In this document: piece by piece, positions 1-64,000 of the stretch
How the letters are laid out: each line of letters begins with the position of its first letter
Position numbering within the stretch: position 1 is the first letter of the stretch
Assembly: GCF_900635155.1 (NCBI RefSeq)
Contig: NZ_LR134002.1
Location: forward strand, 930,001 to 994,000
DNA from: Streptococcus sanguinis
GTDB taxonomy: Bacteria > Bacillota > Bacilli > Lactobacillales > Streptococcaceae
Length of the DNA: 64,000 bases
Direction of reading: 5' to 3'
The notes under the pieces: model-generated
Database searches by the model: none
Seen by the model: the letters and a program-made list of their open reading frames with translations, nothing else
Told to the model about the DNA's origin: nothing
Made by a program: the position numbers and the translations under genes

Positions 1-318
1 GCATTTTGGAAAGAAGCTTATGACAATGCTCTGGCAGAAGATGAGATGATTTTCTCCCTCCTGTCCAGCGAGTTTGAAACGGTCTTTTCCAAGGAAATCC
101 GCCAGCGCATGATAGGCTTTAAGTTTCTGGAAGATCGAGACGGCCAGCTGAAAGTCCATTCGACCATCTCTAAAAAAGCGCGTGGTGAGTTTTTAACAGC
201 TCTAATAACTAACCAAGTAACAGAAGTCGAACAGATGAAAAAATTAAGCTTTGCAGGCTTTACATACCGACCTGATCTGTCCAGTGACCAAGAGTTAGTT
301 TATGTCAAGGAAGTATAA
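1..318 (+). CDS. yaaA: Peroxide stress protein YaaA (DUF328/UPF0246), C-terminal part
   Basis: The frame is open from base 1, so the gene starts outside the window; 105 C-terminal residues are present. They match the YaaA/DUF328 family as I recall it from streptococci: the stretches SSEFETVFSKEIR, GGQLK-like (here DGQLKVHSTISKKARG) and the closing FAGFTYRPDLS are family hallmarks. In E. coli YaaA limits free iron and oxidative damage during hydrogen peroxide stress, which would suit a peroxide-producing oral streptococcus (inference). The protein is cytoplasmic. No hairpin terminator follows; the next gene begins about 90 bases downstream behind its own probable promoter. Confidence 0.85.
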   Translation, partial: AFWKEAYDNALAEDEMIFSLLSSEFETVFSKEIRQRMIGFKFLEDRDGQLKVHSTISKKARGEFLTALITNQVTEVEQMKKLSFAGFTYRPDLSSDQELVYVKEV

Positions 319-335
319 AAAGGAAAAACCGGTCC

Positions 336-380
336 TTGTAACACTTTTGTAATATTTCCGTGATAAAATTGTTATAAAAT
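336..380 (+). promoter_or_regulatory. Possible promoter of the LXG toxin locus
   Basis: Two TTGTAA hexamers (336-341 and 347-352) precede TATAAA at 373-378. Spacing from the second is 20 bases, longer than ideal. Low confidence. Confidence 0.25.
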
Positions 381-409
381 AAATGAAGTTTCTAAGGAGT
401 TTTAGAACT

Positions 410-682
410 ATGGGAAAAATTAAGTCGAGTACTATCTCTGCTCAGAATGTTATCAGTGAATTGGTTGGGGTAGATACAAGTGACAAGCAAAATCAGCAGG
501 TAGAGTTTAGCTATACAACAGAGATTGCTGGGATGGAAGCAGGCCGCCAAGCATGCAATCAAATGCTGCAGGCTGTCAGTGACTTTAGCGTAGCTGTCCT
601 GGCTCAGGCTAATAAATTTCCTGATATAGCTTATAAAATTGAAAAGCGTGATGTAGAGCAGGCGCAACGTTGGAGCAACTGA
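410..682 (+). CDS. LXG-associated small alpha-helical protein (TIGR04197/DUF3130 type, Lap1-like)
   Basis: A 90-residue helical protein directly upstream of an LXG toxin. Size, the polar start followed by a long helix (EIAGMEAGRQACNQML) and gene position fit the TIGR04197/DUF3130 family, described in Firmicutes as partners that bind the LXG domain and bring the toxin to the T7SS. An ATG at 383 is in frame, but AAGGAG (394-399) lies ten bases before the ATG at 410 (MGKIKSST), so I place the start there. Its stop TGA (680-682) overlaps the next ATG, indicating translational coupling. Family assignment is by pattern and context. Confidence 0.7.
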   Translation: MGKIKSSTISAQNVISELVGVDTSDKQNQQVEFSYTTEIAGMEAGRQACNQMLQAVSDFSVAVLAQANKFPDIAYKIEKRDVEQAQRWSN

Positions 683-1041
683 TGATAAAAGATAAAAATC
701 AAGAAAAACGTGAGCAATTACATAAGCAAATCATTCAGCTTGAGAATCAAGAAGAAGATCTTTTAGTTCTCAAAAGGCGTTATGAAGAGAAGGTAATGGA
801 TTTTCGTACAGATATTTGGACGATGAATGCCCAAATAGAAAATTTGATAGATCCCGTATCAGAGACTAGTTCTACAAATCGTAAAATATGGGAAGAAAAC
901 CAAGCCTTGCAGCAAACAATAGATAGCTACGTAGAGCAGGAGTTGGACAATGTTTCCAAACAAACAAGGAAAGTTCGGCAAAAATTAGATGAAAATCGAG
1001 AAAAATTGACGAAAGAAAGGAACTCTTTACCATGGGAGTAA
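682..1041 (+). CDS. LXG-associated coiled-coil protein (DUF3958-like, Lap2-like)
   Basis: A 119-residue, highly charged protein that is almost entirely predicted coiled coil (repeated EKREQLHKQ, ENQEEDLL, RRYEEKV patterns). It sits between the DUF3130-like gene and the LXG toxin, the usual place of the second targeting factor (DUF3958 type). A TTG at 670 is in frame, but the ATG at 682 is preferred because GGAG (672-675) precedes it at normal distance and it overlaps the upstream stop by one base. Its 3' end overlaps the toxin start by ten bases. Expected role: heteromeric pre-secretion complex with the toxin (inference from family knowledge). Confidence 0.65.
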   Translation: MIKDKNQEKREQLHKQIIQLENQEEDLLVLKRRYEEKVMDFRTDIWTMNAQIENLIDPVSETSSTNRKIWEENQALQQTIDSYVEQELDNVSKQTRKVRQKLDENREKLTKERNSLPWE

Positions 1042-2480
1042 AGTACAGTTCATCAGAGTCTTCACAGCTGATGGAGGCCATGGCTAATAATATTCAAGTG
1101 GCCAATGAGGTGACAGACCGATTGTCTCAGGGCTGTGACCACCTAATAGCTACCCTAGACTCAGGAGAACTCATGGGAGCTGCCTATACAGCAGGGAAAG
1201 GCCTCTTTTCAGAGATTATCATTCCTGCCATAAAGAAGCTACAGGCTGCAGTGGACGACATTCAAACGGAGTTAAATTCATACAGAGCTGCAGATGCTCA
1301 GGTAGCTGAGTACGGAAACCTCGACCTGGATCAGCTGAAGAAGACAAAAGAATTGAGAGAGCAGCAGCTAGCCTCTGTCAAAAAGGCTATTGAAGCCAAA
1401 GAATCTTTCTTAGAGCGTATGAAGTCTATTGCTACATTTAATATCGTTTCTCACATGCAGTCTCTGGTGATTCTTTCTAGTGCAGAGTCTCAAATTGAAT
1501 CACAAATCAAAGAATTGGAAGAGAAGATTGAAAAGCTGGAGTTCTTTGTCGCTCAGGTTTCTCAATATTTCAGCGATAGTCTAGAAGTCCTCCGTCTAGC
1601 TATCCAAGGAGCCAGCCAGCTAAGCCAAGTCCTAGTAGACAGCAACGGTAATCACTATGTTGATGGAGTGGACATGAGCTGGGTCAAGAAAATGCAAGGA
1701 CAGAAGATTGAAAGTATAAAATATGATTCTTCTAAGAATGCTAAGTATTTGGTTAAAGAATATGGAAATACTTTGAATAAGATAGAAAAAGCGTCTACTA
1801 TTAGTGAAAAGAAATCAGCAGTAGAAGAATTTTTAAATAAGAATTTTCCAGATCTAGACAAAGAGGTTCGGGATAACCTAATCAGTGAAATAGTAGAAGG
1901 AGTTGATAAACAGTTAGCTAACAATCCAACTGTGATCAAAAATTTACAGAAAGCTGGCCTTACCTGGGAGATGATTAAACAACTTAAGGCCTATTCACTT
2001 GGTTTAGATAGTCCAAATGTAGGCATTGGGTCAAATTTTGTAACGACAACAACTGAAGTTGTTGAGACTGCAAATGGACCTGAATTACAAACTAATTCCA
2101 CTATCTTTGGTGGATTGCTTTCTAGAGGCGTTAACGCTGCTTTAGTTGCTTGGGACTATCAAAGTCAGATTGATGATGGAGCTGACATTGAGGATGCGGC
2201 TCTTAAAACGGCGGGACATTTCGGTATAGGACTGGGAGCTGGTAAAATTGGAGCTGCAATTGGAACAGCGCTTTTCCCAGGACCAGGTAGTATAGCTGGT
2301 TTTGCAACTGGCTTTGTAGTAGGATCTATCATTAGTGTAGCAACTAATAAGTCTTTTGATGATGTTTATGATAAACATATAGAACCAGTTGTTGAAGATG
2401 CAAAAAATTATTTGTTAGATAATAAGAAAGAAAATTCAGGCTCTAAAGGTTACTTAGATAAAATTGGACTTGAGCAGTAG
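1032..2480 (+). CDS. LXG-domain T7SS toxin with C-terminal glycine-zipper domain
   Basis: 482 residues. The N-terminal ~200 residues are helical with the LXG signature (L47-M-G49 followed by AAYTAGKGLF and a PAIKKLQ helix), the T7SS recognition domain of Firmicutes polymorphic toxins. After a linker, residues ~396-439 are a hydrophobic, glycine-rich stretch with repeated GxxxG spacing (GIGLGAGKIGAAIGTALF, then PGPGSIAGFATGF), expected to form tightly packed membrane helices. The tail is polar. This recalls the pore-forming glycine-zipper LXG toxin TelE of S. gallolyticus and membrane-active TspA of S. aureus (family knowledge); no nuclease, NADase or ADP-ribosyltransferase motif is visible. 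GAAAGGA precedes the ATG. Three four-pass membrane proteins follow, as expected for immunity to a membrane-acting toxin. Confidence 0.85.
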   Translation: MGVKYSSSESSQLMEAMANNIQVANEVTDRLSQGCDHLIATLDSGELMGAAYTAGKGLFSEIIIPAIKKLQAAVDDIQTELNSYRAADAQVAEYGNLDLDQLKKTKELREQQLASVKKAIEAKESFLERMKSIATFNIVSHMQSLVILSSAESQIESQIKELEEKIEKLEFFVAQVSQYFSDSLEVLRLAIQGASQLSQVLVDSNGNHYVDGVDMSWVKKMQGQKIESIKYDSSKNAKYLVKEYGNTLNKIEKASTISEKKSAVEEFLNKNFPDLDKEVRDNLISEIVEGVDKQLANNPTVIKNLQKAGLTWEMIKQLKAYSLGLDSPNVGIGSNFVTTTTEVVETANGPELQTNSTIFGGLLSRGVNAALVAWDYQSQIDDGADIEDAALKTAGHFGIGLGAGKIGAAIGTALFPGPGSIAGFATGFVVGSIISVATNKSFDDVYDKHIEPVVEDAKNYLLDNKKENSGSKGYLDKIGLEQ

Positions 2481-2513
2481 CTTAATTTACTTTGAATAGA
2501 AAGGTATTGAAAA

Positions 2514-3068
2514 ATGAAGAAAACGAAATCTATGATTATCATAGGTGGCTTTCAAGGTCGAAACATCTTTTATGATGTGAAAAGTAAAAAAGTATATTCA
2601 AATAAAGTAAATGAGAGAGTTTTTCCTAATCTCAGATGGTTAGTAGTAGCGATTGGAATTTTGGGAAATGCCTTTCTCGTTCAAGTAAACAATATAAAAA
2701 TTGAATCGCCTATTTTCAAAGTAATTGTTTTGAGTGCGTGTCTTATTCTTATATCTTTGGTTTGTCACTTTGGATTTAAAGATGAGTATTTAGGGCAAAA
2801 CGTTGAGGCGTTTAATCCCAAATTATATGAACATGTTGGTTGGTTGAATTTTTTAGAAGAAGAGAGAAACCGATTATATATTCTTCTTATTACATTTGCA
2901 GTGAGTTCTTTCTTAACTGTTTTTCAAATGAGAGAATATTTGACCGCTCCTACCATGACAAACTTAATAGAAGTTATTGCCTTTTATTTTATATTTTATA
3001 TGGTAACAGCAAAAAGCAATTTTATGAAAAGAATGACGGCAATAAAGCAATTGATAAAAAATAAATAA
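2514..3068 (+). CDS. Four-pass membrane protein, probable immunity protein 1
   Basis: 184 residues with a short polar N-terminus (GGFQGRNIFYDVKSKKVYS) followed by two membrane helices (~45-63, ~70-90), a cytoplasmic-looking loop containing NPKLYEHVGWLNFL, and two more helices (~120-140, ~147-165). The same layout and N-terminal motif (F-x-G/D-R/K-N-x-x-Y/F-D) recur in the next two genes, so the three are paralogues. Position directly behind a membrane-active LXG toxin suggests immunity, like TipE or DUF443/TsaI proteins (inference). AAAGG (2499-2503) supports the start. The gene is clearly AT-rich. No catalytic motif seen. Confidence 0.6.
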   Translation: MKKTKSMIIIGGFQGRNIFYDVKSKKVYSNKVNERVFPNLRWLVVAIGILGNAFLVQVNNIKIESPIFKVIVLSACLILISLVCHFGFKDEYLGQNVEAFNPKLYEHVGWLNFLEEERNRLYILLITFAVSSFLTVFQMREYLTAPTMTNLIEVIAFYFIFYMVTAKSNFMKRMTAIKQLIKNK

Positions 3069-3101
3069 AGAGCTTTAGCTTATAATCTATGGATCAAGGT
3101 A

Positions 3102-3173
3102 ATGTATGACCAATTACTTACTGAATGGAAGTGCTATGATTATGAACCGTTGTTACTTGGAAGAAATCAATGA
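3102..3173 (+). CDS. Possible 23-codon ORF coupled to the second immunity paralogue
   Basis: Starts MYDQLLTEWKCYDYEP and ends at TGA 3171-3173, which overlaps the ATG (3170-3172) of the next gene. AAGG stands directly before its ATG, a poor spacing. It may be the decayed remainder of a longer gene or a coupling ORF; function unknown. Confidence 0.25.
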   Translation: MYDQLLTEWKCYDYEPLLLGRNQ

Positions 3174-3712
3174 ATAAGAATGTATTTTGGTTGGGTAATT
3201 TCAGAGATAAAAATATTTTTTATGATAGAAAAACTGAAGAACTTTACTCTATAGATAAGAAAGAAGAGAAAGTTCCTAATCTCACTTGGGCTATTCTGCC
3301 TGCTTCCTTTCTTTTACGAAACATTTATTCAGAAGCAACAGCACCTCAGGTTGCCAGTGTGCCTATCAGAATATTTATTTTGTGTTCGACTGTTCTCTGC
3401 GTTCTAGTTTTGATAATATTTGTTCTAAGAAATATTAGAAAAGGAACTATGAAAAATTTTAATCAGAAACTTTATTTTGACTGGTCTAATTTTCTTTATA
3501 ACCAACAAATGCAAAGTAAAGGAATATTGTTTTTTGGGACTATACTATTTTTTACGTCAATTAAATTTATTATTGATTATTATTTTTCAGGAAGCTTCCT
3601 TTCTTTTATGGGTATAATTGGTTTTCTCCCGGCATCTGGGCTCATGTTAATAGGAAATAGACCGTTAGAGAAATTGATTATCCTTAAAAGACTGGAAAAG
3701 CAATTAAAATGA
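3170..3712 (+). CDS. Four-pass membrane protein, probable immunity protein 2
   Basis: 180 residues, paralogous to the genes on either side: N-terminal LGNFRDKNIFYDRKTEELYS, then PNLTWAILPASFLL and four predicted membrane segments, with a central loop NQKLYFDWSNFLYNQQ that matches the NPKLYEHVGWLNFL loop of the first copy. It ends with a basic tail (LKRLEKQLK). GGAAGA lies 6-13 bases before the ATG. Its stop overlaps the next ATG (ATGA), so copies 2 and 3 are translationally coupled. Immunity against the LXG toxin, or against variants of it, is the most likely role (inference). Confidence 0.55.
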   Translation: MNKNVFWLGNFRDKNIFYDRKTEELYSIDKKEEKVPNLTWAILPASFLLRNIYSEATAPQVASVPIRIFILCSTVLCVLVLIIFVLRNIRKGTMKNFNQKLYFDWSNFLYNQQMQSKGILFFGTILFFTSIKFIIDYYFSGSFLSFMGIIGFLPASGLMLIGNRPLEKLIILKRLEKQLK

Positions 3713-4254
3713 AGAAAAAAGAATATTTAACCGAACTCTTAGCTTTTCAGGGTAGAAACTATTATTTTGACCCAAAAACTAATAAAATCTATGTCAATGT
3801 AGATAGACCAACATTCCATCTGGATCTCACGAATTATGTTCCTGCAGCTAGCATTCTGCTGCTTCATGGATTTACTTCTATTTCGAATAGCCAGTTTTCC
3901 TTCCTGTGGAAGTTGATTTCTCTAGTATTGGGTTATATTATTCTTGGGTATTTAGTAGAATTACTTGTGAGAACAAAGAAAGAACTGTCATTTAAAGAGT
4001 TTCGCTTTGAAACGCTTCCCATTAAGGACGAATTTTTATATATTTTTAGTCGAAATGTATATGCGAAGCTTGTATTCGGTTTGTTTTTTACCTTTTTTGC
4101 AATTTATCATGCAACTGAGTATCTAAGCAGAGGTGTCTATGTCTCTTATTTGTTAAGTGATATTGGCTTCTTGATTGTTTATTTTTGTCTCATAAGATCC
4201 CATTTATTCAAACAGATAAAAGTTCTAAAAAGATTAAAAAAGAAGAATACTTAG
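3709..4254 (+). CDS. Four-pass membrane protein, probable immunity protein 3
   Basis: 181 residues with the same architecture as the two preceding genes: LLAFQGRNYYFDPKTNKIYV at the N-terminus, four hydrophobic segments, central FRFETLPIKDEFLYIFSRN loop and basic end (LKRLKKKNT). The start overlaps the previous stop by four bases (ATGA). It is the most diverged copy. Three copies of an immunity-type gene behind one toxin is the pattern reported for T7SS LXG loci, where extra copies may protect against toxins of competing strains (inference). No known enzymatic motif. Confidence 0.55.
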   Translation: MKKKEYLTELLAFQGRNYYFDPKTNKIYVNVDRPTFHLDLTNYVPAASILLLHGFTSISNSQFSFLWKLISLVLGYIILGYLVELLVRTKKELSFKEFRFETLPIKDEFLYIFSRNVYAKLVFGLFFTFFAIYHATEYLSRGVYVSYLLSDIGFLIVYFCLIRSHLFKQIKVLKRLKKKNT

Positions 4255-4285
4255 AATTCGAGAAGATTTTTAAAGGAGGTTTCTA

Positions 4286-4585
4286 ATGTCCAAGTTACTA
4301 CCGATAGGGAGTGTTGTCCAACTTAAAAATGGACAAGTAAAAATTATGATTATTAACCGTTATCCTCTATATAATAATAAGGGTGAAATTGGTTATTTAG
4401 ACTATTCCGGTTGTGTATATCCTTTTGGTATGACGGATAATCAAGCTTGCTTTTTTAACCAAGAAGATATTGAAAAAGTTTGGTTTGAGGGGTATATAGA
4501 TGAATCAGAAGAGAAAATGCTAGCAAAAATAGAAGATGAATTATCTCAAATTCCTTATCCTAAATATTCTTTAGCTGATTTATAA
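4286..4585 (+). CDS. DUF4176 domain protein of the LXG locus
   Basis: 99 residues, soluble. The opening LLPIGSVVQLKNGQVKIMIINRYPL is the DUF4176 signature as I know it (LPIGSVVxLKxGxxKxMI), followed by a YLDYSGCVYPFG segment and an acidic helical end. DUF4176 proteins are regularly found next to LXG toxins and WXG100-like genes; their molecular role is not established. A strong AAGGAGGT lies before the ATG. The gene closes the T7SS-associated cluster; a hairpin at 4615-4642 separates it from the convergent FMN reductase gene. Confidence 0.75.
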   Translation: MSKLLPIGSVVQLKNGQVKIMIINRYPLYNNKGEIGYLDYSGCVYPFGMTDNQACFFNQEDIEKVWFEGYIDESEEKMLAKIEDELSQIPYPKYSLADL

Positions 4586-4614
4586 TACCTGTTCCTGTCA
4601 GTAAAGCATTCTAA

Positions 4615-4642
4615 AAACCCCTCGCAATTATTTGCGGGGGGT
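4615..4642. terminator. Hairpin terminator between convergent genes
   Basis: ACCCCTCGCAA / TTGCGGGGGGT stem of 11 bp with one G-T pair and a four-base loop. The U-tract (GTTTTTAG) is on the minus-strand side, so it mainly serves the FMN reductase gene. Confidence 0.75.
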
Positions 4643-4686
4643 TAGTGTCTTATAAGTTTTCTTTTCTTTTTTATAATCTTCTCTTT

Positions 4687-5235
4687 TTAGTTAAGGGCTG
4701 CTAAAAGAGCATCAGCCTGTGCTGAGAGTTCAGCAAGTTTGTCTTCTGCGACAGTCAGTTGACCAGTTCCCCATGCTTCTGGGTTGATACCAACACCTGT
4801 GAATGGTTCTACCACGTTCATACGGATGAATGGCAGCAGGCTGCGGTAGTGCTTGAATACTTCATCTGGTGATGTGCCGTTAGCTACAGATGAAACAGTA
4901 ACAACCTTAGCATTCAGAGCAGATGGACCAGTCGGGTCTGACAGATCCAAAGCGCGTGAAGCCCAGTCCAAGAGGTTTTTCACTACTCCTGGAATAGCCC
5001 AGTTGTAGACAGGTGAGAAAATCCAGATAGCGTCAGCGGCCAAGATTTCTTCACGAACCTTAGCAACAGCAGCTGGAGCAGGACTTTCGATGTCTTGGTT
5101 GAAGAATGGTACATCTTTGTAATCAAGATATGAAACTTCTGCCTTGCCAGCCAAAGCTTTTTCAGCTTGCTCAGCCAATTGGTGGTTGAAAGAACCTTGA
5201 CGAAGCGAGCCGACGATGAATAATACTTTAGACAT
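4687..5235 (-). CDS. NADPH-dependent FMN reductase / quinone reductase family protein
   Basis: 182 residues with a flavodoxin-like fold. The N-terminal strand [23 protein letters not shown] holds the GSLRxGSxN phosphate-binding loop for FMN, and [19 protein letters not shown] is the second flavin-contact motif. Members reduce FMN, quinones, azo dyes or chromate with NAD(P)H; substrate cannot be read here. AAGGAGA precedes the ATG. It lies 85 bases downstream of a MarR gene on the same strand, and a 16-bp palindrome sits in between, so repression by that MarR and induction by a quinone or electrophile is likely (inference). Confidence 0.85.
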
Positions 5236-5261
5236 TGCATTGTCTCCTTTTTTATAAAATA

Positions 5262-5277
5262 AAGAGAAATTTCTCTT
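5262..5277. promoter_or_regulatory. Perfect 16-bp palindrome, candidate MarR operator 1
   Basis: AAGAGAAATTTCTCTT reads the same on both strands and lies between the FMN reductase start and the marR stop. Its core GAGAA-AT-TTCTC shares both half-sites with the palindrome at 5822-5835. Confidence 0.65.
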
Positions 5278-5320
5278 GTTACAATATATGTTACAACATT
5301 AATCACTAGTTAGCAATTAT

Positions 5321-5767
5321 TTAGCTCATTTTTTTGAAATTTTTTAAAATTCGAATCAAGTCTTGCTTATCGTCTTCTTCGAGAATGGAAAGAGCTTGCT
5401 GAATATTTTTAATATGATCAGGCAGGGCGGCTTCAATTTTAGCTCTGCCTTGTTCTGTCAAACCAATCAAAAAAGCCCGGCGGTCATTTGGGTCGCAGGT
5501 GCGGACAATCCAGCCGTCGCGTTCCATATTTTTGATGACAACAGTCATGTTGCCAGAAGTTGCCAATATGCGGTCAATCAGGTCCTGAATACGCAGTTCC
5601 CCTTTGCTGTACAAGGTTTCTAAGACGGAAAACTGAGTAGGAGTCAAATCATGCTTTTTAAAAATCTGGGCTTCAATGGCACGTATGGTTCTTGCTGCCT
5701 TGTGAAAGACAATCATGGTTTTCAAATCAAGCAGAGTTTCTTTGCTTAAATCGTCTGTAATCTTCAT
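5321..5767 (-). CDS. MarR family transcriptional regulator
   Basis: 148 residues with the winged-helix MarR layout: N-terminal dimerisation helix (KTMIVFHKAARTIRAIEAQIF), TPTQFSVLETLYSKGELRIQDLIDRI, recognition helix SGNMTVVIKNMERDGWI and the wing TCDPNDRRAFLIGLTEQG, followed by a C-terminal dimer helix. No cysteine is at an obvious sensor position, apart from the Cys in the wing-preceding RTCDPND. I see no Shine-Dalgarno sequence before the ATG at 5767. It is upstream of and co-oriented with the FMN reductase and divergent from the YpmB-like gene. Two palindromes with identical half-sites flank the gene, suggesting autoregulation and control of the reductase (inference). Confidence 0.88.
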   Translation of the reverse strand: MKITDDLSKETLLDLKTMIVFHKAARTIRAIEAQIFKKHDLTPTQFSVLETLYSKGELRIQDLIDRILATSGNMTVVIKNMERDGWIVRTCDPNDRRAFLIGLTEQGRAKIEAALPDHIKNIQQALSILEEDDKQDLIRILKNFKKMS

Positions 5768-5821
5768 AATAATATTTTACCAATAAATAGTATCATATGC
5801 AAGGATATTGCTTTAGAATTT

Positions 5822-5835
5822 TGAGAATATTCTCA
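5822..5835. promoter_or_regulatory. Perfect 14-bp palindrome, candidate MarR operator 2
   Basis: TGAGAATATTCTCA in the divergent region between marR and the YpmB-like gene. Half-sites GAGAA/TTCTC are identical to those of operator 1, with the same two-base centre length. Confidence 0.65.
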
Positions 5836-5869
5836 TCAAAAAAAGATAGAAAAATAGGAGTATTTGTAG

Positions 5870-5875
5870 TATAAT
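5870..5875 (+). promoter_or_regulatory. -10 element TATAAT directly before the YpmB-like gene
   Basis: TATAAT ends six bases before the only available start codon (GTG 5882), which would place transcription start at or next to the GTG. No good -35 is visible 17 bases upstream. Confidence 0.5.
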
Positions 5876-5881
5876 GACGGA

Positions 5882-6370
5882 GTGAAATATAAAAATAGAA
5901 ATAAAGCCAGTTTTCCAATTTGGCAGTACCTTATCGGTATTTTTATCGTTCTCAGTGTTCTTGTCTTTTCATTTTTTGCAGTTTTGCAAGTATCTATGCA
6001 GCCGAGACAGTCGGCTAAGGAAGCAAGCAGCCGCTTGGCCAAGGAATACGCAGATCTTGAAAAAGTTGACTCATTTGCCTTCTACAATGGGCAGGAATCT
6101 TACTACAGTCTTCTTGGCAAGACAAGTAAGGGTGTCGAAAAAGCTGTATTGATTGCAAAAGATTCCAATGAGATTCGGGTCTATCGACTGGACCAAGGCG
6201 TCAGTCAGGCTGAGGCGAAGAGCATTGCCAAGGAAAATGGAGCGGGAACTGTTGATAAGGTGACCATGGGCTATTTTCAGGATCAGCCCATCTGGGAAGT
6301 CAAGTCGGGAGGCACCTACTACCTGATTGGTTTTGAAAGCGGACTCTTGGTCAGCAAGGAGGGACTATGA
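5882..6370 (+). CDS. YpmB-like membrane-anchored protein (DUF5590/PepSY-like)
   Basis: 162 residues: basic N-terminus, one membrane helix (~13-36, YLIGIFIVLSVLVFSFFAVL), and an extracellular domain with two PepSY-like units (EYADLEKVDSFAFYNGQESYYSLLG; the second ends in PIWEVKSGGTYYLIGFESG). This fits YpmB/DUF5590 proteins, which in streptococci stand before the aspartate aminotransferase and asnS genes. The frame has a stop just upstream (TAG 5867) and no ATG before residue 39, so GTG 5882 is the only plausible start; with TATAAT at 5870-5875 the mRNA may be leaderless. Its stop overlaps the aspC start (ATGA). Role uncertain, perhaps regulation of envelope proteases. Confidence 0.75.
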   Translation: MKYKNRNKASFPIWQYLIGIFIVLSVLVFSFFAVLQVSMQPRQSAKEASSRLAKEYADLEKVDSFAFYNGQESYYSLLGKTSKGVEKAVLIAKDSNEIRVYRLDQGVSQAEAKSIAKENGAGTVDKVTMGYFQDQPIWEVKSGGTYYLIGFESGLLVSKEGL

Positions 6371-7548
6371 AATTATCAAATCGTGTCTTAAAGATGGAAG
6401 AAAGCGTGACTTTAGCAACAGCAGCGCGTGCTAAGGCTTTGAAAGCGCAGGGGCGGGATATTCTGTCTCTGACTCTGGGAGAGCCGGATTTTCCGACGCC
6501 TAAGAATATCCAAGATGCGGCTGTAGCAGCTATTGAGGATGGCCGTGCTAGTTTTTATACGGTGACTAGCGGTCTGCCAGAGCTAAAAGAAGCTGTAGTA
6601 GAGTATTTTGCCAACTATTACGGCTACACAATCCAGCCTAATCAAGTGACGGTGGCAACCGGAGCTAAGTTCTCCCTCTACACCTTCTTTATGAGTGTGC
6701 TTGACTCAGGTGATGAAGCTATCATTCCGACGCCTTACTGGGTCAGCTACGGGGACCAGATTAAGATGGCCGAGGGGACTCCTGTTTTTGTCCAAGCTAC
6801 TGAGGAAAATAATTTCAAGGTGACGGTGGAACAGTTAGAAGCTGCTCGTACTGACAAGACTAAGGTCTTGGTTTTGAACTCGCCGTCCAACCCGACTGGT
6901 ATGATTTATACAGCAGATGAGCTGCTGGCGATTGGAAACTGGGCTGTAGAGCATGATATTCTGATTTTGGCAGATGATATTTATGGACGTCTGGTTTATA
7001 ACGGCAATAAATTTACGCCAATTTCTAGTCTATCAGAGGAGATTCGCAAGCAGACAGTGGTCATCAATGGTGTCTCTAAGAGCTACTCCATGACAGGTTG
7101 GCGGATTGGCTATGCAGTTGGTGAGCCAGAGATTATAGCAGCTATGAGTAAGATTGCAGGTCAGACGACTTCTAACCCGACAGCAGCGGCTCAATATGCA
7201 GCTATCGAAGCTCTGACTGGCGGTCAGGAAACGGTCGAGACTATGCGTCAAGCCTTTGAAGAGCGTCTGAATACTATTTATCCTCTCTTGGCTCAGGTGC
7301 CAGGATTTGAAGTGGTCAAGCCACAAGGTGCCTTCTATCTCTTTCCAAATGTCAAGAAAGCCATGGAAATGAAAGGTTATACAGATGTGACCGAGTTTAC
7401 GACAGCAATTTTAGAAGAAGTTGGCGTGGCTCTGGTGACCGGAGCAGGCTTCGGTGCTCCAGAAAATGTCCGTCTTAGCTATGCGACAGACTTAGAAACT
7501 CTCAAAGAAGCCGTTGGACGTCTGCAGCAATTTATGGAGAGTAGATAG
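6367..7548 (+). CDS. aspC: Pyridoxal-phosphate aspartate aminotransferase (class I)
   Basis: 393 residues, the usual length for subgroup I-gamma aminotransferases. Visible motifs: SLTLGEPDFPTP near the N-terminus, ATGAKFSLYTF (phosphate-contact region), NSPSNPTGMIY, LADDIYGRLVYNG (the Asp that pairs with the pyridine nitrogen and the stacking Tyr) and GVSKSYSMTGWRIGY with the Schiff-base lysine K238. It exchanges the amino group between aspartate and 2-oxoglutarate, feeding oxaloacetate/aspartate metabolism and, with asnS downstream, asparagine charging. ATGA overlap with the preceding gene shows coupling. A stable terminator follows at 7608. Confidence 0.93.
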   Translation: MKLSNRVLKMEESVTLATAARAKALKAQGRDILSLTLGEPDFPTPKNIQDAAVAAIEDGRASFYTVTSGLPELKEAVVEYFANYYGYTIQPNQVTVATGAKFSLYTFFMSVLDSGDEAIIPTPYWVSYGDQIKMAEGTPVFVQATEENNFKVTVEQLEAARTDKTKVLVLNSPSNPTGMIYTADELLAIGNWAVEHDILILADDIYGRLVYNGNKFTPISSLSEEIRKQTVVINGVSKSYSMTGWRIGYAVGEPEIIAAMSKIAGQTTSNPTAAAQYAAIEALTGGQETVETMRQAFEERLNTIYPLLAQVPGFEVVKPQGAFYLFPNVKKAMEMKGYTDVTEFTTAILEEVGVALVTGAGFGAPENVRLSYATDLETLKEAVGRLQQFMESR

Positions 7549-7607
7549 ACCTCACAATCCGGGATTGCTTGCTAAAGATAATCTACAAAAATTTATAAAC
7601 AATAGAT

Positions 7608-7634
7608 AAGGACGGACTCAGAGTTCGTCCTTTT
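7608..7634 (+). terminator. Intrinsic terminator after aspC
   Basis: AAGGACGGAC / GTTCGTCCTT stem (10 bp, one G-T pair), loop TCAGA, then TTTTC. Confidence 0.8.
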
Positions 7635-7664
7635 CAGTTCCTCTCAACTGCACTGGCAAATAGT

Positions 7665-7690
7665 TTGACAAAATGGTAAAATAATATAGA
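7665..7690 (+). promoter_or_regulatory. Promoter-like region before the 7813 gene
   Basis: TTGACA (7665-7670) is followed by TGGTAAAAT (7674-7682) and TATAGA (7685-7690); spacing from TTGACA is short (6 or 14 bases), so the extended -10 TGGTAAAAT may act alone. A cre-like TGGAAGCGTTTGTA follows at 7697-7710 (two mismatches to the CcpA consensus). Confidence 0.35.
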
Positions 7691-7812
7691 AAGAGATGGA
7701 AGCGTTTGTAACTCTAGCTAAAATTAGTAAGCTTTAGCATGGATAAATGTTAATTTGCTTCGCTTAGAATTCAGCTGTTAACGGATTTAAACAATAGTGG
7801 AAGGGGAACAAT

Positions 7813-8286
7813 ATGAAAGGTCGTTTGATTTTCTTATTCTTTCTAGGCGGTCTAGTCTTGCTAGGAGCTTATGTTTTCTTTGATTCAGAGCAGGGTTGGA
7901 CCACTATTTCCGAATCCAATGGCTATAGTCTGCAAGCCAAAGGTCATCGCTACCGTATCCAATTTTATGAGAATGACTCTGCCCGAATAGACTGGTATTT
8001 GAACGATTATCAGCCAGAAATGAATTTAAATATGAGAATCTTAGAACGCCCAACTGCTCCTGGTTCTTACACTAAGGAGGAGATATCCGGACAGGGCTCT
8101 GCACGCTTTTTGATGGTTTGTAGAACTTGGGGTTCTGCAGAGAACAGTCAAAAGTTTTTAATTAAACGTGCCTATTATAAGGTTGATATTAGACTTAATA
8201 AAAAGATGGAGGTAGATACTGAGAAGAGCAGTATGACCTACTGGAAGACGGAAGAAGAGATAAAGAATGATCCGCCAATTGATTAA
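7813..8286 (+). CDS. Hypothetical membrane-anchored or secreted protein
   Basis: 157 residues with an N-terminal hydrophobic segment (MKGRLIFLFFLGGLVLLGAYVFF) that is either an uncleaved anchor or a signal peptide, followed by a beta-rich polar domain (NGYSLQAKGHRYRIQFYENDSARIDWYLNDYQ). No lipobox cysteine. I do not recognise the family. GGAAGGGG precedes the ATG. It lies alone between the aspC terminator and the next promoter, inserted between aspC and asnS, which are near neighbours in other streptococci, so the block 7813-9906 looks like lineage-specific content (inference). Confidence 0.7.
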   Translation: MKGRLIFLFFLGGLVLLGAYVFFDSEQGWTTISESNGYSLQAKGHRYRIQFYENDSARIDWYLNDYQPEMNLNMRILERPTAPGSYTKEEISGQGSARFLMVCRTWGSAENSQKFLIKRAYYKVDIRLNKKMEVDTEKSSMTYWKTEEEIKNDPPID

Positions 8287-8374
8287 ATAGCAGCTACCAA
8301 TGCTAGATTAACTATGTATAAGTCACTTTCTGATAGGAATCACCAGACGACTTAAAAATTTGAGGAGTATTTAG

Positions 8375-8403
8375 TTGAAGACGATGGTGTTTCGGTGTAT
8401 AAT
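8375..8403 (+). promoter_or_regulatory. Promoter of the 8519-9906 gene set
   Basis: TTGAAG (8375-8380), 17-base spacer, TATAAT (8398-8403). Transcript leader would be about 110 bases. Confidence 0.6.
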
Positions 8404-8518
8404 AAAAGAAGTCCATTTGGTCTAGCCCTGCATTCTATTGACTTGCAGTGTGTTCCTCATGGTCTTTTTACTTAAGTAATAATAGGGATGAAGATTATTT
8501 TGTACAAAAGGAGATAAA

Positions 8519-8938
8519 ATGGGTTTTATCAGAAAGGAAATAGGGGAAAGAGAGAAGAAGCTTCTCGAGGATTTTTCTATTGAAGAAAAAGAACTGGCTT
8601 TGCCATTTTTACTAGAGGATGAGAAGAGAGGAATTTTTCTCTGCGTCAAGCAATTTCGTATAGGGGAAGGGAAATATCAAGTCTTAGCCATGATTCTCGG
8701 TGGCCACTTGCTTGAATTTCGCCTAGAAGAAGAGAGGGCTGATAGATATCCAGCCCGCAATGAAGAAGATCAAAGTGTAAAAGGTCTATCGACAGAAACA
8801 ATCTCCCAGCTTGTTATTCCCAAGGTTTTAAAAGGACGAGAGGACAAGATCATAACAGTGATTCAACATGCCCTGTCGCAGATTAACCCTTATTATGATA
8901 CAAAGATAAGGGAAGTAAACCACGTGGAGTACAGATAA
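8519..8938 (+). CDS. Hypothetical protein, paralogue of the following gene
   Basis: 139 residues, soluble and acidic/basic mixed, no signal or membrane segment. The C-terminal half (GGHLLEFRLEEE, KGLSTETISQLVIPKVLKGRED, VIQHALSQINPYYDTKI) aligns with the C-terminal half of the next protein (QGHVIEFKTKT, KGVIVKNVSNMLLPLAFEGQQ, IIQAALSAASPSYDTVI), so the two arose by duplication. I do not recognise the family. AAGGAG lies before the ATG. First gene of a three-gene set with short gaps (14 and 9 bases). Confidence 0.7.
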   Translation: MGFIRKEIGEREKKLLEDFSIEEKELALPFLLEDEKRGIFLCVKQFRIGEGKYQVLAMILGGHLLEFRLEEERADRYPARNEEDQSVKGLSTETISQLVIPKVLKGREDKIITVIQHALSQINPYYDTKIREVNHVEYR

Positions 8939-8952
8939 AGAGGAGATAGGAT

Positions 8953-9546
8953 ATGGGATTATTAGAAAAGTGTCTGGATTTTTTCCCGACTAGGCGGGCT
9001 GTCAGTGATATTGAAGAGGATTTGACTTGGGAGGAGGAATTTACCCCTAAAAAAGTTCACCACAAAGAAGTCAGTAGTAGCCCTCAGAAGGAGACTGAGG
9101 GAGCAGTATCTCTTCCTCAAGAAGGAAGTTGGAAGTTTGTGCACGAGATGATTTCTGAAGAAGGGATTGAGCTTTTAAAGAAGGCTGGGATTGATGATGA
9201 GCTAGTCTTTGAGATGGGTGATTGGGTCGCAGACCATGATTTGGGGATTTATTTGGTCCTTTATCGCTTTGGTGGCAGAACCAACTGGAAGAAGACTTAT
9301 AAGCTAATTTTGCAAGGACACGTGATTGAATTTAAGACCAAGACCATTTTTCATCAGCAGGATTTTTCTTATGAAGATGGGGAATTCACCAAGGGAGTGA
9401 TTGTCAAAAATGTCTCCAATATGCTCCTGCCCTTGGCTTTCGAAGGTCAACAGCAGCGCGTGCTCCATATCATTCAAGCAGCTCTGTCAGCAGCTAGCCC
9501 AAGCTATGATACGGTCATTTACAGGGCGAACTTTGATTTGGTTTAG
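8953..9546 (+). CDS. Hypothetical protein, longer paralogue of the preceding gene
   Basis: 197 residues. A unique, charged N-terminal ~60 residues (FFPTRRAVSDIEEDLTWEEEF) precede a helical segment (ISEEGIELLKKAGIDDELVFEMGDWV) and the domain shared with the 8519 gene (GIYLVLYRF, QGHVIEFKTKT, SPSYDTVIYRANFDL). No membrane or secretion signal. AGAGGAGA before the ATG gives good initiation. Function unknown; the conserved ending S/N-P-x-Y-D-T-x-I in both copies suggests a functional motif or a binding edge. Confidence 0.7.
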   Translation: MGLLEKCLDFFPTRRAVSDIEEDLTWEEEFTPKKVHHKEVSSSPQKETEGAVSLPQEGSWKFVHEMISEEGIELLKKAGIDDELVFEMGDWVADHDLGIYLVLYRFGGRTNWKKTYKLILQGHVIEFKTKTIFHQQDFSYEDGEFTKGVIVKNVSNMLLPLAFEGQQQRVLHIIQAALSAASPSYDTVIYRANFDLV

Positions 9547-9555
9547 GAGGGGAAG

Positions 9556-9906
9556 ATGATATATATTACAAGAGAAGATGTTTTGACTTGGCTGGACAAA
9601 CATGAGCCAGTGGCCAATCGTCAGAAGGACATTGCGGCTTTTCATAAAGAACTGTCGTTTCGCCTGCAAAGAATGGACTTTCGACCGTCTACCAGTTCAA
9701 AAGATCCGCAGAGAGATGTTTGTGAAGACCCTGACCAAGAGCTCACTGTAGCCTTTACTCAGGATGGGGAGGGGAATTATGCGACGATTGACCAGAGTTC
9801 AGGAGGTCAGATTCTCAGCGATCAGCGTTTTAAGATGGCTTTGAAAAAAGTCTTGAACTATGATGATGACATGGTTGATCGCCTACTATATGGAACAAAA
9901 AATTAG
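9556..9906 (+). CDS. Hypothetical protein, third gene of the set
   Basis: 116 residues, cytoplasmic-looking, beginning with a helix (ITREDVLTWLDKHEPVANRQKDIAAFHKEL) and ending KKVLNYDDDMVDRLLYGTKN. Not visibly related to the two genes before it, but the gap is nine bases and AGGAGGGG precedes the ATG, so co-translation in one operon is likely. A strong terminator follows. Family not recognised. Confidence 0.7.
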   Translation: MIYITREDVLTWLDKHEPVANRQKDIAAFHKELSFRLQRMDFRPSTSSKDPQRDVCEDPDQELTVAFTQDGEGNYATIDQSSGGQILSDQRFKMALKKVLNYDDDMVDRLLYGTKN

Positions 9907-9932
9907 TCCTCTTATTCAGAGAGAGTTAACCG

Positions 9933-9957
9933 CCAGCCTTTAGGAGGCTGGTTTTTT
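9933..9957 (+). terminator. Intrinsic terminator after the hypothetical trio
   Basis: CCAGCCT / AGGCTGG stem with five-base loop followed by TTTTTT. Confidence 0.9.
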
Positions 9958-10005
9958 AATTTTTCTGAGATTTAGCCCCTTCAAGGATAGCTATTGCAAT
10001 CGCTT

Positions 10006-10016
10006 TATGGTAAAAT
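10006..10016 (+). promoter_or_regulatory. Extended -10 promoter of the glyoxalase-asnS pair
   Basis: TATGGTAAAAT; the identical 11-mer stands before the ABC exporter (13221) and uvrB (31038). Confidence 0.5.
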
Positions 10017-10085
10017 ATAGAACAGATGTCCAAAAGATTTGTCTTGAAATAAATTGACATTTAGCAACCAATCTAGGAGGCAGAT

Positions 10086-10451
10086 ATGATTGATCATTTT
10101 GGAATTACAGTCAAGGATTTGGAAACCAGCAAGCTCTTTTATCAACAAGCTTTAGAGCCATTGGGCTACAAGATTGCCTTTGAAATTCCTCAGGCAGTAA
10201 GTTTTGCAGAACCTCGGACAGTTCCAGCTGGAGATTTTTGGTTAAGTCAGGGGCAATCAGATGCGTCTCATTTTGCCTTTCGTGCAGAGACTAGGGAGCA
10301 GGTGGATGCTTTTTATCAAGCTGGCCTTGCAGCGGGTGGCAAAGATAATGGCGCCCCAGGCATTCGTCCCCAATATCACCAGCCTTATTATGCAGCCTTT
10401 GTCTTGGATCCGGATGGTAATAATGTCGAGGCAGTCTGTCATAAAGAATAA
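10086..10451 (+). CDS. VOC/glyoxalase family protein
   Basis: 121 residues with the vicinal-oxygen-chelate layout: [23 protein letters not shown] (first beta-alpha module with metal-ligand His4), DASHFAFRA (second-module His), and the C-terminal [19 protein letters not shown], the classic DPDGNxxE ending that supplies the last metal-ligand Glu. Members include glyoxalase I, fosfomycin-resistance enzymes and dioxygenases; specificity cannot be told from sequence alone. AGGAGG lies before the ATG. It probably shares a transcript with asnS, whose GTG starts 22 bases after its stop. Confidence 0.85.
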
Positions 10452-10473
10452 AAAAATAGAAAAGAGAAAAAAC

Positions 10474-11820
10474 GTGTCAAAGAAAATCGTAACAATTATT
10501 GATGTGAAAAATTATGTTGGTCAAGAAGTGACCATCGGTGCTTGGGTAGCCAATAAGTCAGGTAAGGGTAAGATTGCTTTCTTGCAGCTACGTGATGGTT
10601 CTGCCTTTTTCCAAGGGGTGGCCTTCAAGCCTAACTTCATCGAGAAATTTGGCGAAGAAGAAGGATTGGCGAAGTTTGATACGATTAAAAAGCTTAGCCA
10701 AGAAACTTCTGTCTATGTGACAGGGATTGTCAAGGAAGACGAGCGTTCAAAATTTGGCTACGAGCTGGACATCACAGATATCGAAATCATTGGCGAGTCA
10801 AATGACTATCCAATCACGCCAAAAGAACATGGAACGGATTTCCTCATGGACAACCGTCACCTGTGGCTGCGTTCTCGTAAGCAAGTGGCAATGATGCAAA
10901 TCCGCAATGCCATCATCTACGCTACCTATGAATTCTTTGACAAGAATGGCTTTATGAAGTTTGACAGCCCAATCTTGTCAGGAAATGCAGCAGAAGACTC
11001 AACTGAGCTCTTTGAAACAGACTACTTCGGAACTCCAGCTTACTTGAGCCAATCTGGTCAGCTTTATCTGGAAGCAGGTGCTATGGCTCTTGGTCGTGTC
11101 TTTGACTTTGGTCCTGTATTCCGTGCTGAAAAATCAAAAACTCGTCGTCATTTGACTGAGTTCTGGATGATGGATGCAGAGTATTCATACTTGACGCATG
11201 ATGAGTCACTCGACTTGCAAGAAGCTTATGTTAAAGCTTTGATCCAAGGTGTTCTTGACCGCGCTCCTCAAGCTTTGGAAACGCTGGAACGTGATGTAGA
11301 ACTTTTGAAACGCTATATTGCAGAGCCTTTCAAGCGTGTTACCTATGATGAAGCGATTGACCTCTTGCAAGCTCATGAGAATGATGAAGATGCTGACTAT
11401 GAGCATCTGGAACATGGAGATGACTTCGGTTCACCGCATGAAACATGGATTTCAAACCACTTTGGTGTACCAACCTTTGTCGTGAACTACCCAGCAGCCA
11501 TCAAGGCTTTCTATATGAAGCCAGTTCCTGGAAATCCAGACCGTGTCCTTTGTGCAGACTTGCTAGCTCCAGAAGGCTACGGTGAAATCATTGGTGGTTC
11601 TATGCGTGAAGAAGATTACGATGCTCTCGTTGCTAAGATGAATGACCTTGGTATGGATACGACAGAATATGAATTCTACCTTGATCTTCGTAAGTATGGA
11701 ACAGTTCCGCACGGTGGCTTCGGTATCGGTATCGAGCGTATGGTAACCTTTGTGGCAGGGACCAAGCATATCCGTGAAGCTATCCCATTCCCACGTATGC
11801 TGCATCGTATTAAACCATAA
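10474..11820 (+). CDS. asnS: Asparaginyl-tRNA synthetase
   Basis: 448 residues from a GTG start ([23 protein letters not shown]), chosen because it matches the conserved N-terminus of streptococcal AsnRS; the frame is open further upstream inside the glyoxalase gene, which does not belong. N-terminal OB-fold anticodon-binding domain (~1-105: [25 protein letters not shown]), then the class II catalytic core with motif 2 ([22 protein letters not shown]) and motif 3 ([14 protein letters not shown]). It charges tRNA-Asn in the cytoplasm. A weak GAGA-type ribosome site precedes the GTG. No T-box leader is visible. Terminator at 11829. Confidence 0.95.
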
Positions 11821-11828
11821 AACGAATC

Positions 11829-11850
11829 AAACGCCCATGGGGCGTTTTTT
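11829..11850 (+). terminator. Intrinsic terminator after asnS
   Basis: AAACGCCC / GGGCGTTT stem, loop ATG, then TTT. Confidence 0.9.
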
Positions 11851-11924
11851 CAACATCGAACTATGAATAATCCAAAATATAGAATTTTAGAGAAAGAAGA
11901 GGTGGAGATCATGTAAACAGCGGA

Positions 11925-11966
11925 TTAACAAGTGACAAAGGATAGAAATTAGAAAACACTTGTTAA
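11925..11966 (+). promoter_or_regulatory. Inverted repeat abutting the MFS ribosome binding site
   Basis: TTAACAAGTG (11925-11934) and its exact complement CACTTGTTAA (11957-11966), 22 bases apart. The right arm overlaps the first bases of AAAGGAG (11965-11971) of the MFS gene. It could be an RNA hairpin affecting initiation or a protein operator. Confidence 0.45.
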
Positions 11967-11976
11967 AGGAGAAAGT

Positions 11977-13164
11977 ATGTTTAAAAGAAGTTATCGGAAA
12001 AATATCGGCCTGATGGCTGGAGTTGAATTTTTTGCCTTTCTAGGCATTACTAGTTTTTGGATTTTATTTCTAAGTCAAAACGGCATGTCCCTTTGGCAGA
12101 TTGGGCTTTTGGAAAGTATTTTTCATGCGACTAGTGTCATCTGTGAAATTCCTTCTGGGATGTTGGCGGATCGCTTTTCCTACAAGACCAATCTTTATCT
12201 GAGCCGGATAGCTGGGATTGTGTCTTCTGTTCTCATGTTGGCGGGGCAGGGGAACTTTTGGGTTTATGCACTGGCTATGGTGATTAGTGCTTGGTCCTAT
12301 AATTTTGATTCGGGGACAAGTGCGGCCATGGTTTATGATTCTTCTGTGGAGGCCGGACTCAAGGAACGTTACTTATCCATCTCCAGTTTTATGTCTGGAG
12401 TGGCTGAAGCGACCCGGTCTTTGGGAACGGTCTGGGCTGGATTTTTTGTCCATGGACAATTGCATCTGACCTACTATATCATGATTGGCACCTCTATCAT
12501 CGTTCTTTTCTTGACCTGGATGTTGAAGGAGCCAAGTGTTAAAGCAGAGAAAGCAGAACGTCTGACCATGAAAAAGATTATCTGGGCTGTCAAAGAGGAG
12601 TTGCATAGGAATCCCAGTCTTTTTATCTGGATGATTTTGTCTCAAATCATCTGCACCTTGATGTGTATGTTTTATTTTTATTATCAGAATCAATTGCCTG
12701 ACTTAAAAGATTGGCAGATTTCGGTAGTCATGCTGATTGGCAGTGCTTTGAATATCTTAGCAGTCTATCTGGCGAGTGTGATTGGAAAGAAGTATTCTGC
12801 CCTAAAACTCTTTCCTTCAGTGGTTCTTCTTACTGGAGCAAGCTACCTGCTGTCCTATTTTGGAACGCCAATCATCTATATTTTGATTTATCTAATCAGC
12901 AACGCCTTGTATGCACTCTTTCAGCCGATTTTTGACAACGATTTGCAAAAGCAGCTGCCAAGTGAAGTGCGGGCGACCATGCTCAGTGTCTACTCTATGA
13001 TGTTCAGCCTGAGTATGATTGTCATTTTCCCTGTGACAGGCTGGTTGATTGATTACTTTGGCTTTGACTGGACTTTTATAGTTTTAGGCGGCTTCTTATT
13101 AGCAGCGACACCTTTTTTGTATATGGGTCTAAAGAAAATAAGCCAGAATTTACAAGAAGTCTAA
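11977..13164 (+). CDS. Major facilitator superfamily transporter
   Basis: 395 residues with about 11-12 hydrophobic segments. The loop between helices 2 and 3 reads EIPSGMLADRFSYKTNLYLSR, the MFS motif A (G-x-L-a-D-R-x-g-r/k), and the second half contains the counterpart SVIGKKYSALKLF. A charged central loop (KEPSVKAEKAERLTMKK) separates the two six-helix bundles. Substrate unknown; this branch (ADR-type MFS beside an asnS locus) is often annotated as drug efflux, but nothing here proves it. AAAGGAG lies before the ATG, with an inverted repeat touching it. Monocistronic by spacing. Confidence 0.88.
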   Translation: MFKRSYRKNIGLMAGVEFFAFLGITSFWILFLSQNGMSLWQIGLLESIFHATSVICEIPSGMLADRFSYKTNLYLSRIAGIVSSVLMLAGQGNFWVYALAMVISAWSYNFDSGTSAAMVYDSSVEAGLKERYLSISSFMSGVAEATRSLGTVWAGFFVHGQLHLTYYIMIGTSIIVLFLTWMLKEPSVKAEKAERLTMKKIIWAVKEELHRNPSLFIWMILSQIICTLMCMFYFYYQNQLPDLKDWQISVVMLIGSALNILAVYLASVIGKKYSALKLFPSVVLLTGASYLLSYFGTPIIYILIYLISNALYALFQPIFDNDLQKQLPSEVRATMLSVYSMMFSLSMIVIFPVTGWLIDYFGFDWTFIVLGGFLLAATPFLYMGLKKISQNLQEV

Positions 13165-13220
13165 TATTAATGTTCTCTTTCTGCTGGTCAGAAGGAGAAT
13201 ATTTTTTACCCTTTGAAAAT

Positions 13221-13231
13221 TATGGTAAAAT
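13221..13231 (+). promoter_or_regulatory. Extended -10 promoter of the ABC exporter operon
   Basis: TATGGTAAAAT 30 bases before the ATG; no clear -35. Confidence 0.5.
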
Positions 13232-13260
13232 AAATACAGTTTAATGGAGAAGAAAGCAGT

Positions 13261-15003
13261 ATGAAAGATTTATTGAAATATTTCAAGGGCTATATCAGAG
13301 AGTCTTTGCTGGGACCCTTGTTCAAGCTTTTGGAAGCCAGTTTTGAACTGCTGGTTCCGATTTTGATTGCGGGGATTGTGGACGAGACCATTCCTAGGCA
13401 CGACAGCTCCCATCTCTACTGGATGGTTTTTCTTTTGATGGGCTTGGCTGCGCTGGGCGTGGTGGTAGCGGTGGTGGCCCAGTATTATTCATCAAAGGCA
13501 GCTGTGGGCTTTACTCGTCAGATGACAGGTGATCTCTATCAAAAGATTCTGCGCTTGCCCAAGGCCAGTCGGGATGAGTTGACGACTTCCAGCTTGGTGA
13601 CTCGGCTGACGAGCGATACCTATCAGATCCAGACGGGCATCAATCAATTTCTTCGTCTCTTTCTGCGAGCCCCCATCATCGTTTTTGGCTCCATCATTAT
13701 GGCCTTTACTATCAGTCCGGCCATTACCTTGTGGTTCTTGCTCATGGTGGCAATTTTAACGGCTATTATCGTTTTCATGTCTCGTCTGATGAACCCTCTC
13801 TATGCTAAGATTCGCCAGCTGACAGATCAATTGGTCAATTTGACGCGTGAGCAGCTGCAGGGGATGCGGGTCATACGTGCTTTTGGTCAGACCCAGCGCG
13901 AGGTTCAGACCTTTCGCAATCGCAACGAACTCTATAAAACCTGGCAAATTAGGACGGGAGCTCTTGCTAGTCTGATTAGCCCTCTGACCTTTCTTACGGT
14001 CAATGGTACCCTGATTGCTGTGATTTGGCAGGGGAATGCTTTTATTGGCAAGGGATTGTTGACCCAGGGGATGCTAGTGGCCTTGGTCAATTATTTATTG
14101 CAAATTTTGGTGGAATTGCTCAAGCTGGCGATGCTGGTCAATTCTCTCAATCAAAGCTATATCAGCGCAGGTCGTATCAGTCAGGTTTTTGAACAGAAAG
14201 AAGAAGATATCCTGCAGGAATTAGTGCAGGAAACAGCTCTGCCGAATCAAGCTATTAAAGTTCAGCAGGTCAGCTTTTCTTATCCAAATGCAGCTAGTCC
14301 AGCCCTGACTGGTCTGACTTTTGATTTGAAAAGAGGTCAGACTTTGGGGGTTATTGGCGGGACAGGTTCAGGGAAGTCAACTCTAGTCCAGCTCCTGGCT
14401 CATCTCTATCCAGTGGCTGCTGGTCAGTTAACCATCTTTTCCCAAGGACGCAGTCCTAAAAATCTCAGCGAATGGAGGTCCTGGATCAGTCTGGTGCCTC
14501 AGAAGGCGGAGCTTTTCCAAGGAACCGTCCGATCCAATCTGACCTTGGGCATGTCAACCAAGCCAACAGACGCAGACTTGTGGCAGGCTTTAGAGATTGC
14601 TCAGGCGGCGGACTTTGTCTCTCAGAAGGAAGGTGGCTTGGATGCGACTGTAGAGGCCTTTGGCCGGAATTTTTCTGGAGGTCAGCGTCAGCGTTTAACC
14701 ATTGCCAGAGCTGTCTTGCGGAGGACACCCTTCTTGGTTTTAGATGATGCGACCTCAGCTCTGGACTATCTGACAGAGGCTAGACTGCTGCAAGCTATTA
14801 AGAATGAATTGACAGAGACCAGTTTGGTCTTGATCTCTCAGCGGACCAATAGCTTGCGCTCAGCGGACCAAATTTTAGTCCTAGATAAGGGAGAACAGGT
14901 GGCTCTTGGTCGCCATGAGGAACTATTAATCAGCTCCGCCATTTACCGAGAAATTCATCACTCACAGCATAGTCAAGGAGAGGAGGGAAAGCATGAAGCA
15001 TAA
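13261..15003 (+). CDS. Heterodimeric ABC exporter, degenerate-site subunit
   Basis: 580 residues: N-terminal six-helix exporter domain (~1-320) fused to an ATPase domain. Walker A GGTGSGKS (~366-373), signature FSGGQRQRL, Walker B FLVLDDATSALD. The catalytic Glu after Walker B is Asp (D496) and the H-loop His is Gln (SQRTNSL, Q527). These changes mark the non-hydrolysing half of heterodimeric exporters such as LmrCD, BmrCD or PatAB (family knowledge). The coding region overlaps the partner gene by 11 bases, so the two form one translationally coupled transporter. Likely a multidrug or lipid-linked substrate exporter; specificity unknown. Confidence 0.9.
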   Translation: MKDLLKYFKGYIRESLLGPLFKLLEASFELLVPILIAGIVDETIPRHDSSHLYWMVFLLMGLAALGVVVAVVAQYYSSKAAVGFTRQMTGDLYQKILRLPKASRDELTTSSLVTRLTSDTYQIQTGINQFLRLFLRAPIIVFGSIIMAFTISPAITLWFLLMVAILTAIIVFMSRLMNPLYAKIRQLTDQLVNLTREQLQGMRVIRAFGQTQREVQTFRNRNELYKTWQIRTGALASLISPLTFLTVNGTLIAVIWQGNAFIGKGLLTQGMLVALVNYLLQILVELLKLAMLVNSLNQSYISAGRISQVFEQKEEDILQELVQETALPNQAIKVQQVSFSYPNAASPALTGLTFDLKRGQTLGVIGGTGSGKSTLVQLLAHLYPVAAGQLTIFSQGRSPKNLSEWRSWISLVPQKAELFQGTVRSNLTLGMSTKPTDADLWQALEIAQAADFVSQKEGGLDATVEAFGRNFSGGQRQRLTIARAVLRRTPFLVLDDATSALDYLTEARLLQAIKNELTETSLVLISQRTNSLRSADQILVLDKGEQVALGRHEELLISSAIYREIHHSQHSQGEEGKHEA

Positions 15004-16729
15004 GACATCACCTAGCAGCTTGAGGCGTTTGACTCGAGATTTGCTGCAGGCGCGCTGGCTCTTTCTCCTAGCTAGTCTGGGAACGGTGGCTCAAGTGGCT
15101 CTGACTGTTCTTCTTCCAGTTTTAATCGGGAATGCGGTTGATAGCGTCCTTCTTCCTCAAGCGGAGCAGCATGTGATGCCGATTTTGGGGCAGATGCTGT
15201 TGGTCATCTTAGCCAATACGCTGATTCAGTGGCTCAATCCCTTGCTCTATAATCAGCTGGTTTATCGCTACAGCCAGCAGCTCCGTCAAAGTGTCATCAA
15301 GAAGGTTCACTACCTGCCTCTGGTCTATCTAGACCGACAGGGAACGGGTGACTTGGTCAGTAGGGTGACCACGGACTTGGAGCAGCTCAGCAATGGCCTA
15401 CTTATGGTTTTTAATCAATTTTTTGTTGGTTTGCTGACAATTTTAGTGACTATCATTAGCATGGCCAGATTGGACCTTTTCCTCCTGCTTTTGGTTCTGC
15501 TTTTGACGCCCCTTTCTCTTTTCTTAGCTCGCTTTATTGCTAGAAAGAGTTTTATCTTTTTCCAACGTCAGACGCAGGCGAGAGGGGCACAGACCCAGCT
15601 GATTGAGGAAAGTCTGACCCAGGAAAGTCTGATACAGGCTTTTAATGCTCAAGAGCAGTTTGATACAGCTTTTACTCGCAGCAATCAAACCTATGCGGAC
15701 TATTCTCAGGCTGCTATTTTCTATTCATCAACGGTTAATCCTTCGACTCGTTTTATCAATGCCCTGATCTATGCTTTGATTGTAGGCTTTGGGGCTGTCC
15801 GAATCATTCAGGGAACAGGCTTTACGGTTGGGCAGCTGGTAACTTTTCTCAACTACGTCAACCAGTACACCAAGCCTTTCAATGATATATCGTCAGTCAT
15901 GTCTGAATTGCAGAGCGCTTTAGCTTGTGCAGAGCGGATTTACAGCGTTTTAGACCAAGAAGAAATAGCAGAGTCAGGTCAGGAAATTCTTCAGACTGAA
16001 GATGTCAAAGGACAGATTAGTTTTGATCATGTGGCTTTTGGCTATGAGCCTGGAAAAGAGCTGATTCAGGATTTGAATATAAGGATTCCAGCAGCTAGCA
16101 AGGTCGCCATTGTCGGACCAACTGGTGCTGGCAAGTCTACTTTAATCAATCTCCTCATGCGTTTTTACAATGTTGATAGTGGTCTTATTTCTTTAGATGG
16201 TATTCCCATCACGCATTACACCAGAGCTTCTTATCGTCAGCAGTTTGGTATGGTGCTGCAAGAGACTTGGCTCAAGACGGCGACCATTCATGACAACATA
16301 GCTTTTGGCCGGCCAGATGCCAGCCGAGAAGAGGTCATTGCAGCTGCCAAGGCGGCCAATGCTCATTTCTTTATCCAGCAACTGTCTCAGGGCTATGACA
16401 CCTACCTGGCGGATGCTGGGGACTCCCTTTCTCAAGGTCAGCGGCAGCTCTTGACCATTGCGCGTGTCTTCCTTGCAGTTCCTAAAATCCTAATCTTGGA
16501 CGAGGCGACTTCCTCCATCGATACCCGGACAGAAGTCTTGATTCAGGAGGCTTTCAGCAAGCTCATGGTGGGACGGACTAGCTTTATCATCGCCCACCGC
16601 CTGTCCACTATTCAAAATGCTGACATCATCCTCGTCATGGTAGATGGTGATATCGTCGAACATGGTAATCATCAGGAGCTCATGGATGCCAGAGGTGTTT
16701 ATTACCAAATGCAGACAGCGAAGGAGTAG
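14993..16729 (+). CDS. Heterodimeric ABC exporter, catalytic subunit
   Basis: 578 residues with the same exporter architecture. Walker A GPTGAGKS, Q-loop MVLQETWL, Walker B ILILDEATSSID with the canonical Glu and H-loop IIAHRLSTI are all intact, so this half provides the catalytic carboxylate. Its signature is the variant LSQGQRQ, which would be the signature facing the degenerate site in an asymmetric dimer. AGGAGAGGAGGG precedes the ATG inside the end of the partner gene. A bidirectional terminator at 16775 closes the operon. Confidence 0.9.
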   Translation: MKHKTSPSSLRRLTRDLLQARWLFLLASLGTVAQVALTVLLPVLIGNAVDSVLLPQAEQHVMPILGQMLLVILANTLIQWLNPLLYNQLVYRYSQQLRQSVIKKVHYLPLVYLDRQGTGDLVSRVTTDLEQLSNGLLMVFNQFFVGLLTILVTIISMARLDLFLLLLVLLLTPLSLFLARFIARKSFIFFQRQTQARGAQTQLIEESLTQESLIQAFNAQEQFDTAFTRSNQTYADYSQAAIFYSSTVNPSTRFINALIYALIVGFGAVRIIQGTGFTVGQLVTFLNYVNQYTKPFNDISSVMSELQSALACAERIYSVLDQEEIAESGQEILQTEDVKGQISFDHVAFGYEPGKELIQDLNIRIPAASKVAIVGPTGAGKSTLINLLMRFYNVDSGLISLDGIPITHYTRASYRQQFGMVLQETWLKTATIHDNIAFGRPDASREEVIAAAKAANAHFFIQQLSQGYDTYLADAGDSLSQGQRQLLTIARVFLAVPKILILDEATSSIDTRTEVLIQEAFSKLMVGRTSFIIAHRLSTIQNADIILVMVDGDIVEHGNHQELMDARGVYYQMQTAKE

Positions 16730-16774
16730 AAGGGGAACTTTATTAAAGTTCAAAGATTGATGCTAAATGAAACT

Positions 16775-16800
16775 AAAAGAGTTGGATTTCCAACTCTTTT
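16775..16800. terminator. Bidirectional terminator between ABC exporter and ABC-F genes
   Basis: AAAAGAGTTGG / CCAACTCTTTT perfect 11-bp stem with ATTT loop; T-runs on both strands. Confidence 0.92.
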
Positions 16801-16803
16801 TGC

Positions 16804-18330
16804 TTATAATTCAACTTCCTCCAACCCTGTCTCCGTAAGTCGATAAATCTTCTGGCAGACTTCTTTGAGAAAAATCCGATCGTGGGAGACAGCGATAATG
16901 GCGCCAGGATAGGTCGCCAAAAGTTGGCGAACCTGAGGCTGAGAGGTGGGAGAGAAGTTGCGGGTTGGTTCGTCCAGAAGGAGGACATTGGGACGGTCTA
17001 AGACTAGTTTGAGCAGGAGGAGCTTGGCTTTTTGACCTCCGGAAAGCTGCCCAATCGGGTGGCGGGCCTCATCGCGCGTGAACTGGAGGCTGGCGAGATG
17101 AGTCAGGATTTTCTCCTCATGGGACTTGTCGCCAGGGGGAGCCAGAAAGTCCAAAGGACTGCTCTCATCAGCCAGCAAGTCTCCATAATGCTGGGGCATG
17201 TAGCTGACCCGCATATCTGTCCGCTCACGCAGAATCTTCCATATTTCTTTAAGCAGAGTAGATTTGCCTGCACCATTCGCACCAATCAGTCCGATTTTTT
17301 CCTGGCCGCAGACCTCCAGAGTCAGGTTCTTCGCCAGTTGTCGTTCGTCTGTTTCCAGTTTCATTCCCTCTAATTTCAGGATTCTTTTGGTCAATGGCAG
17401 AGCTTCTATGTCTGAGAAGTGAAGGCTGATGGCCTCTTCCTGTGTCGGGATTTCGGTCATTTCAGCGCCTGCCTTTTCAAATCGTTTGCCCTGCGAGAGG
17501 ACGTTTTTCATCTTCTTGGCTACCAGTCGACCTGCAGTAGCGTCATGGGTGTTTCGTAAAGTATGCTCCACACTCTGCTTAACCCGTCGATGTTTTTCCA
17601 TGGTCTTGGCGTGTTCTTCCCGCTCTTTCCGTGCCAATTGACCTTGTTTTTCAAAGGATTCCTGACGTTGATGGCGGTAATTTTCATAGTCCAGACTCTT
17701 GACACTGGTTCTAGCCTCCTGCTTCTTTTTGATTCGCTCCAGATGAACAATCTTGGTCGCAGCTTGAGCGAGAAAGTGCTCGTCGTGAGAGACGAAAAGG
17801 ACCGTTCTCTGGCTGTGGCTGATAAAGTTTTCCAGCCATGTCAGAGTTTCGAGATCAAGGTCATTAGAGGGCTCATCAAGAAAGAGAATGTCCCAATCGC
17901 TGGCTAGTTTCTTGATAAGCTGGACTTTAAGCTTTTCTCCTCCAGATAGGCTAGAGAGCTGCTGCTGACTGGCAAAACGCTGGCTGTCAAAGTTGAGCTC
18001 TCCAGCATAGCGGTAGAGCTTGGCATAGTCCAGCTCTGTCTCAAAATCAGCAAAGAAATAGTCATTGAGCGTCAGTTGGGCATCCTCTGAAGGTAGCTGC
18101 TGGGGTAAGTAGACAGCAGCAGTATAGGACTTATCAATCTGTCCGCTGTAGCTGACATAGGAACTGACCAGTCGCTCGTCTAGCAGGAGCTTGAGCAGGG
18201 TGGACTTGCCATTGCCCTCCTCACCGATAATAGCGACCTTGTCTCCTTGATTGACAGTCAGTGACAAATCTTTGACTAACTCTTTCAGGTCTTTTAGGTG
18301 GGTGATAGTTAGATTTCTTATTTGAAGCAT
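16804..18330 (-). CDS. ABC-F ATPase of the antibiotic-resistance (ribosome protection) type
   Basis: 508 residues, two ATPase domains and no membrane segment. Domain 1: Walker A GEEGNGKST, signature LSGGEKLKV, Walker B DILFLDEPSNDLD. A long charged linker (~190-300, rich in KxxR and EKxxR) is the region that reaches the peptidyl-transferase centre in ARE-type ABC-F proteins. Domain 2: GANGAGKST, LSGGQKAKL, LLLDEPTRNFSP; the TRNFSP replacement of the usual TNHLD is seen in Lsa/Vga-like relatives. It probably displaces drugs such as lincosamides, pleuromutilins or macrolides from the ribosome (inference). GAAGGAGA precedes the ATG, and the ~300-base leader carries an attenuator-like terminator and tiny uORFs. 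Confidence 0.88.
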   Translation of the reverse strand: MLQIRNLTITHLKDLKELVKDLSLTVNQGDKVAIIGEEGNGKSTLLKLLLDERLVSSYVSYSGQIDKSYTAAVYLPQQLPSEDAQLTLNDYFFADFETELDYAKLYRYAGELNFDSQRFASQQQLSSLSGGEKLKVQLIKKLASDWDILFLDEPSNDLDLETLTWLENFISHSQRTVLFVSHDEHFLAQAATKIVHLERIKKKQEARTSVKSLDYENYRHQRQESFEKQGQLARKEREEHAKTMEKHRRVKQSVEHTLRNTHDATAGRLVAKKMKNVLSQGKRFEKAGAEMTEIPTQEEAISLHFSDIEALPLTKRILKLEGMKLETDERQLAKNLTLEVCGQEKIGLIGANGAGKSTLLKEIWKILRERTDMRVSYMPQHYGDLLADESSPLDFLAPPGDKSHEEKILTHLASLQFTRDEARHPIGQLSGGQKAKLLLLKLVLDRPNVLLLDEPTRNFSPTSQPQVRQLLATYPGAIIAVSHDRIFLKEVCQKIYRLTETGLEEVEL

Positions 18331-18350
18331 AGATGTCTCCTTCGTTTTTT

Positions 18351-18388
18351 AACACAAAATACAGCCCTGCTTTATTTAGCAGAGCTGT
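18351..18388 (-). terminator. Attenuator terminator in the ABC-F leader
   Basis: On the minus strand ACAGCTCTGCT / AGCAGGGCTGT form an 11-bp stem (one G-T pair, loop AAATAA) followed by ATTTTGTG, about 20 bases before the ABC-F ribosome binding site. CTGCTTT at 18400-18406 can pair instead with AAAGCAG of the 3' arm (18367-18373), giving a mutually exclusive antiterminator. Confidence 0.7.
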
Positions 18389-18502
18389 TGAGATTGCACA
18401 AAGCAGACACAGGAGTGTCTAAGTAGGATTATTCGTCTATAGGCTTCCAGCTTACACTGTCATAGGAGCGACAGGATTAATCTAAAGATAAGCAAATAGA
18501 AG

Positions 18503-18547
18503 CTAGAAAGCACAAAAAATGAACATCCCGCGGATATGCAGAAACAT
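18503..18547 (-). CDS. Possible 14-residue ORF in the ABC-F leader
   Basis: ATG to TAG encoding MFLHIRGMFIFCAF. It is hydrophobic like many antibiotic-sensing leader peptides, but no Shine-Dalgarno sequence stands at proper distance. Speculative. Confidence 0.25.
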   Translation of the reverse strand: MFLHIRGMFIFCAF

Positions 18548-18587
18548 GACAAAATCTACTAAATAAAGTTTCCTTTAAAAAATAGAC

Positions 18588-18607
18588 TTAATTTTTCATG
18601 TCTCCAT
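18588..18607 (-). CDS. Two overlapping three-codon uORFs in the ABC-F leader
   Basis: A strong GGAGGT (18610-18615 on the minus strand) precedes ATG-GAG-ACA-TGA (18607-18596, Met-Glu-Thr), whose stop overlaps ATG-AAA-AAT-TAA (18599-18588, Met-Lys-Asn). The second has the better spacing from the ribosome site. Start-stop uORFs are a plausible drug-sensing element for an ABC-F gene (inference). Confidence 0.45.
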
Positions 18608-18632
18608 GTACCTCCGAAATAGTTCTGCTTTA

Positions 18633-18661
18633 AGTCTAACAGAAGAAAGTAAATTCGTCAA
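18633..18661 (-). promoter_or_regulatory. ABC-F promoter with overlapping cre-like site
   Basis: On the minus strand TTGACG (18656-18661), 17-base spacer, extended -10 TGTTAGACT (hexamer 18633-18638). TGAAAGCGCTTGAC (18657-18670), resembling a CcpA cre site, overlaps the -35. Confidence 0.6.
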
Positions 18662-18786
18662 GCGCTTTCAAATAAATAAAAATTTTTAAAAGATTTTTGG
18701 AGCAAATTTTTATAAACTCTCTAAGAATATTGATTTCAAGGCTTTTAAGCTGATTTTGATATATAATTTTTTAATTATATAAAAAT
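18662..18786. other. AT-rich spacer between divergent ABC-F and serine hydrolase promoters
   Basis: Very AT-rich DNA with runs of A and T and no ORF with a ribosome binding site. It separates the two divergent promoters and may act as an UP-element-like or bendable region; apart from that I see nothing in it. Confidence 0.4.
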
Positions 18787-18815
18787 TTGACATATACCAA
18801 AAAATTATATATAAT
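18787..18815 (+). promoter_or_regulatory. Perfect consensus sigma-A promoter of the serine hydrolase array
   Basis: TTGACA (18787-18792), exactly 17 bases, TATAAT (18810-18815). The ~130-base leader holds a CTGGAAT / ATTCCAG hairpin. Confidence 0.85.
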
Positions 18816-18951
18816 CGTCTTGTATATAAAAATAATATATATAAAATGATTATACAAATAGGCCTAAAATTTGTAAAAGATAAGAAGAGCTGGAATGGGA
18901 TAGGATAGATTCCAGTCGTCATTTTAAATTGTATCTAAGGAGCAAGAAACC

Positions 18952-19143
18952 ATGCCAAAAACTTTATTTCTCTGGCTTTTAACAGTCCTAAGCTTAGGAC
19001 TAGTAAAAACGCCTCAAGCTAAGACGATGGAGCAATCTTTGAAGTCTAACACGGCGGTCATTGAGATTAGCCAAAAAATTCAGGACTATGTCAAGAAAGA
19101 TGAAGCGACAAGGGTGGCTGTAGAAACTGTGACCTTTGATTAG
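18952..19143 (+). pseudogene. Truncated serine hydrolase paralogue (63-residue secreted fragment)
   Basis: 63 codons behind a perfect promoter and AAGGAG. The signal peptide (PKTLFLWLLTVLSLGLVKTPQA) and the next ~40 residues (SQKIQDYVKKDEATRVAVETVTFD) align with the N-termini of the three full-length hydrolases downstream (GQKIQDFVKEHEKTTAGMATTVFD) and the frame then ends in TAG, before the SxxK serine. No homology continues after the stop, so the rest was deleted. It cannot be a hydrolase, but with intact promoter, ribosome site and signal peptide it could still be secreted as a ~40-residue peptide. Either a relic of recombination in the array or a co-opted small protein. Confidence 0.75.
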
Positions 19144-19178
19144 ATGATGCAAATCATTGCGTAAGAAAGGAGAAAGCT

Positions 19179-19244
19179 ATGTTAAGAATTTTTATCCGAA
19201 TGGTATACAGAAGTATCGCCTATGCGATTGTTGAAGCTAAATAG
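19179..19244 (+). CDS. Possible 21-residue cationic peptide
   Basis: ATG behind AAAGGAGA at good spacing, 21 codons to TAG, next gene 12 bases later. The peptide begins MLRIFIRMVYRSIAYAI and alternates hydrophobic and basic residues, so it could lie along a membrane. It is too short to judge by homology. It may be a leader for the first hydrolase or a small membrane peptide. Confidence 0.4.
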   Translation: MLRIFIRMVYRSIAYAIVEAK

Positions 19245-19256
19245 AAAGGAAATATC

Positions 19257-21038
19257 ATGAAAAAATCATTTATTCTAACGCTTCTAACGATTATAACTCT
19301 AGGACTCTTCCGGCCAGTTACAGCCTTGGCTGAAGAACAGAAGCTGCCGTCTGGTACGGACCGTGACAAAATCGGTCAGAAAATCCAAGACTTTGTCAAG
19401 GAACATGAAAAGACGACGGCCGGTATGGCAACAACCGTTTTTGACAAGGACGGGACTATTTACCAAGGTAGTTTTGGCTATATGAATAAGGAAAAAGGCA
19501 TTAAAGCCGACGACAGTAGTGTCTTTGAATGGGGGTCAGTCGGGAAACTAGCTATCTGGGTCTCCGTCATGCAGCTCTGGGAAGAGGGCAAGATTGACCT
19601 TAACGAAGACATTCGCACCTATCTGCCAGAGGGATTTATGAAGACTTTGCGCTACGACAATCCCGTCACTATGACAGACCTCATGAACCATCAGGCCGGC
19701 TTTGGCGAGTCTACCCACGCCTATAAGGAAGATAAGGGCTTGTCTATTGAGGAGATTCTGGCAGTTAATCAGCCAGAACAGTCCTACGAGCCAGGCACCA
19801 TGACAGCGTACTCAAACTTTTCTGCTAGTCTGGCAGCCTACATCGTTGAGAGAATCTCCGGTCAGGACTTCTCAGCCTATGTCCATGAACATATCTTCCA
19901 ACCACTAGGAATGAAAGACACTGCTCTATCAGCTGACTTTAAAGAAAATCCAAAGATTTACCAGAAGCGGATGGAGCAAATCTCTTATCGGGCGGACGGG
20001 ACATCTATGGGAACTAGCTATTTTCATTTAGGACTTTACCCGGCAGGGAATGCCGTCTCTACTCTGGCGGACTTCCAGAAGTTTGCCCAAGCGCTTTTGA
20101 AGAAAGAAAAGCTTTTCAAGCACGCTGAGACTTGGACAACCCTTTACACGGCAACATCGAATTATCCAGGAACGGATATGCCGCTCAATATGCACGGTTT
20201 TTGGACACGGGAGTACGGCACGACGCTTGTTGGCCATGGAGGAAACTCAACTGGCTACTCATCTTATATTCTGCTGGACTTGAAAAATGGTATAGGTATG
20301 ACCATTATGACGAATCAAGATCATGAGTTGGTTTATAACTATGAAATGCCAGCCTTGGTTTTTGGACCTAAGAAAAAGACGGACTCAGCCACCTTTGACA
20401 AATTCCAGTCTGGCAATTACCGATCTGCTCGCTCCTTTGCCAGTGGTCCTATGTCTATCTCCAGAATCTTGCTTTACACTCAGTTTGTTGAGAAATCCAA
20501 GGACAATCCGCTTTTGAGTCAGAATTTTTCAGTAGTCAGCGGTAGTGGAGACGAGACTAAGGTAACAGCTTCCTATGGCGATAACTTCAGAGTCAAGGAT
20601 AGCGAGTTCTTTACAGACTGGGCTCTGCTTATTTCAGCGGCAGTCGGAATTGTTTTCAGTATCATTCTCTTTTTGGCACGGGGCGGACTGGATCTCTTCC
20701 GCTTGGTCTTCAAAAAAGGTCAATCTAAAACACCAAAACCTCTTCGTATCTGGACTTACCTAACTTCCTTGGCTGGAGTAGGTGTGGCTATAAACTTCCT
20801 CCTCCTCTTCAACACATTTGCTACCAGTGATCTGACCTTTTTAGCTAGCTGGCGCTACATGGTCTTTGCCGGTCTGGGATTGATTCTGGCTGGCTGTGCA
20901 GTCTTCCCACTTCTGACCAAAGCAAGAAAAGGACTGAGCAAGAGCCGACTCTACCTGACGGTCATGACTAGTCTATCTGCGTTGGCAATCGTGGTTAATA
21001 TCCTCTACTGGTCGCTCTATCAGTGGTGGGCATTGTGA
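19257..21038 (+). CDS. Membrane-anchored serine hydrolase, beta-lactamase family, copy 1
   Basis: 593 residues: signal peptide (~1-25, ending ALA-EE), a class C beta-lactamase/PBP4*-type domain (~30-360), a linker, and four C-terminal membrane helices (~455-593). Catalytic motifs: S94-V-G-K97 (SxxK), Y185-S-N187 (YxN) and H327-G-G329 (the KTG-box equivalent). Such proteins act outside the membrane as D-amino acid peptidases, esterases or teichoic-acid modifiers (family knowledge). Copies 2 and 3 have T where this one has G in SxxK. AAAGGA precedes the ATG. Near-identical signal peptides and tails among copies point to recent tandem duplication or gene conversion. Confidence 0.85.
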   Translation: MKKSFILTLLTIITLGLFRPVTALAEEQKLPSGTDRDKIGQKIQDFVKEHEKTTAGMATTVFDKDGTIYQGSFGYMNKEKGIKADDSSVFEWGSVGKLAIWVSVMQLWEEGKIDLNEDIRTYLPEGFMKTLRYDNPVTMTDLMNHQAGFGESTHAYKEDKGLSIEEILAVNQPEQSYEPGTMTAYSNFSASLAAYIVERISGQDFSAYVHEHIFQPLGMKDTALSADFKENPKIYQKRMEQISYRADGTSMGTSYFHLGLYPAGNAVSTLADFQKFAQALLKKEKLFKHAETWTTLYTATSNYPGTDMPLNMHGFWTREYGTTLVGHGGNSTGYSSYILLDLKNGIGMTIMTNQDHELVYNYEMPALVFGPKKKTDSATFDKFQSGNYRSARSFASGPMSISRILLYTQFVEKSKDNPLLSQNFSVVSGSGDETKVTASYGDNFRVKDSEFFTDWALLISAAVGIVFSIILFLARGGLDLFRLVFKKGQSKTPKPLRIWTYLTSLAGVGVAINFLLLFNTFATSDLTFLASWRYMVFAGLGLILAGCAVFPLLTKARKGLSKSRLYLTVMTSLSALAIVVNILYWSLYQWWAL

Positions 21039-21257
21039 TTATTTTCCCGCTTTCTTTTTGGGAATGGACTGTCTCATGAGGTAAACCGTTTGATTAATTC
21101 TTTTTACAATCTTAAGGTTAGTGATTTTTCAACAGGAGCTGAAGTACGATAGCTGTCTTTTATACAGAGCGCGGCTAAACGAAGCAAAAAATCAAGGATC
21201 TTATCAGACTACAAAAAGCAAGCAGATAAAATCAAACCATTTAAAGGAGAAAATCAG

Positions 21258-22070
21258 ATGACCAATGAAACAAGAAGCAAACCACAACCAAAACTAGTCT
21301 GGCCGTTCCTAGCTTGGAACTTCGGCTGGACTTGGGGATTTATGTTGCTAGCGATTATTCTCAAAAATCTCTGGCCGGAAAATCCACCCGTACTTTATCT
21401 GACTCTGGAAGGCCTCCTATCTAGTCTCAGTATGTTCGGACCGGTGTTAGCAAGCCTAATGGTGCTGAAAATAAAAGGCTTCAAAGCCATCTGTTCCTTT
21501 ATCTTCTCAAGCAAGAAAGGGACTTGGCTCTATCTCCTACTCTTCAGTGGAGGTCTGGCAGTGACTTTTGCATTAGCTTCCGGAGGCAAGCTAGTAGACG
21601 GAGCTCTGCTTTCATTTATTGGATCCTTTATCTACCTCATGACCATGGCTGGTGGCATGGAAGAGCCTGGCTGGCGAGGCTTTCTGCAGCCGGCTTTGGA
21701 AAAGAAGTTCTCTATGCTTATCGCCTCCTCAATAACTGGACTAGCTTGGGCTTGCTGGCATATTCCTCTCTGGTTTTATGACCGCTTTTATGATCGGAGT
21801 CAGAATCCCTTTCTAGTCTATACCATTGTAACTATAATCCAGTCTATCTGGTTTGCTGCGCTGCATAAGAAGACGAAATCCGTCCTTGCCTGTATGATTT
21901 TCCACGCCCTGCTAGACATTCTGATAGAAACCTTTGTCGGCATCAACCTAGCTGATAAGTTTGATTTTTCTCAGGTCAACTCCCTCTTTTACCTTGGCGG
22001 CTTGGGCATTCTGACCCTTTACAGTATTTATCTCTGGTATCGGGCGGATAAAGAAGAGAAAAACTCATGA
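21258..22070 (+). CDS. CPBP family intramembrane protease, inside the hydrolase array
   Basis: 270 residues with about seven membrane helices. CPBP/Abi motifs are present: EEPGWRGFL (EExxxR, motif 1), WACWHIPLWF (W/FxxxH, motif 2) and HALLDILIE (HxxxD/N, motif 3), the residues of the type II CAAX prenyl endopeptidase-like glutamate proteases. In Gram-positive bacteria such proteins act in bacteriocin self-immunity or protein maturation. AAAGGAG lies before the ATG. It interrupts the three hydrolase copies, so it may process or protect against something made in this locus (inference). Confidence 0.88.
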   Translation: MTNETRSKPQPKLVWPFLAWNFGWTWGFMLLAIILKNLWPENPPVLYLTLEGLLSSLSMFGPVLASLMVLKIKGFKAICSFIFSSKKGTWLYLLLFSGGLAVTFALASGGKLVDGALLSFIGSFIYLMTMAGGMEEPGWRGFLQPALEKKFSMLIASSITGLAWACWHIPLWFYDRFYDRSQNPFLVYTIVTIIQSIWFAALHKKTKSVLACMIFHALLDILIETFVGINLADKFDFSQVNSLFYLGGLGILTLYSIYLWYRADKEEKNS

Positions 22071-22171
22071 CTAAAAAATAAGAATAAGCTGATTCTAAAA
22101 TTAAAAGGAGACTGTACAATTATCTGACCTTAGCTCATGTGAATCTTTGAGTCGAACAGAAAGGAAATGCT

Positions 22172-23953
22172 ATGAAAAAATCATTTATTCTGATACTTTT
22201 AACGATTATAACTCTAGGAATCTTCCGGCCGAGCGCTGCTTTAGCTGACTCGCAGAAGTTGCCGTCTGGCACAGATCGCAGCCAAATTGGTCAGAAAATC
22301 CAAGACTTTGTCAAGGAACATGAAAAGACAACGGCCGGTATGGCAACAGCAGTCTTTGATAAAAACGGAACCATCTACAAGGGAAATTTTGGCTATGTGG
22401 ATAAGGAAAACAAAGTCAAAGTTGACGATGACAGTGTTTTTGAATGGGCTTCAATCACTAAACTGACGGTCTGGGTGTCGGTCATGCAGCTCTGGGAGCA
22501 AGGGAAGCTAGACTTAGAAGAAGACATCCGCACCTATTTGCCGGAAGGCTTTCTCCGCAATCTTCGCTACGATAAACCTATCACCATGCTGGATCTGATG
22601 AACCATCAGGCTGGCTTTGATGAAATGCCACTCTACAAAAAGGGAGATAAGAGCGACTTGGAAGAGCAGTTCCGCGATTACCAGCCTATTCAGTCCTTTG
22701 AGCCGGGTACGACGACATCATACTCTAACTACAGCACGGCTTTGGCATCCTATATCGTGGAGCGGATTTCTGGGCAGAAGTATGCAGACTATGTCCATGA
22801 GCATGTTTTTGAGCCGCTGGGCATGAATCGGACTGCTATCTTGCCTGACTTATCGGACAACGCTTACGTACAGGAAAAGCGCAAGGAGGATAAGGGCTAT
22901 GATGACCAAGGTAAGCTCTTGGGAGATACACCATTTAAGCTCTGGATGTACCCAGTCGGAGGGGCTGTGGGGACTCTAGGAGACCTACAGAAATTCGCCC
23001 AGGCCTTGCTGGAACGTAAGGCGCTCTTTCATCGTCCAGAAACTTGGACCGAGCTTTACTCAACAACCTCTACCCACCCTGGTACGGATATTGTTCGTAA
23101 TGCTCATGGCTTTTGGGCCAGTCACTATGGTGTTACCTTGCTGGGACACAGTGGTAATGCTGATGGCTTTTCTAGCTATCTTTACTTGGATCTGAAAAAT
23201 GGCATCGGCCAAGTCATCTTAACCAATCAACTGTATGAACAAGTTTACAATGTTCAAATGCCGGAGCTGACATTTGGCAAGATGCAGACTGTCAGTGAAG
23301 CTACTAAAAAGCAGTTCAAGCCTGGCTCTTACCACTATCTGAGAAGCTATAATAGGGGGCCGCTGTCCTTCATGCTCATGATTCCCGGGGCAATCCAAAA
23401 GATTAACAAAGTCTCAGATCAGCCGGATCTGCAGAGCACTTTCTGGACTATTGACCGAAGCCAAGGTGCTGACCGCCTCGAATTTGGTGTCCTTAATGCA
23501 GAAAGGATTTCCGATTCAGTTCTCTTTAGGCATTATCTAGTCGTGTTTCTTGGAGGTCTGGCACTCGTGTTTGCTCTGGGAAATATCTTGATTAGTTTTC
23601 TGATTGGCGGTTTCCGTCTCATCCTGCGTAAAGCAAAAAGTTCGGTACCTCGCTCTTGGAAGGTCTGGAATTACCTGACTTCTTTAGGAATGCTGCTGTT
23701 TGCTGGAAATCTCATTCTGCTTTTACTGGCTGCCATGAATCAGGATTACTCAATTGTTCAATCTTGGAGTTATATGGTCTTTGCAGGTCTGGGCCTGTTC
23801 TTAGCAGGCTGTGCAGTTTTTCCGCTCTTCAGCAAAGCTCGAAAGCGTCTCGGAAAAGGCCGCCTCTTCTTGACGGCTCTGACTAGTCTATCCGCCCTGG
23901 CCATAGTCGTTAATATCCTCTACTGGTCGCTTTATCAGTGGTGGGTGATGTGA
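22172..23953 (+). CDS. Membrane-anchored serine hydrolase, beta-lactamase family, copy 2
   Basis: 593 residues, same architecture as copy 1: signal peptide ending in AALA-DS, catalytic domain with S94-I-T-K97, YSN and a variant H-S-G (LLGHSGNADGF) in place of H-G-G, and four C-terminal membrane helices ending YQWWVM. The substrate-facing loops (GFDEMPLYKKGDKSDLEEQF) differ from copy 1 (GFGESTHAYKEDKGLS) but resemble copy 3, so copies 2 and 3 are the closer pair there. AAAGGA before the ATG. Probably extracytoplasmic peptidase or esterase on envelope material. Confidence 0.85.
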   Translation: MKKSFILILLTIITLGIFRPSAALADSQKLPSGTDRSQIGQKIQDFVKEHEKTTAGMATAVFDKNGTIYKGNFGYVDKENKVKVDDDSVFEWASITKLTVWVSVMQLWEQGKLDLEEDIRTYLPEGFLRNLRYDKPITMLDLMNHQAGFDEMPLYKKGDKSDLEEQFRDYQPIQSFEPGTTTSYSNYSTALASYIVERISGQKYADYVHEHVFEPLGMNRTAILPDLSDNAYVQEKRKEDKGYDDQGKLLGDTPFKLWMYPVGGAVGTLGDLQKFAQALLERKALFHRPETWTELYSTTSTHPGTDIVRNAHGFWASHYGVTLLGHSGNADGFSSYLYLDLKNGIGQVILTNQLYEQVYNVQMPELTFGKMQTVSEATKKQFKPGSYHYLRSYNRGPLSFMLMIPGAIQKINKVSDQPDLQSTFWTIDRSQGADRLEFGVLNAERISDSVLFRHYLVVFLGGLALVFALGNILISFLIGGFRLILRKAKSSVPRSWKVWNYLTSLGMLLFAGNLILLLLAAMNQDYSIVQSWSYMVFAGLGLFLAGCAVFPLFSKARKRLGKGRLFLTALTSLSALAIVVNILYWSLYQWWVM

Positions 23954-23961
23954 TATAAGTT

Positions 23962-23988
23962 GCTTGCCTTCCTTTGGGAAGGCGGGCT
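23962..23988 (+). terminator. Hairpin between hydrolase copies 2 and 3
   Basis: GCCTTCC / GGAAGGC stem with small loop, followed only by CTTTGTCTG, so termination is probably partial. Confidence 0.4.
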
Positions 23989-24019
23989 TTGTCTGTGTAA
24001 TTCTGCAAAGGAGAATCGC

Positions 24020-25798
24020 ATGAAAAAAACATTTATTCTCACACTGCTAACTATTTTAACATTGGGGCTTTTTCGCCCAGTCACTGCGCTAGCTGAAGAG
24101 CAGAAGTTGCCGTCTGGTACGGATCGAGACAAAATTGGTCAGAAGATCCAAGACTATGTCAAAGAGCACGAAAAGACAACAGCCGGCATGGCAACAGCTG
24201 TCTTTGACAAAGACGGCACTATCTATCAAGGAAACTTCGGCTATATGGATAAGGAAAAGGGAATCAAAGCCGATGATGACAGCGTCTTTGAATGGGGATC
24301 CGTGACTAAGCTGACCGTCTGGGTCTCTGTCATGCAGCTCTGGGAAGAGGGCAAAATCGACCTAGAAGCAGACATCAAAACTTATCTGCCAAAAGGCTTT
24401 CTTAGAAATCTCCAGTATGACAAGCCTATCACCATGCTAAATCTGATGAACCATCAGTCTGGATTTGACGAAGCCCCTCTCTATATGCAAGGGGGCAAGA
24501 GTTTAGAGGATTTGCTGCTCCAATATCAGCCGGCTCAGTCCTTTGAGCCGGGAACAACGACAGCTTATTCCAACTACAGTACGGGGTTAGCAGCCTATAT
24601 TGTGGAGCGAATTTCTGGACAATCTTTTGTTGATTATACACACGAGCATATCTTCCAGCCGCTGGGCATGGAGAGAACGGCCATAGCTCAAGACTTGTCT
24701 GACAATGCTTATGTCCAAGCCAAGCGCAAGGAAGTAAAAGGATATACGACAGATGGAAGCCTGTTAGGCGATGCTCTTTATGAAGTTGGCTTGTATCCAG
24801 TCGGTCGCGCAACAGGAACATTGAGTGATTTTCAAAAATTTGCTCAGGCCCTGCTAAGTCGTAAAACTCTCTTTACTCGGTCGGAGACTTGGACGACTCT
24901 CTATTCGACGACAGCAACCTATCCTGATACAGACATCGTTCGTAATGCTCATGGCTTCTGGGCCAGTGAATTTGGTGTTACAGTGCTAGGGCACGGAGGG
25001 AATACAAATGGTTTTTCCAGCTATCTCCTGCTGGATCTGAAGGATGGTATCGGTCAGGTAATCATGACCAATCAAGGTGTGGAAGAAATTTATAATGATG
25101 GCATGCCAGAATTGATTTTCGGAAAACGTCCGACAGCCAGTGCAGAGACTCAGAAAAAGTTCGAACCAGGCTATTATCAAATCCTTCGGAATTTTAACCA
25201 AGGTCCGCTTTCTTTGTATCAGCTCTTTCCAGGTAATTTGCTTCATATGAAGAAGCCGTCTTCGGAGCGAATGGATCGTTCGTTTTGGACTATTTATAAA
25301 AGTGGAAATGGCAAAACGCGAATCGCTACTATGGTCAGTGATTTTGAGAGAGTTCCTGACTGGGAAATCTGGACTAAGTTTGGGTTGATCGCTCTGGCTT
25401 GTCTTAGTGTCGTTTATGCTTTGGGTAATCTACTTGTTCGGCTTGTGCTAGTCCTTTATCGACTGGTCTTTGGCAAAGAAAAAAGCAAGCAAAATCGAGC
25501 TTGGAAATGGTGGCACATTTTGACAGCTGCAGGAGTAGTGGCCGTGGCTTGCAATTTACTCTTGCTCCTACTTAGCTCAAGTGCTACGGATCTCAGTATC
25601 ATTGCTCAGTGGCGTTACATAGTCTTTGCCGGTCTGGGCCTATTCTTAGCAGGCTGTGCGGTTTATCCGCTCTTTAGCAAGACTCGAAAGAGTCTCGGAA
25701 AAGTTCGTCTCTTCCTGACAGTTCTGACTAGTCTATCTGCGTTGACTATTGTCGCCAATATCCTCTACTGGTCGCTCTACCAATGGTGGGTGATCTAG
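24020..25798 (+). CDS. Membrane-anchored serine hydrolase, beta-lactamase family, copy 3
   Basis: 592 residues. The frame is open upstream into the hairpin, but AAAGGAG (24007-24013) and alignment with the other copies place the start at ATG 24020 (MKKTFILTLLTILTLGLF). Motifs S94-V-T-K97, YSN and LGHGGNTNGF are all canonical, so this is the copy most likely to be a fully active hydrolase. Four membrane helices close the protein (ending YQWWVI). The first ~100 residues are nearly identical to copy 1 while the mid-region follows copy 2, a mosaic that suggests gene conversion. Confidence 0.85.
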   Translation: MKKTFILTLLTILTLGLFRPVTALAEEQKLPSGTDRDKIGQKIQDYVKEHEKTTAGMATAVFDKDGTIYQGNFGYMDKEKGIKADDDSVFEWGSVTKLTVWVSVMQLWEEGKIDLEADIKTYLPKGFLRNLQYDKPITMLNLMNHQSGFDEAPLYMQGGKSLEDLLLQYQPAQSFEPGTTTAYSNYSTGLAAYIVERISGQSFVDYTHEHIFQPLGMERTAIAQDLSDNAYVQAKRKEVKGYTTDGSLLGDALYEVGLYPVGRATGTLSDFQKFAQALLSRKTLFTRSETWTTLYSTTATYPDTDIVRNAHGFWASEFGVTVLGHGGNTNGFSSYLLLDLKDGIGQVIMTNQGVEEIYNDGMPELIFGKRPTASAETQKKFEPGYYQILRNFNQGPLSLYQLFPGNLLHMKKPSSERMDRSFWTIYKSGNGKTRIATMVSDFERVPDWEIWTKFGLIALACLSVVYALGNLLVRLVLVLYRLVFGKEKSKQNRAWKWWHILTAAGVVAVACNLLLLLLSSSATDLSIIAQWRYIVFAGLGLFLAGCAVYPLFSKTRKSLGKVRLFLTVLTSLSALTIVANILYWSLYQWWVI

Positions 25799-25820
25799 TT
25801 TAAAAATTTTGAAACAAGAA

Positions 25821-25846
25821 AAGAGCCGGCATATAAGCTGGCTCTT
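25821..25846. terminator. Bidirectional terminator between hydrolase copy 3 and glnQ
   Basis: AAGAGCCGGC / GCTGGCTCTT 10-bp stem, loop ATATAA; T-rich on both sides. Confidence 0.8.
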
Positions 25847-25855
25847 CGTTTGGTT

Positions 25856-26596
25856 TTATACATTCAGCACCTTGTCCAAGAAGTCTTTAAGACGTGGATG
25901 TTGTGGATTGTCAAAGATTTGGTCAGGCTTGCCGTCTTCTAGGAATTCACCATCAGCGGTAAAGATAACGCGGTTGGCTACCTGACGGGCAAAGCCCATT
26001 TCATGAGTCACAATCAGCATGGTCATACCTTGCTGGGCCAGATCCTTCATAACGTTGAGAACGTCGCCAACCATTTCAGGGTCAAGGGCAGAAGTCGGCT
26101 CGTCAAAGAGCATGATGTCTGGATTCATGGCCAGACCGCGAGCAATTGCCACCCGCTGCTTTTGCCCGCCGGACAGGCTGTCAGGGCTGGCATCAGCCTT
26201 ATCAGCCAAGCCGACCTTTTCCAAGAGCTCCATCCCCAGCTTATTTGCTTCGTCTTGGGTCAAGCGCTTGTGCTCAACAGGAGCAAAGGTGATATTTTCC
26301 AGAACAGTCATGTGCGGGAAGAGGTTGAAGTGCTGGAAGACCATACCGATATTTTCTCGGACCAGATCCACATCAGTCTTTTTGTCTGTCAGATCAAAGC
26401 CGTCAACAGTGATAGTCCCGCTGGTCACTTCCTCTAGCAGGTTGAGACTGCGCAGGAAAGTTGATTTACCAGAACCGGAAGGGCCGATGATGCAGACCAC
26501 ATCGCCCTCGTAGAATTTAGCAGTAATCCCCTTTAGGACTTCGTTTTCCCCGTAATATTTATGAAGATCGTTCACATCGATTTTTAATTTTGCCAT
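25856..26596 (-). CDS. glnQ: Polar amino acid (glutamine) ABC transporter ATPase
   Basis: 246 residues, typical of GlnQ/HisP-type ATPases. Walker [11 protein letters not shown]-loop [18 protein letters not shown] (the family's FQxFNLFPH), signature LSGGQKQR, Walker [17 protein letters not shown] and H-loop [12 protein letters not shown], followed by the [15 protein letters not shown]-terminal strand. It energises uptake by the GlnP protein encoded directly upstream; the two genes overlap by one base (TAATG). Cytoplasmic, membrane-associated. Confidence 0.93.
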
Positions 26597-28764
26597 TACT
26601 TAATCCTCTTTTCTAAGCGTTTTGCCAAGCGGGTCAAGAGCGTGATAATGATGAGATAGAGCACGGCTAGGATAGCATACATCCGGAAACTCTGATAGTT
26701 GCGGGCGATGATGTCCTTGCCCGTTTTGAAGAGCTCGGCCAGTCCAATGGCTGAGACTATGGTTGTATCCTTGAGTGCAATGACAAACTGATTGACAAAG
26801 TTTGGCAGCATAATCTTGGTTGCCTGTGGCAGGATAATCTTGCGCATGGTCTTAGAGTAGGAAATCCCCAAGCTGCGGCTGGCTTCCATCTGTCCAACTG
26901 GAACGGCTTGGATACCCCCGCGGACAATTTCTGCGATATAGGCGCCGGCATTGAGAGAGAGGGCGATGGTTCCTGCAACGAAAGCATTGATTGGGCTTTG
27001 TTGTCCAGTCATGGATTCGATTAGGTTTGGAATCCCCCAGAAGATAAAGGCTGCCACAATCATCAATGGAATACCACGAATGACATCGACAAAGATTTCT
27101 GCAATCCAGCGTAGCGGTTTATAAGGGCTGACGCTGAACATACCAAAGATAATCCCGATGACCATAGCAATCGCAAATGAAATCAGAGCCAAAGCAATCG
27201 TCACTCCCAGACCTTTAAGAAGTTCTTGGTAGTTGTTTTGCAGCAAGCCCCAAATAGTGGACTCATCTACAGTGGATTCCTTTTCTTCGCTAGCCAGATA
27301 TTTGTCTAAAATCTCTTGGTACTTGCCGCTTTCTTTGAGATTGGCCAGTCCATTGTTAAACATCTCAATCAACTCAGGATTGCTGCCTTTTTTAACTGCG
27401 AAAGCGACTTGGCCACTTGGTGTCCCTTCAATAGGTGTTTTAAGCTTCTTGCCTTGTTTGATAGCGTATTTGACAACAGGCTCATCATCCATCACAGCTG
27501 CGACGGAGCCAGTATTAAGGCTGTCATACATGGAAGCTGCATCTGAGAATGTTTTAATAGAGTAGCCGTACTTGCTCTTGTTTTCTTCAAGGAACGTCTG
27601 AGAAGCGGTACCGGTTTTGACACCGACTGTCTTGCCCTTGAGTTCCTCGTAGGACTTGATATTGCTGCTGTCCTTGACTGCCAAGATAGAGTTGGCTGTA
27701 TAGTAAGGATCGGAATAGTCAAAAGTTTTCTTGCGGGCATCGGTGACAGACATGCCGGCGATAATTCCATCAGCCTGACCGGTCTGAACGCTATTAATAG
27801 CTGCATCAAAGCCAGGGTTGGTCACTTCCACAGTAAAGCCTTGGTCTTTGGCAATAGCCTTAATCAGCTCCATGTCAATACCAGTATATTGGTTGCTGTC
27901 ATCTTGGAAGACAAAAGGAGCAAAAGATGAGTCGCTGGCAATGATGTATTTGTCTTTTGTCGGACTAGCTTTTTGACCAGCAGGAGTAGAAGTCTCTGGA
28001 ACAGCGGAGTCAGAGCTGCCTTTAGAAGCCGTCCATTTATTGATGATTTCTTCTAGACTGCCGTCTTCCTTCATCTGTGCCATAGCCTCGTTAAACTCAG
28101 TAACTAGGTGCTCGTGCTTGCTGCCTTTTTTGACACCGAAAGCAAAGCTTCCAACAGCCTCACCCTTCATAGAAATTTTCAGGTTTTGGCCTTGATTGAT
28201 GGCGTACTCAATGACAGGCTGATCATCCATCACTGCATCGACATCACCAGCAGAAAGGCTATTATACATCAAGTCACCTGTGTCAAAGGTTTTGAGAGTG
28301 AAGCCGTACTTATCCTTGTTCTTCTCAAGGAAACGTTGGGCAGCCGTTCCAGTTTTGACACCGACTTTCTTTCCTTTCAGCTGTTCATATTTGCTGATGG
28401 TGTTTGCCTTAGTCGTCGCGATAACGACCTTGGTGTCGTAGTAGGTATCAGACATGGTAAAGACTTTTTCACGCTCGCTTGTCTTGGTCATACCAGCCAT
28501 GATGGCATCCGCCTGGCCAGCTTGGACTGCATTGACAGCTGCATCGAAGCCTGGGAAGCTCATGTCAATGTCCCAGCCTTTGATTTCTGCGACCTTGTTG
28601 ATGATATCAACGTCAATCCCCTTGTAAGTCTGATCAGAATCTTTAAATTCAAATGGTGCGTAAGCAGTATCGGATACGATTTTGACCGTATCTGCCTGGG
28701 CTGTCGCCCCTAACGCAAAAAATGGAAATAATGTTAGCAAGACTGCTAAGAATTTTTTCTTCAT
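26596..28764 (-). CDS. glnP: Glutamine ABC transporter, fused double substrate-binding and permease protein
   Basis: 722 residues: signal peptide (~1-24), two tandem type-F substrate-binding domains (~25-260 starting [16 protein letters not shown], and ~285-510 starting [15 protein letters not shown]), then a permease domain (~520-722) with the EAA-like loop ([25 protein letters not shown]). This is the GlnP layout of Lactococcus and Streptococcus, where the two binding domains widen affinity and specificity for glutamine, glutamate and asparagine. The frame extends upstream, but AAAGGAGGAAG lies just before ATG 28764, so I start there. Promoter at 28792. Confidence 0.93.
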
Positions 28765-28791
28765 TTTCTTCCTCCTTTTTAGCATTCTAGC

Positions 28792-28820
28792 ATTATAGCA
28801 AAAAAACAATGATTAGGCAA
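28792..28820 (-). promoter_or_regulatory. glnPQ promoter
   Basis: On the minus strand TTGCCT (28815-28820), 17-base spacer, TATAAT (28792-28797). Confidence 0.7.
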
Positions 28821-28894
28821 ATTTCTCCTGTTTACATGTTAGGTTTTCTGACATAAAAACTCTCAGTTTTTGTAAGTTGAGCCGCAACTTTTCT

Positions 28895-28922
28895 TTGTTC
28901 TTAGAGCAAAGTCTGCTATACT
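28895..28922 (+). promoter_or_regulatory. Promoter of the first CPBP twin
   Basis: TTGTTC (28895-28900), 16-base spacer, extended -10 TGCTATACT (hexamer 28917-28922). Confidence 0.6.
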
Positions 28923-28958
28923 GGAAATAAATGAAAGCAAGGATAGAATGAGGTTCTT

Positions 28959-29897
28959 ATGAAAAAATCACGTATCTTGGACGGAGTCAGTCAAGCTCGC
29001 TTTGTCCCTCCTTATATTTTGTCTCTTTTACTGGCGATTGTTTTCGTGCAAGGAGGACAGCAGTTGGCCTATCTGGCTTTGGAGCCAATTTCGGCTGTCC
29101 TCAGTCTTATGCTAGGTTTTTTAGGCCAAGGTGGATTCTTTGAAATCTTCTTCAATTTTGCCCTGCCTTTTCTCTTGTTCGGCTTTGTATTTATGATACT
29201 GGCTCTCTTTCTTTGGGTGCGCTGGGCTGAAGGACGACCGCTTGTGACTCTTGGCTTTGTCAAAAAAGGCGGATTGACGGAGCTCGGTAAAGGCTTGGGA
29301 TTAGGTTTTCTCCTCTTTAGTCTAGTCGCTCTGCTTATGCTGTTGAGCGGAGCTGGCTCTTTTGAATGGGGACAGCTGACGCTGGAACCTTTTCTCTATA
29401 TCTTGATTTTGCTTCCGCTCTGGATGATTCAGGGTGGAGCAGAAGAGCTAGTGACACGGGCTTGGCTGCTGCCAGTTGCTGTCAAAAAGACCAACCTGCC
29501 TATCGGTTTGCTGACTTCAAGCCTGCTCTTTGCCCTCTTGCACCTAGGCAATCCAGATATTGGTATTCTTCCCATTATTAACATTGCCATATTTGGCCTC
29601 TTTGCAAGTCTCTATCTGCTCCGGACGGACAATATCTGGGGGATTATAGGACTTCATGCTGCTTGGAACTTTACCCAAGGAAATATCTACGGTTTCAGCG
29701 TTAGTGGTACTGGCGTTGACGCTGCGGTCCTGAACTTTATTCCTAAGACGGACTTGAGCTGGCTGACTGGTGGAGCTTTCGGCGCTGAAGCTTCTATTTT
29801 CAGCTCGCTCATTCTCTTGCTGGCCGTTTTTTACTTGCTTATCAAGATGAAAAAAGACGGTAGCTTGACAGTGTTTGTGAGAATGGCTCAGAAATAG
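28959..29897 (+). CDS. CPBP family intramembrane protease, twin A
   Basis: 312 residues, about eight membrane helices. CPBP motifs: QGGAEELVTRAWLLP (EExxxR), LLFALLHL (FxxxH) and LHAAWNFTQGNIYG (HxxxN). The N-terminal KKSRILDGVSQARFVPP is closely matched by the next gene (FKSRMLDAIKQSRYIPP), so they are tandem paralogues. Likely a membrane-embedded glutamate protease; target unknown. Own promoter upstream. No terminator between the twins, but the second has its own promoter. Confidence 0.88.
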   Translation: MKKSRILDGVSQARFVPPYILSLLLAIVFVQGGQQLAYLALEPISAVLSLMLGFLGQGGFFEIFFNFALPFLLFGFVFMILALFLWVRWAEGRPLVTLGFVKKGGLTELGKGLGLGFLLFSLVALLMLLSGAGSFEWGQLTLEPFLYILILLPLWMIQGGAEELVTRAWLLPVAVKKTNLPIGLLTSSLLFALLHLGNPDIGILPIINIAIFGLFASLYLLRTDNIWGIIGLHAAWNFTQGNIYGFSVSGTGVDAAVLNFIPKTDLSWLTGGAFGAEASIFSSLILLLAVFYLLIKMKKDGSLTVFVRMAQK

Positions 29898-29913
29898 TAT
29901 TGATGGCTAGCTT

Positions 29914-29942
29914 TTGCTCATCCTAAAATAATATGCTATAAT
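29914..29942 (+). promoter_or_regulatory. Promoter of the second CPBP twin
   Basis: TTGCTC (29914-29919), 17-base spacer, extended -10 TGCTATAAT (hexamer 29937-29942). Confidence 0.65.
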
Positions 29943-29970
29943 AAATTCAAACAAGGAAAGGAATGTGTAT

Positions 29971-30918
29971 ATGTTTAAATCTCGTATGTTGGATGCTATC
30001 AAGCAATCGCGCTATATCCCACCAGTTTGGTTAGCTATTTTAATCGCTATTGGTTTTGTTTATGGAGGAGGAATTTTAAGTTTTGTCGGGTTGTTACCAA
30101 TTGGAATAGTTGTCGGACTCTTGATTGGTTTTGCAGATCCTACAGTTAATCGAGCAGAAGCAATGGCGGTGCTTGCTCCCTATACAGTCTTTTTTCAGCT
30201 AGCTGGTTTCTTCTTTATCGCCCTAGCAGTCTTCCTCTGGGTTCGATATCGTGAGAAGCGTCCTTTTTCTAGTCTGGGATTTTACAAAGAAGACTGGTTC
30301 AAAAATCTCCTCAAAGGCTTCCTTATAGGAGCGGTTCAGTTCTCAATGGTTGTGGTCTTGCTCTTAGTTACGGGGACAGGCAGTCTGAAATTAGGTCAGC
30401 TTAACTTGCAGTCTTTGATTTTTGTCCTAGCTATCATTCCTTTCTGGATTCTCCAAGGTGGAACAGAAGAGCTAGTGACGCGTGGTTGGCTTTTTCCAGC
30501 AGTTAGTGCTAAGTCAAATATCTTCATTGGTATCTTGATTTCTAGCACTCTATTCGGGGCACTGCACCTCTTTAACCCTGGTGTGACCGTTCTTTCTATT
30601 GTCAATATCATACTAGACGGTATCTTTGCTTGTTTCCTTATGCTCAAGTATGACAATATGTGGGTACTGGCTGGTATGCATGGCGCTTGGAATTTTGTGC
30701 AAGGAAATATCTATGGTATTCAGGTCAGTGGTCAAGGAGCATCTACCTCAATTTTGAACTATAGCTCACAATCTTCTGTGGATTTGCTATCCGGTGGGGC
30801 TTTTGGTGCTGAAGGATCTATTTTTGCCAGTATCGTCCTGATTGGCTGCATTGCCTATCTCTACTGGTCACTTAAAAAAGAAAATCGCCTGCCTCAGGCG
30901 CTGATGTTTAAAAAATAA
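29971..30918 (+). CDS. CPBP family intramembrane protease, twin B
   Basis: 315 residues. A GTG at 29965 is in frame, but AAGGAAAGGA (29953-29962) is correctly spaced only for ATG 29971 (MFKSRMLDAIK). Motifs QGGTEELVTRGWLFP, LFGALHL and MHGAWNFVQGNIYG match twin A, including the conserved GNIYG after motif 3 and the closing SGGAFGAEGSIFAS region. The two probably arose by tandem duplication and may differ in substrate. A terminator follows. Confidence 0.88.
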   Translation: MFKSRMLDAIKQSRYIPPVWLAILIAIGFVYGGGILSFVGLLPIGIVVGLLIGFADPTVNRAEAMAVLAPYTVFFQLAGFFFIALAVFLWVRYREKRPFSSLGFYKEDWFKNLLKGFLIGAVQFSMVVVLLLVTGTGSLKLGQLNLQSLIFVLAIIPFWILQGGTEELVTRGWLFPAVSAKSNIFIGILISSTLFGALHLFNPGVTVLSIVNIILDGIFACFLMLKYDNMWVLAGMHGAWNFVQGNIYGIQVSGQGASTSILNYSSQSSVDLLSGGAFGAEGSIFASIVLIGCIAYLYWSLKKENRLPQALMFKK

Positions 30919-30925
30919 CCATTTC

Positions 30926-30948
30926 GCCCAGTTTAGCTGGGCTTTTTT
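30926..30948 (+). terminator. Intrinsic terminator after the CPBP twins
   Basis: GCCCAG / CTGGGC stem, TTTAG loop, then TTTTTT. Confidence 0.92.
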
Positions 30949-31037
30949 GTCTTTTAACGAGAGGTGTGACAAGGGACAGACGATGGTAGAAGCGTGGCCA
31001 TTCTACCTACACACAAATCCAGAGAAAATAGGGCAAA

Positions 31038-31048
31038 TATGGTAAAAT
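31038..31048 (+). promoter_or_regulatory. Extended -10 promoter of uvrB
   Basis: TATGGTAAAAT, 29 bases before the ATG. Confidence 0.55.
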
Positions 31049-31076
31049 GATAGAAGCACAATTTGAGGAATAAAAG

Positions 31077-33065
31077 ATGATTAACAGAATAACAGATAAT
31101 AAATTTGAATTGGTTTCCAAGTACGAGCCTTCGGGTGATCAACCCCAAGCTATTGAGCAGCTGGTGGACAATATCGAGGGAGGCGAGAAAGCCCAGATTC
31201 TCATGGGGGCGACTGGTACTGGTAAGACTTATACCATGAGTCAGGTTATAGCTCAGGTCAACAAGCCGACTCTGGTTATCGCCCATAATAAAACGCTGGC
31301 CGGCCAGCTTTATGGTGAGTTCAAGGAGTTCTTCCCCAATAACGCAGTGGAATACTTCGTTTCCTACTATGATTACTACCAGCCGGAGGCCTATGTGCCC
31401 TCCAGCGATACTTATATCGAAAAGGATAGCTCGGTCAATGACGAGATTGATAAGCTACGTCACTCAGCGACATCAGCCCTCTTGGAGCGCAATGACGTGA
31501 TTGTCGTGGCTTCGGTCTCTTGTATTTATGGTCTGGGTTCGCCTAAGGAATACTCTGATAGTGTGGTTAGCCTGCGTCCTGGCTTAGAGATTTCCCGTGA
31601 CAAGCTGCTTAATGATTTGGTTGATATTCAGTTTGAGCGTAATGACATTGACTTTCAGCGGGGGAAATTCCGGGTTCGTGGCGATGTGGTGGAGATTTTC
31701 CCAGCTTCCCGGGATGAGCATGCCTTTCGGGTAGAGTTTTTCGGAGATGAAATTGACCGGATTCGTGAGGTTGAAGCCTTGACCGGTCGAGTCTTGGGCG
31801 AGGTGGACCATTTGGCCATCTTCCCAGCCACTCACTTCGTAACCAATGAAGACCACATGGAAGTAGCCATTGCCAAGATTCAGGCCGAGCTGGAGGAGCA
31901 GCTAGCTATCTTTGAGAAGGAAGGCAAGCTTCTGGAAGCCCAGCGCTTGAAACAGCGTACAGAGTATGATATCGAAATGCTACGTGAAATGGGCTATACC
32001 AACGGTGTTGAGAACTATTCTCGCCATATGGATGGTCGAAGCGAAGGAGAACCTCCTTATACCCTTCTGGACTTTTTCCCTGATGACTTCTTGATTATGA
32101 TTGACGAGAGTCACATGACCATGGGACAGATTCGGGGCATGTACAATGGCGACCGCTCTCGTAAGGAGATGCTGGTTAATTATGGTTTCCGTCTGCCGTC
32201 TGCCTTGGACAATCGTCCGCTGCGCCGAGAAGAATTTGAGAGCCATGTTCACCAGATTGTCTATGTATCCGCTACGCCGGGAGACTATGAAAATGAACAG
32301 ACGGATACTGTTATTGAGCAGATTATCCGGCCGACCGGGCTTCTGGATCCAGAGGTGGAAGTCCGCCCAACCATGGGGCAGATTGATGACCTTTTGGGAG
32401 AAATTAATGCCCGTGTCGAAAAGAATGAGCGGACCTTTATCACAACTCTGACCAAGAAGATGGCGGAAGATTTGACGGACTACTTCAAGGAAATGGGTGT
32501 CAAGGTCAAGTACATGCACTCGGACATCAAGACCTTGGAGCGAACCGAGATTATCCGTGATTTGCGCTTGGGTGTCTTTGACGTTCTGGTTGGGATTAAC
32601 CTTTTGCGCGAGGGAATCGATGTTCCCGAGGTTAGTCTGGTGGCAATTCTTGATGCGGACAAGGAAGGTTTTCTGCGCAATGAACGTGGTCTGATCCAGA
32701 CCATTGGACGGGCAGCTCGAAACAGCGAGGGGCATGTGATCATGTATGCGGACACTATGACCCAGTCTATGCAGCGAGCTATTGATGAAACTGCCCGCCG
32801 TCGGGCAATCCAGATGGCTTATAATGAAGAGCATGGCATTGTACCGCAGACCATCAAGAAAGAAATCCGCGACCTGATCAGTGTGACCAAGGCAGCCCTG
32901 CCAGACAAGGAAGAAACTGTCGAAATCGAAAGCCTCAACAAGCAAGAGCGCAAGGACATGATTAAGAAACTGGAAGGTCAAATGCAAGAAGCTGCCGGAC
33001 TTCTGGACTTCGAACTAGCCGCACAGATTCGCGATATGATTCTGGAAATAAAGGCGATGGATTAA
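31077..33065 (+). CDS. uvrB: Excinuclease ABC subunit B
   Basis: 662 residues, full length. Helicase motif [11 protein letters not shown] near the N-terminus, beta-hairpin region ([20 protein letters not shown]) that clamps the damaged strand, motif II-like MIDESHMT, motif [11 protein letters not shown], and the C-terminal UvrC-binding UVR domain ([24 protein letters not shown]). It verifies lesions delivered by UvrA and loads UvrC in nucleotide excision repair. GAGGAAT lies before the ATG. The following GNAT gene begins 22 bases later with its own ribosome site and may be read from the same transcript. Confidence 0.96.
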
Positions 33066-33087
33066 GGGATTTCAAGGAGGAAAGCAA

Positions 33088-33585
33088 ATGGTCATAACTA
33101 TTAAAGCAATGCAAACCGCTGAGGAGATAGAAGGGAAATCCCGAGTTCATTGGCAGACATGGCGTGAAGCTTATGATGGCATCTTGCCCGTGGAATTTCA
33201 AGAGCAGATGACTTTGGATAAGTGCCGGTTTTATAGTCAAAAGTATCCTGAAAATACCTTGATCGCTTTGGATGCTGCTAAAGTGGTCGGTTTTGTTAGC
33301 TATGGTGATTTTCGAGACTTAGATAAAAGAGCAGGTGAAATTATTGCCCTTTATGTCCTCAAAAGTTATTATGGCAAGGGGGTAGGACGGCAACTCATGG
33401 AGGCTGCTTTTGCTGCCTTGGATGGTTATCAAGAGATTTTATTATGGGTTTTAGAAGATAACAAACGTGCCATCGCCTTTTATGAAAAAATGGGTTTTGT
33501 TTTTGACGGTCAGGAAAAGGTCATTGACCTAGGAAAAGCTGTCAAAGAAAAACGGATGATCTACTCGAAAAACTCTAACAGTTAG
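33088..33585 (+). CDS. GNAT family N-acetyltransferase
   Basis: 165 residues. The acetyl-CoA loop is YYGKGVGRQLMEAAF (R/QxxGxG/A variant), preceded by the beta-4 strand AGEIIALYVL and followed by LWVLEDNKRAIAFYEKMGFVFDG, the standard GNAT motif B. The N-terminal WQTWREAYDGILP is shared with RimI-like acetyltransferases of streptococci. Substrate unknown. AAGGAGG precedes the ATG. Probably co-transcribed behind uvrB. Confidence 0.88.
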   Translation: MVITIKAMQTAEEIEGKSRVHWQTWREAYDGILPVEFQEQMTLDKCRFYSQKYPENTLIALDAAKVVGFVSYGDFRDLDKRAGEIIALYVLKSYYGKGVGRQLMEAAFAALDGYQEILLWVLEDNKRAIAFYEKMGFVFDGQEKVIDLGKAVKEKRMIYSKNSNS

Positions 33586-33620
33586 TTTGGAAATAATAGA
33601 TATATTTGTAAGGAGCACAT

Positions 33621-34166
33621 ATGCGTTATGCACTTTTACTCCGCGGCATTAATGTCGGTGGGAAAAACAAGGTCGTTATGGCTGATTTGAAGAAGGATTT
33701 GGCTGGGTTGGGTTTTGAAAATCCAGTTTCCTACATCAACAGCGGCAATCTTTTCTTTGATAGCGAGGAGCAGGAGGAGAGGATTCGGGAGATTTTGACG
33801 GCTTATTTCAGTCGGTCTTATGATTTTCCTCTGCCTTTTGTCCTTGTCAGCTCTGCCATGCTTCAAAAAGAAAGAGATAATCTGCCTGCTTGGTGGCAGG
33901 ATGAAACAGCCTTTCGGCGAGATGTTCTCTTTTATTTGCCGGAGACAGATAGGGAGAGTGTTCAAGAGCTGGCTGGCAGTTGGGCGAATGACAAGGAGCA
34001 ACTGCATTTTGGGCAGACAGCTTTCTTTTATAGCAATGCTGACCAAGCGGACTATCTCAAGTCCAACTACCATAAAAAACTGCTCAAGTCCAGTTTCTAT
34101 AAGCAACTAACTATCCGAAACGGAAAGACTTTCCAGAAGATTGTGGAGTTGGTAAATGAAAAGTAA
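33621..34166 (+). CDS. DUF1697 family protein
   Basis: 181 residues with the DUF1697 opening RYALLLRGINVGGKNKVVMADLKKDLAGLGFENPVSYINSGNLFF, which is highly characteristic. The fold is ferredoxin-like and its function is not established. The C-terminal FYKQLTIRNGKTFQKIVELV also fits. AAGGAG stands before the ATG. The 3' end overlaps the next membrane-protein gene by 11 bases, so the two are probably translated together although the partner looks unrelated. Confidence 0.85.
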   Translation: MRYALLLRGINVGGKNKVVMADLKKDLAGLGFENPVSYINSGNLFFDSEEQEERIREILTAYFSRSYDFPLPFVLVSSAMLQKERDNLPAWWQDETAFRRDVLFYLPETDRESVQELAGSWANDKEQLHFGQTAFFYSNADQADYLKSNYHKKLLKSSFYKQLTIRNGKTFQKIVELVNEK

Positions 34167-34692
34167 AACCAAAAAGAAAAATAAAAACAAGAGAAAAGTA
34201 AAAGTTCAGGGGAATAAGTTTATCATTTGGTTGGAAAAGCATTGGCTAGTAGAAGCTCTTTTAGGATATATATTCTTTATAATGGTTGCGATTGGAGTGG
34301 GGTTTTTAACATTTGGAAATAAGTCTATTCCGGGTCCGCTTCGTGAGTTTAAATATATTAGCCCTTTATATTTAAATTTGACGATCTTGATTGCTCTTCC
34401 ATATTATTCCTGGTTTGGAAGTCTAAGAGAAGAAGGCTTCAACACACTGAAAGGTTTTTCAGAATTATTTCTTTATCTAAATGGTCTAGTTTTTCTTTTG
34501 CATTATTTTATAGGAATAGAATTAGAAGACGGAGAGGGCTTTCTTCCACCATTGTGGAACCTGAATCCTCGCTATGTTTGGTTTCCGATTGCTACCTATC
34601 TAATCTTTTTCTTTATACCAGCATTAACGATGTTAATTTTAAAATACAAAGAAAAAAAGAGGAAAAAACATGACCAAAGAAAATCTCTCTAA
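34156..34692 (+). CDS. Hypothetical multi-pass membrane protein A
   Basis: 178 residues: a very basic N-terminus (KSKTKKKNKNKRKVKVQ), four to five hydrophobic segments (LLGYIFFIMVAIGVGFL, LYLNLTILIALPYYSWF, LFLYLNGLVFLLHYF, ATYLIFFFIPALTMLIL) and a basic tail. Visibly AT-rich compared with uvrB and carB. Family not recognised. It overlaps DUF1697 at its start and the next gene by 23 bases at its end, so it belongs to a coupled series. A role as an immunity or sensor protein is possible but unsupported. Confidence 0.6.
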   Translation: MKSKTKKKNKNKRKVKVQGNKFIIWLEKHWLVEALLGYIFFIMVAIGVGFLTFGNKSIPGPLREFKYISPLYLNLTILIALPYYSWFGSLREEGFNTLKGFSELFLYLNGLVFLLHYFIGIELEDGEGFLPPLWNLNPRYVWFPIATYLIFFFIPALTMLILKYKEKKRKKHDQRKSL

Positions 34693-35113
34693 GTTATTTT
34701 CATTTAAAACACTCTATCTGGCCTTGCTAATCTTTGTCATTCTTCATTTGATTTTGTTAGCTTTTGGTCTATCCTTTACTCCGGTTTTGTGGAATACCTG
34801 GTTTTTTATTCTTTGTTTGACCTTCTTTATCCATTCTTGGATAGTCTTTTTTAGGATAAGAGATTTTCATTGGTATCACCTCATTTTTGAATTATTCAGT
34901 GCACTAGTGGCACTTTATCTTTGGTTTTCGGCATTCTTTGCTTTGTCAATCATTCCGAATCCAGCCATGCCCATCAATATAGACTATCATATACAAGATA
35001 AAGAAATCATCATTGTCAGAGGTTTTGTGGTCCATAGTACCTATGAGCATCATGAATTGATTAATCCCTTTGTCATGAAGTCAGAAGTGAAATATAACGA
35101 AGATATGTTTTAA
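34670..35113 (+). CDS. Hypothetical multi-pass membrane protein B
   Basis: 147 residues, three to four membrane helices (YLALLIFVILHLILLAFGL, NTWFFILCLTFFIHSWIVFF, LFSALVALYLWFSAFFALSII) and a ~45-residue soluble C-terminal end (IDYHIQDKEIIIVRGFVVHSTYEHHE). The start lies 23 bases inside the previous gene behind GAGGAAAAAA. AT-rich; family not recognised. The overlap with protein A suggests the two act together. Confidence 0.6.
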   Translation: MTKENLSKLFSFKTLYLALLIFVILHLILLAFGLSFTPVLWNTWFFILCLTFFIHSWIVFFRIRDFHWYHLIFELFSALVALYLWFSAFFALSIIPNPAMPINIDYHIQDKEIIIVRGFVVHSTYEHHELINPFVMKSEVKYNEDMF

Positions 35114-35136
35114 TAACTTAGAAAGTGAGTGAATCT

Positions 35137-35604
35137 ATGTCACGTTCCCAAGAAACAATCCTAACAAATATCTGCCTTGTTGAAGATGTATCGCGCGGTA
35201 AACTTCTAATGCAATATCGTTTTCCTGAGCGCTATCGTTGGTCTGGATATGCCTTTCCTGGTGGGCATATTGAGAAGGGTGAGTCCCTCCATGATGCTGT
35301 TGTCCGAGAGATTTTAGAGGAAACTGGTTTGACTATTATTCATCCAAAACTGGTCGGGGTAAAGAACTGGCATACGGATGATGGGATTCGCTATATCGTC
35401 TTTTGTTACAAAGCGACTGAATTTTCTGGTCAGATTCACTCGACAGAAGAGGGAGAGATTTCTTGGGTAGACAAGGATAGCCTGCCACAGCTGGACTTGG
35501 CTTACGATATGCTTGAACTTTTGCGTATGATGGAAGATGAGGAATTATCTGAATATTACTATCACGAGCGCATAGAAGGTGGCTGGCGCAAGAGTATGTA
35601 TTAA
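35137..35604 (+). CDS. NUDIX hydrolase (MutT/MutX-like, 8-oxo-dGTP diphosphatase type)
   Basis: 155 residues. The NUDIX box is complete: GGHIEKGESLHDAVVREILEETGL (G-x5-E-x7-REUxEExGU, broken here at normal spacing). I start at ATG 35137 (SRSQETILTNICLVEDV), the conserved beginning of streptococcal homologues; an in-frame GTG at 35125 is less likely. Such enzymes remove oxidised or excess nucleotides. The last 27 bases of the gene and flank (35581-35607) recur at 35998-36024 behind the next gene, see the repeat features. Confidence 0.85.
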   Translation: MSRSQETILTNICLVEDVSRGKLLMQYRFPERYRWSGYAFPGGHIEKGESLHDAVVREILEETGLTIIHPKLVGVKNWHTDDGIRYIVFCYKATEFSGQIHSTEEGEISWVDKDSLPQLDLAYDMLELLRMMEDEELSEYYYHERIEGGWRKSMY

Positions 35605-35607
35605 AAA
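35581..35607 (+). repeat. Direct repeat, copy 1 (3' end of the NUDIX gene)
   Basis: 27 bases from GGCTGGCGCAAG to TATTAAAAA, coding GWRKSMY-stop; 25 of 27 match copy 2. Confidence 0.8.
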
Positions 35608-35648
35608 ATGTTTCCTTTTGTGTCTGGAGTGCAAACATAGAAAGGTAG

Positions 35649-35945
35649 ATGACTGCCATGATTTCATTATGGATTGCTATTGTTGCATTTTTTCTTTTGG
35701 GCTTAAACCATTTTTTTCCTTCTAGAAATGCTGGATTCGGTTTGAGATTTCCATTTGCTTTTCATACTTTAAAAGGATGGAAGCAGAGCCAATCTAGGTT
35801 TTATATATTAGTGATTTTGCTTAATTTACTCATTTTTCTTTATTCTTTCTACATAGATTTAAACGAGATTAGAGTCTTGGGCTTGTCAATTATTAGTATT
35901 GTATTTTCTGGAATATTAATTTTTTTAATTTCTTTTAAAGAATAG
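35649..35945 (+). CDS. Small SdpI-like membrane protein
   Basis: 98 residues: one membrane helix, a conserved loop RNAGFGLRFPFAFHTLKGWKQSQSRF, then two helices. The loop resembles the SdpI-family pattern (G-x-R-x-P-x-x-x-x-x-x-x-W-x-x-x-x), the family that includes the immunity/signalling protein SdpI of B. subtilis. The ATG at 35649 follows AAAGG closely; ATG 35658 (MISLWIAIVAF) is the alternative. AT-rich. The gene lies between two copies of the NUDIX 3' end, so it appears to be an inserted gene. Immunity function is inference. Confidence 0.55.
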   Translation: MTAMISLWIAIVAFFLLGLNHFFPSRNAGFGLRFPFAFHTLKGWKQSQSRFYILVILLNLLIFLYSFYIDLNEIRVLGLSIISIVFSGILIFLISFKE

Positions 35946-35997
35946 TTTGATTGTTTTATCAGTGGTTTTTATAGCGACTATCTATCATTTGAAAGCC

Positions 35998-36024
35998 GGT
36001 TGGCGCAAGAGTATGTACTAAAAA
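35998..36024 (+). repeat. Direct repeat, copy 2 (NUDIX tail remnant)
   Basis: GGTTGGCGCAAG to TACTAAAAA; in the right frame it still reads AGWRKSMY-stop, preceded by a degenerate IYHLK that parallels YYYHERIEG of the intact gene. It runs directly into the terminator. Confidence 0.8.
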
Positions 36025-36057
36025 GACTGATTAGGTTGGGGCCTAATCAGTCTTTTT
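36020..36057. terminator. Bidirectional terminator between NUDIX region and niaR
   Basis: AAAAAGACTGATTAGG / CCTAATCAGTCTTTTT perfect 16-bp stem, six-base loop. Confidence 0.93.
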
Positions 36058-36069
36058 CTTTCTTGTTAT

Positions 36070-36582
36070 TTATTCCTGTAAAAATCCTAGGTCTCTCAAG
36101 GCGGATTCTACATAGTCCAAATCCTGCTGAGAGTCGGCTTGTACTAGGTGATAGTGGACTCCATCTGTTAGCTCAGATAAGGGGCGAAAGGCACAGGATG
36201 CGACCTGTTGGAGAAAATGTTGGACATCGCGGCGGCAGGTAAGCTTCAGGTAAGTCTGGATTTCGCCGTAAACTGGATGCTCAATCAAAATAGTCTGTAC
36301 GCGCCCGCCATTATCCACGATAGCCAGCAACTCAGCCTCCATATCCTCAGCCCCATGCTGAACCTTGAAGAGCTGATGGACAGCAGCATTTTCTTGGCGG
36401 TCTTTATAAAGATAGCCACGATTGGTTGAGAGGATGGGGGCACCATCAGCCCGCAAGAGGGCGATATCTTGAACGATAATCTGCCTAGTCACATGGAAAT
36501 GTTCAGCCAGTGACTGGCCATTGAGGGCAGCAGATGATGTTTTCAAAAGGTTTAATAGTTCTTCTCGTCTTTGCTTGGTCAT
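36070..36582 (-). CDS. niaR: Niacin-responsive transcriptional repressor NiaR
   Basis: 170 residues from ATG 36582 (MTKQRREELLNLL). N-terminal HTH_11 winged helix (SLAEHFHVTRQIIVQDIALLRADGAPI) and the C-terminal 3H domain, named for its three conserved histidines (VYGEIQTYL region, LTDGVHYHLVQA), which binds nicotinate/nicotinamide and metal. NiaR represses niacin uptake and NAD salvage genes when niacin is plentiful. It is 38 bases downstream of niaX on the same strand, a self-regulated uptake-repressor operon. An upstream TTG start (36600) is possible but adds poorly conserved residues. Confidence 0.9.
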   Translation of the reverse strand: MTKQRREELLNLLKTSSAALNGQSLAEHFHVTRQIIVQDIALLRADGAPILSTNRGYLYKDRQENAAVHQLFKVQHGAEDMEAELLAIVDNGGRVQTILIEHPVYGEIQTYLKLTCRRDVQHFLQQVASCAFRPLSELTDGVHYHLVQADSQQDLDYVESALRDLGFLQE

Positions 36583-36620
36583 AGCTTCATTGTAAACCAA
36601 AAGTCAGGAATCTTCAAGAT

Positions 36621-37145
36621 CTAGCGAATCTTTTTCAGCGCTTGATAGATGAACTTAGCAATGACAAAGTCGACCATACTATGGATGACCGTACCAAGTC
36701 CAACCAGAGCAAATAAGATATAGAAAGCATTAGCTGGATAGGAAGAAGTCGTGTAAAAGAGGATGCAGACGACCACTTCACCAAAGGCATGAATCAAGGC
36801 TAGTAGGAAATTAAATATCCAAGTCTTCTTCTGGCTGTCCAATGTGTCAGGGTGCTTTTGCAGATAAAGAGCGCCGATGCTAGCGAAGAGCAAGTGGGAC
36901 AGGGCCCTAAGCGTGATGATAAAAGGAAGCCCAGACATTCCAAATCCAATAGCAGAGCCAATCACGACAATCACCGTCATGAGAGGGGATATAAACATAG
37001 CCAAAAAGATAGCGACATGACTGGCTAAGGTGAAGGAAGCGGGCGGAATGACAATTTTAATCGGCATAACCAGCGGGATAACAATAGCTAGTGCAGTCAA
37101 AAAAGCGGTCAGTGTCATAAACTGATTTTTAGATTTTGGTTTCAT
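36621..37145 (-). CDS. niaX: Niacin ECF transporter substrate-binding component NiaX
   Basis: 174 residues with five to six membrane helices: opening MTLTAFLTALAIVIPLVMPIKIVIPPASFTLASHVAIFLAMFISP, typical of the NiaX S-component, and a C-terminal basic end. It captures niacin and needs the shared EcfA/EcfA'/EcfT module, which is not in this window. AAGGAGT precedes the ATG. First gene of the niaX-niaR operon, with promoter at 37178. Confidence 0.88.
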   Translation of the reverse strand: MKPKSKNQFMTLTAFLTALAIVIPLVMPIKIVIPPASFTLASHVAIFLAMFISPLMTVIVVIGSAIGFGMSGLPFIITLRALSHLLFASIGALYLQKHPDTLDSQKKTWIFNFLLALIHAFGEVVVCILFYTTSSYPANAFYILFALVGLGTVIHSMVDFVIAKFIYQALKKIR

Positions 37146-37163
37146 AGTGACTCCTTTTTATCT

Positions 37164-37188
37164 GTATATACACTAGTATAGTACACTG
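37164..37188. promoter_or_regulatory. Candidate NiaR operator
   Basis: Two TACACT units (37169-37174, 37182-37187) 13 bases apart overlap and follow the niaX -10 region; position fits a repressor site. I cannot verify the NiaR consensus. Confidence 0.4.
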
Positions 37189-37206
37189 TTTTTGCAGAAA
37201 GGTCAA
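37178..37206 (-). promoter_or_regulatory. niaX-niaR promoter
   Basis: On the minus strand TTGACC (37201-37206), 17 bases, TACTAT (37178-37183). Confidence 0.5.
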
Positions 37207-37232
37207 GACCTGTAGGAAATCCTAAAAGAGAT

Positions 37233-37261
37233 TTGTCAAAATGCTTAAAATAGCTTATACT
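37233..37261 (+). promoter_or_regulatory. Promoter upstream of the PhnA-like gene
   Basis: TTGTCA (37233-37238), 17 bases, TATACT (37256-37261); leader of about 150 bases without obvious structure. Confidence 0.6.
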
Positions 37262-37419
37262 AGAAAGGTGTGGAAATAGGAGTAAACTAGATTTTTAGAA
37301 TTTAGTTGACCTTCACATCGATTAGTGTTCTGCTGGACTTGAAAAATGAAAGAAGAGCTTAATCATATATAGAAGGCTGGTATGGAAATTTAGCAGCCTT
37401 GACTAGAAATGGAGAAAAA

Positions 37420-37758
37420 ATGAACAACCTACCAAACTGCCCCAAATGTAATTCAGAGTATGTCTACGAAGATGGAACGCTCTTGGTCTGCCCAGAGTGC
37501 GCCTATGAGTGGAATCCAGCTGAGGTCCAAGAAGCAGAAGAAGGACCAGTAGCGATCGATGCTAATGGCAATAAGCTGACTGATGGCGACACAGTTACCT
37601 TGATTAAGGACCTGAAGGTCAAAGGAGCACCTAAGGATCTCAAGCAGGGAACGCGCGTGAAAAATATCCGCATCGTAGAAGGCGACCATAATATCGACTG
37701 TAAGATTGACGGCTTCGGTGCGATGAAGCTCAAGTCAGAGTTTGTTAAGAAAATTTGA
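37420..37758 (+). CDS. PhnA/YjdM-type zinc-ribbon protein
   Basis: 112 residues. N-terminal zinc ribbon [26 protein letters not shown] (two CPxC knuckles) and a C-terminal PhnA domain ([40 protein letters not shown] ... [15 protein letters not shown]). Despite the name, this family is not shown to act in phosphonate breakdown; its role is unknown. GGAG (37411-37414) sets the start at ATG 37420 rather than the upstream in-frame codon. The next gene begins eight bases after the stop. Confidence 0.9.
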
Positions 37759-37765
37759 GGTCTCT

Positions 37766-38398
37766 ATGAATCGTCGTTTTATCTTAATTTATCGAATTAT
37801 TCTTTTTATCCTGGCCTTTTTGGGTGTGTATCTGGAAATCACTAAGTATGGCGTGGGCATGCTCATGTACTATACGGTTTTGTCCAATCTCTTGGTCCTG
37901 CTCTTTACGGGCTATCTTGTCTATCTGATGATGAGATCTGGCGATGCTTGGAAGGCTCCGAAAATCTTGCGAATCAAGGGCGGGGTGACCATGTCCATCA
38001 TGATTACTTGTGTCGTTTATCACCTCTTGCTAGCCCCAATTGCGACAGATTTTTACCGCCTAGAGAATTTTTTATGTCATTATATAGTCCCCTTGGCGTT
38101 TCTTCTGGATACAGTAATCTTTGACAAATCGCGTCAGTACCGCTGGTTTGATCCGATTTCTTGGACAAGTGTGCCTTTGGTCTACATGGCCTTTGCTCTC
38201 TTTAATGGCTTTTTCTTGAAAATAGATATTCCAAGATCCAAGGACAATCCATTTCCTTACTTTTTCCTCAATGTCTTTAAGAAAGGCTGGCCTTATGTCA
38301 TCCAGATGTGTCTGATTATCTTTGCAGCCTATCTTGTTTTTGGTTTTGTCTTTTACGGGATAAAATCCATCTCATTCTCAAAAAAGAAGACTTCTTAG
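37766..38398 (+). CDS. Pr6Pr-type integral membrane protein
   Basis: 210 residues from ATG 37766 behind TGAGGT. Six membrane helices; the pattern YRIILFILAFLGVYLE, MLMYYTVLSNLLVLLFTGYL (FTxxSN-like), VVYHLLLAP, LCHYIVPLAFLLDTVIFD and YMAFALFNGFFL is that of the FAR-17a/AIG1-like, Pr6Pr family found widely in Firmicutes. In eukaryotic relatives conserved Thr and His perform fatty-acid ester hydrolysis; the His of LCHYIVP could be equivalent. Bacterial function unknown. Close spacing suggests an operon with the PhnA-like gene. Confidence 0.75.
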   Translation: MNRRFILIYRIILFILAFLGVYLEITKYGVGMLMYYTVLSNLLVLLFTGYLVYLMMRSGDAWKAPKILRIKGGVTMSIMITCVVYHLLLAPIATDFYRLENFLCHYIVPLAFLLDTVIFDKSRQYRWFDPISWTSVPLVYMAFALFNGFFLKIDIPRSKDNPFPYFFLNVFKKGWPYVIQMCLIIFAAYLVFGFVFYGIKSISFSKKKTS

Positions 38399-38417
38399 AG
38401 ACATGTACTTGTAGATG

Positions 38418-38440
38418 AAAAACAGATTTGCTCTGTTTTT
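38418..38440 (+). terminator. Intrinsic terminator
   Basis: AAAAACAGA / TCTGTTTTT with TTTGC loop and continuing T-run. Confidence 0.85.
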
Positions 38441-38480
38441 TTTATATTGCTTCGATTTTTTCTTGCCAATATCAGATTTG

Positions 38481-38486
38481 TATGAT
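38481..38486 (+). promoter_or_regulatory. -10 element of the slr-like gene
   Basis: TATGAT, five bases before the first AdcR box; the -35 is poor. Confidence 0.5.
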
Positions 38487-38490
38487 ATAT

Positions 38491-38518
38491 TTAACTAGTT
38501 AATTATTAACTGGTTAAA
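38491..38518. promoter_or_regulatory. Two AdcR (zinc repressor) boxes
   Basis: TTAACTAGTTAA (38491-38502) and TTAACTGGTTAA (38507-38518), both exact matches to the streptococcal AdcR motif TTAACYRGTTAA, placed just after the -10 region. Zinc-loaded AdcR would block transcription. Confidence 0.9.
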
Positions 38519-38534
38519 TAAATAGGAGGAAAAA

Positions 38535-41075
38535 ATGAAACACAATCAGAAACTGTTAAGTCTAGCAGGAATCATTCTTGCTTGTAATCTTTGCTTGGCG
38601 GCTTGTCAGTCTCAGCCGTCTCAACAGGAAAGCAGTCAAGAAAAGGTGAAGACCAAGCAAGAAGTGAAGAAGAAAAGCAAGGCGACCAAAAAAGGACAAG
38701 TTCCTGGTGTTGATAAGCCGACGGATGATGGTTTTCTCTTCAAAAGCGAGTCTCAAATTAAAGCTAGAACTAGTGAAGGTTTGATTTTAGAGCATGATGG
38801 CCATACGCACTTTATTTTTTATTCTGATCTAAAGAATAGTAAATGGGCCTATCTGATACCAAAAGATGGGCAAATGCCTGCAGGATCGCCTCAGCTGGCA
38901 AATCAAATAAGCACTGCTGATGATGGCTATGTTTTTAATCCTAGAGACATTGTGTCGGAAGACCAATACGGCTATGTTGTGCGTCACGGCGATCATTTTC
39001 ATTATATTTTGAAGCAGTCTGTGGGGAATCTTGCTCAAGCACCGAGTTATCGTCCAACGCCGCCTAGCAATACTACTGGACCTGTTTATCAGCCAAGGCT
39101 TAGACCGTCTGTTCCACAGCAGCAAGGGACAACTAAACGCCAGTTTGCTGGGATTGATTATCCTACAAGTGATGGATTCTTATTTAGAGGCACAGGGGTA
39201 ACAGGCAAACTTGCTACAGGCTTGCTAGCAGATCATAATGGTCATACTCATTTCATCCCCTATGAGCAGTTGATTGCTTCGCCTTGGGAGTCATTGATTC
39301 CCGCAGAACATAAGAAAGCTGCTGAAGATGCCTACTATGGCCGACAAGGGCAAGCACAGCCTTCACCAGAACCGTCGCCAGCGCCAGCACCAGCTCCTAC
39401 ACCTGAGCCTGCGCCAAATCCATTAGAAGAGGAAGAAGAAATTGCCAAGAAGAAGGCCTATTTGGCTCAGCAATTAGGAATCGATGAAAGTCTGATTCAG
39501 GTGAGCGATACAGATAAAGGGAAGGTATTTATCTATCCGCATGGCGATCACAGCCATTCGACCTTGGTCAGTGAGATTGATACAACCAAGCCTTTTGACC
39601 CTCATGGAAATCCGCACGCTCATGACGCGGTTGGTATGGAAACCTTGAAAGCTCTAGGATTTGATGATGAAATCATTGAGGATATTTTACATGCTACGGC
39701 AGACACCCCATTCCCATCAGATGAGACGGATACGGAAAAGATGAAAGCCTGGCTGGCAACTGTGAAGTATCTAAATATCGGCCAGCGCAAAGATCCGCTG
39801 GAAAGAAAAGGCTTGGAACTGATGCCGAATATTGAAGTTCTGGGGATTGGCTTTACTCCGATAAAGGACATCAGACCAGTGCTGCAATTTAAGCATTTAA
39901 AACAGCTGTGGATGACAAAGACGGGCGTTACCAACTATGATTTCTTAAAAGAAATTCCGACCTTGGAAGGCTTGGACATTTCCCAGAATGGTATCATCGA
40001 TTTATCTTTCTTGAAGGATTATCCGAACCTCAAAACAGTCGCCGCAGCGGGAAATGACCTTACCGATATCTCACCCCTAGCTAAGCTGAAAAATCTGGAG
40101 TCATTGAACCTTGACTACAACAATATCTCAGATATTTCTGCTTTGACCAAGCTTTCAAAATTAAAAGCGGTAAGTTTAGAGCATAACCAGCTGCAAGATG
40201 TTTCTGCTCTGAGCCAAAAAGAAGATTTAACAAGGCTTTTCTTATCCAACAACCCAAACTTAAATCTCAATACTCTCAAAGCTTCCCATCTGGAAGAATT
40301 AACAGCTGACAATTCCAATGTTGAGAACTTGAATTTCCTGAAGTCTAATCCAAATCTGACAACTCTAAGCCTAAATGGAAATCGTCTGACTTCTCTGGCA
40401 GGAGTTGAAGCTGCTAAGAATTTAGTAACTTTTTCCGCAAGTCAAAACAAGATTACATCTTTGGACATTCTAGCTGCGCAGTCTTCCTTGAAGAATTTAA
40501 ACTTGGCTGAGAATGAGCTGAAAAACTTGGAAGGAATTAATCAGTTTAGGTCTTTAGACAATCTGGCTGTCAACAAGAATAAAATCACAACCTTAGCTCT
40601 GCAGGAACCAAATAAGACGTTGACTTATATTAATGTCAGCGAGAATCACATCCCTAAAGCAGAGCTTGAATTGAATGAAAATAAAATTCCAAAGGCTTTA
40701 GCGCAGCATTTCCCAGATGTTCAGGGTGGCATCATTGACAATAATAAGCCGGCTGATGCAAAGGAAGAAAAGAAGGAAGCACCTAAGGAAAGTGAGTCTA
40801 ATAAGGCACAAGGAAAGCTAGCATCCGATAAGCCAGCCTCAGCTGAAGTAAGCAGCCAAGGAGCTTCAAATGATAATGAGCATGCAGCTGGATCTCCTGA
40901 AGCAGAGTTAAACAATCGTGATGAAAATCCAGAAAACTCTTCTAAGCCATCATCAGAAGAAGTGCCAACTGCTGAAAATCCTGAATTAAAAGATGAGCTA
41001 GCTCAAGCAGAAAACAAAGAAAATCAAAAGAATTCAAAAGATAAGGAAAAGGCGGAGAAAGAAGCTAGTCACTAA
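38535..41075 (+). CDS. slr: Leucine-rich-repeat histidine triad lipoprotein (Slr-like)
   Basis: 846 residues. Lipoprotein signal with lipobox L21-A-A-C24. Four HxxHxH histidine triads, typical zinc-binding motifs of Pht proteins: HDGHTH (87-92), HGDHFH (151-156), HNGHTH (234-239), HGDHSH (336-341), with a proline-rich stretch (PSPEPSPAPAPAP) between. Residues ~400-690 are internalin-like 22-residue leucine-rich repeats (LESLNLDYNNISDISAL). The tail is charged and rich in E, K, S without LPXTG. This matches GAS Slr and GBS Blr, surface lipoproteins linked to collagen binding and phagocytosis resistance. AGGAGG before the ATG; AdcR boxes indicate zinc-starvation induction. Confidence 0.88.
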   Translation: MKHNQKLLSLAGIILACNLCLAACQSQPSQQESSQEKVKTKQEVKKKSKATKKGQVPGVDKPTDDGFLFKSESQIKARTSEGLILEHDGHTHFIFYSDLKNSKWAYLIPKDGQMPAGSPQLANQISTADDGYVFNPRDIVSEDQYGYVVRHGDHFHYILKQSVGNLAQAPSYRPTPPSNTTGPVYQPRLRPSVPQQQGTTKRQFAGIDYPTSDGFLFRGTGVTGKLATGLLADHNGHTHFIPYEQLIASPWESLIPAEHKKAAEDAYYGRQGQAQPSPEPSPAPAPAPTPEPAPNPLEEEEEIAKKKAYLAQQLGIDESLIQVSDTDKGKVFIYPHGDHSHSTLVSEIDTTKPFDPHGNPHAHDAVGMETLKALGFDDEIIEDILHATADTPFPSDETDTEKMKAWLATVKYLNIGQRKDPLERKGLELMPNIEVLGIGFTPIKDIRPVLQFKHLKQLWMTKTGVTNYDFLKEIPTLEGLDISQNGIIDLSFLKDYPNLKTVAAAGNDLTDISPLAKLKNLESLNLDYNNISDISALTKLSKLKAVSLEHNQLQDVSALSQKEDLTRLFLSNNPNLNLNTLKASHLEELTADNSNVENLNFLKSNPNLTTLSLNGNRLTSLAGVEAAKNLVTFSASQNKITSLDILAAQSSLKNLNLAENELKNLEGINQFRSLDNLAVNKNKITTLALQEPNKTLTYINVSENHIPKAELELNENKIPKALAQHFPDVQGGIIDNNKPADAKEEKKEAPKESESNKAQGKLASDKPASAEVSSQGASNDNEHAAGSPEAELNNRDENPENSSKPSSEEVPTAENPELKDELAQAENKENQKNSKDKEKAEKEASH

Positions 41076-41112
41076 TCCTTACCCAGTCAAGCAGAAAAAA
41101 TACAATTTTTTC

Positions 41113-41141
41113 TTGAAATAGTTTTGAATTTGTGATATAGT
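41113..41141 (+). promoter_or_regulatory. Pyrimidine operon promoter
   Basis: TTGAAA (41113-41118), 17 bases, TATAGT (41136-41141). Confidence 0.7.
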
Positions 41142-41157
41142 ATAAAAAATTAAATAA

Positions 41158-41287
41158 TCCTTTAATTCTATCCAGAGAGATAGACAAGGAGCAAGTAAAA
41201 AGATGGGTGGAGTGTAAGCAAGTGCGTCTTGTTTTAGCTTGCCTGACTAGATTTTTCTGAAGTCTCCTTGTAATAAGGAGACTTTTT
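41158..41287 (+). promoter_or_regulatory. PyrR-dependent attenuator leader
   Basis: Three parts are visible. PyrR-binding anti-antiterminator: CCTT...CTATC-CAGAGA-GATAG...AAGG (41158-41189) with the conserved TCCAGAGAG loop. Antiterminator: ACAAGGAG (41184-41191) can pair with CTCCTTGT (41264-41271). Terminator: AGTCTCCTT / AAGGAGACT then TTTTT (41261-41287). UMP-bound PyrR would favour termination. Confidence 0.88.
41261..41287 (+). terminator. Attenuation terminator before pyrR
   Basis: AGTCTCCTT / AAGGAGACT stem, GTAAT loop, T5 run; part of the PyrR leader. Confidence 0.9.
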
Positions 41288-41306
41288 CTTGTTTGAGGAG
41301 GAAAGA

Positions 41307-41825
41307 ATGAAAACAAAAGAAGTTGTCGATGACATCACCATGAATCGCGCGATTACGCGGATTACCTATGAAATCATCGAGCGCAACAAGGACTTAAATA
41401 AAGTGGTCTTGGCTGGGATTAAGACCCGTGGGGTTCACTTGGCTCACCGGATTCAGAAGCGGTTGGCTCAGTTGGAGAATATCGATATTCCAGTCGCTGA
41501 AGTAGACACTAAGCCTTTTCGTGATGATATCAAGGTTGAAGAAGATACGACAGTGATTCCAGTGGATATTACCGACCGTCAAGTAATTCTGATCGACGAT
41601 GTCCTCTACACAGGAAGAACTATTCGAGCGGCTATTGATAATCTGGTCAGTCATGGGCGGCCTTCTCGCGTTGGTCTGGCTGTCTTGGTAGACCGTGGTC
41701 ACCGCGAGCTGCCGATACGGGCAGACTATGTCGGCAAGAATATTCCGACTAGCCAAACTGAGGAGATTATTGTTGAGATGACCGAGACAGACGGTCAAGA
41801 TCGAGTTTTGATTATGGGAGAGTAA
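41307..41825 (+). CDS. pyrR: Bifunctional pyrimidine attenuation regulator / uracil phosphoribosyltransferase
   Basis: 172 residues from ATG 41307 (MKTKEVVDD), set by AGGAGGAAAG; the frame extends six codons upstream through the ribosome site. The PRPP-binding motif [17 protein letters not shown] is intact, as is the loop [13 protein letters not shown]. PyrR binds the leader RNA in the presence of UMP/UTP and causes termination, and it also has weak uracil phosphoribosyltransferase activity. First gene of pyrR-permease-pyrB-carA-carB. Confidence 0.95.
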
Positions 41826-41833
41826 TAAGCTAA

Positions 41834-43117
41834 ATGAGTCAAGATGTTAAGTATGATGTGCATGATATGCCAAAGCCAGGTTTGCTTTTAGGACTATCCT
41901 TTCAGCACTTGTTCGCCATGTTTGGGGCGACAGTCTTGGTGCCAATTCTGGTGGGAATTGACCCAGCGGTGGCTCTTTTTTCCAGCGGTCTTGGAACAAT
42001 TGCCCATCTGACTGTTACCAAGTACAAGATTCCAGCCTACATGGGGTCCAGCTTTGCTTATATCGCAGCCATGCAGATGCTTATGAAGACTGATGGTATC
42101 GGAGCGGTTGCTCAGGGAGCTATCACCGGTGGTTTGGTCTACTTTATCGTAGCACTGATTGTCAAGTTTGCTGGCAATGCATGGATTGACAAAGTTCTTC
42201 CCCCTGTAGTGGTAGGCCCCATCATCATGGTCATCGGTCTGAGCTTGGCTGGAACAGCTGTTAGCGATGTGATGAACAAGACTGCAGCTAATGGGGAAAA
42301 GGTGTATGATTTGACCTACTTCATTATCGGAATGGTCACTCTCTTGGCAGTCATCCTCTTTAATATCTATGGTAAGAAGATTGTGGGAATCATCCCAGTC
42401 TTGCTAGGCTTGATAGTTGGCTATATCTTTAGCTTAATTCTAGGGGCTGTGACTGGTCAGGAAATCGTTTCTTTTGCCAAGGTTGGGCAAGCATCTTGGT
42501 TCCACCTTCCGCCTATGAGTCTGCCTTTCTTGGACTACGATGTCAAATTTTATCCTAGTGCGATTTTAACCATGGCGCCTATTGCCTTTGTAACCATGAC
42601 AGAACACTTCGGGCATGTCATGGTGTTGAATAGCTTGACAGGTAAGGACTTCTTCAAGGATCCAGGTCTAGACAAGACCTTGACTGGAGATGGTCTGGCT
42701 CAGATTATTGCAGGGCTTTTCGGAGCACCGCCAGTGACTAGCTACGGAGAGAATATCGGAGTTATGGCGCTCAATAAAATCTACAGCGTCTATGTCATTG
42801 CAGGTGCAGCAGTGCTGGCTATTGTCATGAGCTTTGTGGGAAAGGTCTCAGCCCTGCTCCAATCCATCCCGAGTCCTGTGCTGGGTGGTATTTCCATCGC
42901 CCTCTTTGGGGTAATTGCTTCGAGCGGTCTCAAGATTCTGATCGAAGCACAGACCAACTTTGACAATAAAAAGAATCTCTTGATTGCCAGTGTTATCTTG
43001 GTATCCGGTATCGGTGGTCTGACCTTGCAGCTGTCGGGTCTGCAAATCTCAGGAGTTGCCTTGTCAACTATTCTGGGAATTGTCCTCTATCTTGTCCTGC
43101 CTGAGCCCAAGGATTGA
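41834..43117 (+). CDS. pyrP: Uracil permease (NCS2 family)
   Basis: 427 residues, about 14 membrane segments of the nucleobase/ascorbate transporter fold. Signature regions: GLSFQHLFAMFGATVLVPIL, MTEHFGHVMVLNSLTG (motif with the substrate-contact Glu and His) and GAPPVTSYGENIGVMALNKIYSVYV (the Q/NxGENxGxxxxT-type motif). It imports uracil with protons. It starts eight bases after pyrR and is therefore under the same PyrR attenuation. No second PyrR attenuator is visible before pyrB. Confidence 0.93.
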   Translation: MSQDVKYDVHDMPKPGLLLGLSFQHLFAMFGATVLVPILVGIDPAVALFSSGLGTIAHLTVTKYKIPAYMGSSFAYIAAMQMLMKTDGIGAVAQGAITGGLVYFIVALIVKFAGNAWIDKVLPPVVVGPIIMVIGLSLAGTAVSDVMNKTAANGEKVYDLTYFIIGMVTLLAVILFNIYGKKIVGIIPVLLGLIVGYIFSLILGAVTGQEIVSFAKVGQASWFHLPPMSLPFLDYDVKFYPSAILTMAPIAFVTMTEHFGHVMVLNSLTGKDFFKDPGLDKTLTGDGLAQIIAGLFGAPPVTSYGENIGVMALNKIYSVYVIAGAAVLAIVMSFVGKVSALLQSIPSPVLGGISIALFGVIASSGLKILIEAQTNFDNKKNLLIASVILVSGIGGLTLQLSGLQISGVALSTILGIVLYLVLPEPKD

Positions 43118-43224
43118 GCTAGGCACTAAATCATTAACTTTCGTTCAAAAATAGCTTGCTCTCAGAGCGACTTTACTTGCAGCACTCTGGAAGCCCTCAT
43201 TCTTTCATAAAGGAGAATTACATC

Positions 43225-44142
43225 ATGTCATCCAATCAAATCGCTCTTAAGAACCTTGTTTCTATGGAAACTCTGTCAAATGAAGAAGTTATGGCGCTGA
43301 TTAAACGCGGAATCGAATTTAAAAATGGCGCTAAAGTCCATTATGATGAACAGCATATCGTGTCTAACCTCTTCTTTGAGCCTTCAACTCGGACCCACAA
43401 GGCCTTTGAGGTAGCGGAGTTGAAGTTGGGTTGCGATCTTCTGGACTTTGATGTCAAGACCAGCTCGGTCAACAAAGGAGAAACCTTGTATGACACTATC
43501 CTGACCATGTCTGCCCTTGGCGTCGATGTTTGTGTCATTCGCCACCCTGAAGTAGACTATTACAAAGAGCTAGTGGAAAGCCCGACCATTACGACTTCTA
43601 TCGTAAACGGAGGAGACGGTTCTGGTCAGCATCCTAGCCAAAGCTTGCTGGATCTGATGACCATTTATCAAGAGTTTGGTCGCTTTGAAGGACTCAAGGT
43701 TGCGATTGCTGGTGACTTGGACCATTCGCGCGTGGCTAAGTCAAACATGCAGATTCTCAAGCGCTTGGGGGCAGAGCTCTACTTTGCTGGTCCGGAAGAA
43801 TGGCGGAGCCAGGAGTTTGCGGACTATGGTAAGTTTGTCACTATTGATGAGGTGATTGATCAAGTGGATGTCATGATGTTCCTGCGCGTGCAGCATGAGC
43901 GCCATGACTACGAGTCCATCTTTTCAAAAGAAAATTACCACAGACTGCATGGTCTGACTCAAGAGCGTTATGACCGCATGAAAGATACGGCGATTCTGAT
44001 GCATCCGGCTCCAGTTAACCGTGATGTAGAAATTGCGGATCATCTAGTCGAAGCACCAAAATCGCGTATCGTTGAACAAATGACTAACGGCGTCTTTGTC
44101 AGAATGGCTATTATCGAAGCAGTTCTGAAAGGCCGTCAATAA
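43225..44142 (+). CDS. pyrB: Aspartate carbamoyltransferase catalytic chain
   Basis: 305 residues from ATG 43225 ([18 protein letters not shown]), behind AAAGGAG; the frame extends upstream but without a ribosome site. Carbamoyl-phosphate loop [30 protein letters not shown] and [11 protein letters not shown] are all present. It condenses carbamoyl phosphate with aspartate to give carbamoylaspartate, the first committed step of pyrimidine synthesis. No pyrI regulatory chain is present, as usual in Firmicutes. Confidence 0.96.
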
Positions 44143-44158
44143 TCTCGGACAGTAGGCC

Positions 44159-44195
44159 GGGAGTGGGTGAAGCTATGTGAAGCAATCCCACTCCC
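44159..44195 (+). other. Stable hairpin between pyrB and carA
   Basis: GGGAGTGGG / CCCACTCCC perfect 9-bp stem with a 19-base loop, followed by TATTATTATA rather than a T-run. May tune carAB expression or mRNA stability rather than terminate. Confidence 0.5.
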
Positions 44196-44256
44196 TATTA
44201 TTATATATCTTATGTGGATGGTCGTGGGCGGTCTGCATCTTGGACAGGAGGGAACA

Positions 44257-45333
44257 ATGGCAAAGAGACTTTTAATATTAGAAAACGGCATGATTTTCGA
44301 AGGGGAAGCTTTTGGAGCGGATCTTTTCGTAACAGGCGAAATCGTCTTTAACACAGGCATGACTGGCTATCAGGAATCGATTACGGACCAGTCTTATAAC
44401 GGCCAAATTTTGACCTTTACCTATCCCTTGGTTGGAAATTATGGTGTCAATCGGGACGACTATGAATCCATTCTGCCGACCTGTAAGGGAGTGGTGGTCT
44501 ATGAGTATGCACGCCGTGCCAGCAATTGGCGCCAGCAATTGTCTTTGGATGAGTTCCTCAAAATCAAAAAGATACCAGGCATTTCGGGAATTGATACAAG
44601 GGCACTAACCAAGATTATCCGCCAGCATGGAACTATGCGGGCGACGATTGCCAATGCGGATGATAGTATTGAGCATTTGCAAGACCAGCTGCAGGCGACA
44701 GTTCTGCCGACTGATAACATCAAGCAGGTGTCTACCAAGCAGTCTTATCCAGCTCCGGGCACTGGTCGCAGTGTGGTATTGGTGGACTTTGGTCTCAAAC
44801 ACTCTATCCTTCGAGAATTAGCCAAACGCAACTGCAACGTGACAGTAGTACCTTATGATACCAGAGCTGAGGAAATTCTCCAGCTCAATCCTGACGGCGT
44901 CATGCTGTCAAATGGACCGGGCAATCCGGAAGATGTGCCGGAGGCTCTGGACATGATTCGTGGTGTTCAGGGCAAGATTCCAATTTTTGGGATCTGTATG
45001 GGACATCAGCTCTTCTCCATGGCTAACGGTGCCAAGACGCATAAGATGAAGTTCGGCCACCGTGGCTTCAACCATGCGGTACGCGAGATTGCAACAGGCC
45101 GAGTTGACTTTACCAGTCAAAATCACGGCTATGCCGTCAGTCGTGAGGATTTGCCAGAATGCCTGATTGTGACTCATGAAGAAATCAATGATAAGTCTGT
45201 CGAAGGTGTGCGCCATCGGGATTATCCTGCTTTTTCAGTGCAGTTCCACCCAGATGCTGCGCCGGGACCGCATGATGCAGACTATCTCTTTGACGAGTTT
45301 ATGGAAATGATGGATGCCCATCAGGCTTACTAG
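44257..45333 (+). CDS. carA: Carbamoyl-phosphate synthase small (glutaminase) chain
   Basis: 358 residues from ATG 44257 ([21 protein letters not shown]) behind AGGAGGGA; the longer open frame upstream runs through the intergenic hairpin. N-terminal CPSase small-chain domain ([16 protein letters not shown]) and C-terminal class I glutamine amidotransferase with nucleophile Cys in [10 protein letters not shown] and the catalytic His/Glu in [12 protein letters not shown]. It supplies ammonia from glutamine to CarB. The next gene follows after 23 bases. Confidence 0.96.
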
Positions 45334-45356
45334 GAAGCAAGATTGAGAGGTGCACT

Positions 45357-48300
45357 ATGCCAAAACGTAAAGATATTCAGAAAATTATGGTCATCGGTTC
45401 TGGTCCTATCGTTATCGGTCAGGCTGCGGAGTTTGACTATGCAGGAACTCAAGCTTGCCTGTCCTTGAAAGAAGAGGGTTACAGTGTTGTCTTGGTTAAT
45501 TCTAACCCAGCAACCATCATGACGGATAAGGAAATTGCGGACCGGGTTTATATCGAGCCCATCACACTGGAGTTTGTTGCGCGGATTTTGCGTAAGGAGC
45601 GGCCAGATGCTCTTCTGCCTACTCTGGGCGGCCAGACCGGACTCAATATGGCCATGGAATTATCCAAGTCAGGGCTTTTAGAAGAGCTGGGAGTAGAGCT
45701 CTTAGGAACCAAGCTGTCGGCCATTGACCAAGCGGAAGACCGGGATCTCTTCAAGCAGCTGATGGAAGAGCTAGGCCAGCCCATCCCTGAGTCAGAAATT
45801 GTCAATACAGTGGATGAAGCACTGGAATTTGCGGCTGGCATCGGCTATCCAGTCATTGTCCGTCCGGCATTTACACTGGGAGGAACTGGCGGCGGTATCT
45901 GTAGCAATGAAGAAGAGCTGCAAGAAATCGCAGAAAATGGCCTCAAACTCTCTCCGGTTACCCAGTGTCTGATCGAGCGCTCCATAGCTGGCTTTAAAGA
46001 AATCGAATACGAAGTCATGCGGGATGGTGCTGACAATGCGCTGGTCGTCTGTAACATGGAAAACTTTGACCCAGTCGGCATCCACACAGGGGATTCTATC
46101 GTTTTTGCACCTAGTCAGACCATCTCAGATTATGAATACCAGATGCTGCGGGATGCCAGTCTCAAGATTATCCGTGCGCTGAAGATTGAGGGTGGCTGTA
46201 ATGTGCAGCTGGCTCTGGATCCGCATAGTTTCAAATACTATGTAATCGAGGTCAATCCACGGGTTTCCCGCTCATCAGCCCTGGCCTCTAAGGCGACTGG
46301 CTATCCGATTGCCAAGTTGGCAGCAAAAATCGCAGTAGGGCTTACATTGGATGAAATCATTAATCCGGTGACAGGTTCTACTTATGCTATGTTTGAGCCG
46401 GCTCTGGACTATGTGGTCGCTAAGATTCCGCGCTTTCCATTTGATAAGTTCGAGCAGGGTGAGCGCCGTCTGGGAACCCAGATGAAGGCGACCGGCGAAG
46501 TCATGGCTATCGGCCGCAATATCGAGGAGAGTCTGCTCAAGGCTTGCCGCTCTCTGGAAGTTGGTGTGGACCACAATGAGTTGCCTGCTCTCAGTCAAGT
46601 AAGCGATGATGAGCTGATGAGGAAGATTGTCAAGGCGCAAGACGACCGGATTTTCTACATCTCAGAGGCTATTCGTCGTGGTTACAGTACGGATGAAATT
46701 GCCGAGCTGACCAAGATTGATGTCTTTTTCCTGGATAAGCTGCTCCATATTTACGAAATTGAGCAGGAGCTGGCCAGTCATATCGGAGATAGCTATGTGC
46801 TTAAGAAAGCCAAGCAAAATGGCTTTGCGGATACTAAGATTGCATCCTTGTGGGGTATGACAGCTGAGCAGGTGCGTCGCATCCGGCAGGAGCAAAAGAT
46901 TGTGCCGGTTTACAAGATGGTGGATACCTGTGCTGCTGAGTTCGAGTCTGCGACGCCTTATTTCTACTCCACCTATGGTTTTGAAAATGAATCTGTCAAA
47001 TCCAGCAAGGAATCAGTTCTGGTACTGGGCTCTGGTCCTATCCGAATCGGGCAGGGAGTCGAGTTTGACTATGCGACCGTTCATTCTGTAAAAGCTATTC
47101 AGGCAGCTGGTTATGAAGCGATTATCATGAACAGTAATCCAGAGACTGTATCAACTGACTTTTCTGTCTCTGACAAGCTCTACTTTGAGCCGTTGACCTT
47201 TGAAGATGTCATGAATGTTATTGAGCTGGAGCAGCCTAAGGGTGTTATCGTACAGTTTGGCGGGCAGACAGCTATTAATCTGGCAGAGCCTCTGTCCAAG
47301 GCTGGTGTTAAGATTTTAGGCACCCAAGTAGCGGACTTGGATCGAGCTGAGGACCGGGATCTCTTTGAGCAAGCGCTGAAGGAGCTGGATATTCCGCAGC
47401 CGCCGGGTCAGACGGCCACTAATGAAGAGGAGGCAGTAGAGGCTGCTCGTAAGATTGGCTTCCCTGTTCTGGTGCGACCTTCCTATGTCTTGGGTGGCCG
47501 TGCCATGGAAATCGTAGAAAACGAAGCGGATCTACGTTCTTATATGAGAACAGCGGTTAAGGCCAGTCCAGACCATCCGGTTTTGGTCGATTCTTACATT
47601 GTTGGGGATGAGTGCGAAGTGGATGCCATTTCTGATGGCCGTCAGGTCTTGATTCCAGGGATTATGGAGCATATCGAGCGTGCAGGAGTTCACTCAGGGG
47701 ATTCCATGGCAGCCTATCCGCCGCAAACCTTATCTCAGAAAGTCAAGGATACTATTGCAGACTATACCAAACGTTTGGCTCTAGGATTGAACTGTATCGG
47801 CATGATGAATATTCAGTTCGTCATCAAAGATGAGCAGGTCTATGTCATTGAGGTCAATCCGCGTGCCAGCCGGACCGTTCCTTTCTTGTCCAAGGTGACC
47901 GATATTCCGATGGCGCAAGTAGCGACTCGTTTGATCCTTGGAGAAAGTCTGGCAGAGCTGGGTTATGAAGACGGCCTTCATCCAGAAAGTTCCATGGTTC
48001 ATATCAAGGCGCCAGTCTTCTCTTTTACTAAGTTGGCGAAGGTTGACAGTCTTTTGGGACCAGAGATGAAGTCTACCGGCGAAGTTATGGGCAGTGATCG
48101 CACGCTTGAAAAAGCACTCTACAAGGCTTTTGAGGCTTCCTATCTCCATTTGCCAAACTTTGGAAATGTCGTCTTTACTATTGCAGATGATAGCAAGGAA
48201 GAAGCCCTGCAGCTAGCTCAGCGTTTTGCCAATATTGGCTATGGTATCTGGGCAACAAAGGGAACAGCCTCCTATTTTGAAAATCATGGTCTCCATGTTC

Positions 48301-48536
48301 GTCTGGTGGAAAAAATCGGCAGTGATGATAACAAGGACATCCCAGCCTATATCCGCAAGGGCAAGGTTCAGGCTATTATCAACACGGTCGGAACTAAGCG
48401 GACAGCAGACAAGCATGGTCAAATTATCCGTAGCTCAGCGATTGAGCATGGAGTGCCTCTCTTTACCGCCTTGGACACAGCTGATGCCATGCTGAAGGTA
48501 CTGGAAAGCCGCAGTTTCACTACAGAAGCGATTTAG
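45357..48536 (+). CDS. carB: Carbamoyl-phosphate synthase large chain
   Basis: 1059 residues, full length. Two homologous ATP-grasp halves: the first begins [25 protein letters not shown], the second [24 protein letters not shown], each with its own IEVNPRxSR(S/T) metal-binding motif ([17 protein letters not shown] and [17 protein letters not shown]). The C-terminal MGS-like allosteric domain (~930-1059: [30 protein letters not shown]) binds effectors such as UMP. It makes carbamoyl phosphate for pyrimidines and arginine. A terminator follows about 160 bases downstream. Confidence 0.97.
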
Positions 48537-48693
48537 AGATGGAGTTTTCAGTTCCAGATTGTCATTTGACAGTCTCAAAGTCGGAAAAGTAATCTCATAC
48601 AGTTAAGCTTGAAAAATGAATCTGTATAAGCTTATTCTGTCCTTGAATAGTGATAGTAAATAACCTTTCAAATATAATGAATTAAAAGCAAAG

Positions 48694-48725
48694 AGGAAGT
48701 GGGAAAGAATCCTACTTCCTTTTTT
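48694..48725 (+). terminator. Intrinsic terminator of the pyrimidine operon
   Basis: AGGAAGTGGG / CCTACTTCCT stem (one G-T pair), loop AAAGAAT, then TTTTTC. The 157 bases between carB and this hairpin hold nothing else I can identify. Confidence 0.88.
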
Positions 48726-48744
48726 CTTTATTTTCTTAAAAAAC

Positions 48745-48773
48745 TTGACAAAGAAGTTGACAAAGTGTATGAT
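48745..48773 (+). promoter_or_regulatory. adcAII-pht promoter
   Basis: TTGACA (48745-48750), 17 bases, TATGAT (48768-48773). A second TTGACA at 48757-48762 has no matching -10. Confidence 0.8.
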
Positions 48774-48774
48774 A

Positions 48775-48798
48775 TTAACCAGTTAATAAACTGGTTAA
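48775..48798. promoter_or_regulatory. AdcR boxes of the adcAII-pht operon
   Basis: TTAACCAGTTAA (48775-48786), an exact AdcR motif, directly followed by TAAACTGGTTAA (48787-48798) with one mismatch. They lie immediately after the -10. Confidence 0.88.
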
Positions 48799-48818
48799 TA
48801 ATGAGTTAAGGAGATATT

Positions 48819-49757
48819 ATGAAACGAGCTTTAAAATTCTCAGCTTGCCTTAGCATGCTGGCCCTGGTCTTGTGTCTCTGGGCTTGTCAGTCTCAAAAGG
48901 AATCCAGTCCATCCAGTACGTCGCAAGGATTGAGGATTGTAACCAGCTTTTATCCTATTTACTCCATGGTTAAGGCTATATCGGGCGATTTGAATGACGT
49001 GCGCATGATTCAGTCTAGCAGCGGTATTCATGATTTTGAGCCTTCAGCCAATGACGTAGCAGCCATCTATGATGCAGATGTCTTTGTCTATCACTCGCGG
49101 ACTTTGGAGTCCTGGGCTGGAGAGCTGAATCCTAGTCTCAAGAATTCCAAGGTTCAAGTCCTTGAGGCTTCTCAGGGAATGGAGCTGGATCGAGTCGCTG
49201 GCTTGGAAGATGTCCAAGCGGGAGAGGGAGTGGATGAGAAGACGCTCTTTGACCCCCATACCTGGTTGGATCCTCAGAAGGCTGCGGAGGAAGCCCAGAT
49301 TATCGCCGACAGGCTGTCGGAGTTGGATAGTGACCATCGGGATACTTACCAGGCCAATGCCCGAAAATTTCAAGAAGAGGCCAAGGAGTTGACGGAGCGC
49401 TATCAGAAGATTTTTGATAAAGTGTCCAACAAAACCTTTGTCACCCAGCATACTGCCTTTTCTTATCTAGCCAAGCGATTCGGGCTGGCCCAGCTGGGTA
49501 TTGCTGGTATTTCACCGGAGCAGGAGCCTAGTCCGCGCCAGCTGACAGAGATAGAAGACTTTGTCAAGGAGCACCAGGTGAAGACCATTTTTGTGGAAAG
49601 CAATGCTTCTTCCAAAGTGGCTCAAACCTTGGTCAAGGCGACCGGTGTACAAATCAAGGAGCTGAATCCTCTGGAAGCAGACCCAGCCAATCAACTATCT
49701 TATTTAGAAAATTTAGAAAAAAATCTAGCTGTTTTAGCTAAAGATTTGAAAGGATAA
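48819..49757 (+). CDS. adcAII: Zinc-binding lipoprotein AdcAII/Lmb (metal ABC transporter)
   Basis: 312 residues. Lipobox L20-W-A-C23 after a hydrophobic signal. Cluster A-I (ZnuA-like) fold; the zinc ligands expected for AdcAII/Lmb are seen at H71 (SGIHDFEPS), H147 (FDPHTWLDP), H211 (TQHTAFSYL) and a C-terminal Glu (LNPLE, ~E286). The His-rich loop of AdcA is absent, as in AdcAII. It hands zinc to the AdcCB permease, not encoded here. GGAGA precedes the ATG. The Pht gene begins nine bases after its stop, as in pneumococcus adcAII-phtD, where the two cooperate in zinc capture. Confidence 0.93.
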   Translation: MKRALKFSACLSMLALVLCLWACQSQKESSPSSTSQGLRIVTSFYPIYSMVKAISGDLNDVRMIQSSSGIHDFEPSANDVAAIYDADVFVYHSRTLESWAGELNPSLKNSKVQVLEASQGMELDRVAGLEDVQAGEGVDEKTLFDPHTWLDPQKAAEEAQIIADRLSELDSDHRDTYQANARKFQEEAKELTERYQKIFDKVSNKTFVTQHTAFSYLAKRFGLAQLGIAGISPEQEPSPRQLTEIEDFVKEHQVKTIFVESNASSKVAQTLVKATGVQIKELNPLEADPANQLSYLENLEKNLAVLAKDLKG

Positions 49758-49766
49758 AAGACAACC

Positions 49767-52700
49767 ATGAAAAAGAAATATTTCCTTGCTTCAGCTACTG
49801 TATTAGCTCTTGGTCTCGGAACTTACGGGCTTATCCAATGGCAATCTCAGCCTCGACCCCAGACCAAAGATAACAAAGTAGCCTATATTGAGGACAAGAC
49901 TTCGGGTGACAAGACGGATAAAAATAAAAATTTGACACCTGACCAAATCAATGATGAAGAAGGTATTGAAGCAGAGCAAATCGTCGTGAAAATCACAGAT
50001 CAGGGCTATGTCACTTCCCATGGAGACCATTATCATTACTTTGACGGGAAGGTTCCTTTTGATGCCATTATCAGCGAAGAGCTGATTATACGAGATCCTA
50101 ACTACACGCTGCAGGAAGCGGATATTGTCAATGAGGTCAAGGATGGCTATATCATCAAGCTAGATGGGAAGTATTATCTCTACCTCAAGGATGCCAAGCA
50201 TACCAGTAATGTCCGCTCGGTAGATGAGATTGCACGGCAGAAGAAGCTGCATAAGACCAAGGAAGAAGGCGATAGTGGCAAATCTTCCACTACAAAATCA
50301 AGCAGAACTCGCGATTTCAGTCAACCTAGCAAGTCCTTAGCTGCGGGAAAGACGGCAGCAGACCTTGCAGGAATTTCCCACCAAGGGCAAGGGGGATATA
50401 AAACGGATGACGGTTATACTTTCAGCCCCTCTGACGTCATCGAGGATACTGGCGATGCTTTTATCGTGCCGCATGGCGGCCATTTTCACTACATTCCCAA
50501 GAGAGACTTGTCGCCGGCAGAATTGGCTGCGGCTCAGAGCTACTGGAATAGCAGGCAGGCCGGCGGACGGGTGAATCAGCCTGTCTACAACAGGACGATT
50601 GCTTCTTCCGATACTTGGAATCAGAATAGTGCTATCAATCAGGGTGGACTAGTCTCAAATCCGACTCCACAGCTGCCAAATCATTCAAAGATTGAGCAGC
50701 CAAGTCCTAGCATAGAGGCAATTCAGCCGAGTCCGTCCAATCCGCTCCAGCCGTCTCAGCCATCCTTGCCAAGTCTGCTGCAGCAACTCTATGCCCTGCC
50801 TCAATCTCAGCGCTATCATGAAGGGGACGGTGTGGTCTTTGACCCACTGAAAATCAGCCGCCGGACAGAAAATGGGGTCGTTATCCCCCACGGAGACCAT
50901 CATCATTTTATTCCTTATGACAAGCTGTCAGACTTGGAAGCGAAGATTGCCCGTTTGATTCCTATTGGATATATTTACCAGCCTCTGGGAGATCCACTGC
51001 AAGCTTTGAAGCCTCAGCTACCGTCACAGCCTGATCACGACCATGGTTTTCATGCGGAGTCTGTCATTGGCAAGGACGACCAAGGCTACATGGTATCGCA
51101 CGGAGATCATGCTCATTACTTTTACAAGAAAGACTTAACTGCTGAACAGATTCAAGCAGCTGAGAAGGTCTTGGCCAAGCAGCAGCCAGCAAAACCATCT
51201 GCAGCAGTCAATGACGCTGAACGCTATTCACGCGATGCCAGCGATGAGGAAAAGATTTCTTATATCTGCCAAACCTATGGCGTTCCCAAAGAAGCGGTTC
51301 GCATCTCAAATGGTTTCTTTGTCTTTAATAACCCTGACCAAGCCTATGATCCGACTCATATCCACCCCTATGCTGTCCGCAAGGAGCATGTCCGCATTCC
51401 CCTGGTAACGGGCAATGCAGAGCTGGACTTCATGAATGAGCTCTACACAACAGCCCTTCGCTCAGGTCTGTCGCCTTACAGTCTGCAAGTTGAAGATGGT
51501 CAGTTTGTCATTCCTCATGGCGACCACAATCACTATATCAAGATCCAGTCCAAGGGCGCTGCAGAAGCCTTGAAAAATCGCCTGTCGCAGATTCAATCTA
51601 AGTATGAGCAAGGCGATTATGATGAGGCTGCTGTTTTGCGAAAAGTAGAAAGCCTAAAAGCAGACAGTCAGCGTCTCTATGCCGATGATCCTCTGATGCA
51701 GCGGCGGATTGAGCTAGCTTTGGGACAGTTTGTGGAAACTATGAAGAAGCTGCCTAGCAACTCAACAGCTGGTTATCTGAACAGTCTGGATAACTTTGAT
51801 AAGCAGTTTATCCATGTGGATCAGACGGTCAAGCCAATTCAAGAGACCGAGCTGGACAAGACCTATCAAGGGCTTTTGGAGAGAATGAACCGACTTGATA
51901 CGGATAGCTATGCATTGAAGAAAGCTGACTTGCTACAGCGTCTGCAAAAGGCATATGCCAGCCAGAATCAAGATGAAATGGCAGAGCTTGGACAATTACT
52001 ATCCGCTTTAGAAGATTATCATGATCGGACAGGCGTCACAGCGGTTGATTACATTCGTTATTTCTACCAAGCTTTGGAGGATGGGCGTTTGAGCCCTGAG
52101 CTGCGCAGAAAAGCAGCTGGGCTGACCTTGACTCTCTATAAGTCTCAAGCCTTTATAGAAGCGACCAATCTCCAGCAGCTTTTCCCCGCTCTCTATCAGA
52201 CTAAAAAAGAGATTGCAGCTGCCCTTGCTAGCGGTCAGCCTTCTCCATCCTCTGAAAAGACAGAGCTGGATCAGGGAGAGCCAGATCAGCCAACCTACAA
52301 AGCCATGATTTATGACTTTTTGAAGGGTATTTATGACGATTTTGGCACCTCGGATGATAGCGAAAAGAGCGCTCAAGCACTTGTCTTCCTTGGAAAAGCG
52401 CAGGAACTACTTGGAGAAGTAAAGGACCAAAACAGCCGGGCAGACTATGCAGCTAGAATCTTGGAATTAGGTAAAGAGTTAAAGAGCAGCAGCTCAGACA
52501 AGCAAACTCTGCTGGCAGCAAGTCAGCAGCTTTTGGACCAGATGAGCCGGACCATTGCTGGGCAAAAGGAAGAGCCGTCTAATACGGAAAATCAGGAAGT
52601 TTATCAGCAGCTTTATAATCTGCTCATGTCTATCCATCAGTATTTGGAAAAGAATCAAGGAAGTGAGCAGCAATACCAGCAGCTGGACCAGCTTTTTGAT

Positions 52701-53309
52701 AAGCTTGGACAGAGAGCTACTGACAAGAAAGAGCTTCTCAAGGAAATCCTGGCCTTCCAGCAGTCACTCGTCCATCCTGAGGGAACAAACGAGTCTGATT
52801 CTCAGCATAGGGACGATGATGGCTATCACTTTAATCTGCAGGATATGGTCGGAGCGGATGAGCAAGGCTATCGGGTAGCTCATCTGGACCACGAGCACTA
52901 TATTTACAAGAAGGACTTGTCAGAAGCTGAGCGCCAAGCAGCAGATGCGTATGCGGTGCAAAAAGGCTTCCTGGAAGCACCGTCTGAACAACCTGCTTCT
53001 GGTCAGCCAGCCAGCAGCAGTGCTCCAGATGCTGCGCAAAATGGCAATCTACCTTCCGAATCTGCCACTGGAGAAGCAGCTCAAAACCAATCTGACAAAC
53101 CATCAGAAGCTTCGACAACTGCAAACCCAGCTGGTCAATCAAGCTTAGCAGCGAGTTTTGGCATGACAGAGGAAGCATTCAACCAGAAATTGCAGGACCT
53201 TTCTCAGCTCTACGGTGTCAGTCCAGAGACTTTTAGCTATAATCCAGCAAGCAGAAGCATCAGCTTTACAGGAGCAGATGGCCAGCTAAAAACTATTCAG
53301 ATTAGCTAA
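49767..53309 (+). CDS. Large polyhistidine triad (Pht) surface protein
   Basis: 1180 residues, longer than typical pneumococcal Pht proteins (~820-1040). N-terminal hydrophobic signal (~1-24) without a clear lipobox. Six HxxHxH triads, each next to a YxxxH(G)DHxH(Y/F) turn: HGDHYH (85-90), HGGHFH, HGDHHH, HGDHAH, HGDHNH and, far C-terminal, HLDHEH in a diverged repeat (DGYHFNLQDMVGADEQGYRVAHLDHEHY). Between triads 5 and 6 is a ~450-residue helical, Q/K/E-rich insert, and the last ~100 residues are S/A/P-rich before a small folded end. No LPXTG. It stores or relays zinc to AdcAII at the surface. Under AdcR control via the upstream boxes. Confidence 0.92.
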   Translation: MKKKYFLASATVLALGLGTYGLIQWQSQPRPQTKDNKVAYIEDKTSGDKTDKNKNLTPDQINDEEGIEAEQIVVKITDQGYVTSHGDHYHYFDGKVPFDAIISEELIIRDPNYTLQEADIVNEVKDGYIIKLDGKYYLYLKDAKHTSNVRSVDEIARQKKLHKTKEEGDSGKSSTTKSSRTRDFSQPSKSLAAGKTAADLAGISHQGQGGYKTDDGYTFSPSDVIEDTGDAFIVPHGGHFHYIPKRDLSPAELAAAQSYWNSRQAGGRVNQPVYNRTIASSDTWNQNSAINQGGLVSNPTPQLPNHSKIEQPSPSIEAIQPSPSNPLQPSQPSLPSLLQQLYALPQSQRYHEGDGVVFDPLKISRRTENGVVIPHGDHHHFIPYDKLSDLEAKIARLIPIGYIYQPLGDPLQALKPQLPSQPDHDHGFHAESVIGKDDQGYMVSHGDHAHYFYKKDLTAEQIQAAEKVLAKQQPAKPSAAVNDAERYSRDASDEEKISYICQTYGVPKEAVRISNGFFVFNNPDQAYDPTHIHPYAVRKEHVRIPLVTGNAELDFMNELYTTALRSGLSPYSLQVEDGQFVIPHGDHNHYIKIQSKGAAEALKNRLSQIQSKYEQGDYDEAAVLRKVESLKADSQRLYADDPLMQRRIELALGQFVETMKKLPSNSTAGYLNSLDNFDKQFIHVDQTVKPIQETELDKTYQGLLERMNRLDTDSYALKKADLLQRLQKAYASQNQDEMAELGQLLSALEDYHDRTGVTAVDYIRYFYQALEDGRLSPELRRKAAGLTLTLYKSQAFIEATNLQQLFPALYQTKKEIAAALASGQPSPSSEKTELDQGEPDQPTYKAMIYDFLKGIYDDFGTSDDSEKSAQALVFLGKAQELLGEVKDQNSRADYAARILELGKELKSSSSDKQTLLAASQQLLDQMSRTIAGQKEEPSNTENQEVYQQLYNLLMSIHQYLEKNQGSEQQYQQLDQLFDKLGQRATDKKELLKEILAFQQSLVHPEGTNESDSQHRDDDGYHFNLQDMVGADEQGYRVAHLDHEHYIYKKDLSEAERQAADAYAVQKGFLEAPSEQPASGQPASSSAPDAAQNGNLPSESATGEAAQNQSDKPSEASTTANPAGQSSLAASFGMTEEAFNQKLQDLSQLYGVSPETFSYNPASRSISFTGADGQLKTIQIS

Positions 53310-53336
53310 GCTTACATTTTGATGTAAAATAACAAT

Positions 53337-53386
53337 AAAACGAATGATGAAGACCAAGCCAAGTCTAAGACCATCATTCGTTTTTG
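53337..53386 (+). terminator. Intrinsic terminator after the pht gene
   Basis: AAAACGAATGATG / CATCATTCGTTTT stem around a 22-base loop, then T-run. Confidence 0.82.
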
Positions 53387-53510
53387 ATTTTCACAACCCT
53401 ATACTTATTTGATTGATATTGTGTTAGAATAAACAGAGAAAATAATAAGGATTGGCAAGGTATGCTTATTATTGGAATGATTTGACCATTGCTTGGAGAG
53501 GAATATTAAA

Positions 53511-54308
53511 ATGAGATTATTCAATTATACATTTGAAGAAAGTCAATCTTTCGTTAATGAAGATATTGTAACTAAAGTAAAGACGAAAGGAAATTATAAA
53601 AGATTCATAGGATTTGCATTGTTTTCAATCTTGCTATATGTTTTATCTTTAGTAGTTCCTGTACTATTAAGCGGTGATACTATATATACTACTCAAAATT
53701 TCAGTTGGTTCAATGTACCTTTAATTCTTATGTTCCTTATGTTTTACATCATTTATATTATTTCCTCTATAAAATATAGAAACAATCCAATGATTTTAAA
53801 ATATATAACTTTTTGTTATATGCTTTTGTTAATATTCATAATGGAAATTTGTTTAACTTTATCAATAGCTTCACGAAGAAATCTTCTAGGAATTCTATCG
53901 GGATTTCTGTTTGTAATTGTCTGCTATTATCTCATGAGAACCGTTCCTAGAAAAATAAGAGAATCTATAGAAAATCGGGAACCATTTGTTCCTTTATCAG
54001 CTTTGTTTACGGAGAAAGTATCTGATGGCCTTATTTTTATAGGGGGAACGGGAATTACTGCTTTTTTAGCACTATTTGATCGTTCGACAGGAAGTGATAC
54101 TAGGGGAGCAATTAATGCTATTGTCACACCTTTTGTGCCTGCGATTCTTTTATTTGCTATATATGTTTTTTCTATTGACATTCTGAGAGGATACTATCTC
54201 TTTAAATATTCCGAACAATATCGGAAACAATTTGGCTACACAGTTAAGGACTGGTATGGAGAAAAATCGAAAGAATATAAGAAAACACAAAATAAGTTCA
54301 CGGAATGA
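53511..54308 (+). CDS. Hypothetical multi-pass membrane protein, AT-rich
   Basis: 265 residues from ATG 53511, set by GGAGAGG (53495-53501); a TTG at 53493 is in frame but inside the ribosome site. About six membrane helices (FIGFALFSILLYVLSLVVPVLL, VPLILMFLMFYIIYIISSI, ITFCYMLLLIFIMEICLTLSI, LLGILSGFLFVIVCYYLM, DGLIFIGGTGITAFLALF, AILLFAIYVFSIDILRGYYLF) and a lysine-rich tail. Clearly more AT-rich than its neighbours pht and pepT, suggesting acquisition by transfer. Family not recognised. An extended -10 TGTTAGAAT at 53422-53430 may drive it. Confidence 0.6.
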   Translation: MRLFNYTFEESQSFVNEDIVTKVKTKGNYKRFIGFALFSILLYVLSLVVPVLLSGDTIYTTQNFSWFNVPLILMFLMFYIIYIISSIKYRNNPMILKYITFCYMLLLIFIMEICLTLSIASRRNLLGILSGFLFVIVCYYLMRTVPRKIRESIENREPFVPLSALFTEKVSDGLIFIGGTGITAFLALFDRSTGSDTRGAINAIVTPFVPAILLFAIYVFSIDILRGYYLFKYSEQYRKQFGYTVKDWYGEKSKEYKKTQNKFTE

Positions 54309-54379
54309 TAGTTGATAAGAAATGTTTAGGAGTAAAGTGTTTAAATTATCCGAATATATTATTCTCTGCAAATCACGAA

Positions 54380-54414
54380 AAACCACAGAAATTCCTCGTG
54401 AATTTCTGTGGTTT
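54380..54414. terminator. Bidirectional terminator before pepT
   Basis: AAACCACAGAAATTC / GAATTTCTGTGGTTT, a perfect 15-bp stem with CTCGT loop and T-runs on both strands. Confidence 0.93.
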
Positions 54415-54419
54415 CGTTT

Positions 54420-55643
54420 TTAATCTTGATAGGAAACAATGCCGATGATGGTATCAACAGCGCGTTCCATGGTTTCTAGGCTGACATATTCGAAGCGGCC
54501 GTGCATGTTTTCGCCGCCGGCAAAGAGGTTAGGGGTCGGGATGCCCATAAAGGAAATTTTAGAGCCATCAGTTCCGCCACGGATAGGCTCGATAATAGGC
54601 TGGATGTCCAGACTTTCCATGACTGCTTTGGCGATATGGATAGGTGTCATGTCCTTTTCAATGACCTGCTTCATGTTGTAATACTGGTCCTTGAGAGTCA
54701 GGATAACGCGCTCGCTGCCCAGCTCTTGGTTCATCTTATCAGCAATGGCCTGCATAGCAGCTTTGCGATTTTCAAAAGCATCAGTCTCAAAGTCACGGAC
54801 AATATAGCTAGCTTGGGCTTCTTCGACAGTCCCGGTCAGGTTCATCAGGTGGTAGAAGCCTTGGTAGCCCTCGGTCTTCTCTGGTCGGTCGGCTTCTGGC
54901 AGCTGGTTGTGGAAGTCAATAGCCAGCTGGAGAGCATTAACCATCTGGTCTTTAGCAGTTCCCGGATGGACATTGCGGCCTTGGAAGGTCAATTCTGCTC
55001 CAGCAGCACTAAAGGTTTCGTACTGGAGTTCTCCTAGAGGGCCGCCATCTACTGTGTAGGCAAAGTCTACATCAAAGTCTTCTGCGTCAAACTTATCAGC
55101 ACCGATACCGATTTCTTCGTCTGGTCCAAAGCCAACTCGGATTTCTCCGTGCTTGATTTCTGGATGGGCAGACAGGTATTCGATAGCCGTCATGATTTCA
55201 GCAATACCTGACTTGTCATCTGCTCCCAAAAGGGTGGTTCCGTCAGTCGTAATTAAGGTTTGACCCTTGTATTTATGGAGACTGGCAAAGTCAGCAGGAT
55301 CTAAGCTAAAGCCGGATTGCCCCAGCGGAATCACACCGCCGTCATAATTCTCAATGACCTGTGGCTGGATATTTTCTGCGTTGAAGTCCGCCGTATCCAT
55401 GTGTGAAATAAAGCCAATTTTGCAGGTAAAGCTAGAGTCATTGGCTGGCAGAGTTCCAATCGCAAAGCCGTTGGGCAGGTAGTATACATTTTCCAAGCCG
55501 ACTCGCTTCATTTCAGGGATGAGAACCTTGTTGGCAAAGTCCACCTGACTCTGGGTGCTGGGTGTAGTAGTAGATGTCTCGTCTGAGCGCGTGTTGACCT
55601 TGACATAGGTCAGAAAACGCTCTAAAAGATTAGGATATTTCAT
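54420..55643 (-). CDS. pepT: Peptidase T (tripeptide aminopeptidase)
   Basis: 407 residues of the M20B family. Metal-ligand motifs: [12 protein letters not shown] (His and the following Asp), [14 protein letters not shown] (bridging Asp), [14 protein letters not shown] (catalytic Glu and metal Glu), [14 protein letters not shown], and the C-terminal His in [13 protein letters not shown]. It removes N-terminal residues from tripeptides with two zinc ions in the cytoplasm. AAGGAG precedes the ATG and an extended -10 TGCTAAAAT lies upstream (minus strand, 55674-55682). Confidence 0.95.
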
Positions 55644-55769
55644 AAATGCTCCTTTTTCATTTCATTTAAGTCTATTTTAGCATATTCAGGAGAGAGTGAG
55701 AAATGTTTTTCGTTTCTTGAGGGCAAAGGTAAAATCTAGCAATTAGTTTTATATCTTGTCAAAATCTGG

Positions 55770-55775
55770 TAAACT
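55770..55775 (+). promoter_or_regulatory. -10 of the SDR-glycosyltransferase cluster
   Basis: Extended element TGGTAAACT (hexamer 55770-55775). Its distance to the ATG (12 bases from first hexamer base) would put transcription start on the ATG. Confidence 0.45.
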
Positions 55776-55781
55776 ATATCT

Positions 55782-56552
55782 ATGCAAATGGAAAAAACAA
55801 TCAGCAAAGCTGTGATTTTGGGTGCTTCGGGAGGTATAGGTCGTCAGCTGGCTAGAGAACTGGCTCAAAGGACAGACCAGCTGGTCTTGGTCGGCAGAGA
55901 TGAAGCTAAGCTCACTCAGTTGCAAGAGGACCTGTCTGGAGTTAGAGCTAAGCTTTCCTGCAGAGTTTTGGATTTGCTGGATGCAGCTGCTGTGGACGAT
56001 TTTGCTCAGCAGCTAGAGGCGGATCTAGTGATTAATTGCTGCGGTCTGGCTAATTTTGGTCCAGCGCTATCTCTTTCAGAAGCAGATGAAAATGCTATCT
56101 GGCAGGTTAATTACCAAGCGGCGGTTCGACTGATGAAGCAGGTTGCGGATCGCAATCGCAAGATAAGGCTAGTCCAACTTTCCTCTCTGGCAGCCCTTTG
56201 TCCCCATCCTTATCTGGCGGCTTACAGCTCTAGCAAGGCCGCTTTGCAGACTTACTGTCTAGCCTTGCAAGAAGAGCTGCGCCTCAAAGGCTCTGAAGTG
56301 AAAGTCTGCCTTTACATACTAGGACCGGTTCAGACTGCTATCTTTCCTCCAGAGCTACAGGATGCTTTAGGTGGAAGTCAGTTGCAGATGAGCCCGGAGA
56401 TAGCAGCACGACACATTATCAGACTGCTTCATCAAGGCCGTTCCTATGCTATAGTTGGCAAGAGATATCGACTACTGGCTTGGCTCATGAAGCTACTTCC
56501 GCAAAGATGGATTATCCGTTTGATTGGTGCTTATCTACGAAAGGGGCTTTAA
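55782..56552 (+). CDS. Short-chain dehydrogenase/reductase
   Basis: 256 residues, classical SDR. Rossmann motif AVILGASGGIGRQLA (TGxxxGxG type), NADP-like LVGRDEAKL, N-N-A-G position reading INCCGLANFG, catalytic Ser in VQLSSLAALC and YxxxK as AAYSSSKAAL. No Shine-Dalgarno sequence is present before ATG 55782 or the second ATG at 55788, and the -10 lies so close that the mRNA may be leaderless. It heads a four-gene coupled cluster with two glycosyltransferases, where it could reduce a sugar or a keto-acyl/lipid intermediate (inference). Confidence 0.85.
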   Translation: MQMEKTISKAVILGASGGIGRQLARELAQRTDQLVLVGRDEAKLTQLQEDLSGVRAKLSCRVLDLLDAAAVDDFAQQLEADLVINCCGLANFGPALSLSEADENAIWQVNYQAAVRLMKQVADRNRKIRLVQLSSLAALCPHPYLAAYSSSKAALQTYCLALQEELRLKGSEVKVCLYILGPVQTAIFPPELQDALGGSQLQMSPEIAARHIIRLLHQGRSYAIVGKRYRLLAWLMKLLPQRWIIRLIGAYLRKGL

Positions 56553-56554
56553 TC

Positions 56555-57697
56555 ATGAAACTTATTTTTTTCCTGCTGACTGCTGCTTACCTGCTTCTCT
56601 TTATCTTGCGTTGGCTCTTGTCTTTGACTTATTTGAAAAAAGGGCAGAGCAGCACATCAGTCTTTCAAGAGGAGCTTTATACGGTGGTTCAGCCCATCCT
56701 ATCTGGTGACCCTCGTTTGGAAAATGATTTATTAGCCAATATCCAGCAGACAGAAGCGGTTGAGTTTTATTGGCTGATTGATCAGTCTGATCCAGAAGCT
56801 CAGCGAGTGGCTGATAAGATTTGTCGAAATCCCTCTTATGCCCAGCGCATTCGCGTTTTTCTCATGGAGGATGTCCCTCAGGGGATTAATCCTAAGAGTT
56901 ATAAGATTGAGCAGATTATAGATGAGCTGACCCGGCCTTATCTGATTGTTCTCGACGACGACAGCGTTATTGATTTTTCAAAAATGGGGGAGTTGACAGA
57001 TTATCTAGGTGAGAATGTTATTTTGACCGGCATTCCCTATAATCAGGAGCGAAGCAATTTCTGGTCCAAGCTAGTGGCAGCTTTTGTCAATGGAAATTCT
57101 TTCATTACCTATTTTACCATGGCAGAAGTCAAAGCTAATCACTCGATTAATGGCATGTTCTACATTCTGCCACTTGAATTGTCTAGAGAGCAGAAGCTTT
57201 TCAGTGCTATTAAAGACTATCTATGTGATGATTTGGCTGTAGCGGATTTTCTGCGCAGCAAGGGAGTGGAGATTATCCAGACGCGGGTGACCTGTAATGT
57301 TCGGACTACTATCAAGGATGCCAAGCAATATTTACTGCAGATGAAGCGTTGGCTGCTTTTTAGCTCTATCTATCTGAAGGAGCACTTGGACTGGAAGGTT
57401 ATTATTTTAATTGCATTGCCTAGTTTCCTGCCCCTTCCTGCCTTGCTCATTAGTTTCTTTCTTGGCTGGCCTTTTGTGCTGCTGGCTTTGCTTTTGCTCT
57501 TGGTCAAGGCGGTTTGGATGCTGGCTTATCGTCGTCACATTCTATCCGGCCGGCCGTATCTGGATGAGGTGTTTTACGAGGTACTGAATGACCTTATCTT
57601 GCCTTGGCTTTTCCTCTATGTCTTGCTTAGTCCGCCTCTGATTAACTGGCGGGGAAGGAAGATTCGAGTGACGGATGGGAAAATCCGCTATGAGTAA
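56555..57697 (+). CDS. Membrane glycosyltransferase, GT2/GT21-like
   Basis: 380 residues from ATG 56555 behind GAAAGGGG, two bases after the SDR stop. One N-terminal helix, a cytosolic GT-A domain and about three C-terminal helices. Motifs: YWLIDQSDPEAQRVADKI (nucleotide region), LIVLDDDSVID (DxD-type), LCDDLAVADFLRSKG (catalytic D/ED region) and QMKRWLLF, the (Q/R)xxRW of processive or lipid-acceptor transferases. This arrangement resembles ceramide-glucosyltransferase-like enzymes (GT21), so a lipid acceptor is likely (inference). The next gene starts eight bases before its stop. Confidence 0.8.
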   Translation: MKLIFFLLTAAYLLLFILRWLLSLTYLKKGQSSTSVFQEELYTVVQPILSGDPRLENDLLANIQQTEAVEFYWLIDQSDPEAQRVADKICRNPSYAQRIRVFLMEDVPQGINPKSYKIEQIIDELTRPYLIVLDDDSVIDFSKMGELTDYLGENVILTGIPYNQERSNFWSKLVAAFVNGNSFITYFTMAEVKANHSINGMFYILPLELSREQKLFSAIKDYLCDDLAVADFLRSKGVEIIQTRVTCNVRTTIKDAKQYLLQMKRWLLFSSIYLKEHLDWKVIILIALPSFLPLPALLISFFLGWPFVLLALLLLLVKAVWMLAYRRHILSGRPYLDEVFYEVLNDLILPWLFLYVLLSPPLINWRGRKIRVTDGKIRYE

Positions 57698-58337
57698 GAT
57701 GAAGCAGTACTTGGCTAAGTTGGATGCTCTGTCGCCAGACCAAACCATGTTGAAATCCAGCAGAGTCTTGCTTTTTCTCAGTGGCAGCAGTCATTTGGAG
57801 AGCGCTTGTCTGACTGCAGGACAGCTTAAGTTTCTTGAACAGATTTGTCCATCGGGTTTCTCAGTGGTTGCTAGTAATTTTCCCTTTAACCAGAGATTTG
57901 AGCATGAGCAACAAACTCAAGTTTCCTTGTTGACAGCTTCCATTTCCAATATTCGTTACTATTGGGATACTCTCTGCAATCTTCGCTTTCAGGAGGCTTT
58001 GCAGCGGCATTTGTCTCCTTTACTAGATGCAGAGGAGGCTGTCATTATCTGCAAGAGCTCGGGACTCAATATACTAACCCAGTGGCTGGAGGATTTGGGT
58101 GAGGAAAATCTGCCGTACAGACTGAGAGTGATTGCGCTGGGGCCTGTTTCACGGAGAGTCCTAAATCACAAGGATATTGACTTGCTGGTCATCAAGGGCA
58201 GGAAGGATATTTACAGCAGATTTTTAGATGGCCATCCAGCTGATGTGATGGTAGATAGCAATCATTTTGATTATGAATACAGGGAAGATGTGAAAGGATT
58301 AGTTCATGACTGGATTAGAAAAAGTGATAAAGATTGA
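57690..58337 (+). CDS. Unannotated protein with alpha/beta-hydrolase-like triad pattern
   Basis: 215 residues, no membrane segment. I do not recognise the family by name. Strand/helix order fits an alpha/beta hydrolase: strand RVLLFLSGS (25-33) with oxyanion-like GSSH, VVASNFPF, then AVIICKSSGLNIL where S123 sits in a nucleophile-elbow-like C-K-S-S-G, strand VIALGP, LLVIKGRKDIYS with D173, and VDSNHFDY with H192, the order Ser-Asp-His of that fold. If right, it is a lipase, esterase or thioesterase-like member of the glycosyltransferase cluster. It overlaps the previous gene by 8 bases and the next by 32, with GGATGGGA before its ATG. Confidence 0.65.
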   Translation: MSKMKQYLAKLDALSPDQTMLKSSRVLLFLSGSSHLESACLTAGQLKFLEQICPSGFSVVASNFPFNQRFEHEQQTQVSLLTASISNIRYYWDTLCNLRFQEALQRHLSPLLDAEEAVIICKSSGLNILTQWLEDLGEENLPYRLRVIALGPVSRRVLNHKDIDLLVIKGRKDIYSRFLDGHPADVMVDSNHFDYEYREDVKGLVHDWIRKSDKD

Positions 58338-59589
58338 TGTGATTAGTGTGCCATTTAGTGGGCATTTGCTGCCTACTTTGACCTTAGTCAAGCCTCTGCT
58401 AACGGATCCGCGTTTTCAGATTCGGGTTATCACTGGCTGTCAAAAGAAAGAGTTAGTAGAGGAAATCGGTTTTGACTGTCTGGCTCTCTTTCCAGAAAGA
58501 CCGACGGTGATGGAGGATATCGCTAATACTCCGCAGCAAAGCAATCCTTTGATTACCTATCAGCAGTTTCGAGCCAATTCTAGACTAATTCCAGAAGTTA
58601 TAGACGAATTAAATCGAATTTGGAAAGAGGGAGATAAACCGGATTTGGTCATAGCGGACTTTGTTGCTTCGCCAGCAGGCTTGATTTCTGATCGCTTTGG
58701 CATTCCCTGGATAACTACGATTCCGAGTCCCGTTGCGATTGAGTGCCGGACGACAACTCCGACCTATTTGGGAGGTTGGAAACCTCATCAGGGGGTCTTG
58801 TACAAATTAAGAGATGCCTTAGGCAGGCAAGCTATTCGTTGTGGAAAGAAAATAGCCTTTGCTTTAGTCCAGAAGAGTTTGGGAGACTATCAAGATTTTA
58901 AACTCTATCGGGAAGACGGCACAGAAGCTATTTATTCGCCATACTCTATCTTGGCTTTAGGCATGAAAGAGCTAGAGTTTCGAGATGATTTTCCTAAGCA
59001 GCTTCGCTGGGTTGGCTACAAATGCTTGTCCTTTGATCGCCTGCCTGCAGCCCATGAGTCTTATTTTGAGACCGATAAGAAGCGGGTTTTAGTGACTTGC
59101 GGTACGCATTTGAAATGGGAGAAGGAGCGAATGGTGGAAAGAGCGAAAAAGCTGAGTCATCTCTACCCAGATTACCTATTTTACGTTACCTTGGGTGAAG
59201 CTAGTGGTCTGGGAAATCCTCCGCGCGAACTGGCGGAAAACTTGCTACTTTTTGATTATCTGCCCTATACCGACATTCTGGATAAGATAGATTTTGCTAT
59301 TCACCACGCAGGAACGGGTATCATGATGGCCTGTATTGAGCATGAGATTCCCAGTCTCATTTTGCCGCAGGATTATGACCAGTTTGACAATGCCGTTCGT
59401 GCTGAGCTTGCCCAGGTGGGGCTGGTTTCTCGCAGAAAGAATGATGCAGAAGTGCTGCGCCTTTTTAAGGAATTGACGGATCGTACGGACTGGTCTCAGT
59501 TGAAAAACCTTGCCCAGCAAAGTAAAGAATATCAGCCTACAGAGATTCTCTATCAAGAGCTAGGGCGGCTGCTTAAGGTTGATTTATAA
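58306..59589 (+). CDS. UDP-glycosyltransferase-type (GT1/GT-B) glycosyltransferase
   Basis: 427 residues, soluble. N-terminal acceptor half opens IDVISVPFSGHLLPTLTLVKPLL with the conserved catalytic-type His, and the C-terminal donor half carries the UGT signature HHAGTGIMMACIEHEIPSLILPQDYDQFDNA. Such MGT-like enzymes glycosylate small lipophilic acceptors such as sterols, macrolides or diacylglycerol. The ATG lies 32 bases inside the upstream gene, behind AAAGGA, so all four cluster genes are coupled. Paired with a membrane GT, an SDR and a hydrolase-like protein it suggests a glycolipid pathway (inference). Confidence 0.85.
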   Translation: MTGLEKVIKIDVISVPFSGHLLPTLTLVKPLLTDPRFQIRVITGCQKKELVEEIGFDCLALFPERPTVMEDIANTPQQSNPLITYQQFRANSRLIPEVIDELNRIWKEGDKPDLVIADFVASPAGLISDRFGIPWITTIPSPVAIECRTTTPTYLGGWKPHQGVLYKLRDALGRQAIRCGKKIAFALVQKSLGDYQDFKLYREDGTEAIYSPYSILALGMKELEFRDDFPKQLRWVGYKCLSFDRLPAAHESYFETDKKRVLVTCGTHLKWEKERMVERAKKLSHLYPDYLFYVTLGEASGLGNPPRELAENLLLFDYLPYTDILDKIDFAIHHAGTGIMMACIEHEIPSLILPQDYDQFDNAVRAELAQVGLVSRRKNDAEVLRLFKELTDRTDWSQLKNLAQQSKEYQPTEILYQELGRLLKVDL

Positions 59590-59654
59590 CTGGAAAACTC
59601 AACAAACCATTAAAGCATACCTCCAATATTAAAATATCTGAATTATTAAATTTC

Positions 59655-59682
59655 CCTATTCTTTTCAAGGAATAGGTTTTTT
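59655..59682 (+). terminator. Intrinsic terminator of the glycosyltransferase cluster
   Basis: CCTATTC / GAATAGG stem, eight-base loop, then TTTTTT. Confidence 0.85.
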
Positions 59683-59781
59683 GGTCTATTCAAGTCTTTT
59701 TTAAGATGTTAAAATGAAAGTGATTACAAACAAGTCATTGGTAAGCCAGCTTGGCTTTCTCGGAGTGACTGAAGAGGAAAG

Positions 59782-60879
59782 ATGATGAAGAAAGCAATTC
59801 TAATGATGACTTTTGGCTCGCCAGAGGAGATTAGCTTTGAGGGAGTGGCTGAATTTTTTACCAATATTCGCCGCGGTGTCAGGCCGCAAGACCATGAAAT
59901 TCAGACCCTCTATGATAACTATGTCCTCATCGGTGGAACGCCTCTGCAGCGTATCAGTCTAGAAGAGGTGGAAAAGGTTCGTCAGCGTTTGGCTGGCGAG
60001 TATGCGGTTTATTTTGCCAATAAATTCTCATGTCCTTTTATTCCAGATGTGATTGAGCAGATGGAAGAGGATGGTATTGAGGATTGTATCTGTTTGATCC
60101 TAGAGCCTCATTTTTCTTACTATTCTGTCATGGGTTATGAGAAGTTTATCCAGAGTGACTCCATCCGCTTTAATATCATTAAGGAATGGTATCAGGAAGA
60201 AGCTATTCTTGGTTATTGGGCAGAGGAACTGAGAAAGATTCTTACAGAAGAGGTTGGAGAAGAGACCTTCAAGATTTTCTTTTCAGCCCACAGTGTGCCT
60301 ATTCTGGCCTTGGATTTCGGAGATCCTTACATTGATCAGATTTATGACAATGCCCGTTTGATTGCTGACAGGTTGGGTTTGACAGAGGAGGATTATCTCA
60401 ATGTTTGGCAGAGTGAGAGTGACATTGGGCTCCCTTGGATCAAACCTGATGTACTGGACTATATGCGCCAGCAAGAAACACATCCGCAGCATTATATTTT
60501 TGTGCCGATTAGCTTTATCAGTGAGCATATAGAGGTTCTTTTTGACAATGACGTGGAGTGCAAGGAACTTTGCGAAGATTTGGGTGTTGCCTATCATAGA
60601 CCGCCTATGCCCAATGCAGATGCCCGTCTAATTGATGCCCTGATTCAAAGTATCCGCCGCCATGAGCATGAACCCTTCAAAGAATGTTTTCCAGAAGAAG
60701 AAACCTTCGATGAATTACAGCCATCGGAGGAGAGTAGCCAGATTCTTGCAGAGGATGCAGAGCTGAAAATGCCAGATTTCGTCAAGAAGCTAATTGAGAA
60801 AAAGGGGCGTGAGAATGTTAAGATGCCGTATTTTGTCAAGAAAATGCTGGAGAAAGCAGGAAAGCTGCCCAAGAGTTGA
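59782..60879 (+). CDS. hemH: Ferrochelatase (coproporphyrin or protoporphyrin type)
   Basis: 365 residues, longer than the ~310 of B. subtilis HemH. Core motifs are present: [10 protein letters not shown] at the N-terminus, catalytic H170 in FFSAHSVP and E251 in [11 protein letters not shown], matching H183 and E264 of the B. subtilis enzyme. Residues ~310-365 are an acidic extension ending in two similar segments, [14 protein letters not shown] and [14 protein letters not shown]. No other haem-pathway gene is nearby, and streptococci generally lack the pathway, so it may act on exogenous porphyrin or in iron handling (inference). GAGGAAAG precedes the ATG. Confidence 0.9.
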
Positions 60880-60930
60880 TTGTTCATATTCGTTGATGAC
60901 TTTATAAGATTATTCTAGAAGGAGAATACC

Positions 60931-61296
60931 GTGAGACTTTGGCACCAAGATTTGATTGAAAAACTTCCGCGCCAGCAGCTTTTAGGCCAGCACCGTGAGT
61001 GTGCGGCCTTACGTGGTCGAGGGTGGGGCAAGCCGCATGCGACGGTCAACTATGTTTTTGAGCATAGTCCTTATCGTCTGTACGCCTATCACCTGCTGAT
61101 TATGGAAGAGATGCAGAAGCGGGGCTATCAGCCGGACACCCTTTGGCTGGATAAGGACTACCGTGGCAAGACCTGCCCACCTTATCAGGACTTGCCAGCT
61201 AAGGAGCTCGAACATCCCATTTATCTGGAGCATGACGCAGCCTATCTGCAAGAATGCATGGAAAATCTTAAGGAGAAAGGAATAGAAATTTTTTGA
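60931..61296 (+). CDS. Pyr_excise/TIGR02328-type protein (T4 endonuclease V-like)
   Basis: 121 residues. The N-terminus MRLWHQDLIEKLPRQQLLGQHRECAALRG and the helix SPYRLYAYHLLIMEEMQKRGYQPDT resemble the T4 endonuclease V arrangement (LADQHLMAEYRE, then LIAECLKRGF), the basis of the Pyr_excise family. In the phage enzyme Thr2 and Glu23 are catalytic; here Glu of the HREC segment could match, while residue 2 is Arg, so glycosylase activity is uncertain. AAGGAG stands before the GTG start (GTGAGACTTTGG), which agrees with the conserved beginning. A terminator follows. Confidence 0.7.
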   Translation: MRLWHQDLIEKLPRQQLLGQHRECAALRGRGWGKPHATVNYVFEHSPYRLYAYHLLIMEEMQKRGYQPDTLWLDKDYRGKTCPPYQDLPAKELEHPIYLEHDAAYLQECMENLKEKGIEIF

Positions 61297-61338
61297 TTTC
61301 CAAGTGCCAAGACGGCATAGTATTAAGGTTATAGAACA

Positions 61339-61368
61339 AAAAAAGAAGAGACATTGCTCTTCTTTTTT
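61339..61368. terminator. Bidirectional terminator
   Basis: AAAAAAGAAGAG / CTCTTCTTTTTT stem with ACATTG loop between convergent genes. Confidence 0.92.
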
Positions 61369-61373
61369 GACTT

Positions 61374-62189
61374 TTATGAATTCAAAATAAACTTCTCAAT
61401 AGCAGTAGCAACCCCATTTTCTTCACAGCTGTCTGTGACGGCATCGGCTAGGCTTTTGACATAGTCTGAAGCATTTCCCATGGCAACACCGAGACCTGCA
61501 TATTCCAGCATCTCGATGTCGTTGTTGGCATCACCGATTGCCATGATTTCCTGAGGATTGATGTCTAATTGTTTAGCTAATCGCTCTAGGGCAAAGGCTT
61601 TGGTCACACCGGCTGGCATGGCCTCGTAAATGACTGGCTGGGAGCGAACGCCGCTGAAACGCTGGCAGATTTCTTGGCCAAAGTCAGCTTCAAAAGCATC
61701 TACCTGCTCTTGGCTGCCTAAAAACATAGCTTGAAACATTCTGTATTGACCACTGCAAGCCTCTTCTAGGCTAATCTCGGTTGGAATAGTAAAGACCAAG
61801 CTAGCATCATTCACGACATAGGAACTGGCTTTTTCTCCGACGACGAAATAATGCTCTTCATCAAAGAGAGTCAGCTGGACAGGGCTATTTTCAGACAGGC
61901 TGTAGAGATAGCGAATATCCTGACCGCTCAGCTCTTGCCAGTCCACCAGACTCCAGTCGCTGGTTTGATGAGTAGCACAGCCATTATCCACGATGACATA
62001 TTCGTTTTCTTGTGCCAGGCCCAGCTTGTCATAATAAGGCTTGACGCCAACCAAGGGACGACCTGTGCAAAGAACCAATTTGACTCCTTTTTCAATAGCT
62101 TGGCGAATAGCCTCAATGTGAGCCTGAGGAATTTCTTTTTTGCTGTTGAGCAAGGTGCCGTCCATATCAAGTGCAAGAATTTTAATCAT
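61374..62189 (-). CDS. Cof-type HAD family phosphatase
   Basis: 271 residues. HAD motif I LALDMDGTLLNSKKEIP, motif II LVLCTGRPL, motif III lysine in GVTKAFALERLAKQL and motif IV MAIGDANNDIEMLEYAG are all complete, with the C2b cap between motifs II and III typical of Cof/YidA proteins, which dephosphorylate sugar phosphates and flavin or PLP precursors. Substrate unknown. TTGGAGACACTTT precedes the ATG. Extended -10 TGCTATACT lies upstream on the minus strand (62218-62226), divergent from lepA. Confidence 0.92.
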   Translation of the reverse strand: MIKILALDMDGTLLNSKKEIPQAHIEAIRQAIEKGVKLVLCTGRPLVGVKPYYDKLGLAQENEYVIVDNGCATHQTSDWSLVDWQELSGQDIRYLYSLSENSPVQLTLFDEEHYFVVGEKASSYVVNDASLVFTIPTEISLEEACSGQYRMFQAMFLGSQEQVDAFEADFGQEICQRFSGVRSQPVIYEAMPAGVTKAFALERLAKQLDINPQEIMAIGDANNDIEMLEYAGLGVAMGNASDYVKSLADAVTDSCEENGVATAIEKFILNS

Positions 62190-62273
62190 AAAGTGTCTCC
62201 AAAATTATTCTCTGACTAGTATAGCATAATTTATAGAGAAAGTCCGAGTCTATAGGAAAAATCACTGGTCTTG

Positions 62274-62282
62274 TGTTATAAT
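62274..62282 (+). promoter_or_regulatory. lepA extended -10 promoter
   Basis: TGTTATAAT (hexamer 62277-62282), 29 bases before the ATG. Confidence 0.6.
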
Positions 62283-62311
62283 AAATAGAATACCCTAAAA
62301 GGATGAGAAAA

Positions 62312-64000
62312 ATGAATTTAGAAGATTTGAAAAAACGTCAGGAGAAGATCCGCAATTTCTCCATCATTGCTCACATTGACCACGGGAAATCAACCTTGGC
62401 TGACCGGATTTTGGAGGCGACTGAGACGGTTTCCAGTCGGGAAATGCAGGCCCAACTCTTGGACAGCATGGACTTGGAGCGGGAGCGCGGCATCACCATT
62501 AAGCTCAATGCTATCGAGCTCAATTATACCGCCAAGGACGGTGAAACCTATATCTTCCACTTGATTGACACGCCGGGACACGTGGACTTTACCTATGAGG
62601 TATCGCGGTCGTTAGCGGCCTGCGAAGGGGCTATTTTGGTTGTGGATGCGGCTCAGGGGATTGAGGCTCAGACCTTGGCTAATGTTTATCTAGCGCTGGA
62701 TAATGACTTGGAAATCCTGCCAGTTATTAATAAAATTGACCTGCCAGCTGCAGATCCAGAGCGGGTGCGGGCAGAGATTGAAGATGTGATTGGACTGGAT
62801 GCTAGCGAAGCCGTATTGGCTTCTGCCAAGTCTGGTATCGGAATTGAAGAAATTTTAGAGCAGATAGTAGAAAAAGTTCCAGCTCCGACTGGAAGTGTAG
62901 AAGCACCGCTCAAAGCCTTGATTTTTGACTCGGTCTATGATGCCTATCGTGGTGTAATCCTTCAAGTGCGGGTTATGGACGGTGTGGTCAAGCCGGGAGA
63001 TACCATTCAGCTCATGAGTAATGGTAAGACCTTTGACGTGACTGAGGTCGGCATCTTTACTCCCAAGGCTGTTGGACGTGATTTCCTAGCAACAGGGGAT
63101 GTTGGTTATATCGCAGCCTCTATCAAGACGGTACAGGATACCCGAGTCGGAGACACAGTAACCTTGGCGGACAATCCAGCTGGGGAGCCATTAGCCGGCT
63201 ATAAGCAGATGAATCCTATGGTTTTCGCTGGTCTCTATCCTATCGAGTCCAATAAATACAATGACCTGCGTGAGGCGCTTGAAAAGCTCCAGCTAAACGA
63301 CGCCAGTCTGCAGTTTGAACCAGAAACATCACAGGCATTAGGATTTGGTTTCCGTTGTGGTTTCCTGGGTTTGCTGCACATGGATGTCATTCAGGAGCGC
63401 TTGGAGCGTGAGTTCAATATTGATTTGATTATGACGGCGCCATCTGTTATCTATAAGGTCAATATGACGGATGGTGCCTCTCTGGATGTGTCCAATCCGA
63501 GCGAGTTTCCGGATCCGACTAAGATTGATTCCATTGAAGAGCCTTATGTCAAGGCGCAGATTATGGTGCCCCAGGAATTTGTCGGAGCGGTGATGGAGTT
63601 GGCTCAGCGCAAGCGTGGTGACTTTGTGACCATGGACTATATCGATGATAATCGGGTCAATGTCATCTATCAAATCCCACTTGCTGAAATCGTCTTTGAC
63701 TTCTTTGACAAGCTCAAGTCCTCTACTCGTGGCTATGCTAGCTTTGACTATGAAATTTCTGAGTATCGCTCGTCCAAGCTGGTGAAGATGGATATTCTCC
63801 TCAATGGCGACAAGGTTGATGCTCTCAGCTTTATCGTTCACAAGGAATTTGCCTATGAGCGTGGTAAGCTGATTGTAGACAAGCTCAAGAAAATCATTCC
63901 TCGTCAGCAGTTTGAAGTACCCATTCAAGCCGCTATCGGACAGAAAATCGTGGCTCGGACAGACATCAAAGCCCTGCGCAAGAATGTCTTGGCCAAGTGT
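62312..64000 (+). CDS. lepA: Elongation factor 4 (LepA), N-terminal 563 codons
   Basis: Begins [34 protein letters not shown] and stays open to the window edge; the full protein is about 607 residues, so only the extreme C-terminus is missing. GTPase motifs: AHIDHGKST (G1), RGITIK (G2), DTPGH (G3), NKIDLP (G4), SAK (G5). Domain II follows, then [26 protein letters not shown] and the LepA-specific C-terminal domain ([31 protein letters not shown]). It acts on the ribosome during back-translocation or initiation. AAAAGGATGAG provides the ribosome site. Confidence 0.97.

Follow-up and report, generated by a model that had tools for sequence, protein, structure and literature searches.

The window, a stretch of 64,000 nucleotides, corresponds to positions 930001–994000 of the 2.36-Mb single-contig genome of Streptococcus sanguinis. 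It contains four plus-strand genes, here termed module A, which encode an SDR oxidoreductase, a GT21-type membrane glycosyltransferase, a protein designated X, and a UGT (Table 1). The ORF positions agree in coordinates and strand with those given in an earlier note on this DNA, and the spacings that it listed are likewise correct (SDR/GT21, +2 bases; GT21/X, −8 bases; X/UGT, −32 bases). The length of X is counted from the ATG at 57690, and the longest ORF begins at 57675. The 8-base overlap of the GT21 and X genes is also present in loci L021, L023, and L047. Module A is flanked upstream by pepT on the minus strand and downstream by hemH on the plus strand. No tRNA genes were found in the window, and an Rfam scan of 53000–62500 at gathering scores gave no match.

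Table 1. Genes and sequence features of module A (positions within the window).
Feature	Position	Strand	Description
SDR oxidoreductase, first gene of module A	55782–56552	+	256 aa; PF00106
GT21-type membrane glycosyltransferase	56555–57697	+	380 aa; PF13506
Protein X	57690–58337	+	215 aa; serine alpha/beta-hydrolase fold (predicted), without named family
UGT, GT1/MGT type	58306–59589	+	427 aa; PF06722
Intrinsic-terminator-like hairpin 3′ of the UGT gene	59655–59676	+	9 pairs, 3 G-C, TTTTTT tail
Conserved stretch 5′ of the SDR start codon, candidate promoter	55733–55781	+	near-invariance in 9 S. sanguinis loci

The unit had been described as bounded by its own promoter and terminator, and the two parts of this description fare differently. 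The terminator is supported by the hairpin downstream of the UGT gene and by retention of this region in eight of nine aligned S. sanguinis loci, the exception (L006) also being without hemH; terminator-like sites in the scanned region number 6, versus 4.5 (sd 2.2) in shuffled sequences. The promoter is not supported by a sigma-70 scan of 55400–60000, which found no plus-strand site and four sites on the minus strand (versus 6.2 sites, sd 2.3, in shuffles). The stretch just 5′ of the SDR ATG is almost invariant across the nine aligned loci. Within it, TGGTAAACT resembles by eye an extended −10 and is a candidate promoter element.

Pfam matches confirm the families to which the SDR, the GT21-like enzyme, and the UGT had been assigned. 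The SDR matches PF00106 (98.2 bits, 5.7e-28) and carries the motifs GASGGIG at residue 14 and YSSSK at residue 148; its top NCBIfam model is that of mycolate reductase (NF040690), with a score of 103.8 bits, below the cut-off of 380. The GT21 enzyme matches PF13506 (Glyco_transf_21; 76.1 bits, 3e-21) above the gathering score of 21.7, and has hydrophobic segments near residues 3–21, 282–300, and 299–317. Like HpnI and other GT21 glycosyltransferases, a family known for membrane glycolipids, it has the DDD, DD, and QxxRW motifs (DDD at 134–136, CDD at 224–226, QMKRW at 262–266); unlike HpnI itself, it scores just 44.4 bits against the HpnI model TIGR03472, for which the cut-off is 310. The UGT matches PF06722 (39.9 bits, 5.4e-10; cut-off 31.7) and reaches 62.2 bits with the macrolide glycosyltransferase subfamily model TIGR01426, below the cut-off of 260.

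Protein X, described in the earlier note as having no obvious family, indeed matches no Pfam or NCBIfam family at an E-value of 0.1. Its predicted structure (model pLDDT 86) has the alpha/beta-hydrolase fold that had been proposed. In this model, Ser123 (in C-K-S-S-G) sits between strand 116–122 and helix 125–136, Asp173 follows strand 163–170, and His192 follows strand 186–188, an arrangement that matches the superfamily in fold, in the nucleophile at the elbow, and in the acid and histidine after later strands. The three residues are located where they had been claimed and are invariant in 40 of 40 aligned X relatives. These observations support the assignment of X as a serine alpha/beta-hydrolase-fold protein with Ser123, Asp173, and His192 as predicted catalytic residues, and a family that matches no Pfam or NCBIfam model would thereby have an assigned fold and probable catalytic residues. 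The fold assignment depends on the model, because PDB sequence searches with X found no credible relative (best E-value, 0.78; in the other search, the best match was a de novo designed protein, 9.4e-5), and a Pfam scan of the 40 aligned relatives gave scattered matches, none of them to an alpha/beta-hydrolase family (the commonest was HEM4, in six members, best 6.9e-4). X differs from Bacillus subtilis lipase A (LipA) and small esterases in having no hydrophobic segment and no sequence relative in the PDB, and its identity to LipA is 17% or less among the matches listed.

The claim that the four genes form one conserved unit is borne out by comparison among streptococci. X is present in 28 of the 284 Streptococcus genomes searched, and the order SDR–GT21–X–UGT is kept in all 28, down to about 42% identity (L035, L036); the SDR is visible only in part in this comparison because the loci are about 3.6 kb long. 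X matches on eight S. sanguinis contigs have 87–93% identity. Among 295 Lactobacillales genomes, X matches occur in 16, comprising 11 streptococci, four clear cases in other genera, and one weak match (G519; 51 residues, 7e-4) that is left out as a cluster, and a sample of 398 Bacillota genomes yields two matches, both in streptococci. The X of L047 is 75% identical to an X recorded under the name uncultured Enterococcus. Phage records contain no X match, and plasmid records contain one GT21 match, in a 2.1-Mb Fusobacterium vincentii record titled plasmid, the size of which suggests a chromosome.

A second set of four genes, module B, encodes an OleD-like reductase, a metallo-beta-lactamase (MBL)-fold hydrolase, an F390-synthetase-related ligase, and a ketoacyl synthase III (KAS). 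In S. sanguinis, these genes lie together at about 2317.5–2321.6 kb (L085:7482–11588), on the same contig as X and 1.33 Mb from it. In L045 (G285), L046 (G373), and L047 (G516), module A is followed by module B in the same direction, and all eight genes run in one direction in these loci and in L086 and L087; the holders are three non-Streptococcus Lactobacillales and two divergent streptococci (G017, G139). The Fusobacterium locus (L037) has seven of the eight genes, SDR–GT21–X and the four of module B, and no UGT match is found at this locus or elsewhere in the F. vincentii record. These six loci bear on the earlier reading of the four window genes as a pathway: the coupling of the four stands, but their completeness does not, given a second module that is 1.33 Mb away in S. 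sanguinis and adjoins module A in the six. Of the 12 genomes that have both modules, do not belong to the S. sanguinis group, and do not have a fused locus, 11 have the modules 64–108 kb apart on one contig; the exception, G142, has them on separate contigs. The module A/B loci showed no carrier protein, transporter, or regulator in common.

The S. sanguinis ligase matches TIGR02304 with 548.2 bits, above the curated cut-off of 251.9, and the OleD-like reductase matches NF042422 with 209.9 bits, below the equivalog cut-off of 580. The nearest PDB entries to the module B KAS are MxnB (147.9 bits) and CorB (136.7 bits); the best FabH entry has 113.5 bits, and OleA entries rank below FabH entries. 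Alignments indicate that the Cys, His, and Asn residues are retained and that Ile is opposite Val94 of CorB, the position that aligns with the catalytic Glu (Glu105 in PpyS, the counterpart of OleA Glu117) according to an excerpt of PMC4578411. The module B KAS therefore has the hallmark of the MxnB/CorB type, a KAS III Cys-His-Asn set without the catalytic Glu.

The two modules tend to occur in the same genomes. The TIGR02304 ligase is present in 75 of 284 Streptococcus genomes, including 26 of the 28 with X versus 49 of the 256 without X (Fisher p 5e-15, a test that takes genomes as independent though ancestry is shared); with the 11 S. sanguinis-group genomes removed, the counts are 15 of 17 versus 49 of 256 (p 8e-9, with the same assumption). 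The UGT is a stronger link between the modules than this association. A full-length UGT of this clade, defined as a match spanning more than 1,100 bases, is present in 75 of the 284 genomes, 73 of which have the ligase and two of which have X only (G063, G281), and none of the 284 has such a UGT while lacking both ligase and X. UGT matches at 1e-3 extend to 88 genomes, and the 13 outside the 75, left out as shorter matches, are G012 and G213 (fragments, without ligase or X), G069 (broken), and ten with values of 7.6e-8 or worse.

The location of the UGT gene points in the same direction. The full-length UGT is beside X in 28 of 28 genomes. It is no more than 6 kb from the ligase in 57 of 75, among them 46 of the 49 ligase-bearing genomes without X; in L089, L090, L095, L096, and L117, it directly precedes the OleD gene. 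The UGT counted in G053 (L119) lies 3′ of the KAS gene and is just 28% identical to the query. Among the 26 both-module genomes, a UGT is found at both places in 11 (as a single common UGT in G017 and G139), at module A only in 12 (the S. sanguinis group), and as a full-length copy at A with a fragment at B in three (G006, G179, G220). The simplest reading is that a UGT at one place can serve both modules, and therefore that the modules may constitute one pathway.

Several genomes speak against strict coupling. In G063 and G281, module A is present but the ligase and a second KAS are both missing; the sole match there to the module B KAS (24–25% identical) is probably the housekeeping FabH. 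The 49 genomes with ligase but without X belong here too, as does the non-Streptococcus genome G422, in which X is present but GT21 and a second KAS are not. G163 carries module B, yet no UGT match was found in it. Loss of the module B UGT beside an intact one at module A is limited to the three genomes G006, G179, and G220, and the B-type UGT of G069 is broken in the absence of module A, so that its loss does not require module A. Separate occurrence of the genes, which the earlier note had named as grounds for abandoning its proposal, is consequently observed to some extent: G422 has X by itself, SDR–GT21–X lacks the UGT in Fusobacterium, and the UGT accompanies the ligase in most of the ligase-bearing genomes that lack X.

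Distance correlations among the eight families are 0.84–1.00 in 12 genomes, a comparison that has no control and in which the SDR is represented by seven of the 12 because short loci cut it. These values may reflect joint function or joint descent alike and cannot separate the two; because the genomes share ancestry, neither these values nor the co-occurrence counts, which carry no correction for it, are independent. The S. sanguinis GT21, KAS, and OleD sequences are somewhat nearer to their counterparts in G285, G373, and G516 than to those in G017 and G139, and X and the MBL enzyme show no clear difference of this kind. Transfer between lineages is possible. Because the set forms a single locus in other Lactobacillales and also in Fusobacterium, there lacking the UGT, it may be transferred between taxa as a whole.

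That modules A and B belong together is well supported. We give slightly better than even credence to a single eight-enzyme pathway in which module B would make the aglycone and module A would glycosylate and finish it. Judging from the enzyme families, this pathway probably builds a glycosylated lipid-like molecule; we infer the lipid-like nature of the product, every reaction, the reaction order, and the sugars from sequence. The combination of ligase, KAS, ketone reductase, and MBL-fold hydrolase suggests that an acyl-derived hydroxy compound is formed by activation, condensation, and reduction and is then released. The F390-synthetase-related (PaaK-like) adenylating ligase would activate a carboxylic acid, the stand-alone KAS III would condense this acid with a second chain (acyl or beta-ketoacyl), the OleD-like reductase would reduce the ketone, and the MBL-fold enzyme would release the acyl- or polyketide-derived aglycone by thioester or lactone hydrolysis. 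The UGT may then add a first sugar to this hydroxylated lipophilic product, and the membrane GT21 enzyme a second; the SDR may adjust an oxo or hydroxy group, and X may transfer or remove an acyl group.

Module A could instead be a self-contained envelope-glycolipid module that acts on an ordinary lipid acceptor (diacylglycerol or a polyprenyl carrier), with module B an independent set of common host range. G063 and G281, the unlinked modules of S. sanguinis, and the association of the GT21 family with membrane glycolipids are consistent with this explanation, even though the HpnI score is far below its cut-off. It is unlikely in view of the adjoining modules in six genomes, the seven-gene Fusobacterium locus included, and of the confinement of the full-length clade UGT to Streptococcus genomes that have the ligase or X. 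If the modules do act jointly, the product may be a small aromatic, pyrone, or polyketide glycoside (a signal, pigment, or antibiotic) rather than a lipid. PaaK and F390 synthetases, to which the ligase is related, include members that act on aromatic or coenzyme acids, the nearest PDB relatives of the KAS (MxnB and CorB) form alpha-pyrones, and the UGT is of the macrolide-glycosyltransferase type; nevertheless, the GT21 membrane enzyme, the OleD-like reductase, and the lipase-like fold of X suit long-chain substrates, a class-level argument that leaves the small glycoside rather improbable.

A role in which the genes build no product and inactivate foreign compounds, by UGT glycosylation and by hydrolysis through X and the MBL enzyme, is very improbable. 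The resemblances that suggest it, of the UGT to macrolide-inactivating glycosyltransferase models (41 bits versus a cut-off of 700) and of the MBL enzyme to AHL lactonases (78.9 bits versus 390), are weak and far below the curated cut-offs, and all module B loci inspected combine the reductase and MBL genes with two biosynthetic ones, for a ketoacyl synthase and an adenylating ligase.

The proposed eight-enzyme pathway shares features with several described systems. As in the OleABCD olefin pathway, a KAS III gene adjoins an OleD-like reductase gene, and the fused loci also encode an alpha/beta-hydrolase-fold protein. OleD acts on substrates with long 2-alkyl chains, and the nucleophile of OleB is Asp. 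Unlike in OleABCD, the module B KAS has Ile in place of the catalytic Glu of OleA, the OleD score is well short of the equivalog level, the ligase is of the TIGR02304 type, and the nucleophile position of X is the invariant Ser123. Membership in OleABCD is not claimed, since the catalytic Glu, an equivalog-level OleD, and the Asp nucleophile are all lacking. Ketosynthases of the MxnB/CorB type join two beta-ketoacyl chains. MxnB and CorB, which act in myxopyronin and corallopyronin biosynthesis (excerpt of PMC4578411), score highest among PDB entries against the module B KAS and align with it at Cys, His, and Asn, with Ile opposite Val94 of CorB; unlike in those systems, no polyketide synthase was seen in the module A/B loci.

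At the level of enzyme class alone, the set resembles the RhlA–RhlB–RhlC rhamnolipid pathway of Pseudomonas in having two glycosyltransferases, one of the GT1/UGT type. According to the excerpted text of PMC5352749, rhamnolipid synthesis involves two sugar transfers by separate glycosyltransferases, and RhlA is a protein of the alpha/beta-hydrolase superfamily with active Ser102; the title of PMC4074388 describes RhlG as dispensable for the synthesis. The rhamnolipid enzymes use dTDP-rhamnose as donor and hydroxyalkanoyloxyalkanoate as acceptor. Going by that text of PMC5352749, nothing in rhlABC corresponds to module B (ligase, KAS III, MBL enzyme, and OleD-like reductase). Rhamnolipid membership was considered and is not claimed.

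Among the matches listed from open-licence PMC papers, no description of the cluster was found in the open-access literature; the enzyme families are known, and the novelty lies in their combination, which was not found described among those matches. The excerpted text of a lipidomics paper on oral bacteria (PMC11052126) contains no data that could be tied to the cluster, and that of PMC11186162 concerns the effects of added biosurfactants on oral bacteria. It is doubtful, albeit conceivable, that the eight genes represent an undescribed class in which a stand-alone chain-fusing ketosynthase makes the aglycone of a diglycosylated lipid without a polyketide synthase, with a range that would span oral streptococci, Enterococcus-like bacteria, Carnobacterium, and fusobacteria. 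In streptococci, the same genes could underlie the glycolipid biosurfactant of Streptococcus mitis described as 'rhamnolipid-like' (van Hoogmoed 2000, quoted in the excerpted text of PMC4253709). The set supplies eight specific candidates, in a species with laboratory strains, in the search for the genes behind streptococcal glycolipid surfactants. Joint action of the modules would give S. sanguinis, which colonises teeth early, a complete but split pathway for a glycosylated lipid-like metabolite.

The four-gene locus on the minus strand of the S. sanguinis source contig, which lies beyond the window and encodes the KAS III, the ligase, the MBL-fold hydrolase and the OleD-like reductase (table), is the second module of the pathway. 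At the start of the first module, inspection by eye of window positions 55755–55790 found a conserved TGGTAAACT immediately 5′ of the start codon of the SDR gene, where no ribosome-binding site is evident. Translation of the SDR may therefore begin on a leaderless mRNA.

In the S. sanguinis loci other than L006 and L018, the gene that follows the cluster is hemH. It is absent from these two, which, judged from their coordinates, belong to one S. sanguinis genome, and the UGT gene there directly precedes the gene normally found 3′ of hemH. In another Streptococcus locus (L033, genome G148), X contains an in-frame stop, and the matches to GT21 and UGT are full length. The GT21 match of L025 (G205) is split between two frames covering 79% and 21% of the query, possibly through a frameshift or a sequencing error.

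The UGT fragments of two streptococci that have neither the ligase nor X (table) are possibly leftovers of a lost pathway. An apparently intact orphan X lies close to groEL in a 1.4-Mb Lactobacillales genome (G422) without GT21. The Fusobacterium vincentii record NZ_CP084075.1 (L037) is titled plasmid pSB055A; its size of 2.1 Mb suggests that it is a chromosome.

Coordinates of the second module, isolated homologs and genes upstream of the cluster
Feature	Location	Remarks
Module B (KAS, ligase, MBL, OleD-like)	L085:7482-11588 = G000:C1 about 2317.5-2321.6 kb	
UGT fragment	G012:C10:2868-3176	35-39% identity (range for both fragments)
UGT fragment	G213:C49:11634-11975	35-39% identity (range for both fragments)
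Orphan X	L044:9401-10048 (G422)	
Pneumococcal-type histidine triad protein, 1180 aa	window 49767-53309	TIGR01363, 488 bits
271-aa ORF	window 53493-54308	hydrophobic by eye; no Pfam match
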